From a virus, in IMG/VR virus record IMGVR_UViG_3300037882_001541, positions 1 to 44,622 of that record: a stretch of DNA of 44,622 nucleotides. One strand, given 5' to 3'. A model generated the notes under the pieces. The model searched no databases, was not told the DNA's origin, and was given only the letters and a program-made list of their open reading frames with translations. Shown one piece after another: positions 1-44,622 of the stretch (position 1 is the first letter of the stretch; each line of letters begins with the position of its first letter). The position numbers and the translations under genes were made by a program.

Positions 1-99
1 TGCCCCGCCTTGCGCTTAACGTCCAGCGTCTCGCCTAGAGAAGCCCGAAGGTCACAGGCGCGAATCACGTTCAACTTCTGCTCTTGGGGGCTGGTAGCA
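1..99. repeat. Terminal direct repeat, left copy
   Basis: The first 99 bases are identical to the last 99 (44524-44622). The repeat lies inside the coding sequence of a lipoprotein whose frame continues intact across the join. An exact overlap of 99 bases is what a de Bruijn assembler with that k-mer size leaves on a circular contig. I therefore read it as evidence of a circular or circularly permuted molecule rather than a physical terminal repeat; the sequence alone cannot decide. Confidence 0.95.
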
Positions 100-143
100 C
101 ACCCAGCAATCAGCAGGGCGGCGAATAGGGGGAGGTATTTCAT
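1..143 (-). CDS. Small phage lipoprotein, N-terminal part (continues at 44373-44523)
   Basis: Starts at ATG 143-141 and reads MKYLPLFAALLIAGCATSPQ: a lysine, a hydrophobic stretch and a lipobox ending I-A-G-C, so a lipid-anchored envelope protein is predicted. The start overlaps the stop of the upstream small membrane gene as ATGA. The frame runs off position 1 and resumes in the right-hand copy of the terminal repeat, giving about 97 residues in total. Its place right after the holin and endolysin genes would suit an outer-membrane spanin subunit, but I see no partner inner-membrane spanin and no proline-rich region, so that role is inference. Confidence 0.85.
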   Translation of the reverse strand, partial: MKYLPLFAALLIAGCATSPQEQKLNVIRACDLRASLGETLDVKRKAG

Positions 144-313
144 TTGGATTCTTCCTTCACAAATACCGTGCCAATAAGCCCCACAAGGGTAAGCACAGCA
201 GTTACAATCTTTTCCTGTTCTTCAGGTGGCAAAACCACAAGCCCGAACGCGCCAAGGAGAGCCACAATGCCCCGCCATGTTGCCGGGTCTTTCACGTCAA
301 ACTTGAATTTCAT
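140..313 (-). CDS. Small two-segment membrane protein, holin-like
   Basis: A 57-residue protein. I chose the ATG at 313 because AAGGGG lies seven bases upstream; an in-frame start 12 codons earlier has no such signal. Two hydrophobic segments (about residues 12-28 and 35-51) flank a short PPEEQ-type charged turn, and the C-terminus is charged (KEESK). This two-helix hairpin with a PEEQ-like turn is common among small proteobacterial phage holins. It sits in the lysis cluster with a second holin candidate at 1123-1467, so one may be holin and the other antiholin. Confidence 0.75.
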   Translation of the reverse strand: MKFKFDVKDPATWRGIVALLGAFGLVVLPPEEQEKIVTAVLTLVGLIGTVFVKEESK

Positions 314-372
314 GTTGCATCCCCTTGTAATGCCTTGTTGCAGAACCAATCATAAACAGTATAGACTTTGCG

Positions 373-639
373 TCAAGTGCCTTCCTTCAATGCGGAAATC
401 ACCGATTCCAACATACGGATGGTGTGCGCGGTATCGGCTGTACTCACGGCAACTACTGCCCGGTCGGTGTATTGCGTGACAAGGATATGGTCGTGGGCTT
501 CAGAGTCTTGCAAGGCCGCGTATATGTCGCTCATGGATTCCTGAAACTCGATTGCGTCTTCTAACACATCGGTGACGCGCATTAAAGAAACGCCCGTTTT
601 CTCAATGGGGAAACGTAGGGCTTTGCCGTTGTCGTTCAT
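373..639 (-). CDS. Hypothetical protein of the lysis cluster
   Basis: An 88-residue soluble-looking protein, rich in acidic residues with an alternating hydrophobic middle (HDHILVTQYTDRAVVAVSTA). Its start overlaps the endolysin stop as ATGA, so it is probably translationally coupled to it. No membrane segment or signal peptide is seen. I do not recognise the family. A 59-base gap separates it from the next gene. Confidence 0.75.
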   Translation of the reverse strand: MNDNGKALRFPIEKTGVSLMRVTDVLEDAIEFQESMSDIYAALQDSEAHDHILVTQYTDRAVVAVSTADTAHTIRMLESVISALKEGT

Positions 640-1136
640 GCTAAACCCACCCTTTTAAGCCAGCCAGTTTTGAATGCCGTTTGAGTCGGCATCCCGGCAA
701 TTAAACCGAGATAATACCCGCCACGAACCGCCTTGATGGACTTGATAAGTTGGTCAGGTGCCGCTTTGTTAATCGCCTCCACCGACACCGGGCCGAGCTT
801 GCCATCAATCACCAGTGAAGGGGTGCCAACGTGCGCGTTCACCGCCACCTGTATCAATTCCCCCGCCCGGATAGGTGAGGTATTCACAAACAGGTCAAAC
901 ACTTGTACAGCAATCATTGGTTGCATTTCGTCACAGCTGTATTTCTCCCAATAATCCCGGTAGTAAATCGCTTTTGCGTCCGCCTCAGTGAGATTTTTAA
1001 TATTGAGATTCGGATAGGCTCGCTTTGAAATCCCATACTTGGTTTCCCCGCCCTTATCCGCAGGGTGGCTCACATAGCCTCCCTCATGCTTCAGAACAAC
1101 GGCAACAGCCAATTCAAAGGCTTTACTTGTTGTCAT
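636..1136 (-). CDS. Endolysin, GH108-type N-acetylmuramidase
   Basis: A 166-residue peptidoglycan hydrolase. The N-terminal half has the GH108 signature KHEGGYVSHPADKGGETKYG, where E18 of the EGGY motif is the expected catalytic glutamate. The C-terminal half (about residues 95-166, with VIDGKLGP) looks like the small peptidoglycan-binding domain usually attached to this family. There is no signal peptide, so release should depend on a holin. GAGG sits five bases before the ATG and the gene overlaps the end of the holin gene by 14 bases. Confidence 0.93.
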   Translation of the reverse strand: MTTSKAFELAVAVVLKHEGGYVSHPADKGGETKYGISKRAYPNLNIKNLTEADAKAIYYRDYWEKYSCDEMQPMIAVQVFDLFVNTSPIRAGELIQVAVNAHVGTPSLVIDGKLGPVSVEAINKAAPDQLIKSIKAVRGGYYLGLIAGMPTQTAFKTGWLKRVGLA

Positions 1137-1467
1137 TCTTGCCTCGCAAAAACTGGATGAAACTTACAGGATTGTCACAGAATTTTATGAATAACTTATA
1201 CAGACCGCGCAACAAAGGCTGTGCGCCGTAAGCCGCGAAAAAACCCACGCCTATCGCTTGCTTTTGCGTAAATCCAACATCACCAAGTGAATACACCACA
1301 GCAAATCCCATGAAAACACTTGTAAAGGCGTTGAAAACAACGTCCCTCATTCGCAGCGTCTTTGTTGCATTATTGACACTGGAAATGAGGCCGCCAGCAG
1401 CGGTGAATGCGAATAATTCGCCGTATTTAATAACGCCAGCTTCAATAGTTTTAACCCAATCATCCAT
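1123..1467 (-). CDS. Phage holin
   Basis: A 114-residue membrane protein with a hydrophobic segment near residues 17-27, a second at about 48-62 (AFTSVFMGFAVVYSL), and a third at about 68-85. The basic C-terminal tail (FLRGKNDNK) fits a cytoplasmic holin tail. The arrangement resembles LydA-type holins (inference from overall pattern). It lies directly upstream of the endolysin, overlapping its start, as expected for a lysis cassette. The start ATG is immediately next to the stop of the upstream gene. Confidence 0.85.
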   Translation of the reverse strand: MDDWVKTIEAGVIKYGELFAFTAAGGLISSVNNATKTLRMRDVVFNAFTSVFMGFAVVYSLGDVGFTQKQAIGVGFFAAYGAQPLLRGLYKLFIKFCDNPVSFIQFLRGKNDNK

Positions 1468-1878
1468 CTACCACTCCCCATCACGAATGGCGCGGTGTCC
1501 ATAGATGATGAATCTTAACTGCACGCAATGGACGTAAGCCCAGATAATATGTGCAGTCAGGCCAATAAATTGCCACCCGGCAACGGTGTACAAAACTGCC
1601 AGTAAGGGCAAAAAAATAAAACATGCCCCGCTTGATAGCATTACCATCCGCTGGTGTTGTGGCTCCCGCCATTTATTCCGTAATCTGTGAAAGCAATCTA
1701 TACCTGTGTAAATCCCGATAAGGGCAAGCACTGGCACAATGATATTGACAGCCCACACCGCATACATCGGCATCCCCAACACCAAGAACGCCGCCGGGAT
1801 AACGATAACAGCCGTATCGAGTACCGTCATCATTCGGCATGTGAAGCGTTGCGGGGTGTTGTAAGTTGCGGTGGTCAT
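1468..1878 (-). CDS. Four-helix membrane protein, unknown role
   Basis: A 136-residue integral membrane protein. Hydrophobic segments appear at about residues 20-38, 40-60, 80-98 and 103-120, with a basic loop between helices two and three (HRLRNKWREPQHQR). The start overlaps the stop of the SGNH fibre gene as ATGA. Position between fibre and holin genes suggests a lysis-timing or superinfection role, but nothing in the sequence identifies one. Confidence 0.75.
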   Translation of the reverse strand: MTTATYNTPQRFTCRMMTVLDTAVIVIPAAFLVLGMPMYAVWAVNIIVPVLALIGIYTGIDCFHRLRNKWREPQHQRMVMLSSGACFIFLPLLAVLYTVAGWQFIGLTAHIIWAYVHCVQLRFIIYGHRAIRDGEW

Positions 1879-4253
1879 ACAGTTATCCCGGCGGTGAAGG
1901 GTCTTACTGGCACACCCGCCGCGTCACCAATCACCGAAGCGTTTGTGTAGAGATTGTTCGTTATTGTCGGGTTTTGAGTCTCAATATAGTCCACTGTCCA
2001 ACCCGCCGCCGCGCCGGAAACAGTCAATCTCACAGTGTTAGCCGATGGTATGGCTGTTGTCGTGATTGTTTGTGCCACACCCGCATTCTTGACCACAAAA
2101 CCAGTGAGGCCAGTTGCACCCGTTAAGCCTTGCAAGGTGTTCCCGGCATTTAGGGTAAACACAACATCTATCGTGTCTGCCCCCGTAATACTGGCACTGG
2201 CAACGAGAGCACCCGCAACACCGTTTGTGTAGGTGCCGGGTTGCGTGTAGTTCAGATAGGCTTGTGCTTGGCGTTTTCCGAGGCGAATGTACCCAGCCGG
2301 GTTAGGATGCAGTGCATCCACATGCGGCAAGTCGTACATCTCGCCACAGCTATATGCGTTCGTGATATTCGGAATGGCGGTTAAAATGCCGTTCCGCACG
2401 TTTCGCCATCCGCTATCTACAGCCGAGTTTCCCACGGTGTTACTACCCACCGTGGGGATAAACACAGGAAGATTAGCGGCAACACGCCCCGTGACGTAAG
2501 TGCGAATTCGCGGAATCAATGCCTCCAGTGCCGCCTTATATGTGGCTGTGCTTGGAGGGCTAGAATCATTGGCATCATTCGCGCCCTGCACCCAATATAT
2601 GGCCTCATAGTCTGGCTCTGTCGCAGCGATTGCCGCTTGCAGCTTGCCGTGAGTGAGCAGGGCGTTGTAAGGGCTTCCCCAAGCATTATCGCCAGAGGCG
2701 AGCTTAGAGCCTGTTTTCGCCCCGAATACCGCCATACAAGGAACGCCAGCGTAACGACGCACCCTATCGACAGTGTGCATGGCACTGCCTGAGCTACCGT
2801 TCAGAGTATCAATCTGCAACGCTTCCAGCCCCACTTGCGTCCAGCGTGACGGGTTGGCCGCCCTGTCCGCCGCGAACGTACCGCTTGCAGGGCTGGTGTG
2901 CGTGGTGTTCAAACGCCAGAATGTGTTATTGGAAACATCCATGACATACACGGGGTTGCCGCCCGTGGTGTAAGTTGTGCTATTCCCCCACGGGTCGCGC
3001 GCATACAAAATGGCCGTTTGGTGCCTGTCATGGGCAAACGTGATGGACGGATAATCAGTGGATGCCGCGTCGGTAAATGCCGAGCCGCTTGCTTGTTGGT
3101 CTGCGATTGATTCCCCTGCAAACAACAGCACAGCCCCGACACCCCACGGTAGGTGTGTACGCTGGAAATTAGTGTTAGTGACAGTATCCCGCACTTCGAG
3201 ACAGAGCTGTCCACCCTGTGGCACGGTCAAGGTAACGTTCCACACCCCGGCGGTTGGTGTATTGCAGCGTACCCAAGAGGTGACACCTGCCCCGGTAGAG
3301 TCAATCACCCGCGCCTCAATGCCAGAGGGAGAGCCGTTATAAGTGCCGTTGAATGTGATGTTGCGACTTGTGCCGCCTGAAGCCCTCTGGAATACATAGC
3401 CATAAACAGCATCGAGTTTGCCATTCAGCGTACCGATACGAATGGCGCGGCCAGCCCAATCCGGCCCACCCCGCGTTTGCGGTGTGCCAGTACGGGTGGC
3501 AACAGTACCTGTGGTGCCAGCATCCGCGATTATGGCCGCCGCTGCATTGAATCGGATATACATTTCCGGGCTAAAACCAAGGTCAGTCACAAGGTCGGAA
3601 CCCGCCGCCAATGCCTGAATATTGGCATCGGTCATTGCCGCATTGACCTTAAAGCCATAGCTAATAAAGCCCTGAAAATGGCGTGTGTTAGAGGCATCCG
3701 TTCGCGTGGCAAAAGAAACAGCCCCAGCAGTAGCGGCCGATGGTGTAATCGCCCCCGGCGTTGTAATCGCCTGTGTCGCCCCGTTCGTAACCGTACCATT
3801 CAAGGGGCAGGAAAACACCTGATAGTTTGTGCCCGTGCGGCGAATGCCGATGATATGCCAACCAGCCGCGAACGTGGTGTTGTTAATCGTAAAGGTTGCG
3901 CCGCTTGCCGTGGGGGATGCTGAACCCGATGTTCTAACAATGCCCTGCAACTGCTGCCCCGCGAGGAACAACTGCACGTTATGGGTTGAGCCAGTGTTCC
4001 CAAAGGTCAGTATGTGTTGGGTGGTGGAAAGTGCCCCCGTGCTTCGCGTAAACTTGACCAGCAGGCCGACCGTCCAATCGCCATTCGCAAAGTCAAGGGC
4101 GGCAGAATCCGGCATGGTGTAGTAGTCGGTGACACCGTTAAAGAAGTTCGAGCCACGGCTTGCAACCGTAATGCTGCCGTTCGGAAGTGGCGCACCAGCG
4201 GATTGCATACGGTACGAACCTAAAGACAACACCTGTCGTTGAGCTATACTCAT
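1875..4253 (-). CDS. Tail fibre/spike with LamG-like and SGNH esterase domains
   Basis: A 792-residue protein. I chose ATG 4253, which forms an ATGA overlap with the upstream gene, over a longer frame whose first 48 codons lie inside that gene. Residues about 35-200 resemble a LamG/concanavalin-like jelly roll. Residues about 370-670 carry SGNH-hydrolase (sialate O-acetylesterase-like) blocks: GES at 380-382, GAND at 557-560, and DALHP at 646-650, where D646 and H649 would complete the triad. The C-terminal 120 residues are beta-rich. The likely role is deacetylation of host surface polysaccharide at the tail tip. The fold assignment is from motifs only. Confidence 0.85.
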   Translation of the reverse strand: MSIAQRQVLSLGSYRMQSAGAPLPNGSITVASRGSNFFNGVTDYYTMPDSAALDFANGDWTVGLLVKFTRSTGALSTTQHILTFGNTGSTHNVQLFLAGQQLQGIVRTSGSASPTASGATFTINNTTFAAGWHIIGIRRTGTNYQVFSCPLNGTVTNGATQAITTPGAITPSAATAGAVSFATRTDASNTRHFQGFISYGFKVNAAMTDANIQALAAGSDLVTDLGFSPEMYIRFNAAAAIIADAGTTGTVATRTGTPQTRGGPDWAGRAIRIGTLNGKLDAVYGYVFQRASGGTSRNITFNGTYNGSPSGIEARVIDSTGAGVTSWVRCNTPTAGVWNVTLTVPQGGQLCLEVRDTVTNTNFQRTHLPWGVGAVLLFAGESIADQQASGSAFTDAASTDYPSITFAHDRHQTAILYARDPWGNSTTYTTGGNPVYVMDVSNNTFWRLNTTHTSPASGTFAADRAANPSRWTQVGLEALQIDTLNGSSGSAMHTVDRVRRYAGVPCMAVFGAKTGSKLASGDNAWGSPYNALLTHGKLQAAIAATEPDYEAIYWVQGANDANDSSPPSTATYKAALEALIPRIRTYVTGRVAANLPVFIPTVGSNTVGNSAVDSGWRNVRNGILTAIPNITNAYSCGEMYDLPHVDALHPNPAGYIRLGKRQAQAYLNYTQPGTYTNGVAGALVASASITGADTIDVVFTLNAGNTLQGLTGATGLTGFVVKNAGVAQTITTTAIPSANTVRLTVSGAAAGWTVDYIETQNPTITNNLYTNASVIGDAAGVPVRPFTAGITV

Positions 4254-4516
4254 TCGTAAGCTGCCACCGCGCCAGATGTCAGGGTGTACGCGGTAACGGG
4301 GCCGATAAGAAGTGTTCCCGCTGGTAGTGTAATCCCAGTGATGATGCCTGTGGCGTTTGTGCGTGTAAATGCAGAAAACACGGTGTCTGTTAAGCAAACG
4401 ATTTGCGAGAAGTTACCGCCCGTTACAGCCGTGGTGTCAGTGGTGTAAAGAACCGGCCCGCGCCCGTTATAATCTTGGCTAATAAATGGCGCGTTTGCAG
4501 TGCCTACTGTACTCAT
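4250..4516 (-). CDS. Small structural protein next to tail fibre
   Basis: An 88-residue beta-rich protein, low in charge and rich in Thr, Gly and Ala, with no signal or membrane segment. It overlaps both neighbours as ATGA (4516 and 4250). Genes of this size and composition often sit between fibre chaperones and a spike in phages with this tail type, so a virion role is inferred. I do not recognise a named family. Confidence 0.7.
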   Translation of the reverse strand: MSTVGTANAPFISQDYNGRGPVLYTTDTTAVTGGNFSQIVCLTDTVFSAFTRTNATGIITGITLPAGTLLIGPVTAYTLTSGAVAAYE

Positions 4517-4743
4517 TTCATGGCCTCCAATAGCTTTTCAATAGTTCTTACGCTGTTAATTTTGTTCTGTAAACTAGTGTCTTCGTCCCTGATTTTCTGC
4601 CTTTGCGCCTCCAGCTCGTCAAGATTTATACCCGGTATGCGTTTTGCAATCATTTCATCAAGCGGCGCGAAAGCCTTTGCACGATTTTCACGACGCATCG
4701 CGTGCGCTAAATCTTTTGCTTTTTTTAGGTCGATACTAATCAT
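4513..4743 (-). CDS. Fibre-associated small helical protein (tail assembly chaperone-like)
   Basis: A 76-residue, mostly helical, highly charged protein. The pattern KAKDLAHAMRRENR, then FAPLDEMIAKRIPG, then EAQRQKIRDED, is typical of the C-terminal module of tail-fibre assembly chaperones in many phages, where it is often fused to the protein encoded just upstream here. It overlaps the upstream gene by eight bases. The likely role is folding or attachment of the fibre; it is probably not part of the virion. Confidence 0.7.
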   Translation of the reverse strand: MISIDLKKAKDLAHAMRRENRAKAFAPLDEMIAKRIPGINLDELEAQRQKIRDEDTSLQNKINSVRTIEKLLEAMK

Positions 4744-4993
4744 TGTGCGTCACCTCAAAGCTCGTAATGATACCACCGATACCGTCGGTCAATTCAGAGT
4801 CATCTATCGTCCAAGCAGCGCGAAATGTGCGGTCTTGTGGAATAAGTGAGGCACTGACAATCTTAAATGCCTTACCTGCTGGAACGTCCTTTTCAGCAAT
4901 AGCCTCAATGCCGTAAGTTTCTAATGCCTCCGGTGAGGGCACAATAATGCTAACGCCGTCTGAATCATTTTTATATACAATTACTTGCGACAT
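4736..4993 (-). CDS. Fibre-associated small protein, partner of the 4513-4743 product
   Basis: An 85-residue protein with the pattern PSPEALETYGIEAIAEKDVP followed by AGKAFKIV and AWTIDDSELTDG. In many phages this block is the N-terminal half of one protein whose C-terminal half matches the next gene here; in this genome the two halves are separate ORFs overlapping by eight bases. A chaperone-type role for the adjacent 501-residue fibre is inferred. Confidence 0.7.
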   Translation of the reverse strand: MSQVIVYKNDSDGVSIIVPSPEALETYGIEAIAEKDVPAGKAFKIVSASLIPQDRTFRAAWTIDDSELTDGIGGIITSFEVTHND

Positions 4994-4994
4994 A

Positions 4995-6500
4995 TTACCT
5001 CACAAAGATGATTGATACAGAGGGCGCGTCCTCTGCTGAAATTGACGGCTCCAACGTCACAACCCGGCACTGGCTGGCCGTTTTTAGGCCAGTGCCAGTA
5101 ATCGCCGCCCCGCTTACAACGTTGTTGTCACCAGCTACGATAGATGAGCCGTTAGGTGTTCCACAAGAGCCTGAAAATGCGTAATTGGCATCAGGAAGCG
5201 CGGTTGCAAAGTTAATAGTATAATCACCAGTTCCGTTGTCAGTAACGCTTGAGACGTTGCCACTTGCGCGGATCGCCACTATTCCAGTGCCATTAAAATT
5301 TACCCACGCACGAACAGCAAACAACGGGGCAGTTCCGCCCGGTGTTGCTAATTCCGCCGCGCCAAGCAAAAGTCCAGATGAAGATACTCGCATCCGTTGT
5401 GCGCCAGCGGTGTGAAAAAGTAAATTGTCGGTTGCGTGGTCATAGATAATGGCTCCTCGGTCAGCATCATCTGTATCACCTAGGTGAATATAAGCTGCTT
5501 GCGCGTTCCCAGACAGTAATTGCAGCCCAGCGAAACCGCTGGTATTGGAAAGCACCGCCTGAATCCCCGGATCAATTCCGCCTGTTGGAGCGGTATATGA
5601 TGTGGATACATGCAATTTAGTTGCGGGGGCAGTAGTGCCGACACCAATATTTCCAGTCGAGCCAATACGGAATCTTTCAGAACCAGCAGTTTCTACGCTC
5701 ACGGTGTCAAGAGCGGGAAATCTGATAGATGTATCTGTATCGCCACTATGAATAATCTTGTCGGTAATTGTAACATCACCGTTGACATCAAGCGTTGTAG
5801 CAGGGGAGGTTGTGCCAATGCCGAACCTGCCATCATGCTGCAGTTCCGCCCTTATTGCACCGCCAACAACAAAGAAAATGCTGTTATTCCCGCCTATGGT
5901 GTCCGCCATAATGGCCAAACTGGTGGTGCTGTATAACAAGCCCGATTCCCCAGATATGCCGTTGTAACTGTAATTAGATTCCGTGCGCTCTAAGCTAATG
6001 TATTTAGTTGAGTCAGATATATCGCGGAATCTGTAGCCATTACTTGCGGCCGGAGGAAGAGCACTAGCAACATCAAAAGCGGAAAGGGGAGTAGCTACAT
6101 TAACGCCTACGCCGGTATTCGTAAAACGCACTCTTTCTGTGCCGTCTGTGGTAATTGCGAATACATTAGCGTTGGGGAAATACGCCCCTGTATTGAGGTC
6201 GCCGTTATTCGTAATAGAAGGCTCAGCGGCGGTTCCATCGTTAAACGCCACCGTTGAAACGGATGCTTTGATGTGGTCTTTAATCTTTTCAATGGTTACA
6301 GATTTGTCGTCTGTGCCTTGCCGCGATAATAAAATATCGGTGTCATTTACGCTTGATACAGACGCTAAATCTGACAGCGATGCTTTGGTTGCTGCCAACT
6401 TTGAAATAATTGTTGGTTCAGACGAGGCAAGCGAAAGCAGCGAGGAAAGCTGGTCAAGCAACTGTCTGGTTTGGGCTTCTTCTGTAGAAGTTAATGCCAT
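4995..6500 (-). CDS. Tail fibre protein
   Basis: A 501-residue fibre. Residues 1-85 form a helical, coiled-coil-prone N-terminus (QTRQLLDQLSSLLSLASSEP). The middle has repeated beta units of the form ERVRF-TGVGVN, ERFRIGSTGNIGVGTT and QRMRVSSSGLLLG, typical of trimeric fibre shafts and endosialidase-like fibres. Near the C-terminus the block RAWVNFNGTGIVAIRASGNV is a frequent tail-fibre distal domain. No autoproteolytic S74 chaperone domain is visible. It lies three bases from the upstream fibre gene and just before two likely chaperone genes. Confidence 0.88.
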   Translation of the reverse strand: MALTSTEEAQTRQLLDQLSSLLSLASSEPTIISKLAATKASLSDLASVSSVNDTDILLSRQGTDDKSVTIEKIKDHIKASVSTVAFNDGTAAEPSITNNGDLNTGAYFPNANVFAITTDGTERVRFTNTGVGVNVATPLSAFDVASALPPAASNGYRFRDISDSTKYISLERTESNYSYNGISGESGLLYSTTSLAIMADTIGGNNSIFFVVGGAIRAELQHDGRFGIGTTSPATTLDVNGDVTITDKIIHSGDTDTSIRFPALDTVSVETAGSERFRIGSTGNIGVGTTAPATKLHVSTSYTAPTGGIDPGIQAVLSNTSGFAGLQLLSGNAQAAYIHLGDTDDADRGAIIYDHATDNLLFHTAGAQRMRVSSSGLLLGAAELATPGGTAPLFAVRAWVNFNGTGIVAIRASGNVSSVTDNGTGDYTINFATALPDANYAFSGSCGTPNGSSIVAGDNNVVSGAAITGTGLKTASQCRVVTLEPSISAEDAPSVSIIFVR

Positions 6501-6502
6501 TT

Positions 6503-6946
6503 CTAAAGGTCTCCAATTTGTCTTGAATATCCTACAACGATGACATTTGCGCCACCTAAAATAGGTTGATTGCCACTGGCAGTCGGCACACCCAAGGTAA
6601 GGGACGTGCTTTGGATGACTTTCAGTGTGTGAACATTAGAAAGGCTTCCCTTCCATCCAATCGCTACTAAAAATTTATCTGAATCCTCGCGGTCGAATGC
6701 CTCTAATCGTATGCAGGAATTTGCTGTTTTGAAAAGCCCTACACCAGCACTATTTGTCACAACATCTCGATTGATCGCCCGGAACAACTTCTGAAAAAGC
6801 CAGTTTAGCCATTGCGCTGGCAAAGGTTGACCACGGTTTGCCGCAGTTGCCGGAACAAAACCATTAAGCAGTGTTGATTCTGGCGGCGCATTAACGTTTT
6901 GTTGCCCATCGGGATAGGAAATAAAATTTTCAGCAAAACTTGTCAT
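6503..6946 (-). CDS. Tail fibre/baseplate-associated protein
   Basis: A 147-residue protein. The N-terminal half has the segment NRGQPLPAQWLNWLFQKLF, common in proteins that connect fibres to the baseplate in podo- and myophages. The C-terminal half is beta-rich. It overlaps the upstream DUF2612 gene as ATGA and precedes the long fibre gene, so an adaptor role at the fibre base is inferred. Confidence 0.72.
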   Translation of the reverse strand: MTSFAENFISYPDGQQNVNAPPESTLLNGFVPATAANRGQPLPAQWLNWLFQKLFRAINRDVVTNSAGVGLFKTANSCIRLEAFDREDSDKFLVAIGWKGSLSNVHTLKVIQSTSLTLGVPTASGNQPILGGANVIVVGYSRQIGDL

Positions 6947-7677
6947 TGATAAACGCCCGTCATGAAATTATTGCCAAAAATCTTTTGATTATTTGCGCTA
7001 TGCACGACTAGAATATCCCCATTTGCTAATTCTAGCAAGTGTTCACCTATAATCATATCAGCGGGGGCAGTGCCACCCAAAGAGCTTTCACCGCTTATCG
7101 CACCGCTGCCAAGGCTTAATATAATATCGGCTCCATTCGCCGTCATGTGGCTGGTGTCGCCATTTACGAATAATTCCCCCAGTGGGCTGCCGCGCTCGCA
7201 ACGCAATGGCGCAGTGGCGAATGACAGGCAAACTGGGACTGTTGCAATTCCCGCCGGGGCAAGCGTTTGTATTTCCTTCTGTGCGTCTTTTGGCACAAAA
7301 AAACCATCAGTCCACAAAAGAGCGGTCGCCGGGAATGACTCCAAATATTGAGAGTCGCTAGGGTCAGTTAAAACCTTGAGTCCACGGATTAGATCATCGG
7401 GGGTGCCTTTGGAAGTGTTGGCAAACACTCTAAATTTTATTCCTTGGCGGTAATCATCATCATTACGCCCCGCCCTCTTCTCGCCTACAATATAGCCGCA
7501 TCCATCAAGCTGCACACCTTCGGCTGTGTCAATCCACCGTTCTAAAACAAGTGCGTCAATATCTTGCTCTAGCCCCGCCAGAGAAGAGACAATAGCTTCA
7601 AGCATACTTCTCAGCTTAACAGAGCTTTCAAACTGGCCAGTAAGCCTAGAAAGTGCAATGGCAGCGTAATCAAACAT
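6943..7677 (-). CDS. DUF2612 tail protein (gpI-like position)
   Basis: A 244-residue protein. Residues about 25-125 match the DUF2612 pattern: ERWIDTAEGVQLDGCGYIVG, then DDDYRQGIKFRVFANTSKGT. This family follows baseplate J genes in contractile and some long-tailed phages and occupies the place of P2 gpI, linking wedge to fibre. The start shares its last base with the stop of the J gene. The C-terminal 100 residues are less conserved and beta-rich. Confidence 0.85.
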   Translation of the reverse strand: MFDYAAIALSRLTGQFESSVKLRSMLEAIVSSLAGLEQDIDALVLERWIDTAEGVQLDGCGYIVGEKRAGRNDDDYRQGIKFRVFANTSKGTPDDLIRGLKVLTDPSDSQYLESFPATALLWTDGFFVPKDAQKEIQTLAPAGIATVPVCLSFATAPLRCERGSPLGELFVNGDTSHMTANGADIILSLGSGAISGESSLGGTAPADMIIGEHLLELANGDILVVHSANNQKIFGNNFMTGVYQ

Positions 7678-9104
7678 TACACACCTACTACCGTTATTCT
7701 GTTCGCATCAAATAAAGCCACTTCGGCGCGTTCAATCGTTATGTTTGTCGTGGCATAAACTGGCACACCATCCTCGGCAGATGTAACAGCCGCCTCCAAG
7801 GTGATAGAGCCTATACCACGTGTTGCGGCGTAAATGGGGCCGTAAAACCTTTGCGTTACAATATCCTGCCCAATCTCTAGGGCATTGCCGTATTCTAAAA
7901 CAGCGTCCTTAATCGCTTGACCAACATCATCAGGTAGCGGCTCTTCTGGCGTTAGGAGATTCACGCTTACGCGGATCCAAGCATAGGCTGGTGTCGGTCT
8001 GCTAAATTGCGTTACCTGCCCATCTCCATTTTCATCAATAACGGTTACGGTTGTGTTGCCGTGCGATTGTATTCCCGCTGGCTTGACCTGAAAAACCTTG
8101 TTCGCCACCGCCTGATTTATACCGCCTTGCACCACCACCTCGACGGAATGGGGCGGTAATCCAAATTCGTCTGTGACATTAAGACGATTTTCATACACCG
8201 CCACATACTCCACTGATTCGACTTCAGCAAGAATACGCGCTCGCATCGCCTGAAGAGTTGCGGCCCCGGTGACACGAACACTTGATAAGTGCCTTGCCCT
8301 AAGCTCTTCGTCTGTTTCTACAAAACGTCCAGTGTCGCCTTCTAAAATGTTGTTGATAGTATCCCATCCGACAATGCCACTATCAATCCGTGCCAGAGTA
8401 TTTGCTGGCAGCGGATACGCCCCGAGGTCAAGGCATGTGAAAAGAAACGGTGAACCGAGAAGTGATATGGTGAGTTTACTATCAACAGTTAGTGGAAACG
8501 CAGAAATTGAGTCAATGCGGCGAATACGGATCTTGTTACCCGTTGCCACAGCGTTAAATTCTTCTGTGTCAAAAAGTGCCGCGAGGCCAGATGCTATTTC
8601 TGGCCCAGTAGCAGAACTATCCGCCGTGTACACAACCGATATTCCGCCCGCTATAATCTGATAATTCGCGCTGTTTGTAACTGTGGATACAGTTATTTCC
8701 ACATCCCCGGCGTTTGCGCGTGAGATAACTCCCTCAGTCGTCGTGGAATATTGACGATTATCTGTAGCTCTTGCGAGTACGCCAGACGGTATAAACGTAC
8801 CCTCGGAGCCATATAGCATGGCCGTTACGGTTGTTGGTGCTGCACTCAGTCTGGTAAGCCCAATAAATGCCACAGCCCCATCAAGGGCCGCACCTTCGGC
8901 ACTAAACGGATACATCGAATCATAGCAATTTTGCAGGGATTCGTAAGCGTCATCTAGTGCAGCAGAGAATATGCCGATAAGCTGCCCTATAACAGCATCA
9001 GGCGCGGTATTCACTGCCCCGAGAGCATCCTTAAACCTCTGGTCATAGTCGGCCTTAATATCATTCAGCCGAGGGCGAACGAAACCTTGTGTTGTAACCG
9101 TCAT
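7677..9104 (-). CDS. Baseplate J-like wedge protein
   Basis: A 475-residue baseplate wedge protein. The N-terminal region has the family pattern FVRPRLNDIKADYDQRFKDA. The core contains GDTGRFVETDEELRARHLSS, the conserved baseplate-J stretch, followed by the helical part with VESVEYVAVYENR. Length fits the family. It overlaps the W/gp25-like gene as ATGA and precedes the DUF2612 gene, the usual V-W-J-I order of contractile baseplates. Confidence 0.93.
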   Translation of the reverse strand: MTVTTQGFVRPRLNDIKADYDQRFKDALGAVNTAPDAVIGQLIGIFSAALDDAYESLQNCYDSMYPFSAEGAALDGAVAFIGLTRLSAAPTTVTAMLYGSEGTFIPSGVLARATDNRQYSTTTEGVISRANAGDVEITVSTVTNSANYQIIAGGISVVYTADSSATGPEIASGLAALFDTEEFNAVATGNKIRIRRIDSISAFPLTVDSKLTISLLGSPFLFTCLDLGAYPLPANTLARIDSGIVGWDTINNILEGDTGRFVETDEELRARHLSSVRVTGAATLQAMRARILAEVESVEYVAVYENRLNVTDEFGLPPHSVEVVVQGGINQAVANKVFQVKPAGIQSHGNTTVTVIDENGDGQVTQFSRPTPAYAWIRVSVNLLTPEEPLPDDVGQAIKDAVLEYGNALEIGQDIVTQRFYGPIYAATRGIGSITLEAAVTSAEDGVPVYATTNITIERAEVALFDANRITVVGV

Positions 9105-9448
9105 GCCGATACCTCGATAACGCCAAATGATGTTTGAGCAGTGAAATTAACGCTCATTGTTCTTTGTTGCGCGGAGTAGTTATAGTTGAAATTATCAATA
9201 CCATTTACACCATCAACCTCAAGGATTGATTGCCTAATCGCGGCCACCGCGCCTGAAAGCGTAAGCTGCTTGCCCAGTATAGATTGCAAGTAAGGCGTTC
9301 CGAAATCTGTATCTAAAAACCACTCTCCCCGCCACAGCTTCAATTTAATAAGTAGTTGTTGCCGCACCGCGTCGGCACCGTCCAAAAGAACAAGGTCAAA
9401 ACCCTGAATTAAAAGGTCATGATTCGTGTCAAGTGCGAGATCAGACAT
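9101..9448 (-). CDS. Baseplate wedge protein, gp25/W-like
   Basis: A 115-residue protein with the gp25/W pattern DLLIQGFDLVLLDGADAVRQ, then LKLWRGEWFLDTDFGTPYLQ; the E-W-F-x-D segment is the family hallmark. I chose ATG 9448, which overlaps the spike gene stop by eight bases, over an in-frame GTG at 9472. It binds the J protein in the baseplate wedge and helps trigger sheath contraction (family knowledge). Confidence 0.9.
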   Translation of the reverse strand: MSDLALDTNHDLLIQGFDLVLLDGADAVRQQLLIKLKLWRGEWFLDTDFGTPYLQSILGKQLTLSGAVAAIRQSILEVDGVNGIDNFNYNYSAQQRTMSVNFTAQTSFGVIEVSA

Positions 9449-10136
9449 TTGGAGCCCCCGTATCCCCGCCACCCGGCGTAATGCCGCTATGCGTATGCGT
9501 GCCGTCTATTTTTTTGCCAAGTGAGGTAATGGTGCCAGATGTATGAATAATATCACCTGTAATTGTTGCTGCGGCTCCACCACTGCCAGTTCCTGCCATA
9601 CCCGATTGATAAGTGAGTAGTCCTTGTGTGGTTAGGGTGCCCGTATTAACCGTTGAAGGCGTGGTGACTGTCACGCCACCCGGCGCGTTAATTGTCAAGG
9701 CACCATTCCCATCCAGCCTCATGAACGCCGCGCCGAAAAACATCATCATTGAGGTGTTGTCATCCGATGGTGGTGTTGTATTTCCTAAGTCACACATTAC
9801 GGCGTAAACGTCTTGCAGGTCAAACATGCGTCTATCGTCGCTGCCATCAATGGCTTGCTGTGAAAATACCAGCAAGCACTTATCGCCGGGCCGGACTGGG
9901 CCTTTTACCCCGGCTTGTCCTTGTGCGAATGACGGCCAACACACTCTCGCACTTGGAATGACAGGAAAATCCAAGGATTCACCGTCGGCGTAATGCTTTT
10001 TTCCGATAGGCTTAACCTTGGCCTTGCCGTCTGCGTAGCTTACAATAATTCCCGGTATTGCCGTGTTCACGTCAAGAAGCTGTGACCGAACAAGCCCTAT
10101 AAGTGCATCCACAATGTTGTTTGATGTTTCTGCCAT
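9441..10136 (-). CDS. Baseplate spike protein, gp138/gpV-like
   Basis: A 231-residue membrane-piercing spike. Residues about 20-110 form the gp138-type OB-fold N-terminal domain (PGIIVSYADGKAKVKPIGKK, PVRPGDKCLLVFSQQAIDGS). The C-terminal part is a threonine- and glycine-rich beta-helix ending GTHTHSGITPGGGDTG; H214 and H216 form the HxH metal-binding apex known from P2 and phi92 spikes. It lies between the hub and wedge genes. Confidence 0.92.
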   Translation of the reverse strand: MAETSNNIVDALIGLVRSQLLDVNTAIPGIIVSYADGKAKVKPIGKKHYADGESLDFPVIPSARVCWPSFAQGQAGVKGPVRPGDKCLLVFSQQAIDGSDDRRMFDLQDVYAVMCDLGNTTPPSDDNTSMMMFFGAAFMRLDGNGALTINAPGGVTVTTPSTVNTGTLTTQGLLTYQSGMAGTGSGGAAATITGDIIHTSGTITSLGKKIDGTHTHSGITPGGGDTGAPNV

Positions 10137-11060
10137 TTATTTTGTGTACCGTAATGTAAGGTATGATTGCCATTCTTGTCCATGAGTATCCCCATTATGA
10201 ACCAGCTCTTCAATGCGAAAAAACTCACCGTCTATACCTTCGGATTTAATCTGAACATATCCACCCGGCTCAAGGGTTGGCTGCAACAGCGTTCTTGCTT
10301 TATAGCCCAACACCTGAAGCACCTGCTGCACTTCTCCATCTTCATCACGCTGTGTCGTGCGCCTGACACCCGGCTGGCTGGCAGTAATTCCATCCTTGGC
10401 CGCAGCCCTCTCGGTCATTGTCTTTGATTCTTGCTCTGGAGAGCCAATAAGGCCCGTATCAGGCGAGAGTACAATTGCTTGCTGGCGGTAAATGCCTCCC
10501 TTTTGAATAACCTGCACTTGTCTGTTTTGGATTGACCACTCAAGATCAGCGTAATCACAAACCTTATCCATGGCATCGCGTAATCTGCCGCAAAACGCAA
10601 AGCCGCTGGTGTATTGCCTATCCACAATACCAACAGGAAACTGCCTTACTGGTAAATTGAACCGACCAGATAAGTCCCGCAAAACCTGTAAAGCCGTTGC
10701 GCCACTGTCATAAGAAACTGAAACTTTAGTGTCTCGATACTCAAGAAGTCCATCACGCAATTCAATTCGCGTAACCCATTCCGGCCCCTCCCGCGTCGTA
10801 AGGCTTCTGCTAATAGTGCCTGTAAAAATTGTAACCGCGCCTATATCTTCCGTGTATCCTGCTTTTAACACCACGATATTACCAATCACGCCAAGAATAG
10901 CCTGTGTGCCCTTGGATGCGTTATACACAGACAAAGAGCAGTTATTAGGTGTCGCCGTTGCGCCCTTTTGAATGCTGAAAGACATTCGCAAAGAGGATAT
11001 TTCACGCCCCTTGCCGCCAGACGGCCCAACAACCAAAGAAGCGACGCGGTTATACAGCAT
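10137..11060 (-). CDS. Baseplate hub protein (late-control D-like)
   Basis: A 307-residue protein. Early beta-rich segments (residues about 20-110: SFSIQKGATATPNNCSLSVY, AGYTEDIGAVTIFTGTISRS) and a later DYADLEWSIQNRQVQV region match the hub family that replaces P2 gpD in phages of the Bcep781/Pam3 type. It would form the central trimer joining tube and spike. It abuts the spike gene with no gap and starts right after the plug gene. Confidence 0.82.
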   Translation of the reverse strand: MLYNRVASLVVGPSGGKGREISSLRMSFSIQKGATATPNNCSLSVYNASKGTQAILGVIGNIVVLKAGYTEDIGAVTIFTGTISRSLTTREGPEWVTRIELRDGLLEYRDTKVSVSYDSGATALQVLRDLSGRFNLPVRQFPVGIVDRQYTSGFAFCGRLRDAMDKVCDYADLEWSIQNRQVQVIQKGGIYRQQAIVLSPDTGLIGSPEQESKTMTERAAAKDGITASQPGVRRTTQRDEDGEVQQVLQVLGYKARTLLQPTLEPGGYVQIKSEGIDGEFFRIEELVHNGDTHGQEWQSYLTLRYTK

Positions 11061-11492
11061 TTACAAATCCCATTCCGAATCGCCATCATCCCATGTACTC
11101 AACCCACTATCCCAAACTGTGCCTAAAGGAGGAGAAGAAAGTGATACTGGTGCGCTTTCAAGTGGTGCCCGTTTACCGTATTCATAATAATAGAGGTTGT
11201 GCGTGACGGCCATATCTTCATAGGTAGGCCGTGGTGTGCTTCCATTTTCTTGTAAAAAAAACAATTCTCCGGGCGGCAAAAGAATGTTCTTGAACCGAAA
11301 AGTGAGGCCAAAATTTTTAACCATTTTTACGTTTGTCAAAATAGGCTCGTCATCCGCCGTGTTCAAAGACAATGACCAGTAGCCAAACCTTTCGTTCCAC
11401 AGAACACGCACAATATAAGGGTTACCGCTTAACTCCACGTTAAGACGCTGGTCTGTGGTATCTGGTGTAAGTGGAACGACAAAAAAAGACAT
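11061..11492 (-). CDS. Baseplate plug protein, Pam3 gp18-like
   Basis: A 143-residue protein. Start ATG 11492 (MSFFVVPLTPD) is preferred over a start nine codons earlier inside the upstream gene. The pattern QRLNVELSGNPYIVRVLWNE, then GYWSLSL, fits the small baseplate plug domain described for cyanophage Pam3. It follows the Dit-like gene and precedes the hub gene, as in that phage. Confidence 0.82.
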   Translation of the reverse strand: MSFFVVPLTPDTTDQRLNVELSGNPYIVRVLWNERFGYWSLSLNTADDEPILTNVKMVKNFGLTFRFKNILLPPGELFFLQENGSTPRPTYEDMAVTHNLYYYEYGKRAPLESAPVSLSSPPLGTVWDSGLSTWDDGDSEWDL

Positions 11493-11493
11493 G

Positions 11494-12177
11494 TTATTTC
11501 TCGAATATATCATCAACAACAGAAGTTAGTTTTTCAATGGCGGATGGCACCTTTGATAGAATAACATCTAAAGCCGCTTCCTCTTGTGCAGAATCAGCAG
11601 GAACTGCCTGTGTTTGTTTTTTCCCGGTTTCTTTTGTTGGTTGAGTTTTTCGCGCAACCGAGCCTTTTGAGCCCCCCGCCTTTGCTTCCCTTGAGGGGTT
11701 AATTCCGACTGGCACGTCAACTACCTGTGTTGCCACCTTTCTGATATTAACAAACTCAGCGTTAAACTCTATCGCCTCACCTTGCGCCGCGCTTCGAGGA
11801 ATGCTCACAGATACAAGAATCATGTTGTCGTAATTCTTATACTTTGTGTACACAGTCATGGGTTCGCGCAGCTTTATAAGTCGATACAAAAAGTCAAAAA
11901 CGGGTTGTGTGCGCGTTTCAAGTGGCGTGGTATTGAATATGCCTTGTAAATTAGCACTGGTGTATATAGGCGCATCAGTGACAACGCCTGTAATTCTAAG
12001 GCGGTCTGACATTTCAATGACATGATCGGTAACAGGTGCGCCTGTTTCAACGGGGTTCATGGTAGCTTCCGCTTGCCATTCGTGCGATTCATCAAGCGTA
12101 GCGTCCAGCTCAATGTTGCCGTACAAATTACCAAAAGATGTTTGAAAGCGTTTCCCGCCAAAGAATAATCCAATCAT
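11494..12177 (-). CDS. Dit-like baseplate/tail protein
   Basis: A 227-residue protein. Residues 1-135 resemble the N-terminal domain of Dit-like tail proteins that follow the tape measure gene in phages of this type (DRLRITGVVTDAPIY, PVFDFLYRLIKLREPMTVYT, ILVSVSIPRS). Residues about 145-205 form a Lys/Thr/Ala-rich, low-complexity linker, then a short helical end. It overlaps the tape measure stop as ATGA. It likely forms a ring linking tube and hub. Confidence 0.8.
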   Translation of the reverse strand: MIGLFFGGKRFQTSFGNLYGNIELDATLDESHEWQAEATMNPVETGAPVTDHVIEMSDRLRITGVVTDAPIYTSANLQGIFNTTPLETRTQPVFDFLYRLIKLREPMTVYTKYKNYDNMILVSVSIPRSAAQGEAIEFNAEFVNIRKVATQVVDVPVGINPSREAKAGGSKGSVARKTQPTKETGKKQTQAVPADSAQEEAALDVILSKVPSAIEKLTSVVDDIFEK

Positions 12178-13721
12178 CGGCCACCTACCGTGCTTGTGAT
12201 GTTTCTGGCAAGGGTTTTGTCAATGGCCCTGTCAATTTCCATAGCCCATATAGGCACTTGGTCGGTCGTTGTGCCGGGTGGCAGCGTCACATTAACGTTC
12301 ACTTCCGCTTTACTTGACATGGGACTGGCAGGAAGAGGACGAAACACTTCTACCGATGGCCTTGACGTTGGCATCTGAAAAACAGATGCTTGCCGCAACG
12401 CATCAGCGTTTCTTGAAAAAAGAGGGCTTGATTCCAAAGAACCTTTTTGTAATCCCAAACTCTCAAACAAAAACCCATATCCGTTTTTTATTTTTTGCCC
12501 GAAATTTGCCACCTCATCCATAAATGGCTTATCACTAGAAAGCATTTTGTGCACTTTACCAATTAGCAAGGCCAAAAGAGCAAGCCCAGCAAACGCCCCT
12601 AGGAACCTAATTCTTGAGAGCAACAGTTGCTTATTCATCAGCTCAAGCTGCTTAATGAAATACAGGCCAATCATGATTCCTGCCAAACGTGCAGCGTTTC
12701 CAAATCCTCCTACAGCTGAAGCTACCCCATAAACCGATGATTCGATTAAATCAAACGCGCCCAAGATTATTGCGGCAATTCGTGAAACAAACATCGTCTC
12801 ACGGTTCATGCGGTCAATCATTTGGGTAAATCTATTACTAGCAATTTGCGTTGATTGCCCTATACTTAATGGGATTAAAAGCATCTGCTTTTCAATTTCA
12901 GGGGCCATTTTCTTGAATGCTAACGCTAAATCTTTTGCAACAAGTTCACCGCTCCTTGACATTTCATAAAGAGAGCCAACTGTAATATTAGCATTACCAG
13001 TCACCCCCTTTAATGCGACAACCGTTTTTTCTTTGAAATCATCCGAAAGATTCTCCATAAATGAACGGAACTCGTCACCGTCCAATTTACCTTTTTGAAA
13101 TGCCTGTGAAAGCTGCAAGGTAACGCTTGTTGCTTCAGCGGTTGTAGCCCCGTTTATTGTTAGAGCTTGCGTGATCGCGCTGGTAACTTGCAAAACTTCT
13201 GATTGAGTCGGTAAAAAGTCTTTTGTCGCCCCGGCTAATCGTACATAGAGACGGCCATATGCTTCAAGTGAAACCCTAGCCGCATTAGCGTTTTTAACAA
13301 CTTCATCAAAAGTTGCTGCCGCATTTTCTGTTTGCGGCACAAAACCAAGTCTTGCCCGTAAATTTTGCGCTTGGTCAGCGATGCCTGCAACGTTTCTAAC
13401 TGACAGGAAGGACAGGTAAGTCTTAAGCATTAAACCAATATTGCTTGCCGTCTCGAACGTGTCGGCAGACATTGATCTTGTAGAATTTCTTGCGGCGCGG
13501 GCGTTATATGCCACTTTTTGCGTGGAATCTGCAAGCACATTCATTCTTTGTCGAGCTTGCGCCGCATCAAAATCATTGAGCGTCTGTGCAAGACTTTTAT
13601 GAACATGACTGCCAGTAGCCGCCGCTCGTTTTTTGAAGTCGTTGATATTCTGCTCTGCTTTTCGCAAAGCAGGGCCATCAAAATTAAACCCAAGTTTTGT
13701 AATTAATTCTCGGACTATCAT
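12174..13721 (-). CDS. Tail tape measure protein
   Basis: A 515-residue protein. Residues about 115-275 match the phage tape-measure N-terminal domain (LRARLGFVPQTENAAATFDE, KGKLDGDEFRSFMENLSDDF). Residues about 305-390 are hydrophobic, likely membrane-inserting during DNA ejection. At only 515 residues it predicts a very short tail, using the usual rule of about 1.5 angstroms per residue. Start overlaps the stop of the frameshifted chaperone as ATGA. Confidence 0.93.
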   Translation of the reverse strand: MIVRELITKLGFNFDGPALRKAEQNINDFKKRAAATGSHVHKSLAQTLNDFDAAQARQRMNVLADSTQKVAYNARAARNSTRSMSADTFETASNIGLMLKTYLSFLSVRNVAGIADQAQNLRARLGFVPQTENAAATFDEVVKNANAARVSLEAYGRLYVRLAGATKDFLPTQSEVLQVTSAITQALTINGATTAEATSVTLQLSQAFQKGKLDGDEFRSFMENLSDDFKEKTVVALKGVTGNANITVGSLYEMSRSGELVAKDLALAFKKMAPEIEKQMLLIPLSIGQSTQIASNRFTQMIDRMNRETMFVSRIAAIILGAFDLIESSVYGVASAVGGFGNAARLAGIMIGLYFIKQLELMNKQLLLSRIRFLGAFAGLALLALLIGKVHKMLSSDKPFMDEVANFGQKIKNGYGFLFESLGLQKGSLESSPLFSRNADALRQASVFQMPTSRPSVEVFRPLPASPMSSKAEVNVNVTLPPGTTTDQVPIWAMEIDRAIDKTLARNITSTVGGR

Positions 13722-14337
13722 TGCACAGACTCTTGATACTTATCTTGAATGTCCGCTTGCATATCAAGGAGAGCGTTCAGTATTTGAATATCCCTGACGC
13801 TTGCGGTGCCGTCCTTAACATCTCTTAAAGTGACTTTCCCCGCAATTATTGGCCTCCAAATCCAGAACTCTTGCTCTACTTCCGGCAAAAGTTTGCCCGC
13901 TTCTATTGGGCTTTGGGGTTTTCGGCTATGAGGCCGCCAAATCTCTTGGCCAAAGCTCTTATAAAAGGGCCGAATTGGTGCCTCCCAACCAAGAACACCA
14001 ATTCATAAAAATCCAACAATTCAGCGGCTGTAAAGCATATATCAATATCAGTAGGTGCCTTAATTCGCCTTTTGTGCTCCACACTGTAAACTCGTGCCTC
14101 ATCAAGCATTGGCAGCACTACAGAATCAATCAAATCATCATCAAGATGTTCTGCCAACATCATCCCGGCTTCTTTTACATCCAGATCACCTAAAGATCCG
14201 TTTTGCGCCGCGATGACTGAAAGCACAGGCACTGCAATTTTTTGTAGGCGCAAAAACAATTTATTGGCAGCAAAAGCGTTCATTCTAACGCATGTGTATT
14301 CACGTTCCCCGATGATAAATGTTTCCATGTCAGCCAT
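13718..14337 (-). CDS. Tail assembly chaperone, -1 frameshifted long form (GT-like)
   Basis: The 144-residue short form ends at TAG 13905-13903. A -1 shift at AAACCCC (13921-13915) opens a frame with no stop for 65 codons, which ends in TGA 13720-13718 exactly overlapping the tape-measure ATG. The long form would be 206 residues: short form to N140-P141, then QSPIEAGKLLPEVEQEFWIW and onward. Without this shift, 13722-13902 would be the only long hole in the late operon. The pattern matches the lambda G/GT arrangement placed just before the tape measure. The shift itself is inferred. Confidence 0.8.
13903..14337 (-). CDS. Tail assembly chaperone, short form (G-like)
   Basis: A 144-residue, helical, acidic protein between the tube and tape-measure genes, the place of the tail assembly chaperone in nearly all long-tailed phages. 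The segment CVRMNAFAANKLFLRLQKIA and the following acidic middle fit chaperones of DUF3383-sheath phages. It shares its first base with the last of the tube gene. The product should coat the tape measure during tail assembly and not remain in the virion (family knowledge). Confidence 0.85.
   Translation of the reverse strand: MADMETFIIGEREYTCVRMNAFAANKLFLRLQKIAVPVLSVIAAQNGSLGDLDVKEAGMMLAEHLDDDLIDSVVLPMLDEARVYSVEHKRRIKAPTDIDICFTAAELLDFYELVFLVGRHQFGPFIRALAKRFGGLIAENPKAQ
13915..13921 (-). promoter_or_regulatory. Predicted -1 programmed frameshift site A AAC CCC
   Basis: On the minus strand the zero frame reads GAA AAC CCC AAA GCC CAA TAG. The heptamer A-AAC-CCC fits X-XXY-YYZ: after slipping back one base the A-site tRNA re-pairs fully (CCC) and the P-site tRNA mispairs only at the third base (AAC to AAA). 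It lies four codons before the short-form stop. I did not find an obvious downstream pseudoknot by eye. Confidence 0.68.
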
Positions 14338-14777
14338 TAGCTATTGCCTCCATGGAAGATTCGCATATCAGCCGCTGTAAACACCCACACGCGCTCGCCA
14401 ACGTCCTTACCAAATACAACTTCTGGTATCGTCTTAATCCAGCATTGCGTAGCAACGGCCAAGGAACGCCCCGACAAATCCACAACGCTAATAGGCACCA
14501 CCCCTTTCCCGCCGTTTGTCAAGTCATCAATATTCACCAACGCGGAAAGTAAATCGTTTGCGCCACTAGTTTGGAGTAATCTAAATTCAAACTCACCCAT
14601 CCTATTAGAGTTACGCGCACGGGCAACGCCGCCATCCGTTCCCACACGGGTGGTATAATAATCCTCACTCGCACGGGCGGTGACTGCGTCACCATCCGAA
14701 AAAGCGGATACAATTACCGCGCCAACCGTTACAATCACCTGTGAAGGGTCGTAAGAGCCTGTTAATGTTGCAGCCAT
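14337..14777 (-). CDS. Tail tube protein (DUF3277 type)
   Basis: A 146-residue protein with the DUF3277 pattern: YDPSQVIVTVGAVIVSAFSD, then RNSNRMGEFEFRLLQTSGAN and PISVVDLSGRSLA. It follows the DUF3383 sheath gene after nine bases, the usual sheath-tube order, and should polymerise into the inner tube. Length matches the family. Confidence 0.9.
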   Translation of the reverse strand: MAATLTGSYDPSQVIVTVGAVIVSAFSDGDAVTARASEDYYTTRVGTDGGVARARNSNRMGEFEFRLLQTSGANDLLSALVNIDDLTNGGKGVVPISVVDLSGRSLAVATQCWIKTIPEVVFGKDVGERVWVFTAADMRIFHGGNS

Positions 14778-14786
14778 TTCTTACTC

Positions 14787-16118
14787 CTAAAATTCGTACG
14801 TTAAAGAACCCGCGATAGAGACAACATGAATCGCTCCCGCGAGCCGTGCAGTGAAAGAAAGCGAAAGTACGCGGCTTGCCTTAACTGGTGCGGAAATATC
14901 AGCGGATCGGGGATATGTGACAATAAATCCCGGAACAGTTTCACCAACTGCGTTTAATTCGTCTGGCGCGATGCCGCCTACGTTTTGCCCTTCTTGGAGC
15001 GAGCGACGCAAATTATTCACACAAAGCGCGATGCCTTGGTCTGTGTACGGCACCTTGTCACGATTGATAAGCATCTGAACCATAGACACTTGAATGTTGT
15101 CTTTGAGCCAGTCACGGAACCTGATTACATCAATCCATTCACCAGAAACCACTTTGCCGGGATTCGTCAAAACAACACTTTCTTGGTAATACTCGAATGT
15201 GTTGCCGCCTTTGGTAAAAATAGTTTGGCGATTAGTCGCTGTAATTTTGGGGGCTGTAATGCTTGCAAGGCCTTTCAGTGCCCACGTCTCTGCCCCCGGT
15301 TGGATTGTAAACACACGAGCCGCCCATGCAGCATCAGGGTATTCTGTCGCCGCGTTAGGGTGATACAGAACAGCGGTTCTAAAATAGTTACTGGCTTTTA
15401 ACGCACTAATAAGATCCGCACTTGAACCAGCGTTCAAAACATCAGCTTCGGATGTTGCCGTAATAAACAGCTTTTCGTTAGCCTCCACCCATTCAGCGGC
15501 ATCCAGTTGGGTTTGTTTTACCCTTTCAGCCATTACAAGGCCGTACCAGTTTGCGTCCTCATTAAGGATTGCATCAAGATCATCCTCAACTGCTGTACTT
15601 GCAGACAAAGGTGAAATGGTTCCCCACTCAAGATTTGTGAGAAGCTCAATAGAGGAAATGTTTGAGCCTATCCACGCCAATTCAAGGGTGTCACCAGAAA
15701 CAGTGGCCGTAATAATTTCATCCGTATCACCAGAAACGGCGGCTGCGAGGCCCGTTACGATTTCACTGGCTGTAGGCGTTCCATCGGCTGTGTAGGTGTA
15801 CGTTTCGCTGCCTACTTTGAAAGAATACACCCCAAGCGCGATAAGGCTTGAAGGGCGAATAACCCCTTTCAAAACAGCGCGACGGCCAACTTTAATTTTT
15901 GTCGGGCGCGGTGTCTGAGAAAAGGCGTCAGAAAGCGCAGTCTTTACAAGTGGGGGCAAGTCATCCTCAGCAGCAGAAGCCGCGCTGGTATACACCCGCA
16001 CACGCTCAGGGAACGTCATAAGAGGGGCAACGATAATCGGAATGCCAAACTCGCCGCGATTCACCCCGCTGGTTTGCAGCGCAATCTGTACCGAAACGAT
16101 GTCGTTTAAGGTAGCCAT
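14787..16118 (-). CDS. Tail sheath protein (DUF3383 type)
   Basis: A 443-residue contractile sheath protein. N-terminal pattern DIVSVQIALQTSGVNRGEFG, then PTKIKVGRR, and C-terminal VSMVQMLINRDKVPYTDQGI followed by GETVPGFIVTYP are typical of DUF3383 sheaths. Residues about 115-180 form an insert domain (YTYTADGTPTASEIVTGL) seen in this family. Its presence establishes the contractile tail. Confidence 0.95.
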   Translation of the reverse strand: MATLNDIVSVQIALQTSGVNRGEFGIPIIVAPLMTFPERVRVYTSAASAAEDDLPPLVKTALSDAFSQTPRPTKIKVGRRAVLKGVIRPSSLIALGVYSFKVGSETYTYTADGTPTASEIVTGLAAAVSGDTDEIITATVSGDTLELAWIGSNISSIELLTNLEWGTISPLSASTAVEDDLDAILNEDANWYGLVMAERVKQTQLDAAEWVEANEKLFITATSEADVLNAGSSADLISALKASNYFRTAVLYHPNAATEYPDAAWAARVFTIQPGAETWALKGLASITAPKITATNRQTIFTKGGNTFEYYQESVVLTNPGKVVSGEWIDVIRFRDWLKDNIQVSMVQMLINRDKVPYTDQGIALCVNNLRRSLQEGQNVGGIAPDELNAVGETVPGFIVTYPRSADISAPVKASRVLSLSFTARLAGAIHVVSIAGSLTYEF

Positions 16119-16120
16119 TT

Positions 16121-16597
16121 TTAGTCCTCTGTCTGTGTTACGTTCACCGTTTCAATAATTCCTACTCTATCCTCATGGAATACAGCAAAACGGATAAACA
16201 AGTCAATTATTCCTCTCGGTTCAATGTATTGTTCGTCAAACTCAAAAGGTAAATTTTGCACCGCCCCCACATTGTAGCATGTAATACCCTGTGCTGCCCA
16301 CAAATCTCTAACGGTCTGCTTACTTAATTGATCGCGGAAATTGGCCACAACTATAGGAGAATCCACGCCAATTCTTTGCACATTAAGTGTAGCCTCTCTT
16401 ACGCCTGTAATTGTGAGGTCGCCGTCGTTATCCACGCCGTTGCTGTGTTCGTCATGCCCTAAAGCGTTTTGTGTGTCGAGGCGCAAAGTCCAGTAAGGAG
16501 TTACGGGGCGTGGCGCGTTTTGGTCAGCAAAAATAAGCGTTTCAAGCCCTACACTTTGCTTTATCAGAGTATACAGCTTTGATCGCAACGTGTTCAT
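16121..16597 (-). CDS. Neck/tail terminator protein (gp12-like)
   Basis: A 158-residue protein. The pattern PVTPYWTLRLDTQNALGHDE and later NLPFEFDEQYIEPRGIIDLF fit the LIC_12616/neck-terminator family that caps the tail tube and joins it to the head. It sits directly upstream of the sheath gene, three bases away, the usual place of a terminator. Confidence 0.85.
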   Translation of the reverse strand: MNTLRSKLYTLIKQSVGLETLIFADQNAPRPVTPYWTLRLDTQNALGHDEHSNGVDNDGDLTITGVREATLNVQRIGVDSPIVVANFRDQLSKQTVRDLWAAQGITCYNVGAVQNLPFEFDEQYIEPRGIIDLFIRFAVFHEDRVGIIETVNVTQTED

Positions 16598-17191
16598 TTA
16601 ATCGCCCGTTGGAAGAATAATATTCAGATAGAACCCATTCACAACGCAAGAGCCCGCCCCATCGAGCCTGATACGCAATTCAGCCGGGTTATTGCGAACA
16701 TCATTAGAGTCGATATAAAAACCGTTAAATGCGACAAACGAATGCTCACCCGCGCTCTTAAAATATGACTGAGTTGCCATTTGCTGTTGATATGCAGACG
16801 CGCTACCAATACCCAAAAATAAAGCCAAGTCGCACACAAGATTGTTGCCGCCAGTGGTTAGCAATAAATCCGTCCGCAAAAAAATTGTTGTGTTGATCGG
16901 TAAGTCGGTAAAGTCAAATTGGTTTGTTGAAGTATTCCAGAGTGATGTCACGCCAGACGGGTAACGGTCAACTTTTGTTGCCGCCCCCAACCCGTTATTA
17001 TTGAGCTTACGCCAAGTGTTAATCGTCAATGCCAGCGGCGTTGTGCTGGTAGCAGTGTCTGCAATGTTTGCAAATCCGAATGCCGTTTGAAGTGCCTCAA
17101 TTTCAGTTTTCGCAGCCGAAAAATTGGCACGAACCCCAGCCGTTGTTGGGTTGCCAAAAGGCGGTATCGCGGTGTTAATATTGCTACTCAT
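16598..17191 (-). CDS. Virion-associated protein, possible neck or head fibre
   Basis: A 197-residue protein. The N-terminus (NTAIPPFGNPTTAGVRANFS, AAKTEIEALQ) recurs in phage neck, fibre and decoration proteins and is probably an attachment helix; residues about 75-195 are beta-rich and jelly-roll-like. It lies between connector and terminator genes with no spacing on either side. The role as a whisker or fibre is inferred from context and domain layout. Confidence 0.6.
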   Translation of the reverse strand: MSSNINTAIPPFGNPTTAGVRANFSAAKTEIEALQTAFGFANIADTATSTTPLALTINTWRKLNNNGLGAATKVDRYPSGVTSLWNTSTNQFDFTDLPINTTIFLRTDLLLTTGGNNLVCDLALFLGIGSASAYQQQMATQSYFKSAGEHSFVAFNGFYIDSNDVRNNPAELRIRLDGAGSCVVNGFYLNIILPTGD

Positions 17192-17578
17192 TTATGGCCT
17201 CGCCAACGTGCCGTTAAGCCACGCCGTGTCATTGGTAAACTTAAAAACCTTTGTGCCCATGTACCTATTGTGATTTATCACACCCGATAAATGCGCGTCT
17301 CTTCTATTTAACTCATATCCGTATCCATCAAACACCACAATATCAGGCTGTACACCATCGCCGTCTGCCGTCACATTTAATGTATCAGCAGTGTAAACTT
17401 TTACAGAATCCATGTTGTGCCGCCCTTCAGGCGCAGGCAGCATACCTTCATCTTTTATGTTCAACGGCTGCACAGACGCGATACAAGAAGCAATAGATCG
17501 AGTGCCCGGAACCCATGTTCCGTTTGTGTAAACACCCGCACTTTCAACAAGCACCTTGTATGACCGTCGGAAGCTCAT
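17192..17578 (-). CDS. Head-tail connector protein
   Basis: A 128-residue beta-rich protein (RSYKVLVESAGVYTNGTWVP, CIASVQPLNIKDEGMLP, DGYGYELNRRDAHLSGVINH) of the type found between the gp10-like and terminator genes in DUF3383-sheath phages. Probably a head completion or stopper protein. It overlaps the upstream gene as ATGA. The family match is from pattern and position. Confidence 0.75.
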   Translation of the reverse strand: MSFRRSYKVLVESAGVYTNGTWVPGTRSIASCIASVQPLNIKDEGMLPAPEGRHNMDSVKVYTADTLNVTADGDGVQPDIVVFDGYGYELNRRDAHLSGVINHNRYMGTKVFKFTNDTAWLNGTLARP

Positions 17579-18024
17579 TTTATTCTAATCTCCCATGTAA
17601 CAGCGTTTACCATTGCGGAAGTGTCCACAAGGGTTTTGTTGTTGCCTTTCTTTGCCACAGTGGCGGGAGACAAAGGCGGGGGAATATTCGGCCCTGTAAT
17701 AGTTGCCTGAATCCTCTCAACGTGTTTTGCGCCAATACGATTCAGCTCTTTCTCGACGGTTCCTGCGCCCGATGTTATCCGGGCCAACCCCTCATCAATG
17801 TCTTTTTTTATTTCCGCTTTATTTCTGTCAACAGACAAAGCCATAAAGGGACGGGCGGGAATCTTTGAAGTGCCATATTCGTTATAAGCGGCGTATTCGG
17901 CAATTTTTTCGCCTTCATCATTTCGCGCATTTTCAAAGATACCGACAGCAACCTCCAATGTACGCGCCTTGTTAATCTCGCGCACGAATTTTTTATAGCC
18001 CCTGTCAATATCCTTAACCGCCAT
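17575..18024 (-). CDS. Head completion/connector protein (gp10-like)
   Basis: A 149-residue protein with a pattern common in neck proteins: LEVAVGIFENARNDEGEKIA, then AAYNEYGTSKIPARPFMALS. The A-x-x-N-E-Y-G-T-x-x-I-P-A-R-P-F stretch is the hallmark of this group. The gene overlaps the DUF4054 gene by 11 bases and the next connector gene as ATGA. Confidence 0.82.
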   Translation of the reverse strand: MAVKDIDRGYKKFVREINKARTLEVAVGIFENARNDEGEKIAEYAAYNEYGTSKIPARPFMALSVDRNKAEIKKDIDEGLARITSGAGTVEKELNRIGAKHVERIQATITGPNIPPPLSPATVAKKGNNKTLVDTSAMVNAVTWEIRIK

Positions 18025-18385
18025 CAGGCACTCGCGTTATAATGCCAAGCCCGAAACAGGCTCGTGTTATCTCTTGATATTGCAAGCCATAAGGCGATTG
18101 AGTAAGCCAAGTGTCGGCACCCTTGATAGGATTGTATTCTATCTCTAGGTCGCCTTCTTTTTCGCGCTTTATAGAACCCGCGCCACCGCTTCCCCCCGAT
18201 GCTTGCCGAGTTGTAACCCATAGTTGGTGAGCGACATACAGAGCATTCGCCATGTTGGCACACTCGATGTCTAAGCAAGAAACATTCGTTACATTCTCAG
18301 CAACCGTCAGCCACGTTGCAAACGTTCCATCAGAAACGCTCGCAAACTCTGGCGCAAGTAAGCGGAAATATTCAAGCGGGGTCAT
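18014..18385 (-). CDS. DUF4054 head-tail connector
   Basis: A 123-residue protein with the DUF4054 layout: FRLLAPEFASVSDGTFATWL at the start, a helical middle ANALYVAHQLWVTTRQ with a Gly-rich loop, and a C-terminal WLTQSPYGLQYQEITRACFG. It probably adapts the portal to the neck. It overlaps the 18372-18566 gene by 14 bases. Confidence 0.85.
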   Translation of the reverse strand: MTPLEYFRLLAPEFASVSDGTFATWLTVAENVTNVSCLDIECANMANALYVAHQLWVTTRQASGGSGGAGSIKREKEGDLEIEYNPIKGADTWLTQSPYGLQYQEITRACFGLGIITRVPDGG

Positions 18386-18566
18386 TTTCAGCCGTTACCT
18401 TTGATGCACGGCCACGCTTAGGTTGTTCTGCTTCGTCTGCGACTTCTTGAAGCTCAGCGGCGTTATAAGCACCCCTATACTCATCGTCCACCTCAGCAAC
18501 AGTGCCGGGGGCGATCAGAATGTTCCCGATCCAGTGAGGGCGAGCAGAATTGTTCTTCAATTTCAT
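18372..18566 (-). CDS. Small hypothetical protein downstream of capsid
   Basis: A 64-residue protein starting at ATG 18566 with AAGGGAAA upstream. It has a compact N-terminal half (HWIGNILIAPGTVAEVDDEY) and a charged C-terminal tail (QPKRGRASKVTAE). It is the first gene after the capsid terminator. Similar small proteins occur next to DUF4054 genes; function unknown. Confidence 0.75.
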   Translation of the reverse strand: MKLKNNSARPHWIGNILIAPGTVAEVDDEYRGAYNAAELQEVADEAEQPKRGRASKVTAENDPA

Positions 18567-18581
18567 GGCGTTTCCCTTTGT

Positions 18582-18607
18582 AAAAAAAAGCCCCGGCGAA
18601 CCGGGGC
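18582..18607 (-). terminator. Rho-independent terminator after the capsid gene
   Basis: In the direction of late transcription the sequence reads GCCCCGG-TTCG-CCGGGGC followed by eight T residues: a perfect 7-bp GC stem, a tetraloop and a U tract. It begins eight bases after the capsid stop and lies inside the late operon, so it should reduce transcription of downstream neck and tail genes relative to capsid. Confidence 0.93.
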
Positions 18608-18614
18608 CGTTTTA

Positions 18615-19580
18615 TTAGATACCGTCTGCAAATGCAAAAGCAAGAGGATACTCAATCATTACTCCCGCAATTCTGCTTTCCATTGGAACAACAAACTCAA
18701 GACCCTGCTGTTGTGGGCTGTACTGCCGAATTGGCATCGGGATTTCCAGTTGCCAATTGTCAATGCTATTTTCCAGAGCATACATCCGATCAGCACCGCT
18801 CGCACCAGCACCATCAAGCTCTACGACTGGCAAGAATGTTACGCCGGGATTGACCTGTTGCAGGAAAGCAAGAATCGTAGTGTCGCTTGCAGTGCTGTTT
18901 TGCGTCGTGGCAATATAAGAGTATTGCTCAATAGGCAACCAACACTGAGTAGCGCGATGCACCCCCTTGGATTGGATAAGGATTTTATTGATAACGGCGT
19001 TAATGTCCCGCACAATTTTGTCTGTTGTCTTGCTGGCAAAGGTTTTACTTGAGCCAGTGCCGTCCGCTGCCAGAGTCACTTCAGGAACGTTGGGGTTTGT
19101 GAAGAATCCGGGGAGACCGTGATCAGAATCGCCGTAAAATGCGATTGTATTCATAAGCTCCATTTGAGCGCGAGCAGTAGCAATGGCTTTACGCGCGTTT
19201 AGGTTTGTGTTGGCAAACAATGCCGACCTAACCTCCTGCACGTTATAACCATAAGAGTTGGCGATAGAGCGAATTACACTGGTAAACTCTTTGCCCACCA
19301 CGTCTGCACGGGGCAGGTCATTAGCATAATTGGCAATAATTTTCGCTACCCCCACACTGTCATACTGACAATATGTGTGTGTGGTTGCCCCTTCAGGAAT
19401 CTGTGTGGAAACAGGCATCAGAGACATTGCGCTTAAATTTACGCGCTTAATGTCGTAAGTTTGCGATTTCACAAACTCGAGCTGACGCGCAAAAAATACA
19501 CTTTCATTTGCGTCGAGACGGCCAGTGCTTTGAATCGCCATTAGGTCGGCTGCATCGTAATGCATGTTCTGTTGTGTCAT
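18615..19580 (-). CDS. Major capsid protein (DUF2184 type)
   Basis: A 321-residue capsid protein. The pattern NESVFFARQLEFVKSQTYDI, then GKEFTSVIRSIANSYGYNVQ, and GDSDHGLPGFFTNPNVPEVT matches the DUF2184 HK97-fold capsid family. A probable decoration protein gene precedes it after one base, and a strong terminator follows it, as expected for the most abundant product. Confidence 0.93.
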   Translation of the reverse strand: MTQQNMHYDAADLMAIQSTGRLDANESVFFARQLEFVKSQTYDIKRVNLSAMSLMPVSTQIPEGATTHTYCQYDSVGVAKIIANYANDLPRADVVGKEFTSVIRSIANSYGYNVQEVRSALFANTNLNARKAIATARAQMELMNTIAFYGDSDHGLPGFFTNPNVPEVTLAADGTGSSKTFASKTTDKIVRDINAVINKILIQSKGVHRATQCWLPIEQYSYIATTQNSTASDTTILAFLQQVNPGVTFLPVVELDGAGASGADRMYALENSIDNWQLEIPMPIRQYSPQQQGLEFVVPMESRIAGVMIEYPLAFAFADGI

Positions 19581-19581
19581 G

Positions 19582-20037
19582 TTACTTCACCTCTACAAGG
19601 GCCAGACCTGCGCCGGTCGTGGCAGTGATAAAACGTACCGAAATAATCGTAAAGTTTTCAATCCCGGTTGTGGCGGCCTCATCGGTCAATTTATTGTTCG
19701 ATGTTTTAAGTCGAGCAATTGCACCCGCTGCAACAGCATCATCGGTTTCAACCCAAAGCCGCCCGAATTTAAGAACGCTCACTGTGTCGGTCGCTTTGTA
19801 CTCAACCGCACCAGCAGATGTTTGCTCTCGAGCGTGGTCATGCAGGGAGAAACCAATAACGGTTGCGCCAGCGTTTGCTTTCAACACTTCCTTGGCAGGA
19901 GCCGTGCCAAGGCGCACAGGACATCCCACAGGAATAATTTCTTCAGCCGCATAACTTACAACAGTCTTCGGGCCGATTCCATCAAGCAAGCCAGCAAACG
20001 CCGCCGCCCCGGTTTGTGAGTAACTCGTTTGAACCAT
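19582..20037 (-). CDS. Capsid cement/decoration protein (gp24-like)
   Basis: A 151-residue beta-rich protein. The patterns VGCPVRLGTAPAKEVLKANA, TVIGFSLHDHARE and VETDDAVAAGAIARLK fit the structural cement/decoration family encoded upstream of DUF2184 capsids. It lies one base before the capsid stretch and two bases after the scaffold gene in transcription order. It likely binds the capsid outer surface. Confidence 0.85.
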   Translation of the reverse strand: MVQTSYSQTGAAAFAGLLDGIGPKTVVSYAAEEIIPVGCPVRLGTAPAKEVLKANAGATVIGFSLHDHAREQTSAGAVEYKATDTVSVLKFGRLWVETDDAVAAGAIARLKTSNNKLTDEAATTGIENFTIISVRFITATTGAGLALVEVK

Positions 20038-20039
20038 GA

Positions 20040-21104
20040 TTATTCGCCTTTCTTTGAAATGTTTGCAAAATCAGCTTTGAAGTTTTGATAGCTACCTTTG
20101 CTTTTGTCGTTGCGCTGCTCACCAGCACCAGACTTGCGCTGCTCCGCAATGGCGGCATCGCGCTTCATACTTACGGCCAAATCAAAAGCCGCACTTACAT
20201 ATTCATCGCTTTTCCCGGTCAGGTCAGCGTCAGCGCGGACGCTTTTCACAACAGCTTCTCGTAAATCACGGTCACTCTTGTTTTCGTGGTCGACCTTGAA
20301 CTCTTCAGCTACCTTTTCTAAAGCAACACGGGCCTTTATTTCCTCACGAGCTTGTGTGATTGCATCTGCCTTTACCTGCTCGAGCTTATCAGCCTCGGAT
20401 TTGAAAGTATCGCGCTCGGCGGTCACGGTATCAATTTGTTTTTTAAGCTCATCGACGCCAACCTTCATCGCGTCATAAGCAACAACAACCTCTGGGGCGG
20501 CTGGATACTCCAAGCCACTGTCAAGCCGGAGGCGGCTCATGTTGTCAGTCATATTTTCTTCCTCATCGGTTGTTAAAACAATAGCATCGTTTCGGTCTAA
20601 GTTAATCTTAGCGATACCTGCCCTGCCCTTTTTTACAATAGCAAGGTGGTTAATCCTAATGTTACGCTGCACAGCATCATACCGTTCACCGTTCCATTCT
20701 CCGGGCGTTTCTTCAATGTCAACCTTGTAACCAAGTGATAATTCACGTTTACCACCTTTAATTATTTTGTCTATGACATTTTTGTCGTATATTGTAATGG
20801 GGGCGGTGACAACTTCACCATCTCCAATGGCCGGGCCTTTGATAATGCCAACGGCTAGTTTTCTGGCGTTAGCCGCGCTAACGCTTTCGGATGGGTGGTC
20901 GTCTGTAATTGGCTTGTTGTCAAATGAAGTCAAAGAATCTGTACTGAAAACCTCTTCAGGCAATCGTAATTCTTTTCTTTGGCTTCCATCAGCGTTAAGA
21001 TACGTCTGTATTCCTATGCGCCCTACAATGGGCATATCCACCAGATAACCCTCATCGGTTATTGTGGCTTTTATGTTCGCCTTGTCGAATCTTAAAACTT
21101 CCAT
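20040..21104 (-). CDS. DUF2213 prohead protease/scaffold protein
   Basis: A 354-residue protein. I chose ATG 21104 because MEVLRFDKANI matches the family N-terminus; an in-frame TTG at 21146 overlaps the upstream stop but adds 14 unusual residues. Residues about 10-180 form the DUF2213 domain (PITDDHPSE, GKRELSLGYKVDIEETPGEW, NHLAIVKKGRAG). Residues about 210-300 are a long charged coiled coil, likely scaffold, so protease and scaffold appear fused. Confidence 0.87.
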   Translation of the reverse strand: MEVLRFDKANIKATITDEGYLVDMPIVGRIGIQTYLNADGSQRKELRLPEEVFSTDSLTSFDNKPITDDHPSESVSAANARKLAVGIIKGPAIGDGEVVTAPITIYDKNVIDKIIKGGKRELSLGYKVDIEETPGEWNGERYDAVQRNIRINHLAIVKKGRAGIAKINLDRNDAIVLTTDEEENMTDNMSRLRLDSGLEYPAAPEVVVAYDAMKVGVDELKKQIDTVTAERDTFKSEADKLEQVKADAITQAREEIKARVALEKVAEEFKVDHENKSDRDLREAVVKSVRADADLTGKSDEYVSAAFDLAVSMKRDAAIAEQRKSGAGEQRNDKSKGSYQNFKADFANISKKGE

Positions 21105-21142
21105 AGTGATATAATAATTTACATTTTGTTTCAAGTCAAAGC

Positions 21143-21952
21143 TCAATCTTCAAATATTGGTGCAGCACGACAACGGCACCGTATAGGCTGGCCGGGGTGC
21201 CCGTCGTATGGTGGATTTTCCCAAGAAAACACTTTCCCTTCTCTGTCTCGATGATGGTCTCTCACGCGGTTATCATTGACGGTTCGCCATTTGTATTTTT
21301 TAACGCCTATATCTTTAAGGCGTTCTTGCGTTATTTTTGAGTGCAGTTTGAGCGTCTGGTCTTGCGCGATGAGTCGAGCGCGGGATGCGGTTAAAGGAAC
21401 TTTTTTCATGATTTCTTTTTGTATCGCCGTCACTGTAGAGCCGTTCATTATTCCCCGGCGCAAAATAGACGAAACATCATCAAGCTGCCTACCACTTACA
21501 GATTTGATAAGCGTCGTGTTTTCAGCAATCCAACCTTCGGCCAAAACTTTAAGCCAAGGCTCGCCTCGAAACGGGTTCACGCCAAGCCGCGAGCCTGCAA
21601 ACGCATTGAATGGACGAGGCGAGGCCTCTGGAAGTTCAACGCCAGTATTTGCCTTCACGACAAGCCTAAGTTGGCGTTCATTGTTTCCGTTTACAGCCGC
21701 GAATAATCCGGGCAAGGCACCTATAACTGTTTTTTGACGAACACCAGCGAGGCGTAACAATTCCTGAATCAATCCTTCTATAAAATCAGCCCAAATATCT
21801 TGACGGGATTCAAGGTCGTATTGCGCCTTTATTCTGCCTGCTTCTGGCAACAGCACACGCCGCATATCGCCCGATAAGTCCCGCACAAAACGGTTCATGA
21901 TTCGAGTGTATTCACGTTCTGTGGAGTCTGGTGGATTTAAGGTTGACTTCAT
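21143..21952 (-). CDS. Minor head protein, Mu gpF/SPP1 gp7-like
   Basis: A 269-residue head morphogenesis protein. The C-terminal part carries the family signature: ASRARLIAQDQTLKLHSKI, then WRTVNDNRVRDHH and YDGHPGQPIRCRCRA with a Cys-rich end. In most phages this gene follows the portal directly; here a giant spike gene intervenes. It overlaps that gene as ATGA. Confidence 0.92.
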   Translation of the reverse strand: MKSTLNPPDSTEREYTRIMNRFVRDLSGDMRRVLLPEAGRIKAQYDLESRQDIWADFIEGLIQELLRLAGVRQKTVIGALPGLFAAVNGNNERQLRLVVKANTGVELPEASPRPFNAFAGSRLGVNPFRGEPWLKVLAEGWIAENTTLIKSVSGRQLDDVSSILRRGIMNGSTVTAIQKEIMKKVPLTASRARLIAQDQTLKLHSKITQERLKDIGVKKYKWRTVNDNRVRDHHRDREGKVFSWENPPYDGHPGQPIRCRCRAAPIFED

Positions 21953-24900
21953 GATGCCGTTTCACCCGACAAACGATACGCCGCCGCCGTGTTATTAAAA
22001 TTATTGCGAACAGTAAGCCGCCCCTCGGCATTTTGCCCCGCGCTTTTTGTGTGCGAGCTTATATTGCTGAGAGTGGCACCAGATGCGGCAACAAATGTAA
22101 TTTGACCCGTCCCTTGCTGTATCCACCTAAAGTCTGCTCCATCCTCGATAGTGGCGGGTAGAGTTACAGTGATTGCGCTACTGTTTGTGAACAGGATAAC
22201 CGAGCCAGAATCCCAATTGGTAAGGGTGTAACTTGTCGTTGTGCGCGTCTGCCGCCAAGTTGTGCCGTTAATCTGAGTGGCTCGCCATTGCCAAGCCGGA
22301 TTAACGTGGAACAACAACCCTGTGCCAGTGGTGCCCGTCCAAGGCCTATCAAGCGTTACAGCTGCTGTGCCTGCGCCTGTGTCAATACTAACAGCGGTCA
22401 TGCGGATAGGCTGTTCAACGCCCTCGATCCTGATGTAGTCGCCAGCAACAAAACTGCTCAATGTAACGGATGTTAATCCGGATAACGTAACAGAATCAAT
22501 GTCATTTGTGACGCTGGCCGCACCAACATTCCACTTGTCAAGGTCACTACTGCCACCGCTTACGGTTGACCATTGCTTGACCTCACCAACAGCAGGATTT
22601 GTACGGATGACGTGTGTACCAGCAGGGATATGGCATTGACCGTTAAGAGGCCGCCCTCCTACCTCAAAGTTTACCGTTTGAAAGTCAACGCTCACAGGGA
22701 TTAAAATGCTGTTACCCGTGGATTCGTATGGGTTTAGATTGAACGAGCCATTTGAGAAATAGAACGTGCCTTCAACTTGGGTGAAGTCGATAAAACAGTT
22801 TCTCAGCGTCATATATGGGTCTGCTGATGCGCGATTCGTGGCAAACTCACCGATACCTCCACCTGCCGTTCTTGACGTACTAAGGTGATTTTTCCCATAT
22901 ATCTTTACATTCATTCCCTCAACAACGCTGTACCCCCCGCCCCGCAAAGTAAACGCCTTATTGTAGTTTTCTATTGTAAAATCAAATGTTTCATTAACCG
23001 AGCGGTAATAGTCTGTAAGCGTGTATCCCACACCTGTTGAGAAATCTGAAACAGTGTACTTGTGCCGCTTATTCACCATATCGAACGCACGACGATAAAT
23101 TCGATACGGCTGCGCCACCACGGTACTTTCGAGGTAATTACTTGTTAAGGTAATTTGGGTATTGCTATCAACGCTCGCAATGATATACAGCGGCCCCGTC
23201 GCCCCTAGCCGTATTGTGTCGCCTTTCGCCGGGCCGCCCTGCAACCAGTTTGATGACGTGCCAGTAACAATCGGGTTTCCAGTTGTGAAGGTCGCCGAAC
23301 CCACTGTGTAGGTGGCTGCGGCATTCGTCAGGATATTAACCCCTTGCGCTGGATTCAATGGCAATGCGCTGGATATAATCACGTCATAATTGCTGTGACT
23401 ATATCCCTGAATCTCAATGCCGGGATAATTCGAGAGATGACGGATAATCAATTTATCCCATATCATCCGCTCACTGTTGGGGAGTCTACTTGCAGATTTT
23501 GTGGCTAAATTTGTGCTGATATAGCAATTCTCCAGCACATGATTCATTGTGCCGCCGTTGGTCGTGGAATGTGGAGATGCGCCCCCTATAAGGTTGCCGT
23601 TACGATAACGCACGTTGCTTGATGTAAGCGCGTCAAAGCGGGTAGCAGTTGGGACTGTCGTTGTTCGCGGCGTACGAAGGTGAGAATCGAGAAAGTTAAG
23701 AGTGGTAAAGTTTTCGTGAACAACCCGTGTCCCACTGAAAGTGCAGATACCGTCGTCACCGTCCCGCAACCCATCCCCCATAAACTCCCAAACGACGTTG
23801 CCGATTGTGCAATGCACGTCGCTGGTTAATTGTCCCGCGTATGGACTCGTGAGCACAAACTCATTGTTGTTTGTAATGCTTGCGATTTGATAAACTTGGT
23901 TGCTGCCCCGCACGTTAAAAGTCACGGCACTTGCCACAGGCGATGGTGCGGTCAAAACAAATTGAGTGGCACTTGTAATGGTATCAATCACATAAGGCGT
24001 GTCGTCATCAGAAAACCGCACCTCATCTCCAACACTTGCGTTCGCTGCCGTTGCAAAGCCTGTAGCCGCGCCAAATGCAGCCGTTACCGTCGCGCCTGAA
24101 ACAGTTACGCGGTCTGTGGCCGTGCCATTGTATCCGAATCGGACGTAATCACCAACCTGTGCAGCGGTCAATAACGCGGGGCTTCCCGTCAAAACAACAC
24201 GGCCCGCACCAGACGGCCCATCATTGGTAATGGTCGCCTTCCCAACTTGCACTTTTCGCTCGATATATCGCGTCGACCCGATACGGGTGTTAAGATCGGA
24301 ACTCATGCTTGGGGCAACGCTGGACGTACCAGCGTTTCGGCAAAGGTATAAATCCCCGAAGTTCGCGGTCAAATAATCATTGACGGCATAAGCAGTTCCC
24401 AAACGCCAGCCATCTCTCCAAACTGCATCGACTATATATTCCACCGCTACAGTGCCCATTAGCAACCCTGCACCCGTGCCCTTTACTGGTCGATTGCCAG
24501 CAGTGCCTGCGGCCGTGTGTCGATAGAGACGATATAACACTTGTGTGTATCCAGTCTGATAAGACAGTCCAGATGCACCAAGCCGCGCAACAGGCTTGTG
24601 CAAAGTAATATTGGTATTGCTGTTGACGGCCCGAACATAATATTCACGGTTATCACCCGCCACCTTGAAAACATCACCCACAGCAACGTTGGCGAGGAAT
24701 AACGTCCCTAAACCTATGACAGTTGCCGAATCCTTTGTGACGGTCACAGTGCCCGTGCTGTAGGTGCTTACAAACACCTCTTGCGGGTTTATAAACCGAT
24801 TCCATCGGCCTGTGTTGCGAAACTCTCCGAAACCGTCTGCAACGATTGTTTGACCGCTTGCGGATTGCGAGTGACCGTAAAATGATGCCCCCTTGACCTG

Positions 24901-26415
24901 CAAGAAACTGGTGTAAATCCCTGCGTTAAGGTTATCGAGAATACCATTTGACTCATCAAGCGTTTTATTCCCGCCAGCCTTCAAAGTCTGATTTGTCGTG
25001 GCAAGGAAAAGGATATTGCCGCCCTTGTCTTGACTCAGGTCATAACCGGCAGGGAAAAAGTCAGATTTAATCCATGCAGTTGGGTGGCCCTCTAATTTAA
25101 GCCCTTGCGCGTTAAGGAACTTCACCGTGTCAGTAATGATATAGGTTGCACCGGGCGACAGCCGCGCTGTGCGGTCATAAGTGATACATGCCTGTGCCCA
25201 CCGATTGAGAGCGACGGTGTCATCTGTAACGCCATCACCAACCGCACCGAACTGCTCAGGGATAAGAGAATCGCCGATAAGGACGTTAATCGGTAGATTG
25301 ACGGTGCTGTTATAAAGCCCATTTAGGGCAGTGGTAGTGGCACCATCAAACGAACCAGACACGCCCGGAAGCCCTGAAATTGGAACCTCATTGAAAACCC
25401 CGGTTGCAGTATCACGCACCATAACGACATCGGAAGTGTTCGCGCTGTTTCTGGCTATCGCGCCGGGTGTCGAAATGCGATAAAAAGACATCGCGTCAGC
25501 ATCAAGCGTTTGCATTGCCGATACGGCCATTGCGCCACCCCACAGACGCACCTCAGCTATTAAGCCACTGAATGGCCCGACTGTTCCAAAGCTATTACCG
25601 ATGACTAGGGAATCATAAAATGGGGTGGATGCAAACGATAAGCCTGTTGCTACTACTTGGCCATTAACCAGTACGGTCGTCCCACGAACCGCGTCCATGA
25701 TGAACGAAATCACCTGCGTCCCGTTACCCGCCGTTGTATTGGCGTACACCCACGATCCGTTTTGATAATAACCAATTCGCCCGTTTGTGGCCCCGTTGTG
25801 CGAAAGTGCCAAAGATTGAGCGTCAGACGTGCCGCGCATGAAAAAGAGCGTCTGGCTATTTGTCGTCGTCCCCGGCTTAAAGACAATCTGGCCAGTGATG
25901 TTGCCAGCAGGAACCTGTACCGCGCTGCGGTCATACAAGGATTTGCCGGGAGCGATAAAGTCCATGCAGGGACGGCCATTAAATCCAGTCAGGTTGACGC
26001 GGGGGCCGTTCGCGATAGCATCCGCCTGATTTGGCCGGAACATATCCGTCTGCCCAACAGCGTTGTTTGTCAAAACGCCCCAATAGCCAATCTGGCCTCC
26101 TAATGCCGTCGCAACGGCGGAGGCGTTAGCAAAACCGTTCGCGTCGAAAGGAAAATTGAACGGGTCGCCAACAGCGGGATATATTTCACCAGCCTTTGAG
26201 GCATCGGTAATCAAACGCCGCGCCGTGGAGAATTGATAAATTGGCGTTACGGCCTCGCTAGGCTCTTTCCCAGCGTATGCAGCAACGTCGGCGAGTGAAA
26301 CGTTCGCAAGGCCGTTTGTCTGGTCATCGCGGTAAATTGGCAAAAGCTCTGTGCCGTCCAACGCCCCATTAAAAGCATCAAGGCCCGGAACCTGTTTGTT
26401 TTGGGTGTACGCCAT
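21949..26415 (-). CDS. Giant tailspike-like protein with LamG-like and pectate-lyase beta-helix domains
   Basis: A 1488-residue protein starting at ATG 26415 (an in-frame TTG lies four codons earlier). Residues 1-35 resemble a spike head-binding tail (NKQVPGLDAFNGALDGTELL). Residues about 110-310 form a LamG-like jelly roll (TGQIVFKPGT, SGLIAEVRLWGGAM). FGAVGDGVTDDT at 389-400 begins a pectate_lyase_3-type right-handed beta-helix. Repeated beta inserts of the VGDxVxxxGxxYxV type lie within the helix, and the C-terminus has a jelly-roll-like end. It probably binds and degrades host glycan. Its place between portal and gpF is unusual for a tail protein. Confidence 0.88.
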   Translation of the reverse strand: MAYTQNKQVPGLDAFNGALDGTELLPIYRDDQTNGLANVSLADVAAYAGKEPSEAVTPIYQFSTARRLITDASKAGEIYPAVGDPFNFPFDANGFANASAVATALGGQIGYWGVLTNNAVGQTDMFRPNQADAIANGPRVNLTGFNGRPCMDFIAPGKSLYDRSAVQVPAGNITGQIVFKPGTTTNSQTLFFMRGTSDAQSLALSHNGATNGRIGYYQNGSWVYANTTAGNGTQVISFIMDAVRGTTVLVNGQVVATGLSFASTPFYDSLVIGNSFGTVGPFSGLIAEVRLWGGAMAVSAMQTLDADAMSFYRISTPGAIARNSANTSDVVMVRDTATGVFNEVPISGLPGVSGSFDGATTTALNGLYNSTVNLPINVLIGDSLIPEQFGAVGDGVTDDTVALNRWAQACITYDRTARLSPGATYIITDTVKFLNAQGLKLEGHPTAWIKSDFFPAGYDLSQDKGGNILFLATTNQTLKAGGNKTLDESNGILDNLNAGIYTSFLQVKGASFYGHSQSASGQTIVADGFGEFRNTGRWNRFINPQEVFVSTYSTGTVTVTKDSATVIGLGTLFLANVAVGDVFKVAGDNREYYVRAVNSNTNITLHKPVARLGASGLSYQTGYTQVLYRLYRHTAAGTAGNRPVKGTGAGLLMGTVAVEYIVDAVWRDGWRLGTAYAVNDYLTANFGDLYLCRNAGTSSVAPSMSSDLNTRIGSTRYIERKVQVGKATITNDGPSGAGRVVLTGSPALLTAAQVGDYVRFGYNGTATDRVTVSGATVTAAFGAATGFATAANASVGDEVRFSDDDTPYVIDTITSATQFVLTAPSPVASAVTFNVRGSNQVYQIASITNNNEFVLTSPYAGQLTSDVHCTIGNVVWEFMGDGLRDGDDGICTFSGTRVVHENFTTLNFLDSHLRTPRTTTVPTATRFDALTSSNVRYRNGNLIGGASPHSTTNGGTMNHVLENCYISTNLATKSASRLPNSERMIWDKLIIRHLSNYPGIEIQGYSHSNYDVIISSALPLNPAQGVNILTNAAATYTVGSATFTTGNPIVTGTSSNWLQGGPAKGDTIRLGATGPLYIIASVDSNTQITLTSNYLESTVVAQPYRIYRRAFDMVNKRHKYTVSDFSTGVGYTLTDYYRSVNETFDFTIENYNKAFTLRGGGYSVVEGMNVKIYGKNHLSTSRTAGGGIGEFATNRASADPYMTLRNCFIDFTQVEGTFYFSNGSFNLNPYESTGNSILIPVSVDFQTVNFEVGGRPLNGQCHIPAGTHVIRTNPAVGEVKQWSTVSGGSSDLDKWNVGAASVTNDIDSVTLSGLTSVTLSSFVAGDYIRIEGVEQPIRMTAVSIDTGAGTAAVTLDRPWTGTTGTGLLFHVNPAWQWRATQINGTTWRQTRTTTSYTLTNWDSGSVILFTNSSAITVTLPATIEDGADFRWIQQGTGQITFVAASGATLSNISSHTKSAGQNAEGRLTVRNNFNNTAAAYRLSGETAS

Positions 26416-26419
26416 AAAT

Positions 26420-26596
26420 TCAGCCAATCTCTAAGTATGCGTTAAAGGAGATGAGAAGGAAAAAGTCATCGTCAATTTTAAGCCTTGCCCTGCCAACCGT
26501 GGGCGGCAATGGCTCTGCCTCATTAGCCGTTCCCTCGCCATCAAGAATAATGGCGACAGTTACAACCTCATCTAGTTTATTCGTTTTCGGCAACAT
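26420..26596 (-). CDS. Small protein between portal and spike
   Basis: A 58-residue protein read from ATG 26596, nine bases after AGAGG; ATG 26605 is an alternative. It overlaps the 3' end of the portal gene by 20 bases and ends four bases before the spike ATG. It is beta-rich (EVVTVAIILDGEGTANEAEP, ARLKIDDDFFLLISFNAYLE). I do not recognise it. Position suggests it may help attach or fold the spike, which is inference. Confidence 0.6.
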   Translation of the reverse strand: MLPKTNKLDEVVTVAIILDGEGTANEAEPLPPTVGRARLKIDDDFFLLISFNAYLEIG

Positions 26597-27887
26597 CCGG
26601 CTCATCCTCTGGTTCACGCTCTATCTCAATATCGCCCTTAATCTGGATAAAACCCTGAATATCATCCCGCACTTCGGAGGGGTCAAGGGCTTGCATATTA
26701 ACGTAAATTTCATGAACCTTTGCCTTGGCGAGCCGCGTTTCCATAACCTCTTTTTCGCTTGGAACAGACAATGGGGAAAACTGGATTAAATAATCATCGG
26801 TGTAACGTCCATCCGCGTACAGCTGCCACGCCACAATCTGGTCGAGAATTGGTAATAAAGTTGTCCGCTGCATCTGCTCTACGGCCGCATACCAGTTTTC
26901 AAGGTCACTTTTACCCGTGCTATTTAGTCCACCGGGTGAGCGGCCAAAAAGCAACGTTTCGGGGATGCCAGAAACAGCCGAAAGGGATAAACTGAATCTG
27001 TCGATTAAGTCAGGAACGTTTGTGAGGCTAGTGGCCTTGAGGTCGTAACTCTCAGCGGCGTCAATCGCAACGGTATTGTTGATGCCACGCGCCATATCCA
27101 CAGCGTTAAGCCGCGCACGGACTACATCCGCCCCGTTGGGTTGCCTTAAAACCTCGGTTAAATTCGGGATGCCATGCACAGCCTGTTGTGCCCTCTCCAG
27201 CAGGGCATTCGCCCAAATGTGCGACAGGTTAAAGCGGCTTAACTGTTCCCAGCACTGCTGCAATCGGGAATTGCCCCAGCCATCGCTCATATCCCGCAAT
27301 CGGTCGGGTGTCTCCATGCCATCAATCACGATGCAGCGGGACTCGTGTACGGTGTACGGTGTGCCCACCATGGGGGATATTTGATAGATTTCTGTTTTGC
27401 CGAAACGACGGTCGGCGGGGTCGGTGTACCTACGGTTACGCGAGACCTGCCATCGGTCATAGACTCTCAACTGGTCGACAGCCCTGATACGCTCAGGATT
27501 GAGTGGCTCGGATAACTCTACGGCTCCGTCATCCAGCAGGGCGACGATTAAAGCCCCGCCATACAAAAAACCCCATTTCAGAGCCTTAATGACGTGCTCC
27601 ATCGCTTGGATATTTTCAAGGGCAGCCAGAACCTCCTCGGAATCATCCAACCCATCGATTGTGTAACCCGCCCGCACCATCTCTGTCGCGGGGAGGTCAA
27701 CAATTCGCCGCGCGAATCCGTCGCCCATGTATAAATTCTCAAGATGAGCTTGTGTCAGCAGGGCCGCCCCACCTACGGTATTATAGGCCGTGCGGTCACG
27801 TCCGTTGCCAACGCTCAAAAAAGCGTTCAGATACGGCCCGTCTGTTCGGATTTCTGTGGTTGTTTGAGTTTTTTGTTTTCGCGCCAT
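26577..27887 (-). CDS. Portal protein (DUF1073 type)
   Basis: A 436-residue portal. Conserved parts: NVGYMGDGFARRIVDLPATE-like segment near residues 48-70 (here ENLYMGDGFARRIVDLPATE), VIKALKWGFLYGGALIVALL, SAVSGIPETLLFGRSPGGLN and GKSDLENWYAAVEQMQR. It forms the dodecameric DNA channel at one vertex and the docking site of terminase. It follows the large terminase gene after 11 bases. Confidence 0.94.
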   Translation of the reverse strand: MARKQKTQTTTEIRTDGPYLNAFLSVGNGRDRTAYNTVGGAALLTQAHLENLYMGDGFARRIVDLPATEMVRAGYTIDGLDDSEEVLAALENIQAMEHVIKALKWGFLYGGALIVALLDDGAVELSEPLNPERIRAVDQLRVYDRWQVSRNRRYTDPADRRFGKTEIYQISPMVGTPYTVHESRCIVIDGMETPDRLRDMSDGWGNSRLQQCWEQLSRFNLSHIWANALLERAQQAVHGIPNLTEVLRQPNGADVVRARLNAVDMARGINNTVAIDAAESYDLKATSLTNVPDLIDRFSLSLSAVSGIPETLLFGRSPGGLNSTGKSDLENWYAAVEQMQRTTLLPILDQIVAWQLYADGRYTDDYLIQFSPLSVPSEKEVMETRLAKAKVHEIYVNMQALDPSEVRDDIQGFIQIKGDIEIEREPEDEPDVAENE

Positions 27888-27898
27888 ACATCAACTTA

Positions 27899-29251
27899 TC
27901 AGGTTAAGTAGGCGAGGTCAAAAGAGGATTCTGGGGCAAAGGCCATCACGAGTGCATCGGCGAGGTTAGGCGAGGCAACGCCGCGCCGCGCCATATCCTT
28001 TTTGCCCTCCACGCGAAATTTCCCATTTATATAATCACGGCGAGGCTGGGATAATTCCGCGCATAACTTGCTCACATGGGGCAGGGTTGCGGGAATAGAG
28101 ATTAACATATCCTTATCAAAGGGCTTACCGTTTACTGCATCGTGCGTATTTTTGAATCTGTCGGCCAAACCCCACCACGCCTGTGCCTTGAGGTTGGCGA
28201 ACATATCCTTGTTATATTTCCCATCACGATAAAACCCATCGGGATTGACAACCGAGGCTTGAGCGCAAAACCCCTCAAAACGAGGGGGTACGCGCCTATA
28301 ATGGACGGCGTCCAACTCCTCCCTGATTGCCCCTTTCGCCCCGGCCCCCACCCCGACGTTGTCAAAGTGGCAAAGCGAGACATTAAAATTGAGGCACTCA
28401 GCGAATGTATGCCGGGCTGCGGTGTTAGGGTCACGGTCTCGCCACTCGGTCAAATGGGTTAGGATGCAGCCGTGCCTTATTGCCAAGGAATTTGTGTCTC
28501 CCCCTTCGTCTGCCACGTCAAAACCCGCTATGATTGTACCCTCTGGGGCGATTCCCAGTTTAATATGAGCATCCACCGAGGCGCGTATCCATTCTGGTTT
28601 GATGACGGCAAGGGCGGTATCTCCGACAGGCTCGCCATCCCATATATGCGCTGCCAGTTCGGGGTCACGCGCCCTCATCTCCTCCATTTCGCGGCGTAAA
28701 ACCTCTGGAAAATAAGGGTTTTGAAGGTAATTTATCTTTTTGACAATACAGTCCGGGGGAGGCGTGACTACAAACCGTTGATACGTCTCGTCTAAGATAT
28801 TACGCGGATTAAAAGATAGCCATACTTCCGATTGCGGCTTGCGGATGGTGGGAATTAAAATATTCCAAGATTCGGCTGAAACGGCCTCCGCCTCTTCAAC
28901 CCAACATATATCGACCCCCTCTAAAGACTTTATTTTAGTGGGATTATTTTTTATTCCGGCAAAAAGAAATTGTGAGCCAGTTTTAGTATAAATCGTGGCC
29001 TTCTCGACTGTAAAATAAGAGTCTAGCCCATGACGTGTGATGCTATCCGCGATAAGGCGGTGCACGGATTCGGCGATCGAGTTTTGAAATTCGCGGGCGC
29101 ACAAGATGCGCGTGGGCCGCTGCGCCGCCGCCAATACCAAAAGAGTCGCGATTGTCCAGCTCTTACCACTGCCCCGGCCCCCATAAGCCACCTTGTATCG
29201 CGCCGGGCCTAAAAAATCCCGGAATGCCCTAGAAATATTTATATCCGTCAT
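27899..29251 (-). CDS. terL: Terminase large subunit
   Basis: A 450-residue packaging ATPase-nuclease of the PBSX/Terminase_3 kind. Walker A is GGRGSGKS (24-31), Walker B is VDICWVEEAE (113-122), and coupling motif SFNPRN follows near 146-151. The RNase-H-like nuclease has acidic residues D245 (GFDVADEGGD), D297 (CHFDNVG) and D432 (NLADALVMAFA). All key residues are present. The start codon shares one base with the stop of the small subunit gene. Confidence 0.96.
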   Translation of the reverse strand: MTDINISRAFRDFLGPARYKVAYGGRGSGKSWTIATLLVLAAAQRPTRILCAREFQNSIAESVHRLIADSITRHGLDSYFTVEKATIYTKTGSQFLFAGIKNNPTKIKSLEGVDICWVEEAEAVSAESWNILIPTIRKPQSEVWLSFNPRNILDETYQRFVVTPPPDCIVKKINYLQNPYFPEVLRREMEEMRARDPELAAHIWDGEPVGDTALAVIKPEWIRASVDAHIKLGIAPEGTIIAGFDVADEGGDTNSLAIRHGCILTHLTEWRDRDPNTAARHTFAECLNFNVSLCHFDNVGVGAGAKGAIREELDAVHYRRVPPRFEGFCAQASVVNPDGFYRDGKYNKDMFANLKAQAWWGLADRFKNTHDAVNGKPFDKDMLISIPATLPHVSKLCAELSQPRRDYINGKFRVEGKKDMARRGVASPNLADALVMAFAPESSFDLAYLT

Positions 29252-29634
29252 TATTCCCCATCTACATCAATAATGCGCACAGTCAGGCCAGTGGAGGGTG
29301 TCATGCTGCCGTCGCCAGAACGGTGGTCAAGCTGTCGCCTATCCGAGTACTCATCCGGGTGGCGGGAGGCCATCTGCTTATGCCAGAGGGGAGAATTAAA
29401 GCCTGTATTACATAGGTTTATCCGTCCTTGCCTTTCAAACCACGTTTGAGCCTTCTGTTTCGCCCTTTTTAGGGCTGCGGAAAAGTCTGGATGGTGCAGT
29501 TCCCATTCGGGGAATGTTGAACGGTGAACATCGCACGCTTCGGCCATTTCCGAGACCCATCCGCCTTCTTCACCGATTTTTATAATAATTTCACAAAATG
29601 CGGGATCGTATTTCGTGGGGCGGCCCATAACCAT
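29251..29634 (-). CDS. Terminase small subunit-like DNA-binding protein
   Basis: A 127-residue protein starting at ATG 29634, six T residues after AGAGAGG; a longer in-frame ORF to 29670 lacks this signal. The layout GRPTKYDPAFCEIIIKIGEE, then EMAEACDVHRSTFPEWELHH and a helical tail, matches small terminase proteins that recognise the packaging site with an HTH. First gene of the late operon. Confidence 0.88.
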   Translation of the reverse strand: MVMGRPTKYDPAFCEIIIKIGEEGGWVSEMAEACDVHRSTFPEWELHHPDFSAALKRAKQKAQTWFERQGRINLCNTGFNSPLWHKQMASRHPDEYSDRRQLDHRSGDGSMTPSTGLTVRIIDVDGE

Positions 29635-29658
29635 AAAAAACCTCTCTGATTTATTGTA

Positions 29659-29687
29659 ATAATCCCCCATTTTGCGCTGCCGGTCAA
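29659..29687 (-). promoter_or_regulatory. Candidate late promoter driving terminase
   Basis: On the minus strand TTGACC (29687-29682), 17 bases, then GATTAT (29664-29659), followed by a short leader to ATG 29634. A perfect TATAAT at 29705-29700 lies slightly upstream but has no matching -35 box and could be an activator-dependent alternative. Read by eye only. Confidence 0.45.
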
Positions 29688-29723
29688 GCCCTGAAAAAAA
29701 TTATAGGCTGTTGATTTTTTATA

Positions 29724-29752
29724 TTGACGAAACGGTACAATGTACCTATATT
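29724..29752 (+). promoter_or_regulatory. Strong early promoter with palindromic operator
   Basis: TTGACG (29724-29729), exactly 17 bases, then TATATT (29747-29752). The spacer ends with the perfect odd palindrome GGTACA-A-TGTACC (29734-29746), a likely operator where a repressor would block polymerase. It drives the four small rightward genes starting at 29801 and lies back to back with the terminase promoter. Confidence 0.75.
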
Positions 29753-29800
29753 AGGATTAAGAAAAACGGGGAACGGCCCCACAAACAGAAAGCCAAAACC

Positions 29801-30028
29801 ATGAAAACTTACAGCATAATTAAAATCGGAGTGCACGGCAACCGGGCCTCCACTGGATATAAATCCATGAATTATTTGGAGGCCCGTAATGGTCTAAAAA
29901 ATATTCTCATCGCCCATAAGGACGATACGCCTTGGGGGCGAAAAAATGAAAACTATTTTAGTAACCGTAATGCCATCCATGTTTTGGATGGTAGCGACGA
30001 AATAAATTACAAAATTGAGCAAGATTAA
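29801..30028 (+). CDS. Early hypothetical protein
   Basis: A 75-residue basic protein read from ATG 29801, the first start after the promoter. It reads MKTYSIIKIGVHGNRASTGY and then EARNGLKNILIAHKDDTPWG, with no membrane segment. The start has no good Shine-Dalgarno; instead AGAAAGCCA lies five bases upstream, a motif shared with other rightward genes. I do not recognise the family. Being first behind a strong promoter it may be an early host-takeover or regulatory protein. Confidence 0.75.
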   Translation: MKTYSIIKIGVHGNRASTGYKSMNYLEARNGLKNILIAHKDDTPWGRKNENYFSNRNAIHVLDGSDEINYKIEQD

Positions 30029-30078
30029 GGAGGAGAGTGACAATCCGTCCCCTCCCCCTTCACATAGAAAGCCACACC

Positions 30079-30195
30079 ATGAAAACCCGCGCCCTCCTCA
30101 CCGAATCCCTTGAATTTATCGGCCTCGGTATCTTCCTCACCGCATGTTTCACCTATCCCGAATTGTTCTCGGTAATAGTGGGACTTGTGAATTAA
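30079..30195 (+). CDS. Small hydrophobic early protein
   Basis: A 38-residue protein from ATG 30079 with one hydrophobic region (residues about 13-35: FIGLGIFLTACFTYPELFSV), so membrane association is likely. AGAAAGCCA lies four bases before the ATG. An in-frame GTG at 30037 would add 14 residues and has AAGGAGG three bases upstream, an awkwardly short spacing; the start is therefore uncertain. Confidence 0.6.
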   Translation: MKTRALLTESLEFIGLGIFLTACFTYPELFSVIVGLVN

Positions 30196-30216
30196 CCCAT
30201 TGAAAGAACCAACACA

Positions 30217-30315
30217 ATGCAAACACTATCTTTTATCCTCCAAGGCGGCATGATTTTCGCATTTTTGCTATATTGCCTCGCATTTATTTCAATCATTTTG
30301 ACGAATGGGGAATAA
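30217..30315 (+). CDS. Tiny single-span membrane protein
   Basis: A 32-residue peptide, MQTLSFILQGGMIFAFLLYC and onward, with one transmembrane segment at about residues 5-28 and a short hydrophilic end (TNGE). The leader GAAAGAACCAACACA resembles the AGAAAGCCA motif of its neighbours. It starts 21 bases after the previous stop and ends eight bases before the HTH gene. Function unknown. Confidence 0.55.
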   Translation: MQTLSFILQGGMIFAFLLYCLAFISIILTNGE

Positions 30316-30323
30316 TCCACCAA

Positions 30324-30551
30324 ATGAAACCTGAACCAGAGAAAAATTCTATGCCTACGCCATCGGAGATACGCCAATACCGTAAGGCCTTAAAAATCAC
30401 TCAAAAGGAGGCCGCCGCGCTTATCGGGATTAAATCAAGCGACACCTGGAGATCGTGGGAGCGGCCTCAGCATCAACCGGGGGCGCGGCGAATGCCAGAA
30501 TGCAAGTGGGAATATTTTAAGGTTAAGGCTGCTTGTTTTAACGCTGCTTAA
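30324..30551 (+). CDS. Small helix-turn-helix DNA-binding protein
   Basis: A 75-residue protein; ATG 30324 is the first start after the upstream stop, and ATG 30351 (MPTPSEIRQYRKAL) is a possible alternative. Residues about 12-60 form an XRE-like HTH (EIRQYRKALKITQKEAAALI then SSDTWRSWERP). The Q-K-E-A-A-x-L-I helix and the W-R-x-W-E segment match short phage regulators of this type. It is the only HTH candidate in its operon and may act on the 13-bp palindrome near the promoter. Confidence 0.78.
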   Translation: MKPEPEKNSMPTPSEIRQYRKALKITQKEAAALIGIKSSDTWRSWERPQHQPGARRMPECKWEYFKVKAACFNAA

Positions 30552-30560
30552 GCCCGGTTT

Positions 30561-30597
30561 GGGGGTGTCAAGCTATGGGTATAGCGGAGACACTCCC
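30561..30597 (+). other. Conserved-looking two-part RNA hairpin
   Basis: GGGGGTGTC (30561-30569) pairs with GACACTCCC (30589-30597) over nine pairs, one of them G-U; inside, after an AA/GGA internal loop, GCTAT (30572-30576) pairs with ATAGC (30581-30585) around a GGGT loop. No U tract follows, so it is not a simple terminator. It lies between the HTH gene stop and a true terminator. Confidence 0.55.
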
Positions 30598-30633
30598 AAG
30601 CATAACGCTATAATCACCCTAAGGCCAATTTGA

Positions 30634-30664
30634 GGGGGTTTAGTGCCTAGCATACCCCCTTTTT
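30634..30664 (+). terminator. Rho-independent terminator of the early rightward operon
   Basis: GGGGGT (30634-30639) pairs with ACCCCC (30654-30659), with TGC/GCA pairing possible inside the loop, then TTTTT (30660-30664). It ends the 29801-30551 operon. Its 3' half overlaps the last codons of the convergent gene 30640-31011. Confidence 0.8.
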
Positions 30665-31011
30665 ATAAGCTCCCCGTCCTCATTCCGCAAACGGCGTTTG
30701 GGGCCATCGGCATGTGAGGTTGACGCTTTGGGCCTCTTTTTTGATATTTCCCGCCGCCCGGCTATCACGTCATCGTACAGGCGTTTGATCCAGAATGGAT
30801 TAATCCCTGCCATTTGACAGATAAGGAAAAAGTCTGGCGGGCTATCCTCAATCAGGTAGATTGATCGTCGCTCATCAAACGTGACGTGAGCGGGATTTGT
30901 CTTTTTACGCCCGGCAAGCGCATCAAACAGGGTGAACTGTACGACGCTTGTCCATAGCGACTGTTCTGGCGACATCTCGCCGCCGTAGTCTGTGTCGTGT
31001 TCGTTGCTCAT
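30640..31011 (-). CDS. Hypothetical phage protein of replication operon
   Basis: A 123-residue protein. Residues 14-80 are helical with an aromatic core (EQSLWTSVVQFTLFDALAGR, then SPPDFFLICQMAGINPFWIK); the C-terminal 40 residues are strongly basic (KKRPKASTSHADGPKRRLRN), which would suit nucleic-acid binding. Start overlaps the upstream gene as ATGA. I do not recognise a named family. Confidence 0.72.
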   Translation of the reverse strand: MSNEHDTDYGGEMSPEQSLWTSVVQFTLFDALAGRKKTNPAHVTFDERRSIYLIEDSPPDFFLICQMAGINPFWIKRLYDDVIAGRREISKKRPKASTSHADGPKRRLRNEDGELIKRGYARH

Positions 31012-31694
31012 GATGATTCCCCATAGTAGGCGTTCAAGGCTTTGGTAATTTTTGGGTCGTTTTCCCGCATGAGCCTTGCGTTTCTTTCGCTTTCGCTCTC
31101 AATGAGATTGGTGGTGGCCTTGTTGGGGTTTGAGTAATGCAGCCAGGCCGCCCTCAATTCGTCTCCGGCCCGTTTGACTGCCTTGCAAAGCGTCCCGTAA
31201 TCCGGGAAAAATGGCCCCTCTTCTTGCCGTAATTCAGAAAACACAATGGCAATAGAGGCTTCGGGCTGGTCTGCAACGTCATCAATGAACGTTTCAACCA
31301 AAACCTTCCACTGCTCAGACGTTCCCGTATATTTTTTGAAAACGGATAATTGAAACATATACTTAGCGATGGTTTGCCGTGCTGCTGGCCTCTGCATATC
31401 CGCCAATTCAGCAAGCTCTTCAGGGCTTAATTCTTCCCTGTATGTGGTGCCAAGTACCCTAGAACCGGGGATGGTGTAATCACCGTATGTGTCTTTTTCC
31501 CAAGCAAATTCAGTAACTTCTCGCTTTGACTGCTGCAATCGTCGCTGCAAGCATTTCATCTTGCCTATCTCTAGCGCGGTCAGTTGCGCTTGGCGTGGCT
31601 GTAAAACCGGAAGGTTTGTAGTTACGGCGGCAGCTGGTGGCTTCCTTTCTAACCCAGTTTTGCCAAGTGCGGAGCCAATTTGTATGAGCATCAT
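31008..31694 (-). CDS. Replication-operon protein, possible helicase-loader-like
   Basis: A 228-residue protein. I chose ATG 31694, five bases after GAGG; an upstream ATG at 31709 lacks a ribosome site. This makes the gene overlap the replisome-organizer gene by 185 bases in another frame. A Pro-rich N-terminus is followed by helical segments (SPEELAELADMQRPAARQTI, AIVFSELRQEEGPFFPDYGT). Its place after an initiator-like gene resembles lambda P after O, but no loader motif is clear, so this is a guess. Confidence 0.68.
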   Translation of the reverse strand: MMLIQIGSALGKTGLERKPPAAAVTTNLPVLQPRQAQLTALEIGKMKCLQRRLQQSKREVTEFAWEKDTYGDYTIPGSRVLGTTYREELSPEELAELADMQRPAARQTIAKYMFQLSVFKKYTGTSEQWKVLVETFIDDVADQPEASIAIVFSELRQEEGPFFPDYGTLCKAVKRAGDELRAAWLHYSNPNKATTNLIESESERNARLMRENDPKITKALNAYYGESS

Positions 31695-32439
31695 TTTTTC
31701 CTCGTCCATTCGTGTAGTAGTTCAAAAAGGTTTCTTTCAGGGTATCGATTTCAACATCCCGTAAGCCCTCACCCTGAGCGTACGCCACCGCCTCTGGTGG
31801 TGGTTGCCAATCGTCGGGTAACAGGGTTCCTTTACGGCGGGTAGATTTTTTCTCAGGGGTGTTTTTTTGGATCTCCGCTAGGAGATCTTTTTTACTTTCT
31901 TCTTCTTTCTTACTTACTTCTTCTTTACCTTCTTCGGCCTCTTTTTCTTGCAAACTTTCAATAGGTTGCGTGGCCTCTGCGGCCCGTCTGCGGCCCGTCT
32001 GTGGCTCTATTTCCGTTCCGTCTGTGGCTCTATCTGTGGCTCTATCTGTGGCTTTTTGCGCTTGATATTTCTCGTAATTAACTATTGATAACAACGTCTT
32101 AACGTTGCTATTTTGCGGTTCGTTTGTGGTTTCATTTATGGCCCCGTTTTCGTTCCGTTTGTGGTACTGTTTTTTGCTCAACATCTGTTCACGCTCTAAG
32201 TCGTTGATAAATCTACCGACCTTGCCTCTTGACCACTTCCATCGATGAGCAAGCTCACGCTCTCCCATCACCACATCACCCCGTTTGTACGACACCTTGA
32301 TTCCGCGCACATACGCGAATCCGTCCTTCCATGATGCCAATAAAATTAAATCCATCCACGCTTGCCCCCGCGTGAATTCTTCCTCAAGCCAAAGGGGGCT
32401 ACTACTCAAGCAACGGCTAATTTTAATCCATCCTGTCAT
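31510..32439 (-). CDS. Replisome organizer / replication initiator-like protein
   Basis: A 309-residue protein. Residues 1-95 resemble the winged-helix N-terminus of phage replisome organizers (WLEEEFTRGQAWMDLILLAS, RELAHRWKWSRGKVGRFIND). Residues about 130-205 are a low-complexity linker with ATDR repeats and Lys/Glu runs. The C-terminal part (LPDDWQPPPEAVAYAQGEGL, then AHTNWLRTWQNWVRK) matches the end domain of phage DnaD/O-like proteins. The DNA behind the linker carries iteron-like repeats. Confidence 0.82.
   Translation of the reverse strand: MTGWIKISRCLSSSPLWLEEEFTRGQAWMDLILLASWKDGFAYVRGIKVSYKRGDVVMGERELAHRWKWSRGKVGRFINDLEREQMLSKKQYHKRNENGAINETTNEPQNSNVKTLLSIVNYEKYQAQKATDRATDRATDGTEIEPQTGRRRAAEATQPIESLQEKEAEEGKEEVSKKEEESKKDLLAEIQKNTPEKKSTRRKGTLLPDDWQPPPEAVAYAQGEGLRDVEIDTLKETFLNYYTNGRGKNDAHTNWLRTWQNWVRKEATSCRRNYKPSGFTATPSATDRARDRQDEMLAATIAAVKARSY
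31985..32165. repeat. Iteron-like repeats, candidate replication origin
   Basis: Seven copies of a motif close to CGTCTGTGGCTCTAT occur at 31985, 31996, 32019, 32031, 32043, 32121 and 32156. Copies at 32019-32057 are head to tail with a 12-base period; two of the outer copies read CGTTTGTGGT. Between the clusters, 32063-32100 is AT-rich. Iterons plus an AT-rich segment inside an initiator gene is the layout of the lambda origin in gene O. The assignment is inference. Confidence 0.5.
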
Positions 32440-32501
32440 AATGAGAATCTCACAAATAAGCCTTTATTTTTTATGGGTTTTTTATGGTGTAGGCAAAAAA
32501 A

Positions 32502-32723
32502 TTACCCCCTCTCCCCATTGTTACCCACAGGGGCGGACGCGCCCCCAGCGTTATGAGGCGCGGGGCTTTCTGCACTACTGATAACGCGCTGGTACTCCTC
32601 AACAATCAGGTTCCTAATGTAGGATGACCTGTTGCCGATTCCTGATTTATTCGTGAGATAGTCCATCTTTTTCAAGACAGATTCTGTGCATCGTAACCCG
32701 ATTGTTGTGCAATTTTTGTTCAT
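32502..32723 (-). CDS. Ribbon-helix-helix DNA-binding protein
   Basis: A 73-residue protein; ATG 32723 follows AAAGGAAA with good spacing. Residues about 6-48 have the RHH pattern: a short strand TTIGLRCTES, then helices VLKKMDYLTN and NRSSYIRNLIVEEYQRV. The C-terminal 25 residues are Ala/Gly/Pro-rich and disordered. It is the first gene of a leftward operon and lies next to a symmetrical divergent promoter, so autoregulation there is likely. Confidence 0.75.
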   Translation of the reverse strand: MNKNCTTIGLRCTESVLKKMDYLTNKSGIGNRSSYIRNLIVEEYQRVISSAESPAPHNAGGASAPVGNNGERG

Positions 32724-32752
32724 AATAATTTCCTTTTGTGTGCATAATCTGT

Positions 32753-32784
32753 TTGACAATGCCTTTTTCTTTGGTTAATGTCAA
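32753..32784. promoter_or_regulatory. Face-to-face divergent promoters with inverted -35 boxes
   Basis: Plus strand: TTGACA (32753-32758), 17 bases, TAATGT (32776-32781). Minus strand: TTGACA (32784-32779), 17 bases, CATTGT (32761-32756). The two -35 boxes form an inverted repeat and each -10 overlaps the opposite -35, so only one polymerase could bind at a time. Predicted leaders are about 26-28 bases to ATG 32816 (plus) and ATG 32723 (minus). Confidence 0.6.
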
Positions 32785-32815
32785 GCCAAGAAAACAACAA
32801 CAACGGAGCAAGAAA

Positions 32816-33148
32816 ATGATTAAAAAACCTACAAAAGACGCGAAAGAATTTTTCTTCACCCTTAGCGAGGCACTTTCTGAAGAATATGTAAATTACCATC
32901 GTGCCGAAGCGATTAAATTTAGAATTGATGTTGATTACAAATACGAAGAGCCAGAGGAAGATGTTGGTTTTTCGGGTGGATTCACGCCAGATATTGGCAC
33001 TTTACACATTGAGGGTTTGCCTCAATACGACGGCACCTATGCTGACACGAATTTTTCTGGGGAAAATAAGGAAAAATTAGCACTACATTTAGGAATGGCG
33101 ATTATTAACTCAATCCTCGAAAACATAGAGGCGCAAGTAAATGGCTAA
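32816..33148 (+). CDS. Hypothetical acidic protein
   Basis: A 110-residue protein from ATG 32816, with GGAG upstream. It is acidic with a central beta-rich part (AIKFRIDVDYKYEEPEEDVG, GTLHIEGLPQYDGTYADTNF) and a C-terminal helix. The last eight bases overlap the next small gene. The pattern is not one I recognise. First gene of the rightward recombination operon. Confidence 0.78.
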   Translation: MIKKPTKDAKEFFFTLSEALSEEYVNYHRAEAIKFRIDVDYKYEEPEEDVGFSGGFTPDIGTLHIEGLPQYDGTYADTNFSGENKEKLALHLGMAIINSILENIEAQVNG

Positions 33149-33260
33149 ATTCCTCACCATTTTTGCAATCGTGACCGTCGTTCTGGCGGTTGCGAAAGCG
33201 ACTGATTTTTACATTTCCGATGCTGAAATGCAGTATCCGACAGAACAGAAAGCCAAATAA
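33141..33260 (+). CDS. Tiny membrane or exported peptide
   Basis: A 39-residue protein, beginning MAKFLTIFAIVTVVLAVAKA, a hydrophobic N-terminus that could be a signal peptide or a membrane anchor; the rest (TDFYISDAEMQYPTEQKAK) is polar. It overlaps the upstream gene by eight bases. Its last codons are the left copy of the 25-bp direct repeat flanking the next gene, so the ending EQKAK is identical to that of the next gene. Confidence 0.62.
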   Translation: MAKFLTIFAIVTVVLAVAKATDFYISDAEMQYPTEQKAK

Positions 33261-33265
33261 ATGAC
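33241..33265. repeat. 25-bp direct repeat, left copy
   Basis: Identical to 33988-34012 over all 25 bases. It spans the last codons of one gene, the AGAAAGCCA motif, the TAA stop and the ATGAC start of the next. The two copies lie exactly 747 bases apart, the full length of the pentapeptide gene between them. Confidence 0.95.
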
Positions 33266-34007
33266 TAGAGAGCTCTTAGCTGAAATTTTCTTCGAGCACA
33301 AAAAATGGCTGCGTGATGATGGTGGCAAGCGTGCCGATTTGAGTTATGCCGATTTGAGCCGTGCCAATTTGAGCGGTGCCGATTTGAGCCGTGCCAATTT
33401 GAGCCGTGCCGATTTGAGCGGTGCCAATTTGAGCGGTGCCGATTTGAGTTATGCCAATTTGAGCGGTACCGATTTGAGCCGTGCCAATTTGAGCGGTGCC
33501 AATTTGAGTTATGCCAATTTGAGCGGCACCGATTTGAGCGGTGCCAATTTGAGCCGTGCCAATTTGAGCCGTGCCAATTTGAGCCGTGCCGATTTGAGCC
33601 GTGCCAATTTGAGTTATGCCGATTTGAGTTATGCCGATTTGAGTTATGCCGATTTGAGCGGTACCGATTTGAGCGGTGCCAATTTGAGCCGTGCCAATTT
33701 GAGCGGTGCAAAAATAAATTACCAGATCGAAGATGGTTTACTTTTACGGGTCTCTTGCGCTGCGTTATCAAGAGACGACGCGCTTGAAATGCGCACATGG
33801 CATACTTGCGAGACAACGCATTGTATTGCTGGTTGGGCTTGTCACCTTGCTAAAAATGGCAAGGAACTTGAGGGGGCACACGGCACACAGATTGCTGGAT
33901 TACTGCTGCTTGGCGCAGAGGCGCACAGCCATTTTTTTGACCACAACGAAACAGCAAGGCAATGGCTGCAGTCCATCGTGGATGCGGCAGAACAGAAAGC
34001 CAAATAA
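33261..34007 (+). CDS. Pentapeptide-repeat protein with C-terminal accessory domain
   Basis: A 248-residue protein. Residues 1-24 are a charged N-terminus ([19 protein letters not shown]). Residues 25-149 are 25 uninterrupted pentapeptides of the form A(D/N)LSX with X being Y, R or G, predicting a rigid right-handed quadrilateral beta-helix. Residues about 155-248 form a separate domain with [20 protein letters not shown] and a hydrophobic [13 protein letters not shown], a domain often attached to pentapeptide arrays in phages. DNA mimicry, as in MfpA and Qnr, is one known function of such helices. Here function is unknown. Start has AGAAAGCCA instead of a Shine-Dalgarno. Confidence 0.9.
33333..33707. 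repeat. Tandem 15-bp repeat array within pentapeptide gene
   Basis: Twenty-five consecutive 15-base units, all close to GCC-RAT-TTG-AGY-NNN. Variation is limited to G/A in codon two, AGC versus AGT in codon four, TAT/CGT/GGT/GGC in codon five, and GCC versus ACC in codon one. Codon use is almost uniform across units, pointing to recent expansion or ongoing homogenisation by slippage or recombination. Confidence 0.95.
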
Positions 34008-34012
34008 ATGAC
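33988..34012. repeat. 25-bp direct repeat, right copy
   Basis: Identical to 33241-33265. It holds the end of the pentapeptide gene (EQKAK and TAA) and the first codons of the exonuclease gene (ATGAC). Recombination between the copies would remove the pentapeptide gene exactly and leave both neighbours intact. Confidence 0.95.
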
Positions 34013-34934
34013 CATCGATATTGAACGCAAAAGCTGGCTTGAAAACCGCAAGAAATATATCGGGGGTTCTGATGTCGCATCGTTGTTTGAGGCTGAATTA
34101 TCCGCTGTGGGTGAAAAGCCTTATCTTTCGTATTTTCGGCTTTGGCACGAAAAGGCAGGGAATATTGAGCCGGAAAACATTGAACACAACAGCAACGTCA
34201 AAGCTGGACGGTTCCTTGAGCGTGGCTTGATTGACTGGTTGGCGCATGAGACGGGCTTAAAAGTTGAGGCCGCGAATACGCACCTGAAAGACGACGCAAC
34301 CCGCCTCGCAGGTACGCCTGACGGCTTTATCTACTGCCCCACGCGCGGAAAGGGAGTGGCGGAATTTAAGGTTTTATCACAAGCTGTTTTTAAGGATCTT
34401 GAAGGGGAAATGCCACTGAAGCACGAATTACAGCTTCAACAGTACATGGGGTTAAGCGGCTTAAAATGGGGCTGTTTTGGTGTGCTTGTGACCAGCAGCT
34501 TTGGGCAGATGCTTGTCCCCGTATTCCGTGATTTCAGGCCAAGTGTTTATGCAAAGATTGAGGCCGCCTCTTTGCGGTTTTGGGATAGCATCGCAAAGGG
34601 CGAGGCACCAAAAGCCGATTTTTTGAATGATTCCGATGATGTGATTGCCCTTTACCAAGATGATAATGGGGAGACGCTAGACCTCACGCAAGACAATCGG
34701 ATTTTTGCTCTCGCCGCTGAATATGCCGCCGCTGCTTTGGCGGAAAAAGAGGCGAAGGCATTGAAAGCCGCCGCTAAGGCGGAGGTTTTGGAGAAAATCG
34801 GCAATCACTCCACCTGCATTTTTAACGGCGGTGTCATCACTGCAAAAATGGTGTCGAGAAGTGGATACCAAGTGGAGCCTATCCAATACAGAGATTTCAG
34901 ACTTAAACTCAACAAGGAAAAAACCAATGACTAA
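34008..34934 (+). CDS. YqaJ-type recombination exonuclease
   Basis: A 308-residue lambda-exonuclease-like protein. Active-site parts: FLERG (69-73), TPDGF with D105, VAEFKVL with E119 and K121, and LQLQQYM with Q144. IGGSDVA near residue 18 is the usual N-terminal motif. It should degrade 5' strands of duplex DNA to make 3' single strands for the annealase encoded next, whose start overlaps its end by eight bases. The C-terminal third is a charged, Ala-rich helix. Confidence 0.93.
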   Translation: MTIDIERKSWLENRKKYIGGSDVASLFEAELSAVGEKPYLSYFRLWHEKAGNIEPENIEHNSNVKAGRFLERGLIDWLAHETGLKVEAANTHLKDDATRLAGTPDGFIYCPTRGKGVAEFKVLSQAVFKDLEGEMPLKHELQLQQYMGLSGLKWGCFGVLVTSSFGQMLVPVFRDFRPSVYAKIEAASLRFWDSIAKGEAPKADFLNDSDDVIALYQDDNGETLDLTQDNRIFALAAEYAAAALAEKEAKALKAAAKAEVLEKIGNHSTCIFNGGVITAKMVSRSGYQVEPIQYRDFRLKLNKEKTND

Positions 34935-36078
34935 TAATGCAATAGCCGTAAAGTCAAAAGCAAATGACGTGCGATCATTCCTTGGCTCGGATGCCGTGCG
35001 AAGCCAGCTTGCGCTCGCACTTCCAAGCCACATCACACCTGATAGGCTGTTGCGCGTGGCTATGACTGCTATTCAGTCCAACCCTAAGCTGTTGGATTGC
35101 ACCCGCGAAAGTCTCGCAAAGGCTCTTATCCAGTGTGCACAGCTCGGCCTTGAGCCTGATGGTATCTTGGGCCAAGCCTACCTTGTGCCGTTCAACAATA
35201 AAAAATCAAACACGGTAGAAGTGCAATTTATCCCCGGATACCGTGGATACATCACACTGGCGAGGAACAGCGGTGAGGTGCAAAGCATTCTTGCCAAGGC
35301 CGTTTATTCAAATGATATTTTCAAGGTGGCGTTTCACCTCGAGCCGGAATTTGAGCATGTGCCATGCCTGTCGGGTGAGCGTGGTGAGATTACCCATTTT
35401 TGGGCACTCGTGAAATTCAAAGATGGCGGCCACCATTTTGATTTTATGACGCGCCAAGAGGTTGACAAGGTGCGTGATGAGCACAGTGCTGGTTATAAAC
35501 TCGCTCTTTCCAAAGGTGGATGGGCGTTGCAAGAAACGCCTTGGGTGAAGCATTATGAGGCAATGGGCCTTAAAACTGTGATTCGCCGGATCGCAAAATA
35601 CCTGCCTATGTCTGTGCAGAAATTATCAACAATTGATTCTGTTCGTGAAAACGGAGGCAGGATCGAAATTGATGCTTTTGGTGAAATTGCCGCGATTGAG
35701 CATGAGGAAGCACAGGAAACAGCGGCAATTGAAACGCGCTCGCGGCTTGATGTTTTTGATGCCGAAACAGGCGAAGTCCCGCCCGAAGCCACGAAGCCAA
35801 CCCCACCCAAAACACAAGTAAAGCCGCCAGTTGCAGAGGCAAAACCAACCGAATCCGCCCGCACCAACCCTTGGGAATCATGGGACGGTAACCAGTGGGA
35901 GGAGTGGGTGACTATGACGATTGACAGCATCAACGGCCAGCAGGACGCACAGGAACTTTCCAGTGCTTGGTTTCGGGTGGCGGCCCAAATTGCCTACCTG
36001 AAAACTCAGCCGCACATGGCGGATAAAGTCAAGGCCGTCACAACGGCTTACGATGGCAGGGAAAGGGAACTTTCTTAA
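34927..36078 (+). CDS. recT: RecT single-strand annealing protein
   Basis: A 383-residue protein, ATG 34927 preceded by AAGGAAAA. Residues about 30-215 form the RecT core: PDRLLRVAMTAIQSNPKLLD, QCAQLGLEPDGILGQAYLVP, VQFIPGYRGYITLARNSGEV, ETPWVKHYEAMGLKTVIRRI. Residues about 245-320 are acidic and Pro-rich (TKPTPPKTQVKPPVAEAKP), and a small C-terminal helical domain (NPWESWDGNQWEEWV) follows. It pairs with the exonuclease for recombination and perhaps replication. Confidence 0.95.
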   Translation: MTNNAIAVKSKANDVRSFLGSDAVRSQLALALPSHITPDRLLRVAMTAIQSNPKLLDCTRESLAKALIQCAQLGLEPDGILGQAYLVPFNNKKSNTVEVQFIPGYRGYITLARNSGEVQSILAKAVYSNDIFKVAFHLEPEFEHVPCLSGERGEITHFWALVKFKDGGHHFDFMTRQEVDKVRDEHSAGYKLALSKGGWALQETPWVKHYEAMGLKTVIRRIAKYLPMSVQKLSTIDSVRENGGRIEIDAFGEIAAIEHEEAQETAAIETRSRLDVFDAETGEVPPEATKPTPPKTQVKPPVAEAKPTESARTNPWESWDGNQWEEWVTMTIDSINGQQDAQELSSAWFRVAAQIAYLKTQPHMADKVKAVTTAYDGRERELS

Positions 36079-36112
36079 CCGAGGATATACACCAATAAAA
36101 GGATTAAAAAAA

Positions 36113-36238
36113 ATGACCAACGAACAATTACAAGCCCTAGCCGCCGAAGCGCGGGATGCTAAAGCAAAGGTGAAAAAAGACATCATTAAAAGATTCGATT
36201 CTGAATTGGGCGCGTTGCGGGAGAAACTCAATGGATAA
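36113..36238 (+). CDS. Tiny helical protein
   Basis: A 41-residue protein, almost entirely one charged helix (NEQLQALAAEARDAKAKVKK). ATG 36113 follows AAGGA with nine bases between. A longer frame starts inside recT and is not used. It overlaps the next gene by eight bases. It may bind a partner by coiled coil; function unknown. Confidence 0.6.
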   Translation: MTNEQLQALAAEARDAKAKVKKDIIKRFDSELGALREKLNG

Positions 36239-36416
36239 CCTGCTGGACTGTCTCACCATAATCCAAACCGAGCTTTCACGCTTGCTTCACATAGTTCACG
36301 AGCCGGGGATTATTGATAGTGATTCGACACGGGAGTGCTTAAATGACAAACTGAAACTATTCTGCACGAGTCTGCATAATACCCAAGAGAGTATAAAAAT
36401 CTTACAGGAAGGGTGA
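36231..36416 (+). CDS. Small hypothetical helical protein
   Basis: A 61-residue protein with two predicted helices (LLDCLTIIQTELSRLLHIVH, then CLNDKLKLFCTSLHNTQESI) and three cysteines. It overlaps the preceding small gene by eight bases and is four bases from the next. No family recognised. Confidence 0.65.
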   Translation: MDNLLDCLTIIQTELSRLLHIVHEPGIIDSDSTRECLNDKLKLFCTSLHNTQESIKILQEG

Positions 36417-36420
36417 GGCC

Positions 36421-36657
36421 ATGAACCTCTCGGAACTATCACTACAGGCGCGTGAAGCGTCAGAGGCGTTTCTAAGGGCATTGGAAGCCCGACACGATAA
36501 ATGCCCAACCTTGGCGGGGGATTTCGCTAATGACCTTCTGCTTGACATAAACGCTTCAATCCTCAATTTGCAGCTCGCCGCCTGTAATGTGGGCGCGATG
36601 GACACGACTGCACCCTTGGCTAACATCTTGGCGTTTCGTAATGCACAAGGACGATAA
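36421..36657 (+). CDS. Small hypothetical protein
   Basis: A 78-residue helical protein (LSLQAREASEAFLRALEARH, LLLDINASILNLQLAACNVG). GTGAGGCC precedes the ATG. It overlaps the next gene by 17 bases. Several helical proteins of this size follow in a row in this operon. No family recognised. Confidence 0.68.
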   Translation: MNLSELSLQAREASEAFLRALEARHDKCPTLAGDFANDLLLDINASILNLQLAACNVGAMDTTAPLANILAFRNAQGR

Positions 36658-36826
36658 ATCCGACATCCTCACCATCCTGTATGCGGCGCGGGAGCTTTCC
36701 AAGCGGCTGCATGAGGCCAGCGGGGGCGCGTTCAAACTGGACGTGGTGGCAGGGGAGATGGAGGAAGCACAGATTGACGATGCTATCCAATTATTCCAAC
36801 AAAGCCTACAGGCGAATGAAAAATAA
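36641..36826 (+). CDS. Small hypothetical helical protein
   Basis: A 61-residue protein from ATG 36641, the first start that avoids a long overlap. It reads MHKDDKSDILTILYAARELS, then helical acidic segments (EMEEAQIDDAIQLFQQSL). No clear ribosome site, so coupling to the upstream gene is likely. It overlaps the next gene by 11 bases. Family unknown. Confidence 0.6.
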   Translation: MHKDDKSDILTILYAARELSKRLHEASGGAFKLDVVAGEMEEAQIDDAIQLFQQSLQANEK

Positions 36827-36914
36827 CCCGCTCAATACCACCGATAAAATCATTGTCGCCGCTTGCTACATCATCCTGATAGCGGCGGTTTTCTTTGTGC
36901 GCCTTGAGCAATAA
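36816..36914 (+). CDS. Tiny single-span membrane protein
   Basis: A 32-residue protein with a polar start (MKNNPLNTTDK) and one transmembrane segment (IIVAACYIILIAAVFFV), ending RLEQ. It is the last gene of the rightward recombination operon, overlapping its predecessor by 11 bases. Function unknown. Confidence 0.58.
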   Translation: MKNNPLNTTDKIIVAACYIILIAAVFFVRLEQ

Positions 36915-36918
36915 AAAT

Positions 36919-36983
36919 GCCGCCACGCTACGAGACGTGACGGCTAGTTACGGATGGATGAAAACCAATTACTCAACATCCGT
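36919..36983. other. Two hairpins between convergent operons
   Basis: GCCGCCACG (36919-36927) can pair with CGTGACGGC (36936-36944) in eight of nine positions; ACGGATG (36950-36956) pairs perfectly with CATCCGT (36977-36983) across a 20-base loop. Neither is followed by a T run. They occupy the short space between the rightward operon and the leftward operon, where they may slow or end both transcripts. Confidence 0.4.
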
Positions 36984-37000
36984 TAGGAGCGCGAGATGGA

Positions 37001-37114
37001 CTATGATACCACATCAGGCTTAATATCAATGCCACATCGGCGGAGAAAATCAACCGCTTTCTGGTCGCCTTCCTCTGCCCACTTGATTAGTTGCAAAATT
37101 ACATCCCAACTCAT
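37001..37114 (-). CDS. Tiny hypothetical protein ending the leftward operon
   Basis: A 37-residue protein, MSWDVILQLIKWAEEGDQKA and onward to KPDVVS. Its ATG overlaps the stop of the membrane-protein gene as ATGA, and the sequence AGAGGGGTGG lies just upstream as a ribosome site. It looks like a short helical hairpin (repeat-like AVDFLRRCGID, reminiscent of an ankyrin-type turn). Function unknown. Confidence 0.6.
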   Translation of the reverse strand: MSWDVILQLIKWAEEGDQKAVDFLRRCGIDIKPDVVS

Positions 37115-37557
37115 TTCCACCCCTCTGATTTGCGCAATTTCTGATATTCTTCTTTACTCATGCCGAGGCGTTTTGCCTCTATGGCTTGCAGCCTTGATAA
37201 ATCCGCCTCGTCTTCTCTTACCCTTTTCTCATAGCACCAATTATCAATCTCCTCGGTTACTTTGAAGCCATATTGCGCCTCTGTATCTGTGGCGGGGACG
37301 CCAAATGTTGCCATGATATAGTGCTTTATTTTTTGCGCGGCAGGGTCAACATAATCATCAAATACACGATTCGCGCCCCAAAGTACGGCATAGCTCATTG
37401 TCGTTAAAATGACAACGGGAACACCTATCTTGATGACTTGATATGCTGTGTAATTGATGGCTGTTTGCAAGGCTTTACCAACAGGCTGAGCCACAGTTAT
37501 TGTAAACCACCTAGCAGCCGAGTGAACAGCATCACGCATTTTCCATTCCTTGCTCAT
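37111..37557 (-). CDS. Membrane-anchored protein with coiled tail
   Basis: A 148-residue protein from ATG 37557, which overlaps the upstream stop as ATGA; the longer frame is not used. Hydrophobic segments lie at about residues 35-63 (TAYQVIKIGVPVVILTTMSY). The C-terminal half is charged and helical, with a single cysteine (NWCYEKRVREDEADLSRLQA). Probably anchored in the inner membrane with a long soluble domain. Function unknown. Confidence 0.72.
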   Translation of the reverse strand: MSKEWKMRDAVHSAARWFTITVAQPVGKALQTAINYTAYQVIKIGVPVVILTTMSYAVLWGANRVFDDYVDPAAQKIKHYIMATFGVPATDTEAQYGFKVTEEIDNWCYEKRVREDEADLSRLQAIEAKRLGMSKEEYQKLRKSEGWK

Positions 37558-37784
37558 GACACATCTCCCCGGCACACCCATAATTGCGAGTGGTCACCAC
37601 TGGTAACTTCCCACTTATAACAGGACGGCAATTCAAATACCCATTGCTCGGTGTCTAATAAGCACATCCAGCCCGTGGTAGTGGATTCCCAGATATTCAT
37701 GGGGCAGGTGTCTTGCGCCTTTGCAGCAACACTCAACGCGATAAACACGGCGGTGATTGCTATTGTTTTGGTGATTTTATTCAT
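37554..37784 (-). CDS. Small exported cysteine-rich protein
   Basis: A 76-residue protein with a clear signal peptide: MNKITK, hydrophobic TIAITAVFIALSVA, and cleavage after AKA. The mature part has four cysteines and many tryptophans (CPMNIWESTTTGWMCLLD, SCYKWEV), so disulfide bonds in the periplasm are likely. AGGAG precedes the ATG. It may act outside the cytoplasm, for example on superinfecting phage or the cell wall; this is inference. Confidence 0.75.
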   Translation of the reverse strand: MNKITKTIAITAVFIALSVAAKAQDTCPMNIWESTTTGWMCLLDTEQWVFELPSCYKWEVTSGDHSQLWVCRGDVS

Positions 37785-37869
37785 GTTGGCAGTCTCCTGT
37801 TGTTGGTAACAACGTGACTATGCCAGCTATTTATTAACAATGAGTGAACGCTTGTTATTTTTATTGAGC

Positions 37870-38271
37870 TTAAATTCCTAAAGCATCAACTACCTGTTGC
37901 CATTTGGTGTAAACGGGGCGGCCAGTGCGTTGATAAGCCCAAGCGCGGCGAACGTGGCTTGCCTCAGTATCCATGCCCTTGCTGTCGTACAGGATTGTGT
38001 CGCCGTTCAGGGCCAATATCTCAAAATCGGGTTTGTATGACAGCATCCGGCCAGTAATAGGATTAAGGCCCAGCTCTATTTTTATTTGGCCATTCCACCC
38101 GGCGATTTTACCGGCGGCCAGCAACATATCCAGCCGCTGAGCGTCCGCCGCCTCCCGCTTACTGTCGTAGGCCACGCCGTTGTACACACCTATTTTTGCG
38201 CCATATTTATGGGGTTTTTTCCCCGGTTGCACCATGGCGTTGTATGCCTCGGCTGTCATTCTCTCGGTCAT
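37870..38271 (-). CDS. DUF1064 PD-(D/E)XK nuclease-like protein
   Basis: A 133-residue protein. ATG 38271 overlaps the upstream stop as ATGA; an in-frame GTG at 38304 and ATG 38259 are alternatives. The DUF1064 pattern is present: HKYGAK, VAYDSKREAADAQRL with E40, YKPDFEIL with D82, and LYDSKGM with D96 and K98. These fit a PD-(D/E)XK endonuclease core. In phages this family is linked to replication or recombination; a Holliday-junction role is possible but unproven. Confidence 0.85.
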   Translation of the reverse strand: MTERMTAEAYNAMVQPGKKPHKYGAKIGVYNGVAYDSKREAADAQRLDMLLAAGKIAGWNGQIKIELGLNPITGRMLSYKPDFEILALNGDTILYDSKGMDTEASHVRRAWAYQRTGRPVYTKWQQVVDALGI

Positions 38272-38462
38272 TCCTTTTTGCTTTCCATAAGCGTTAAATC
38301 CCACCCCCGCCGTGCCCCATAGCTCAAAGCATCCGCCAGCGTCTCGAACCCCGCCAGATAATTCGTGGGGATGCCTAGAATCTCATCCTTCCATTTCGTG
38401 GGTGTTTGCCACTGGTAGCGGGGGGCGTATGGCTTGCGGGTGTCAACAAGGCGAGCGGTCAT
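38268..38462 (-). CDS. Small hypothetical protein
   Basis: A 64-residue protein from ATG 38462, chosen because it forms ATGA with the stop of the preceding tiny gene. It reads MTARLVDTRKPYAPRYQWQT, then LADALSYGARRGWDLTLMES. No membrane segment. It overlaps the DUF1064 gene as ATGA. Family unknown. Confidence 0.62.
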   Translation of the reverse strand: MTARLVDTRKPYAPRYQWQTPTKWKDEILGIPTNYLAGFETLADALSYGARRGWDLTLMESKKE

Positions 38463-38536
38463 CTCCATGCCCCAAGAAAATATAGGATGATGCACGTTAT
38501 CCCTAAGTAAACCGAAAACCTCTCGATATTACGCAT
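38459..38536 (-). CDS. Tiny single-span membrane peptide
   Basis: A 25-residue peptide (MRNIERFSVYLGITCIILYF and LGAWR) with one transmembrane segment. AGGGG lies eight to nine bases before the ATG, and its stop overlaps the next start as ATGA; both support real translation despite the size. Confidence 0.55.
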   Translation of the reverse strand: MRNIERFSVYLGITCIILYFLGAWR

Positions 38537-38574
38537 AAACAGTACCCCTAAACAAAATTGGTATTCTCTGCATC

Positions 38575-38877
38575 TTAAACGCCAGCAAGGGCGGTGAAGG
38601 ACTTCACGGGAATATAATAATCTACCAATTTGTGTGTGCCGCACACAGAGCAGCACATAGCCGTTTGCGTGTTTTGTTTAAGGATTTGCCCATAAGCCAT
38701 TTCCTTTATTAAGTGATGCTCCATAAACACCCAGCGATGCTTGCAATCGGCTTTCCTGATTCGCGCCATTTCCGCCCGGTGGTTCATATACTTGCAGCCA
38801 AGCCAGATAATGCACGCGGCAATAGCGGCAATCACTTGCGCCAAAAACAATAGGACGGTGATGTTATCTTCAGTCAT
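38575..38877 (-). CDS. Membrane protein with zinc-ribbon-like end
   Basis: A 100-residue protein. Residues about 7-28 form a transmembrane helix (VLLFLAQVIAAIAACIIWLG). The soluble part has C45-x-H47 (ADCKHRW) and a later MCCSVCGTHK cluster, which together could bind zinc. It overlaps the upstream gene as ATGA. Function unknown; an anchored cytoplasmic adaptor is plausible. Confidence 0.7.
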   Translation of the reverse strand: MTEDNITVLLFLAQVIAAIAACIIWLGCKYMNHRAEMARIRKADCKHRWVFMEHHLIKEMAYGQILKQNTQTAMCCSVCGTHKLVDYYIPVKSFTALAGV

Positions 38878-39392
38878 ACATAGTACCCATCTTTTTGCAT
38901 CTTGATAAACAGCTTCTCAGCTTGTTTTATTGCGCTCTCCACCTGCTTTTCAAAGCCGGGATTATCCTTGTTCATAGCGGCCAGCATCCGGCTTAATAAT
39001 TGCCAATAGATGCTTCCCTCTGGAATATGGAGAATGTCATCCTCAATGAGTTTGTTTGTAAAGCTCACTAAAACTGCCATCATTTTTGGCAGGTTTGCTT
39101 TCTCGGCAAAAACATCATCAATATGCTTGGCCACAAGCCTTCTCACGCGCCTAGTAATGTTTCCCACCTTGTCGCTTGTCAGTTTCTCTACAGGCTCAAG
39201 AAACGCCTTTTCCGCCTCATTTAAGCACTCAAAATAGAACTCCAAATGTGCCGCCACCAATGCACGGTATTCATCCGTCATCGGCTTTTGCGCCTCATCC
39301 CGAAAATGTCCAACACCCGAAAGCGTGATAGATAACAGCACTCCTGCAGGGAACATAATCTCCACGCGGTCAGTGTCAGTTTTGTATAGCAT
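38874..39392 (-). CDS. Hypothetical helical protein
   Basis: A 172-residue protein from ATG 39392, one base after the preceding stop; the earlier in-frame start lies in the upstream gene. It is helical and charged with a short hydrophobic stretch near residues 13-25 (MFPAGVLLSITLSGVG). The C-terminal part has regular helices (FEKQVESAIKQAEKLFIKMQ). No family recognised. Confidence 0.72.
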   Translation of the reverse strand: MLYKTDTDRVEIMFPAGVLLSITLSGVGHFRDEAQKPMTDEYRALVAAHLEFYFECLNEAEKAFLEPVEKLTSDKVGNITRRVRRLVAKHIDDVFAEKANLPKMMAVLVSFTNKLIEDDILHIPEGSIYWQLLSRMLAAMNKDNPGFEKQVESAIKQAEKLFIKMQKDGYYV

Positions 39393-39393
39393 T

Positions 39394-39519
39394 TTATGTG
39401 TCTTTGTACGCGAAGAAAATAAGCACCAATGCAACCAAAAGGGCAACCCAACTGTAGCTCGTGTCTTCTGGTAGGTTCACGCCGTAAAACTGCACTTGGC
39501 GGTAGAAAAACGTATCCAT
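39394..39519 (-). CDS. Tiny C-tail-anchored membrane protein
   Basis: A 41-residue protein, MDTFFYRQVQFYGVNLPEDT then a transmembrane helix WVALLVALVLIFFAY near the C-terminus. GAGAG lies about eight bases before the ATG. It begins just after the zinc-finger gene stop and ends one base before the next ATG, so it fills what would otherwise be a gap in the operon. Confidence 0.6.
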   Translation of the reverse strand: MDTFFYRQVQFYGVNLPEDTSYSWVALLVALVLIFFAYKDT

Positions 39520-39520
39520 T

Positions 39521-39712
39521 CTATTTTCTCTCACAGTGAACAGCGGGTTTTTCATTAACCTTCGGCACCCCATAACGCCACGTCCAATCGAACGTACAGG
39601 CTACAGACGTGCGCTTGTTGCAGTGCGGGCACAGGTCATCCCAAAATGACGCGATATGCCCCTCAGGCCATTTGCCGCCATGTTTATTGGCGCAGGGTGA
39701 GCAGATTTTCAT
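39521..39712 (-). CDS. Small zinc-finger protein
   Basis: A 63-residue protein with two CxxC pairs, CSPC (4-7) and CPHC (28-31), and further Cys/His residues, predicting one zinc ribbon. Tryptophan-rich (WDDLCPHCNKRT, FDWTWRYG). It overlaps the RHH gene stop as ATGA. Probably a nucleic-acid or protein-binding adaptor; no family recognised. Confidence 0.72.
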   Translation of the reverse strand: MKICSPCANKHGGKWPEGHIASFWDDLCPHCNKRTSVACTFDWTWRYGVPKVNEKPAVHCERK

Positions 39713-39876
39713 TTGATGTCATCCTCTTTGGGAATTTCCACCTTCGGGATTTTAATCCCCATATCAGTTAAGGCCTCCTCGATAATTTCAGAGGCAGTGC
39801 GTTTGCTTGCCTTCGCAACATTCCGCAAAGTCTTAAGCTGCCCTTCATGTAGTGTGATGTGGATTGCTTTTCTCAT
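39709..39876 (-). CDS. Ribbon-helix-helix (Arc-type) regulator
   Basis: A 55-residue protein: strand MRKAIHITL, then helices EGQLKTLRNVAKASKR and TASEIIEEALTDMG, the classic Arc/MetJ layout. ATG 39876 is chosen; the longer open frame runs across the divergent promoter and is rejected. It is the first gene of the leftward operon, beside three 11-bp-phased ATGGCG repeats that could be its operator. Confidence 0.78.
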   Translation of the reverse strand: MRKAIHITLHEGQLKTLRNVAKASKRTASEIIEEALTDMGIKIPKVEIPKEDDIK

Positions 39877-39892
39877 TCGTGAAACTTTCTTG

Positions 39893-39935
39893 TTGACTAT
39901 GGCGTTTTTATGGCGCATATATGGCGGCAAGTCAA
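39893..39935. promoter_or_regulatory. Face-to-face divergent promoters with three phased repeats
   Basis: Plus strand: TTGACT (39893-39898), 17 bases, CATATA (39916-39921). Minus strand: TTGACT (39935-39930), 17 bases, CATAAA (39912-39907). Between the facing -35 boxes, ATGGCG occurs three times at 39899, 39910 and 39921, spaced exactly 11 bases, about one helical turn. Leaders of about 25 bases lead to ATG 39954 and ATG 39876. Confidence 0.65.
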
Positions 39936-39953
39936 TAAGAAAAGGAGCGAAAA

Positions 39954-40178
39954 ATGCAAGAATGGCAATCAGCAGAAACGGCCCCCAAAGACGGAAGGCG
40001 GATACTTGGCGCGGCCTACATTGTGCCAAGCGCGGAAGCCACACGGAACGGCGCAACGCCATTTTGGGACGTGCAAACGACACGCTTTATCGCCGGAACG
40101 TGGGCACAAATTCTCGGCGGAAAGATTGATTATTGGTTGCCAATTCCGGCATTAGCCACCGTCGAACAGAAAGATTAA
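39954..40178 (+). CDS. DUF551-like protein
   Basis: A 74-residue protein with the DUF551 layout: MQEWQSAETAPKDGRRIL at the start and YWLPIPA near the end. AAAGGAG lies seven bases before the ATG, the best ribosome site in this operon. First gene after the divergent promoter. Short proteins of this kind are widespread in phages; function unknown. A second, shorter relative lies at 40993-41124. Confidence 0.8.
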   Translation: MQEWQSAETAPKDGRRILGAAYIVPSAEATRNGATPFWDVQTTRFIAGTWAQILGGKIDYWLPIPALATVEQKD

Positions 40179-40182
40179 ACCA

Positions 40183-40221
40183 ATGCGGAAACTTCCCGCG
40201 CCGCCAGAGGAGAGTTTATGA
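40183..40221 (+). CDS. Possible 12-codon leader peptide
   Basis: A short frame MRKLPAPPEESL ends in TGA overlapping the next ATG as ATGA, and it contains the ribosome site of that gene (AGAGGAGAG). Its own start is preceded by AACAGAAAGATTAAACCA. It may couple translation of the following gene or be a decayed gene remnant. No independent evidence of expression. Confidence 0.3.
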   Translation: MRKLPAPPEESL

Positions 40222-40448
40222 GTTTTAAGTTTTGCCATCGCGCTTTAGCTGAAATGCAACAGGGTGCGTTATTGAAATACTACCCACAGGTAAGGAAGTT
40301 TTACGCTAATGGATGGGGCGGTTATACCCACGCCAACGTTAGAAGAATGATGAAATTGGGCTTCCTGCAAGAGGTGACGGTTGAAAATTACGCGCTATCG
40401 CCTGATTGGAATGAAGCCATTGAAGCCAAAAAAATCAAAATGGATTGA
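40218..40448 (+). CDS. Small hypothetical protein
   Basis: A 76-residue basic protein (MSFKFCHRALAEMQQGALLK, THANVRRMMKLGFLQEVTVE) with a possible small winged-helix feel: helices followed by a beta turn and YALSPDW. AGAGGAGAG precedes the ATG. DNA binding is possible but not shown. Family unknown. Confidence 0.7.
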   Translation: MSFKFCHRALAEMQQGALLKYYPQVRKFYANGWGGYTHANVRRMMKLGFLQEVTVENYALSPDWNEAIEAKKIKMD

Positions 40449-40457
40449 GAAGAGTTT

Positions 40458-40844
40458 ATGACCCTAGACCTTAGCAATATGTGCCTTGTAAGAAAGGATG
40501 CCTTACAGGTGATTTTATCGAACCTGTCTATCCCGATTCCTGACGGCTACACGCGGGATATGCAGGTAGTGCTTTATAAAGATTGCGTGAAGGATTTGAA
40601 AAAAGCTCTCGCCCAAGACCTGAGTAAGATGGTGGTGGTGCCGATTGAGGATGGCACAGATTATAAAGAGACGCTCAAGGTTTTTGATGGTTTGATTGAA
40701 AGTCTGGAGTGGCGAATAGAATGTCGCTTAAAGGATTTTCACAACAACCAACCCATTGAACAAATGTTAAAAACAATCCGAAATAATCTGATTGCGTGTG
40801 ACAAAGCCATAATTGCCGCCGCGCCGAAAGTGGAGGGCGTGTGA
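40458..40844 (+). CDS. Hypothetical helical protein
   Basis: A 128-residue, mostly helical protein (VLYKDCVKDLKKALAQDLSK, LIESLEWRIECRLKDFHNNQ). Its leader AGAGTTTATGA is identical to that of the preceding gene. The stop overlaps the next start by one base (TGATG). No recognised family. Confidence 0.72.
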   Translation: MTLDLSNMCLVRKDALQVILSNLSIPIPDGYTRDMQVVLYKDCVKDLKKALAQDLSKMVVVPIEDGTDYKETLKVFDGLIESLEWRIECRLKDFHNNQPIEQMLKTIRNNLIACDKAIIAAAPKVEGV

Positions 40845-40996
40845 TGCTTAACCTCATCCCCATCCTCTCAATCCTCGCCGTGCTGGTGTGGGGCTATATC
40901 GCTGTTCTGGCCTTGTGGACTGGCTGGTGTGAGGCGCGGGAGAAGAAGGTTCCTAACATGGTTGATTTTAACGCTGACAGAAAGACACAGATATGA
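40844..40996 (+). CDS. Small membrane protein
   Basis: A 50-residue protein with one long hydrophobic segment (residues about 3-27: LIPILSILAVLVWGYIAVLA) and a charged cytoplasmic tail (CEAREKKVPN). Start shares a base with the previous stop, and the end overlaps the next start as ATGA. Function unknown. Confidence 0.62.
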   Translation: MLNLIPILSILAVLVWGYIAVLALWTGWCEAREKKVPNMVDFNADRKTQI

Positions 40997-41124
40997 CTTG
41001 GCAACCGATTGAAACGGATAGAGCGTGGGTGCAAGCGCGTGTCGTATTCGATGGTCAAATGTATTCCGTCCTCATTGAAAACCCTACCCACTGGATGCCG
41101 CTACCAGAGGTTCCAACAGAATGA
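40993..41124 (+). CDS. Short DUF551-like protein
   Basis: A 43-residue protein: MTWQPIETDRAWVQARVVFD, ending HWMPLPEVPTE. The W-Q-P-I-E-T start and H-W-x-P-L-P end are the two ends of DUF551 proteins with the middle shortened, so this is a compact relative of the 39954-40178 product. It overlaps both neighbours as ATGA. Confidence 0.65.
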   Translation: MTWQPIETDRAWVQARVVFDGQMYSVLIENPTHWMPLPEVPTE

Positions 41125-41732
41125 AAGTCATGGATATGAAAGAGCGGCCCATTATATTCACGGCCCCGATGGTTAATGCCATTTTGCGAGGGGAAAAAAC
41201 GCAAACACGGCGGATTGTGAAGCATCAATTTGATGCCATCACAGATTATCGCCCCGGCCACGACAGTGAATTGCTTGCGCTTTGCCCTTACGGAAAAATC
41301 GGGGACGTTCTCTGGGTGAGGGAGACTTGGAAATCATTAGGGATTCATGAGCGATTAAAGCCTAGTGAAATCCCCGTGGGTTCAGATATTCAATACCCAG
41401 CCACTTATGACGGGTGGGTTAGCAAACGCCGCCCTTCAATCTTCATGCCACGATGGGCTTCCCGCATTACCCTACGCATCGTGAATGTGAGGGCGGAACG
41501 GTTGCAGGATATTAGTGAGGCGGATGCTTATGCGGAAGGTATTGACACCGAAGGATGTGCCTATCTTACGGCAGAGCATCACAAACTCGGAGGTTGTAGT
41601 GGCCCATCCGCATCTGTGTGTGCGTTTCAAGGCTTGTGGCAATCCATCCACGGCCCCGAATCGTGGGAAGAAAATTGTTGGGTTTGGGTTATCGAATTTG
41701 AAAGGATTGAGCCATGTACTTGGAAAGATTAA
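41121..41732 (+). CDS. ASCH-like domain phage protein
   Basis: A 203-residue protein. The N-terminus RPIIFTAPMVNAILRGEKTQ followed by TRR is the ASCH-type signature; GDVLWVRETW, FMPRWASRITLRIVNVRAER and LQDISEADAYAEG complete the pattern. ATG 41121 overlaps the previous stop; ATG 41130 and 41136 are possible. ASCH proteins can bind RNA or hydrolyse modified nucleosides; in phages their role is mostly unknown. Confidence 0.83.
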   Translation: MKVMDMKERPIIFTAPMVNAILRGEKTQTRRIVKHQFDAITDYRPGHDSELLALCPYGKIGDVLWVRETWKSLGIHERLKPSEIPVGSDIQYPATYDGWVSKRRPSIFMPRWASRITLRIVNVRAERLQDISEADAYAEGIDTEGCAYLTAEHHKLGGCSGPSASVCAFQGLWQSIHGPESWEENCWVWVIEFERIEPCTWKD

Positions 41733-42049
41733 AAGCCATAGAAACGCATCGCTCTACCCATAATTGGGATGGTGATGGAGAGAGTGAGCTTGACTTGGAG
41801 AGCATGAAAATAGGGCGGGAATGGCTTAAAAAATATGGCAATAAGCTACCTATGGCGCATGTGGATTGTGATATTTACGGACGCTTAACAGTGGAATGGG
41901 ATGGGGCTGGTCGTCACGTCATAATGGCGATAGAAAGAAACCCGATTTTTAACATTGTAGGGTATCACCCAAAAGACAAGAATTTTCTTTGTGAGGTGCG
42001 TTCCGGAAAAACTGCCTTTGAAATTTTGAAGATTTACACACGGGGGTAA
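41714..42049 (+). CDS. Hypothetical protein with NWDGDG motif
   Basis: A 111-residue protein: MYLERLKAIETHRSTHNWDG, DGESELD, then DIYGRLTVEWDGAGRHVIMA. The W-D-G-x-G near the start and G-R-L-T-V-E-W later belong to a widespread but unnamed group of small bacterial and phage proteins. It overlaps the ASCH-like gene by 19 bases. Function unknown. Confidence 0.72.
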   Translation: MYLERLKAIETHRSTHNWDGDGESELDLESMKIGREWLKKYGNKLPMAHVDCDIYGRLTVEWDGAGRHVIMAIERNPIFNIVGYHPKDKNFLCEVRSGKTAFEILKIYTRG

Positions 42050-42054
42050 CGAAA

Positions 42055-42210
42055 ATGGCCAAACCCCAAACCCCCAATGAATCACGCTGGCGGCTATTCT
42101 ACTCCGAACTAAAATACATCTGCCACACACCACAACACAAACGGTGGCACAAGAAAATGCACGTCCGGGCAATGCGTCGTGGCGGGAAGAAAATGGATTT
42201 GAAAGATTAA
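42055..42210 (+). CDS. Small basic protein
   Basis: A 51-residue, strongly basic protein (CHTPQHKRWHKKMHVRAMRR then GGKKMDLKD), likely to bind nucleic acid through charge. It fills the space between two annotated genes with four bases before the next ATG. Upstream signal is weak (GGGGGTAACGAAA). No family recognised. Confidence 0.58.
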   Translation: MAKPQTPNESRWRLFYSELKYICHTPQHKRWHKKMHVRAMRRGGKKMDLKD

Positions 42211-42213
42211 GCT

Positions 42214-42402
42214 ATGAAGAAATTTACACGATGCTTGTTCATAGGGTTGGGGATTTTCCTTTCCTTATGGCTTGCCTTCCTTGCCTTTGGAGTCCTTGCT
42301 CTTGAGGACGAATCCGCATTGTATCTTTTGGCGGGTTTTCTTGGTGGCAAAGTATCTATTGATATGCTCTTTGATGCCATCGAAGAATGGATGGAGGAGT
42401 AG
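42214..42402 (+). CDS. Small two-span membrane protein
   Basis: A 62-residue protein: basic start MKKFTR, first hydrophobic segment CLFIGLGIFLSLWLAFLAFG, a second weaker one (LYLLAGFLGGKVSI), and an acidic end EEWMEE. Inner-membrane protein of unknown role. Its last codons contain GAGGAG, the ribosome site of the next gene. Confidence 0.68.
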   Translation: MKKFTRCLFIGLGIFLSLWLAFLAFGVLALEDESALYLLAGFLGGKVSIDMLFDAIEEWMEE

Positions 42403-42404
42403 AT

Positions 42405-42638
42405 ATGACCACCCTTAACAACCTATACGAAACCCCCATCCCACCGAATACAAAGGTTGTGGCGTTGTATGGCGATGGCTCACATGCCTCGTTCTACCGC
42501 ACCGATAATAAGAAGCGGCTTTTTGACAGTAATGGTGCCTTGTGTACGCCATCTCATCAGTATTGGCTGCAAGAATGTGGGTATCTGCATTGGATTAAGC
42601 TACCCGACACATATAAATTTTGGAGTGAGAGTGAATGA
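42405..42638 (+). CDS. Small hypothetical protein
   Basis: A 77-residue protein from ATG 42405, six bases after GAGGAG. It reads TLNNLYETPIPPNTKVVALY then QECGYLHWIKLPDTYKFW; the late H-W-I-K-L-P-D recalls the end of DUF551-like proteins but the match is weak. It overlaps the next gene as ATGA. Confidence 0.65.
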   Translation: MTTLNNLYETPIPPNTKVVALYGDGSHASFYRTDNKKRLFDSNGALCTPSHQYWLQECGYLHWIKLPDTYKFWSESE

Positions 42639-42817
42639 CCAGACAGGTATTTGTAACAAAAAGCTTAGGCGTGTTTATTATAATCAATTTTATCATGTTC
42701 ATCATGATGTTGGGGGCGGTAAAGCACGATATCGAGGAGTCCCAACTCTTGCGGTTCTGCATGACACACAGCATCCCACTGCAAGAGTGCGTCATTGTGG
42801 AGGATTCGCGGCCATGA
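42635..42817 (+). CDS. Small membrane protein, Rz-like position not applicable
   Basis: A 60-residue protein with one transmembrane helix (LGVFIIINFIMFIMMLGAV) followed by a soluble tail with two cysteines (RFCMTHSIPLQECVIVEDS). It ends in DSRP, encoded by the left copy of a 17-bp repeat shared with the gene ending at 43397. Overlaps the next start as ATGA. Function unknown; it is far from the lysis genes, so a spanin role is not supported. Confidence 0.65.
   Translation: MTRQVFVTKSLGVFIIINFIMFIMMLGAVKHDIEESQLLRFCMTHSIPLQECVIVEDSRP
42801..42817. repeat. 17-bp direct repeat at a gene junction, left copy
   Basis: AGGATTCGCGGCCATGA is identical to 43381-43397. It encodes the last codons DSRP of one gene, its TGA stop and the overlapping ATG of the next. 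A shorter ten-base match, GCGGCCATGA, lies at 43176-43185 at the junction in between. Confidence 0.9.
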
Positions 42818-43185
42818 ATGCCGCACGCAGAATCCCTCAAAACGGGTGGAGCCTTATAGGCGTTTACCCCGAATACACCGCTTGGCAAAAGGGCGCGGTG
42901 AGAGCCTTATCAAGTCTGATTGAAGTAGAGGATGAGCATCTGCCATTACATCACGAATGGCTGGTTTCTTTCAGTCAAGAAAGCCGCCGCCCCTTAAATA
43001 ATAAGCATATTGAAAAATGCTTACAAGATTTCGGTGCGATTGATTTTATGGAAGATAATCACGAGAGGGGGATAGCGCGGAAATTTTGGCTTGCTGTTGA
43101 TCCAAAATACAGGATTCCTTGCCCGTGCAAAGATGAGATGACAGTCAATGAAGGTGACTACTCTTATTCGGTAGTGCGGCCATGA
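42814..43185 (+). CDS. Hypothetical protein
   Basis: A 123-residue protein: RIPQNGWSLIGVYPEYTAWQ, then LPLHHEWLVSFSQESRRPLN and a C-terminal IPCPCKDEM. Read from ATG 42814, which overlaps the previous stop; a longer frame from 42457 crosses other genes. It has two close cysteines. No family recognised. Confidence 0.65.
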   Translation: MNAARRIPQNGWSLIGVYPEYTAWQKGAVRALSSLIEVEDEHLPLHHEWLVSFSQESRRPLNNKHIEKCLQDFGAIDFMEDNHERGIARKFWLAVDPKYRIPCPCKDEMTVNEGDYSYSVVRP

Positions 43186-43397
43186 CCGATAAATACAGCC
43201 CAACAATCGAGGGGAAACGCTTGGAGTGCTTGCGCCGCATTCGAGATAATCAAAACCTCGATTCGGATGATGTGGCTTTAGACTGGTGCATTGCATTGGC
43301 CCACGAAGCAAGAAATGGGGTTAAAATATTTCGTCAAGGTGAGTGGGTAATGGTGGAACCAAGATTCCATCTCAAAGCGCAGGATTCGCGGCCATGA
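43182..43397 (+). CDS. Small hypothetical protein
   Basis: A 71-residue protein: MTDKYSPTIEGKRLECLRRI, then DWCIALAHEARNGVKIFRQG and WVMVEPRFHL. Both ends overlap neighbours as ATGA, and its ending DSRP is encoded by the right copy of the 17-bp junction repeat. Family unknown. Confidence 0.67.
   Translation: MTDKYSPTIEGKRLECLRRIRDNQNLDSDDVALDWCIALAHEARNGVKIFRQGEWVMVEPRFHLKAQDSRP
43381..43397. repeat. 17-bp direct repeat at a gene junction, right copy
   Basis: Identical to 42801-42817. The two copies lie 580 bases apart and enclose two genes. Recombination between them would remove both genes and keep the flanking stop-start overlap intact. Confidence 0.9.
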
Positions 43398-43741
43398 CAC
43401 ACCCTCAAATTCTACGGAAAGAACTTGAAAAACTCCCCGCGCAAATTGCCGATGCGAAGGCAAAATCCGTGGATGACAACCGCGCCGTAAGCGCACTTGA
43501 GAAGCGCATGGTGGAGATAACCACCTTGCTGAATAAGCCAGCACAAGGCGATAGAAGCATCCTTTCAGACCATGCTTTGATTCAGTACCTTGAGCGAGTC
43601 AAGGGCATTGACCTCAGTAAGTTTCGAGACGAGATTCTCACGCCGGAAACGTTATCTGCTGTGTCAATGGGTGCCACGGCTATTAAGGCAGGTGGAGCCA
43701 AGTTTAAGGTGCAGAACGGCGTGATTGTGACGGTTATTTAG
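43394..43741 (+). CDS. Hypothetical helical protein ending the rightward operon
   Basis: A 115-residue protein from ATG 43394 (ATGA overlap). The N-terminal half is a charged coiled coil (LRKELEKLPAQIADAKAKSV, ALEKRMVEITTLLNK); the C-terminal half is compact (DHALIQYLERVKGIDLSKFR, AGGAKFKVQNGVIVTVI). The C-terminal block recurs in small phage proteins but its function is unknown. Confidence 0.72.
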   Translation: MTHPQILRKELEKLPAQIADAKAKSVDDNRAVSALEKRMVEITTLLNKPAQGDRSILSDHALIQYLERVKGIDLSKFRDEILTPETLSAVSMGATAIKAGGAKFKVQNGVIVTVI

Positions 43742-43771
43742 AGTCATTCACACCAATGACTAAATTTAGTC
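43742..43771. other. Overlapping hairpins between convergent operons
   Basis: AGTCATT (43742-43748) pairs with AATGACT (43755-43761), and the perfect 14-bp palindrome GACTAAATTTAGTC spans 43758-43771. The two share 43758-43761, so only one can form. A further inverted repeat CGTGAC/GTCACG (43787-43792, 43805-43810) lies at the end of the opposing gene. None has a T run; they may end convergent transcripts or bind a protein. Confidence 0.5.
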
Positions 43772-43798
43772 GCGGGGTTAAACTTTCGTGACACTCTC

Positions 43799-44170
43799 TT
43801 ATTGGTCACGCAACCGCAACTCCCCCGTACACCAGTCGTATTTCTCTTTGGGATTCCAAAACCGCCCATGCCCATTTTGCACGGCAATATCGGTGTAAAA
43901 TGAGGTATCAAGCATGAGGTGCGCCACTATGCGTTCATAGCTTCGGTTGCCCGTGTCAATAATGCGTATCTCCCTGCCTGATGTAAGCGCGGCATCCAAA
44001 AACAACTTGGAACGCTCGGCCTTCTTCCACTCTTGGGGGCAAGCTGGTTTGAAATATTCCGGCGCGTCTAGTCCGGCAATGCGAATTGTCTGGCCATCAC
44101 AGTTGCGGAACGTGTCGCCGTCTATCACGGTGATGGAGGCAAGGCAGGCGGCTGTGAGGATGCCAATCAT
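43799..44170 (-). CDS. Staphylococcal-nuclease-like protein
   Basis: A 123-residue TNase/SNase-fold nuclease. All key residues are visible: D17 and D19 in VIDGDTF, R30 and D35 and E38 in IRIAGLDAPE, and R80 in SYERIVA, at the spacing known for the Staphylococcus enzyme. The first 14 residues are short and hydrophobic (MIGILTAACLASIT), a possible export signal. It is the last gene of the late operon, after lysis genes, so it may act in the periplasm or outside on lysis. Confidence 0.88.
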   Translation of the reverse strand: MIGILTAACLASITVIDGDTFRNCDGQTIRIAGLDAPEYFKPACPQEWKKAERSKLFLDAALTSGREIRIIDTGNRSYERIVAHLMLDTSFYTDIAVQNGHGRFWNPKEKYDWCTGELRLRDQ

Positions 44171-44373
44171 TCGCTAGGCTCTACCTTAAAAACCGACATA
44201 GCTGCTGATGTAACGCCCCAAGCATCATCAACCGCCTTGTTGCGGCCTTTCGTGCTTTCCCACCGCGCCAATAATTCCTCGTCGGGAATCGAATTGGGGA
44301 ACGGGTTTTTACTCAATTCCAAACCGAAGCGGATTGCCTCGATAAGTAAGGCTGCGTTGATACCGTCACTCAT
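44167..44373 (-). CDS. Small hypothetical protein
   Basis: A 68-residue soluble protein (MSDGINAALLIEAIRFGLEL, then EELLARWESTKGRNKAVDDA). Start overlaps the lipoprotein stop as TAATG and the end overlaps the nuclease start as ATGA, so all three should be co-translated. GGAGG lies just before its start. Family unknown. Confidence 0.7.
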   Translation of the reverse strand: MSDGINAALLIEAIRFGLELSKNPFPNSIPDEELLARWESTKGRNKAVDDAWGVTSAAMSVFKVEPSE

Positions 44374-44622
44374 TAAATGCCTCCATCAATAAGGGCAAGG
44401 TCACGCACGTTGCGAAGGAATGCGTCCAGCACTTCCGGGTCACTCGGTACATTAGCACCCGTGCAGATACCCGCCGTGGCCGTCAATGCCTTGTAGGTTT
44501 CCGCTTCCTGCTCAGTGGTGAGCTGCCCCGCCTTGCGCTTAACGTCCAGCGTCTCGCCTAGAGAAGCCCGAAGGTCACAGGCGCGAATCACGTTCAACTT
44601 CTGCTCTTGGGGGCTGGTAGCA
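44373..44622 (-). CDS. Small phage lipoprotein, C-terminal part (start at 143, across the join)
   Basis: The frame enters from the terminal repeat and continues RKAGQLTTEQEAETYKALTA to DGGI. With the part at 1-143 it makes one intact gene of about 97 residues. The mature protein is mostly helical with two further cysteines (RACDLR, GICTG). The window's own first ATG in this stretch, at 44597, is internal and not the true start. Confidence 0.85.
   Translation of the reverse strand, partial: ATSPQEQKLNVIRACDLRASLGETLDVKRKAGQLTTEQEAETYKALTATAGICTGANVPSDPEVLDAFLRNVRDLALIDGGI
44524..44622. repeat. Terminal direct repeat, right copy
   Basis: Exact copy of positions 1-99. See the left copy. Removing one copy gives a circular map of 44,523 bases in which the late operon is continuous from 29634 through the join to 43799. 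Confidence 0.95.

Follow-up and report, generated by a model that had tools for sequence, protein, structure and literature searches.

RHH proteins commonly repress their own promoters, where they bind short DNA repeats as dimers placed next to each other. In phage P22, two dimers of the Arc repressor occupy half-sites ∼11 bp apart within a promoter; the operator spans 21 bp and its half-sites are inverted. Direct repeats are the targets of centromere-binding RHH proteins. The RHH dimers of RelB read hexad repeats on one face of the DNA, with cooperative binding and autoregulation (PMC2812701). The F55 protein of SSV1, an RHH protein of 55 amino acids, recognizes tandem repeats of 11 nt at several promoters of the virus, its own among them (PMC9608457, PMC5569661). 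Bidirectional sigma-70 promoters, as described by Warman et al., have one common −10 element and transcription starts that lie 7–25 bp apart, usually 18 (PMC10268837). The locus described here, a compact divergent promoter region with phased repeats beside a gene for an RHH-like protein, appears to have its closest known analogues in Arc of P22 and F55 of SSV1.

The window, that is, the whole stretch of DNA that was analysed, is the virus record IMGVR_UViG_3300037882_001541 (44,622 bp; GC content 48.8%). It carries an endolysin gene at its left end, leftward genes for terminase, portal, and tape measure proteins (12–29.7 kb), a gene for a DnaD-like loader (31.5–32.4 kb), and rightward genes for a RecE-like exonuclease and RecT (34.0–36.1 kb). 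The exonuclease and RecT genes adjoin a pentapeptide-repeat protein gene (33261–34007) that contains long DNA repeats with a 15-bp period. No match to a tyrosine integrase was found anywhere in the record. The top-scoring promoter match of the window, TTGACG-17-TATATT, is located at 29724–29752, in the divergent gap that adjoins the gene for the terminase small subunit; its spacer carries the palindrome GGTACAATGTACC, a likely operator. A gene for a small XRE-type helix-turn-helix regulator is present at 30324–30551. Its homologue in the nearest whole-phage relative found, a 10-kb contig (L169) whose terminase is 74% identical, is situated upstream of the terminase.

The site of interest sits among small genes at the right end of the record, in a 77-bp gap (39877–39953) that separates a leftward gene for a 55-aa protein, referred to here as RHH1 (39709–39876, minus strand), from a rightward gene at 39954. 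RHH1 is the first leftward gene and is followed on the same strand (38575–39712) by genes for proteins of 63 (with a CxxC motif), 59, 190, and 100 aa; the start of the 63-aa CxxC protein gene overlaps the RHH1 stop. Family matching provided no function for the 59-, 190-, and 100-aa proteins, and neither the 190-aa protein nor the DnaD-like gene has relatives in viral contigs. The first rightward gene (39954–40178, plus strand) is preceded by a Shine–Dalgarno sequence, AAGGAG, at 39942–39947 and encodes a 74-aa protein that has no family match; small genes continue after it to ∼43.7 kb. Both genes that flank the gap are supported as coding by their coding bias, which is 0.20 bits/codon for RHH1, within the range of the genes of this phage, and 0.28 bits/codon for the rightward gene.

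Much of the gap lies within the region 39886–39956, which reads TTTCTTGTTGACTATGGCGTTTTTATGGCGCATATATGGCGGCAAGTCAATAAGAAAAGGAGCGAAAAATG. Three plus-strand copies of ATGGCG, at 39899–39904, 39910–39915, and 39921–39926, follow one another at steps of exactly 11 bp between two TTGACT boxes, just as the original prediction had described. The spacers between the copies, TTTTT and CATAT, differ almost totally from each other, in contrast to the identical hexamers. In the 44,622 bp there is a single match to ATGGCG-N5-ATGGCG-N5-ATGGCG, and none of 100 shuffles has one, even with two mismatches allowed; for any hexamer present three times at an equal step of 7–23 bp, Markov sequence gives an expectation of only 0.05 per window. 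Other equal-step hexamer triples in the window are found in the pentapeptide gene (∼33.3–33.7 kb), in the coding repeats of the DnaD-like gene near 32.02 kb, and at 11,067. The analysis thus supports a triple repeat that is not due to chance, is phased at 11 bp, and lies within a compact divergent promoter region. The repeats span the predicted −10 boxes and so overlap the predicted promoter of RHH1, a layout expected of autoregulatory operator repeats of the Arc, F55, and omega type. The likeness to F55 extends to a viral RHH protein of 55 aa and to an 11-nt tandem motif, matched here by the 11-bp steps of ATGGCG; the two differ in that F55 belongs to an archaeal virus with archaeal promoters and controls lysogeny at many sites, whereas a single array is present here, and the comparison between F55 and RHH1 is one of size and layout, not of sequence. 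Arc is likewise a small phage RHH repressor, but its half-sites are inverted and the three copies at 39.9 kb are direct.

Each TTGACT box forms the −35-like element of a predicted promoter. The rightward promoter would consist of the box at 39893–39898 and, after a 17-bp spacer, a weak −10-like CATATA at 39916–39921 (three of six positions as in the consensus), which overlaps the first base of the third repeat. The leftward promoter would consist of the box at 39930–39935 on the minus strand (AGTCAA on the plus strand) and, again after 17 bp, a weak −10-like CATAAA at 39907–39912 (four of six positions), which overlaps the second repeat. The opposed TTGACT boxes enclose both −10 boxes and were found where the original prediction had put them. 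Its description of the promoters as face-to-face is misleading, as they overlap yet would fire apart, with predicted starts at ∼39928 (rightward) and ∼39900 (leftward); each polymerase would run outwards, and the arrangement is therefore overlapping-divergent and not convergent. A further proposal, that the two promoters exclude each other, finds no clear support: two polymerases may exclude each other at this site, but published bidirectional promoters show competition only if one direction is strong (PMC12825309). Neither promoter passes a consensus promoter scan, and in a position-weight scan of the window the promoters with CATATA and CATAAA come 439th and 159th, places that chance could produce in a 77-bp gap. 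With weak −10 boxes and negative scans, the case for the promoters depends on the opposed pair of −35 boxes, the spacing of 17 bp on both sides, and the gene context, namely start codons at 39876 for the leftward gene and at 39954, with AAGGAG, for the rightward gene.

The −35 boxes are the inner parts of a larger dyad centred on 39914 (39886–39942), which had escaped the original prediction. Its 13-bp arms, TTTCTTGTTGACT at 39886–39898 and AGTCAATAAGAAA at 39930–39942, are complementary at 12 of 13 positions and reach beyond the −35 hexamers, and both −10 boxes are symmetric about the centre. Matching positions number 17 of 28. When the region was shuffled 1000 times, four shuffles reached this value, but over a whole window chance yields a dyad score this high ∼7 times. 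The locus resembles bidirectional sigma-70 promoters in its pseudo-symmetric sequence and its predicted divergent transcription; it differs from them in that the −10 boxes are separate rather than one shared symmetric element and the predicted starts are ∼28 bp apart, outside the 7–25 bp range. The perfect pair TTGACT-N31-AGTCAA occurs once in the window. Perfect opposed TTGACW pairs 25–60 bp long number two, with 0.41 expected, and at least two such pairs are present in 6.5% of random sequences; both pairs of the window lie in short divergent gaps adjoining RHH-like genes.

Assignment of RHH1 relies on profile and structural comparisons. The protein matches PF01402 (RHH_1) at E = 0.0025 and 18.2 bits, under the gathering cut-off of 20.5, and PHROG 3180 (Arc-like repressor) at E = 0.00097, a marginal match; distant matches include HicB-like and antitoxin RHH domains. 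A monomer model (pLDDT 84) has helices at residues 11–23 and 28–38 after an N-terminal extended segment, and the N-terminal strand of the RHH fold is not formed in it. Compared with solved structures by Foldseek, the model best fits the RHH domain of PutA (TM 0.62/0.75; rmsd 1.1 Å), with CopG, ParG, Arc, and further RHH proteins ranked lower; all these matches have E-values of ∼1 and above, which are not significant. The gene beside the repeats had been called an Arc-type RHH gene; the weak profile matches and the two-helix model bear out an RHH-like protein, but the curated cut-off is not reached. Because the PF01402 score falls slightly short, a small gap for a 55-aa protein, RHH1 is accepted as RHH-like on sequence and model evidence and is not termed a proven member of the family.

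Relatives of RHH1 were found neither in viral contigs, nor in 84,980 species genomes, nor in phages, and the one match in plasmids is a chance match not worth counting. The operator likewise lacks relatives in all four collections. The triple-repeat pattern is present at 17 loci in viral contigs, none with matching flanks and many of them exact tandem arrays or coding sequence, and the flanked pattern does not occur in species genomes. As no relatives of RHH1 or of the putative operator were found, conservation speaks neither for nor against the model. Triple ATGGCG copies at 11-bp steps are found in phage loci L093 (8749–8776 and 8931–8958), L095 (3417–3444), and L085 (2224–2251), directly downstream of related ATPase genes that end in VNNAKRP or VNPSKRP. 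The triples of L093 and L095 are AATGGCGC-like, and in L093 the repeats lie upstream of an ssb-like gene. These triples may be iterons or an operator, and their context is unrelated to that of the 39.9-kb site.

A second divergent promoter region, also absent from the original prediction, is present at 32753–32784 (TTGACAATGCCTTTTTCTTTGGTTAATGTCAA), where opposed TTGACA boxes with 17-bp spacers lie between a leftward gene for a second RHH-like protein, RHH2, and a rightward gene at 32816. RHH2 (73 aa; 32502–32723, minus strand) is the first leftward gene of this pair and is situated upstream of the DnaD-like loader gene. It has weak matches to MobC_2, MazE-type antitoxin, and NikR models; its own model (pLDDT 54) is too uncertain for a fold search, and no relatives were found in phages. 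The region measures 32 bp end to end compared with 43 bp at 39.9 kb, exactly 11 bp less. Aligned over their length, the two regions give a local score reached by three of 2000 shuffles, and both carry TTGACWATGSCKTTTTT with one mismatch, while the ATGGCG repeats are absent from the 32.7-kb region. The stretch common to both after TTGACW (8 of 11 positions) is not significant alone, since five other site pairs among 1891 in the window equal it, and the combined motif built on both regions, TTGACWATGNCNTTTT...GTCAA, matched 65 loci, nearly all coding and none beside an RHH gene. An operator motif shared by the two regions is thus only suggestive. An inverted repeat, TTTTCTTTGGTT / AAGCCAAGAAAA (12 nt, 6-nt loop, 83%), overlaps the TTGACA promoter region and could be the operator for RHH2. 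The L169 contig has no similarity to either RHH gene or their control regions.

Taken as a mechanism, the 77-bp gap would be the common control region of two divergent small-gene phage operons. Host RNA polymerase would bind in either orientation on near two-fold symmetric sequence, with the −35 boxes outside and the −10 boxes inside, and the operator would consist of the three ATGGCG copies, which run across both −10 boxes with a helical turn from one to the next. RHH1 would most likely bind this operator in the form of two or three neighbouring dimers that share a face of the DNA, with predicted cooperativity, and once bound would occlude both promoters, so that its own synthesis and the rightward operon are regulated together. 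The chances that RHH1 is such an autoregulatory repressor of both operons, with binding to the repeats as predicted, appear evenly balanced. Autorepression combined with regulation of the rightward operon explains the locus best, because the exact 11-bp steps of ATGGCG across the −10 boxes fit the scheme known from RelB and F55, although the relO hexads of RelB are contiguous and paired in palindromes, and RHH antitoxin autorepressors have a toxin partner of a kind not found beside the 39.9-kb site. Counted against it are the weak −10 boxes, the Pfam score below cut-off, the non-significant Foldseek E-values, and the extended dyad, which is a competing operator. A broader proposal, judged quite doubtful, is that two RHH repressors each act on their own symmetric overlapping divergent promoter, the first at the central replication/recombination junction near 32.7 kb and the second at an accessory junction near 39.9 kb. 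Between them they would make up a two-tier switch, with the direction of expression set by how the polymerase is oriented and by RHH occupancy.

The extended dyad allows a different reading of the operator, in which the divergent promoter is regulated but protein is bound at the outer dyad (TTTCTTnTTGACT arms), or RHH2, the XRE-type regulator (30324–30551), or a host factor does the binding, and the ATGGCG copies are secondary. The extension of the arms past the −35 hexamers to 12 of 13 positions agrees with this reading, and the opposed TTGACA boxes and TTGACWATGSCKTTTTT of the 32.7-kb region, without ATGGCG, fit a factor common to both regions. The shared stretch is not significant by itself, however, the arms partly coincide with −35 boxes that the polymerase already explains, and of the two features the direct repeat is the less likely to arise by chance; this reading is considered rather unlikely. 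The placement of an RHH1 operator on the repeats also competes with a symmetric bidirectional promoter that has no dedicated repeat operator, the repeats being an 11-bp slippage duplication or neutral and the RHH protein acting elsewhere. A 32-bp opposed −35 pair, TTGACATTGTGCCA...CATAAAGTCAA, is conserved in related phages (L203, 2088–2119; L212, 7044–7075; L230, 2649–2680) in divergent gaps without an RHH gene, which speaks for an ordinary promoter layout. Bacteria commonly have bidirectional promoters (PMC12825309, PMC10268837), and the −10 boxes of the 39.9-kb site fall mostly within the spacers between the repeats. The diverged spacers beside exact hexamers are unlike the remains of a recent slippage, and the presence of three exact copies spaced by one helical turn points to selection, so that a promoter free of any such operator is judged unlikely.

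The distant matches of RHH1 to HicB-like and antitoxin RHH domains suggest yet another role, in which RHH1 serves as an antitoxin or in partition, with the repeats as its operator or a centromere, as in RHH toxin–antitoxin systems and ParG/omega. No ParA-type ATPase (PF13614) match is present in the record and family matching revealed no toxin family among the genes beside RHH1, which makes this role very improbable. An origin or centromere function of the 39.9-kb site was also considered; neither ParA nor a tyrosine integrase was matched.

The observation behind the original prediction is real and its interpretation is plausible but unproven. The 39.9-kb site looks like a neat and fairly ordinary phage gene switch, of a known kind but in a new instance. 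If the autorepressor model is true, it would represent a very small self-contained operator, in which one 55-aa protein, 28 bp of repeats, and a 43-bp promoter control two operons. It would provide a test case both for RHH dimers reading direct repeats at one helical turn and for repressor action on overlapping divergent promoters, and even then it would leave the understanding of phage regulation unchanged.
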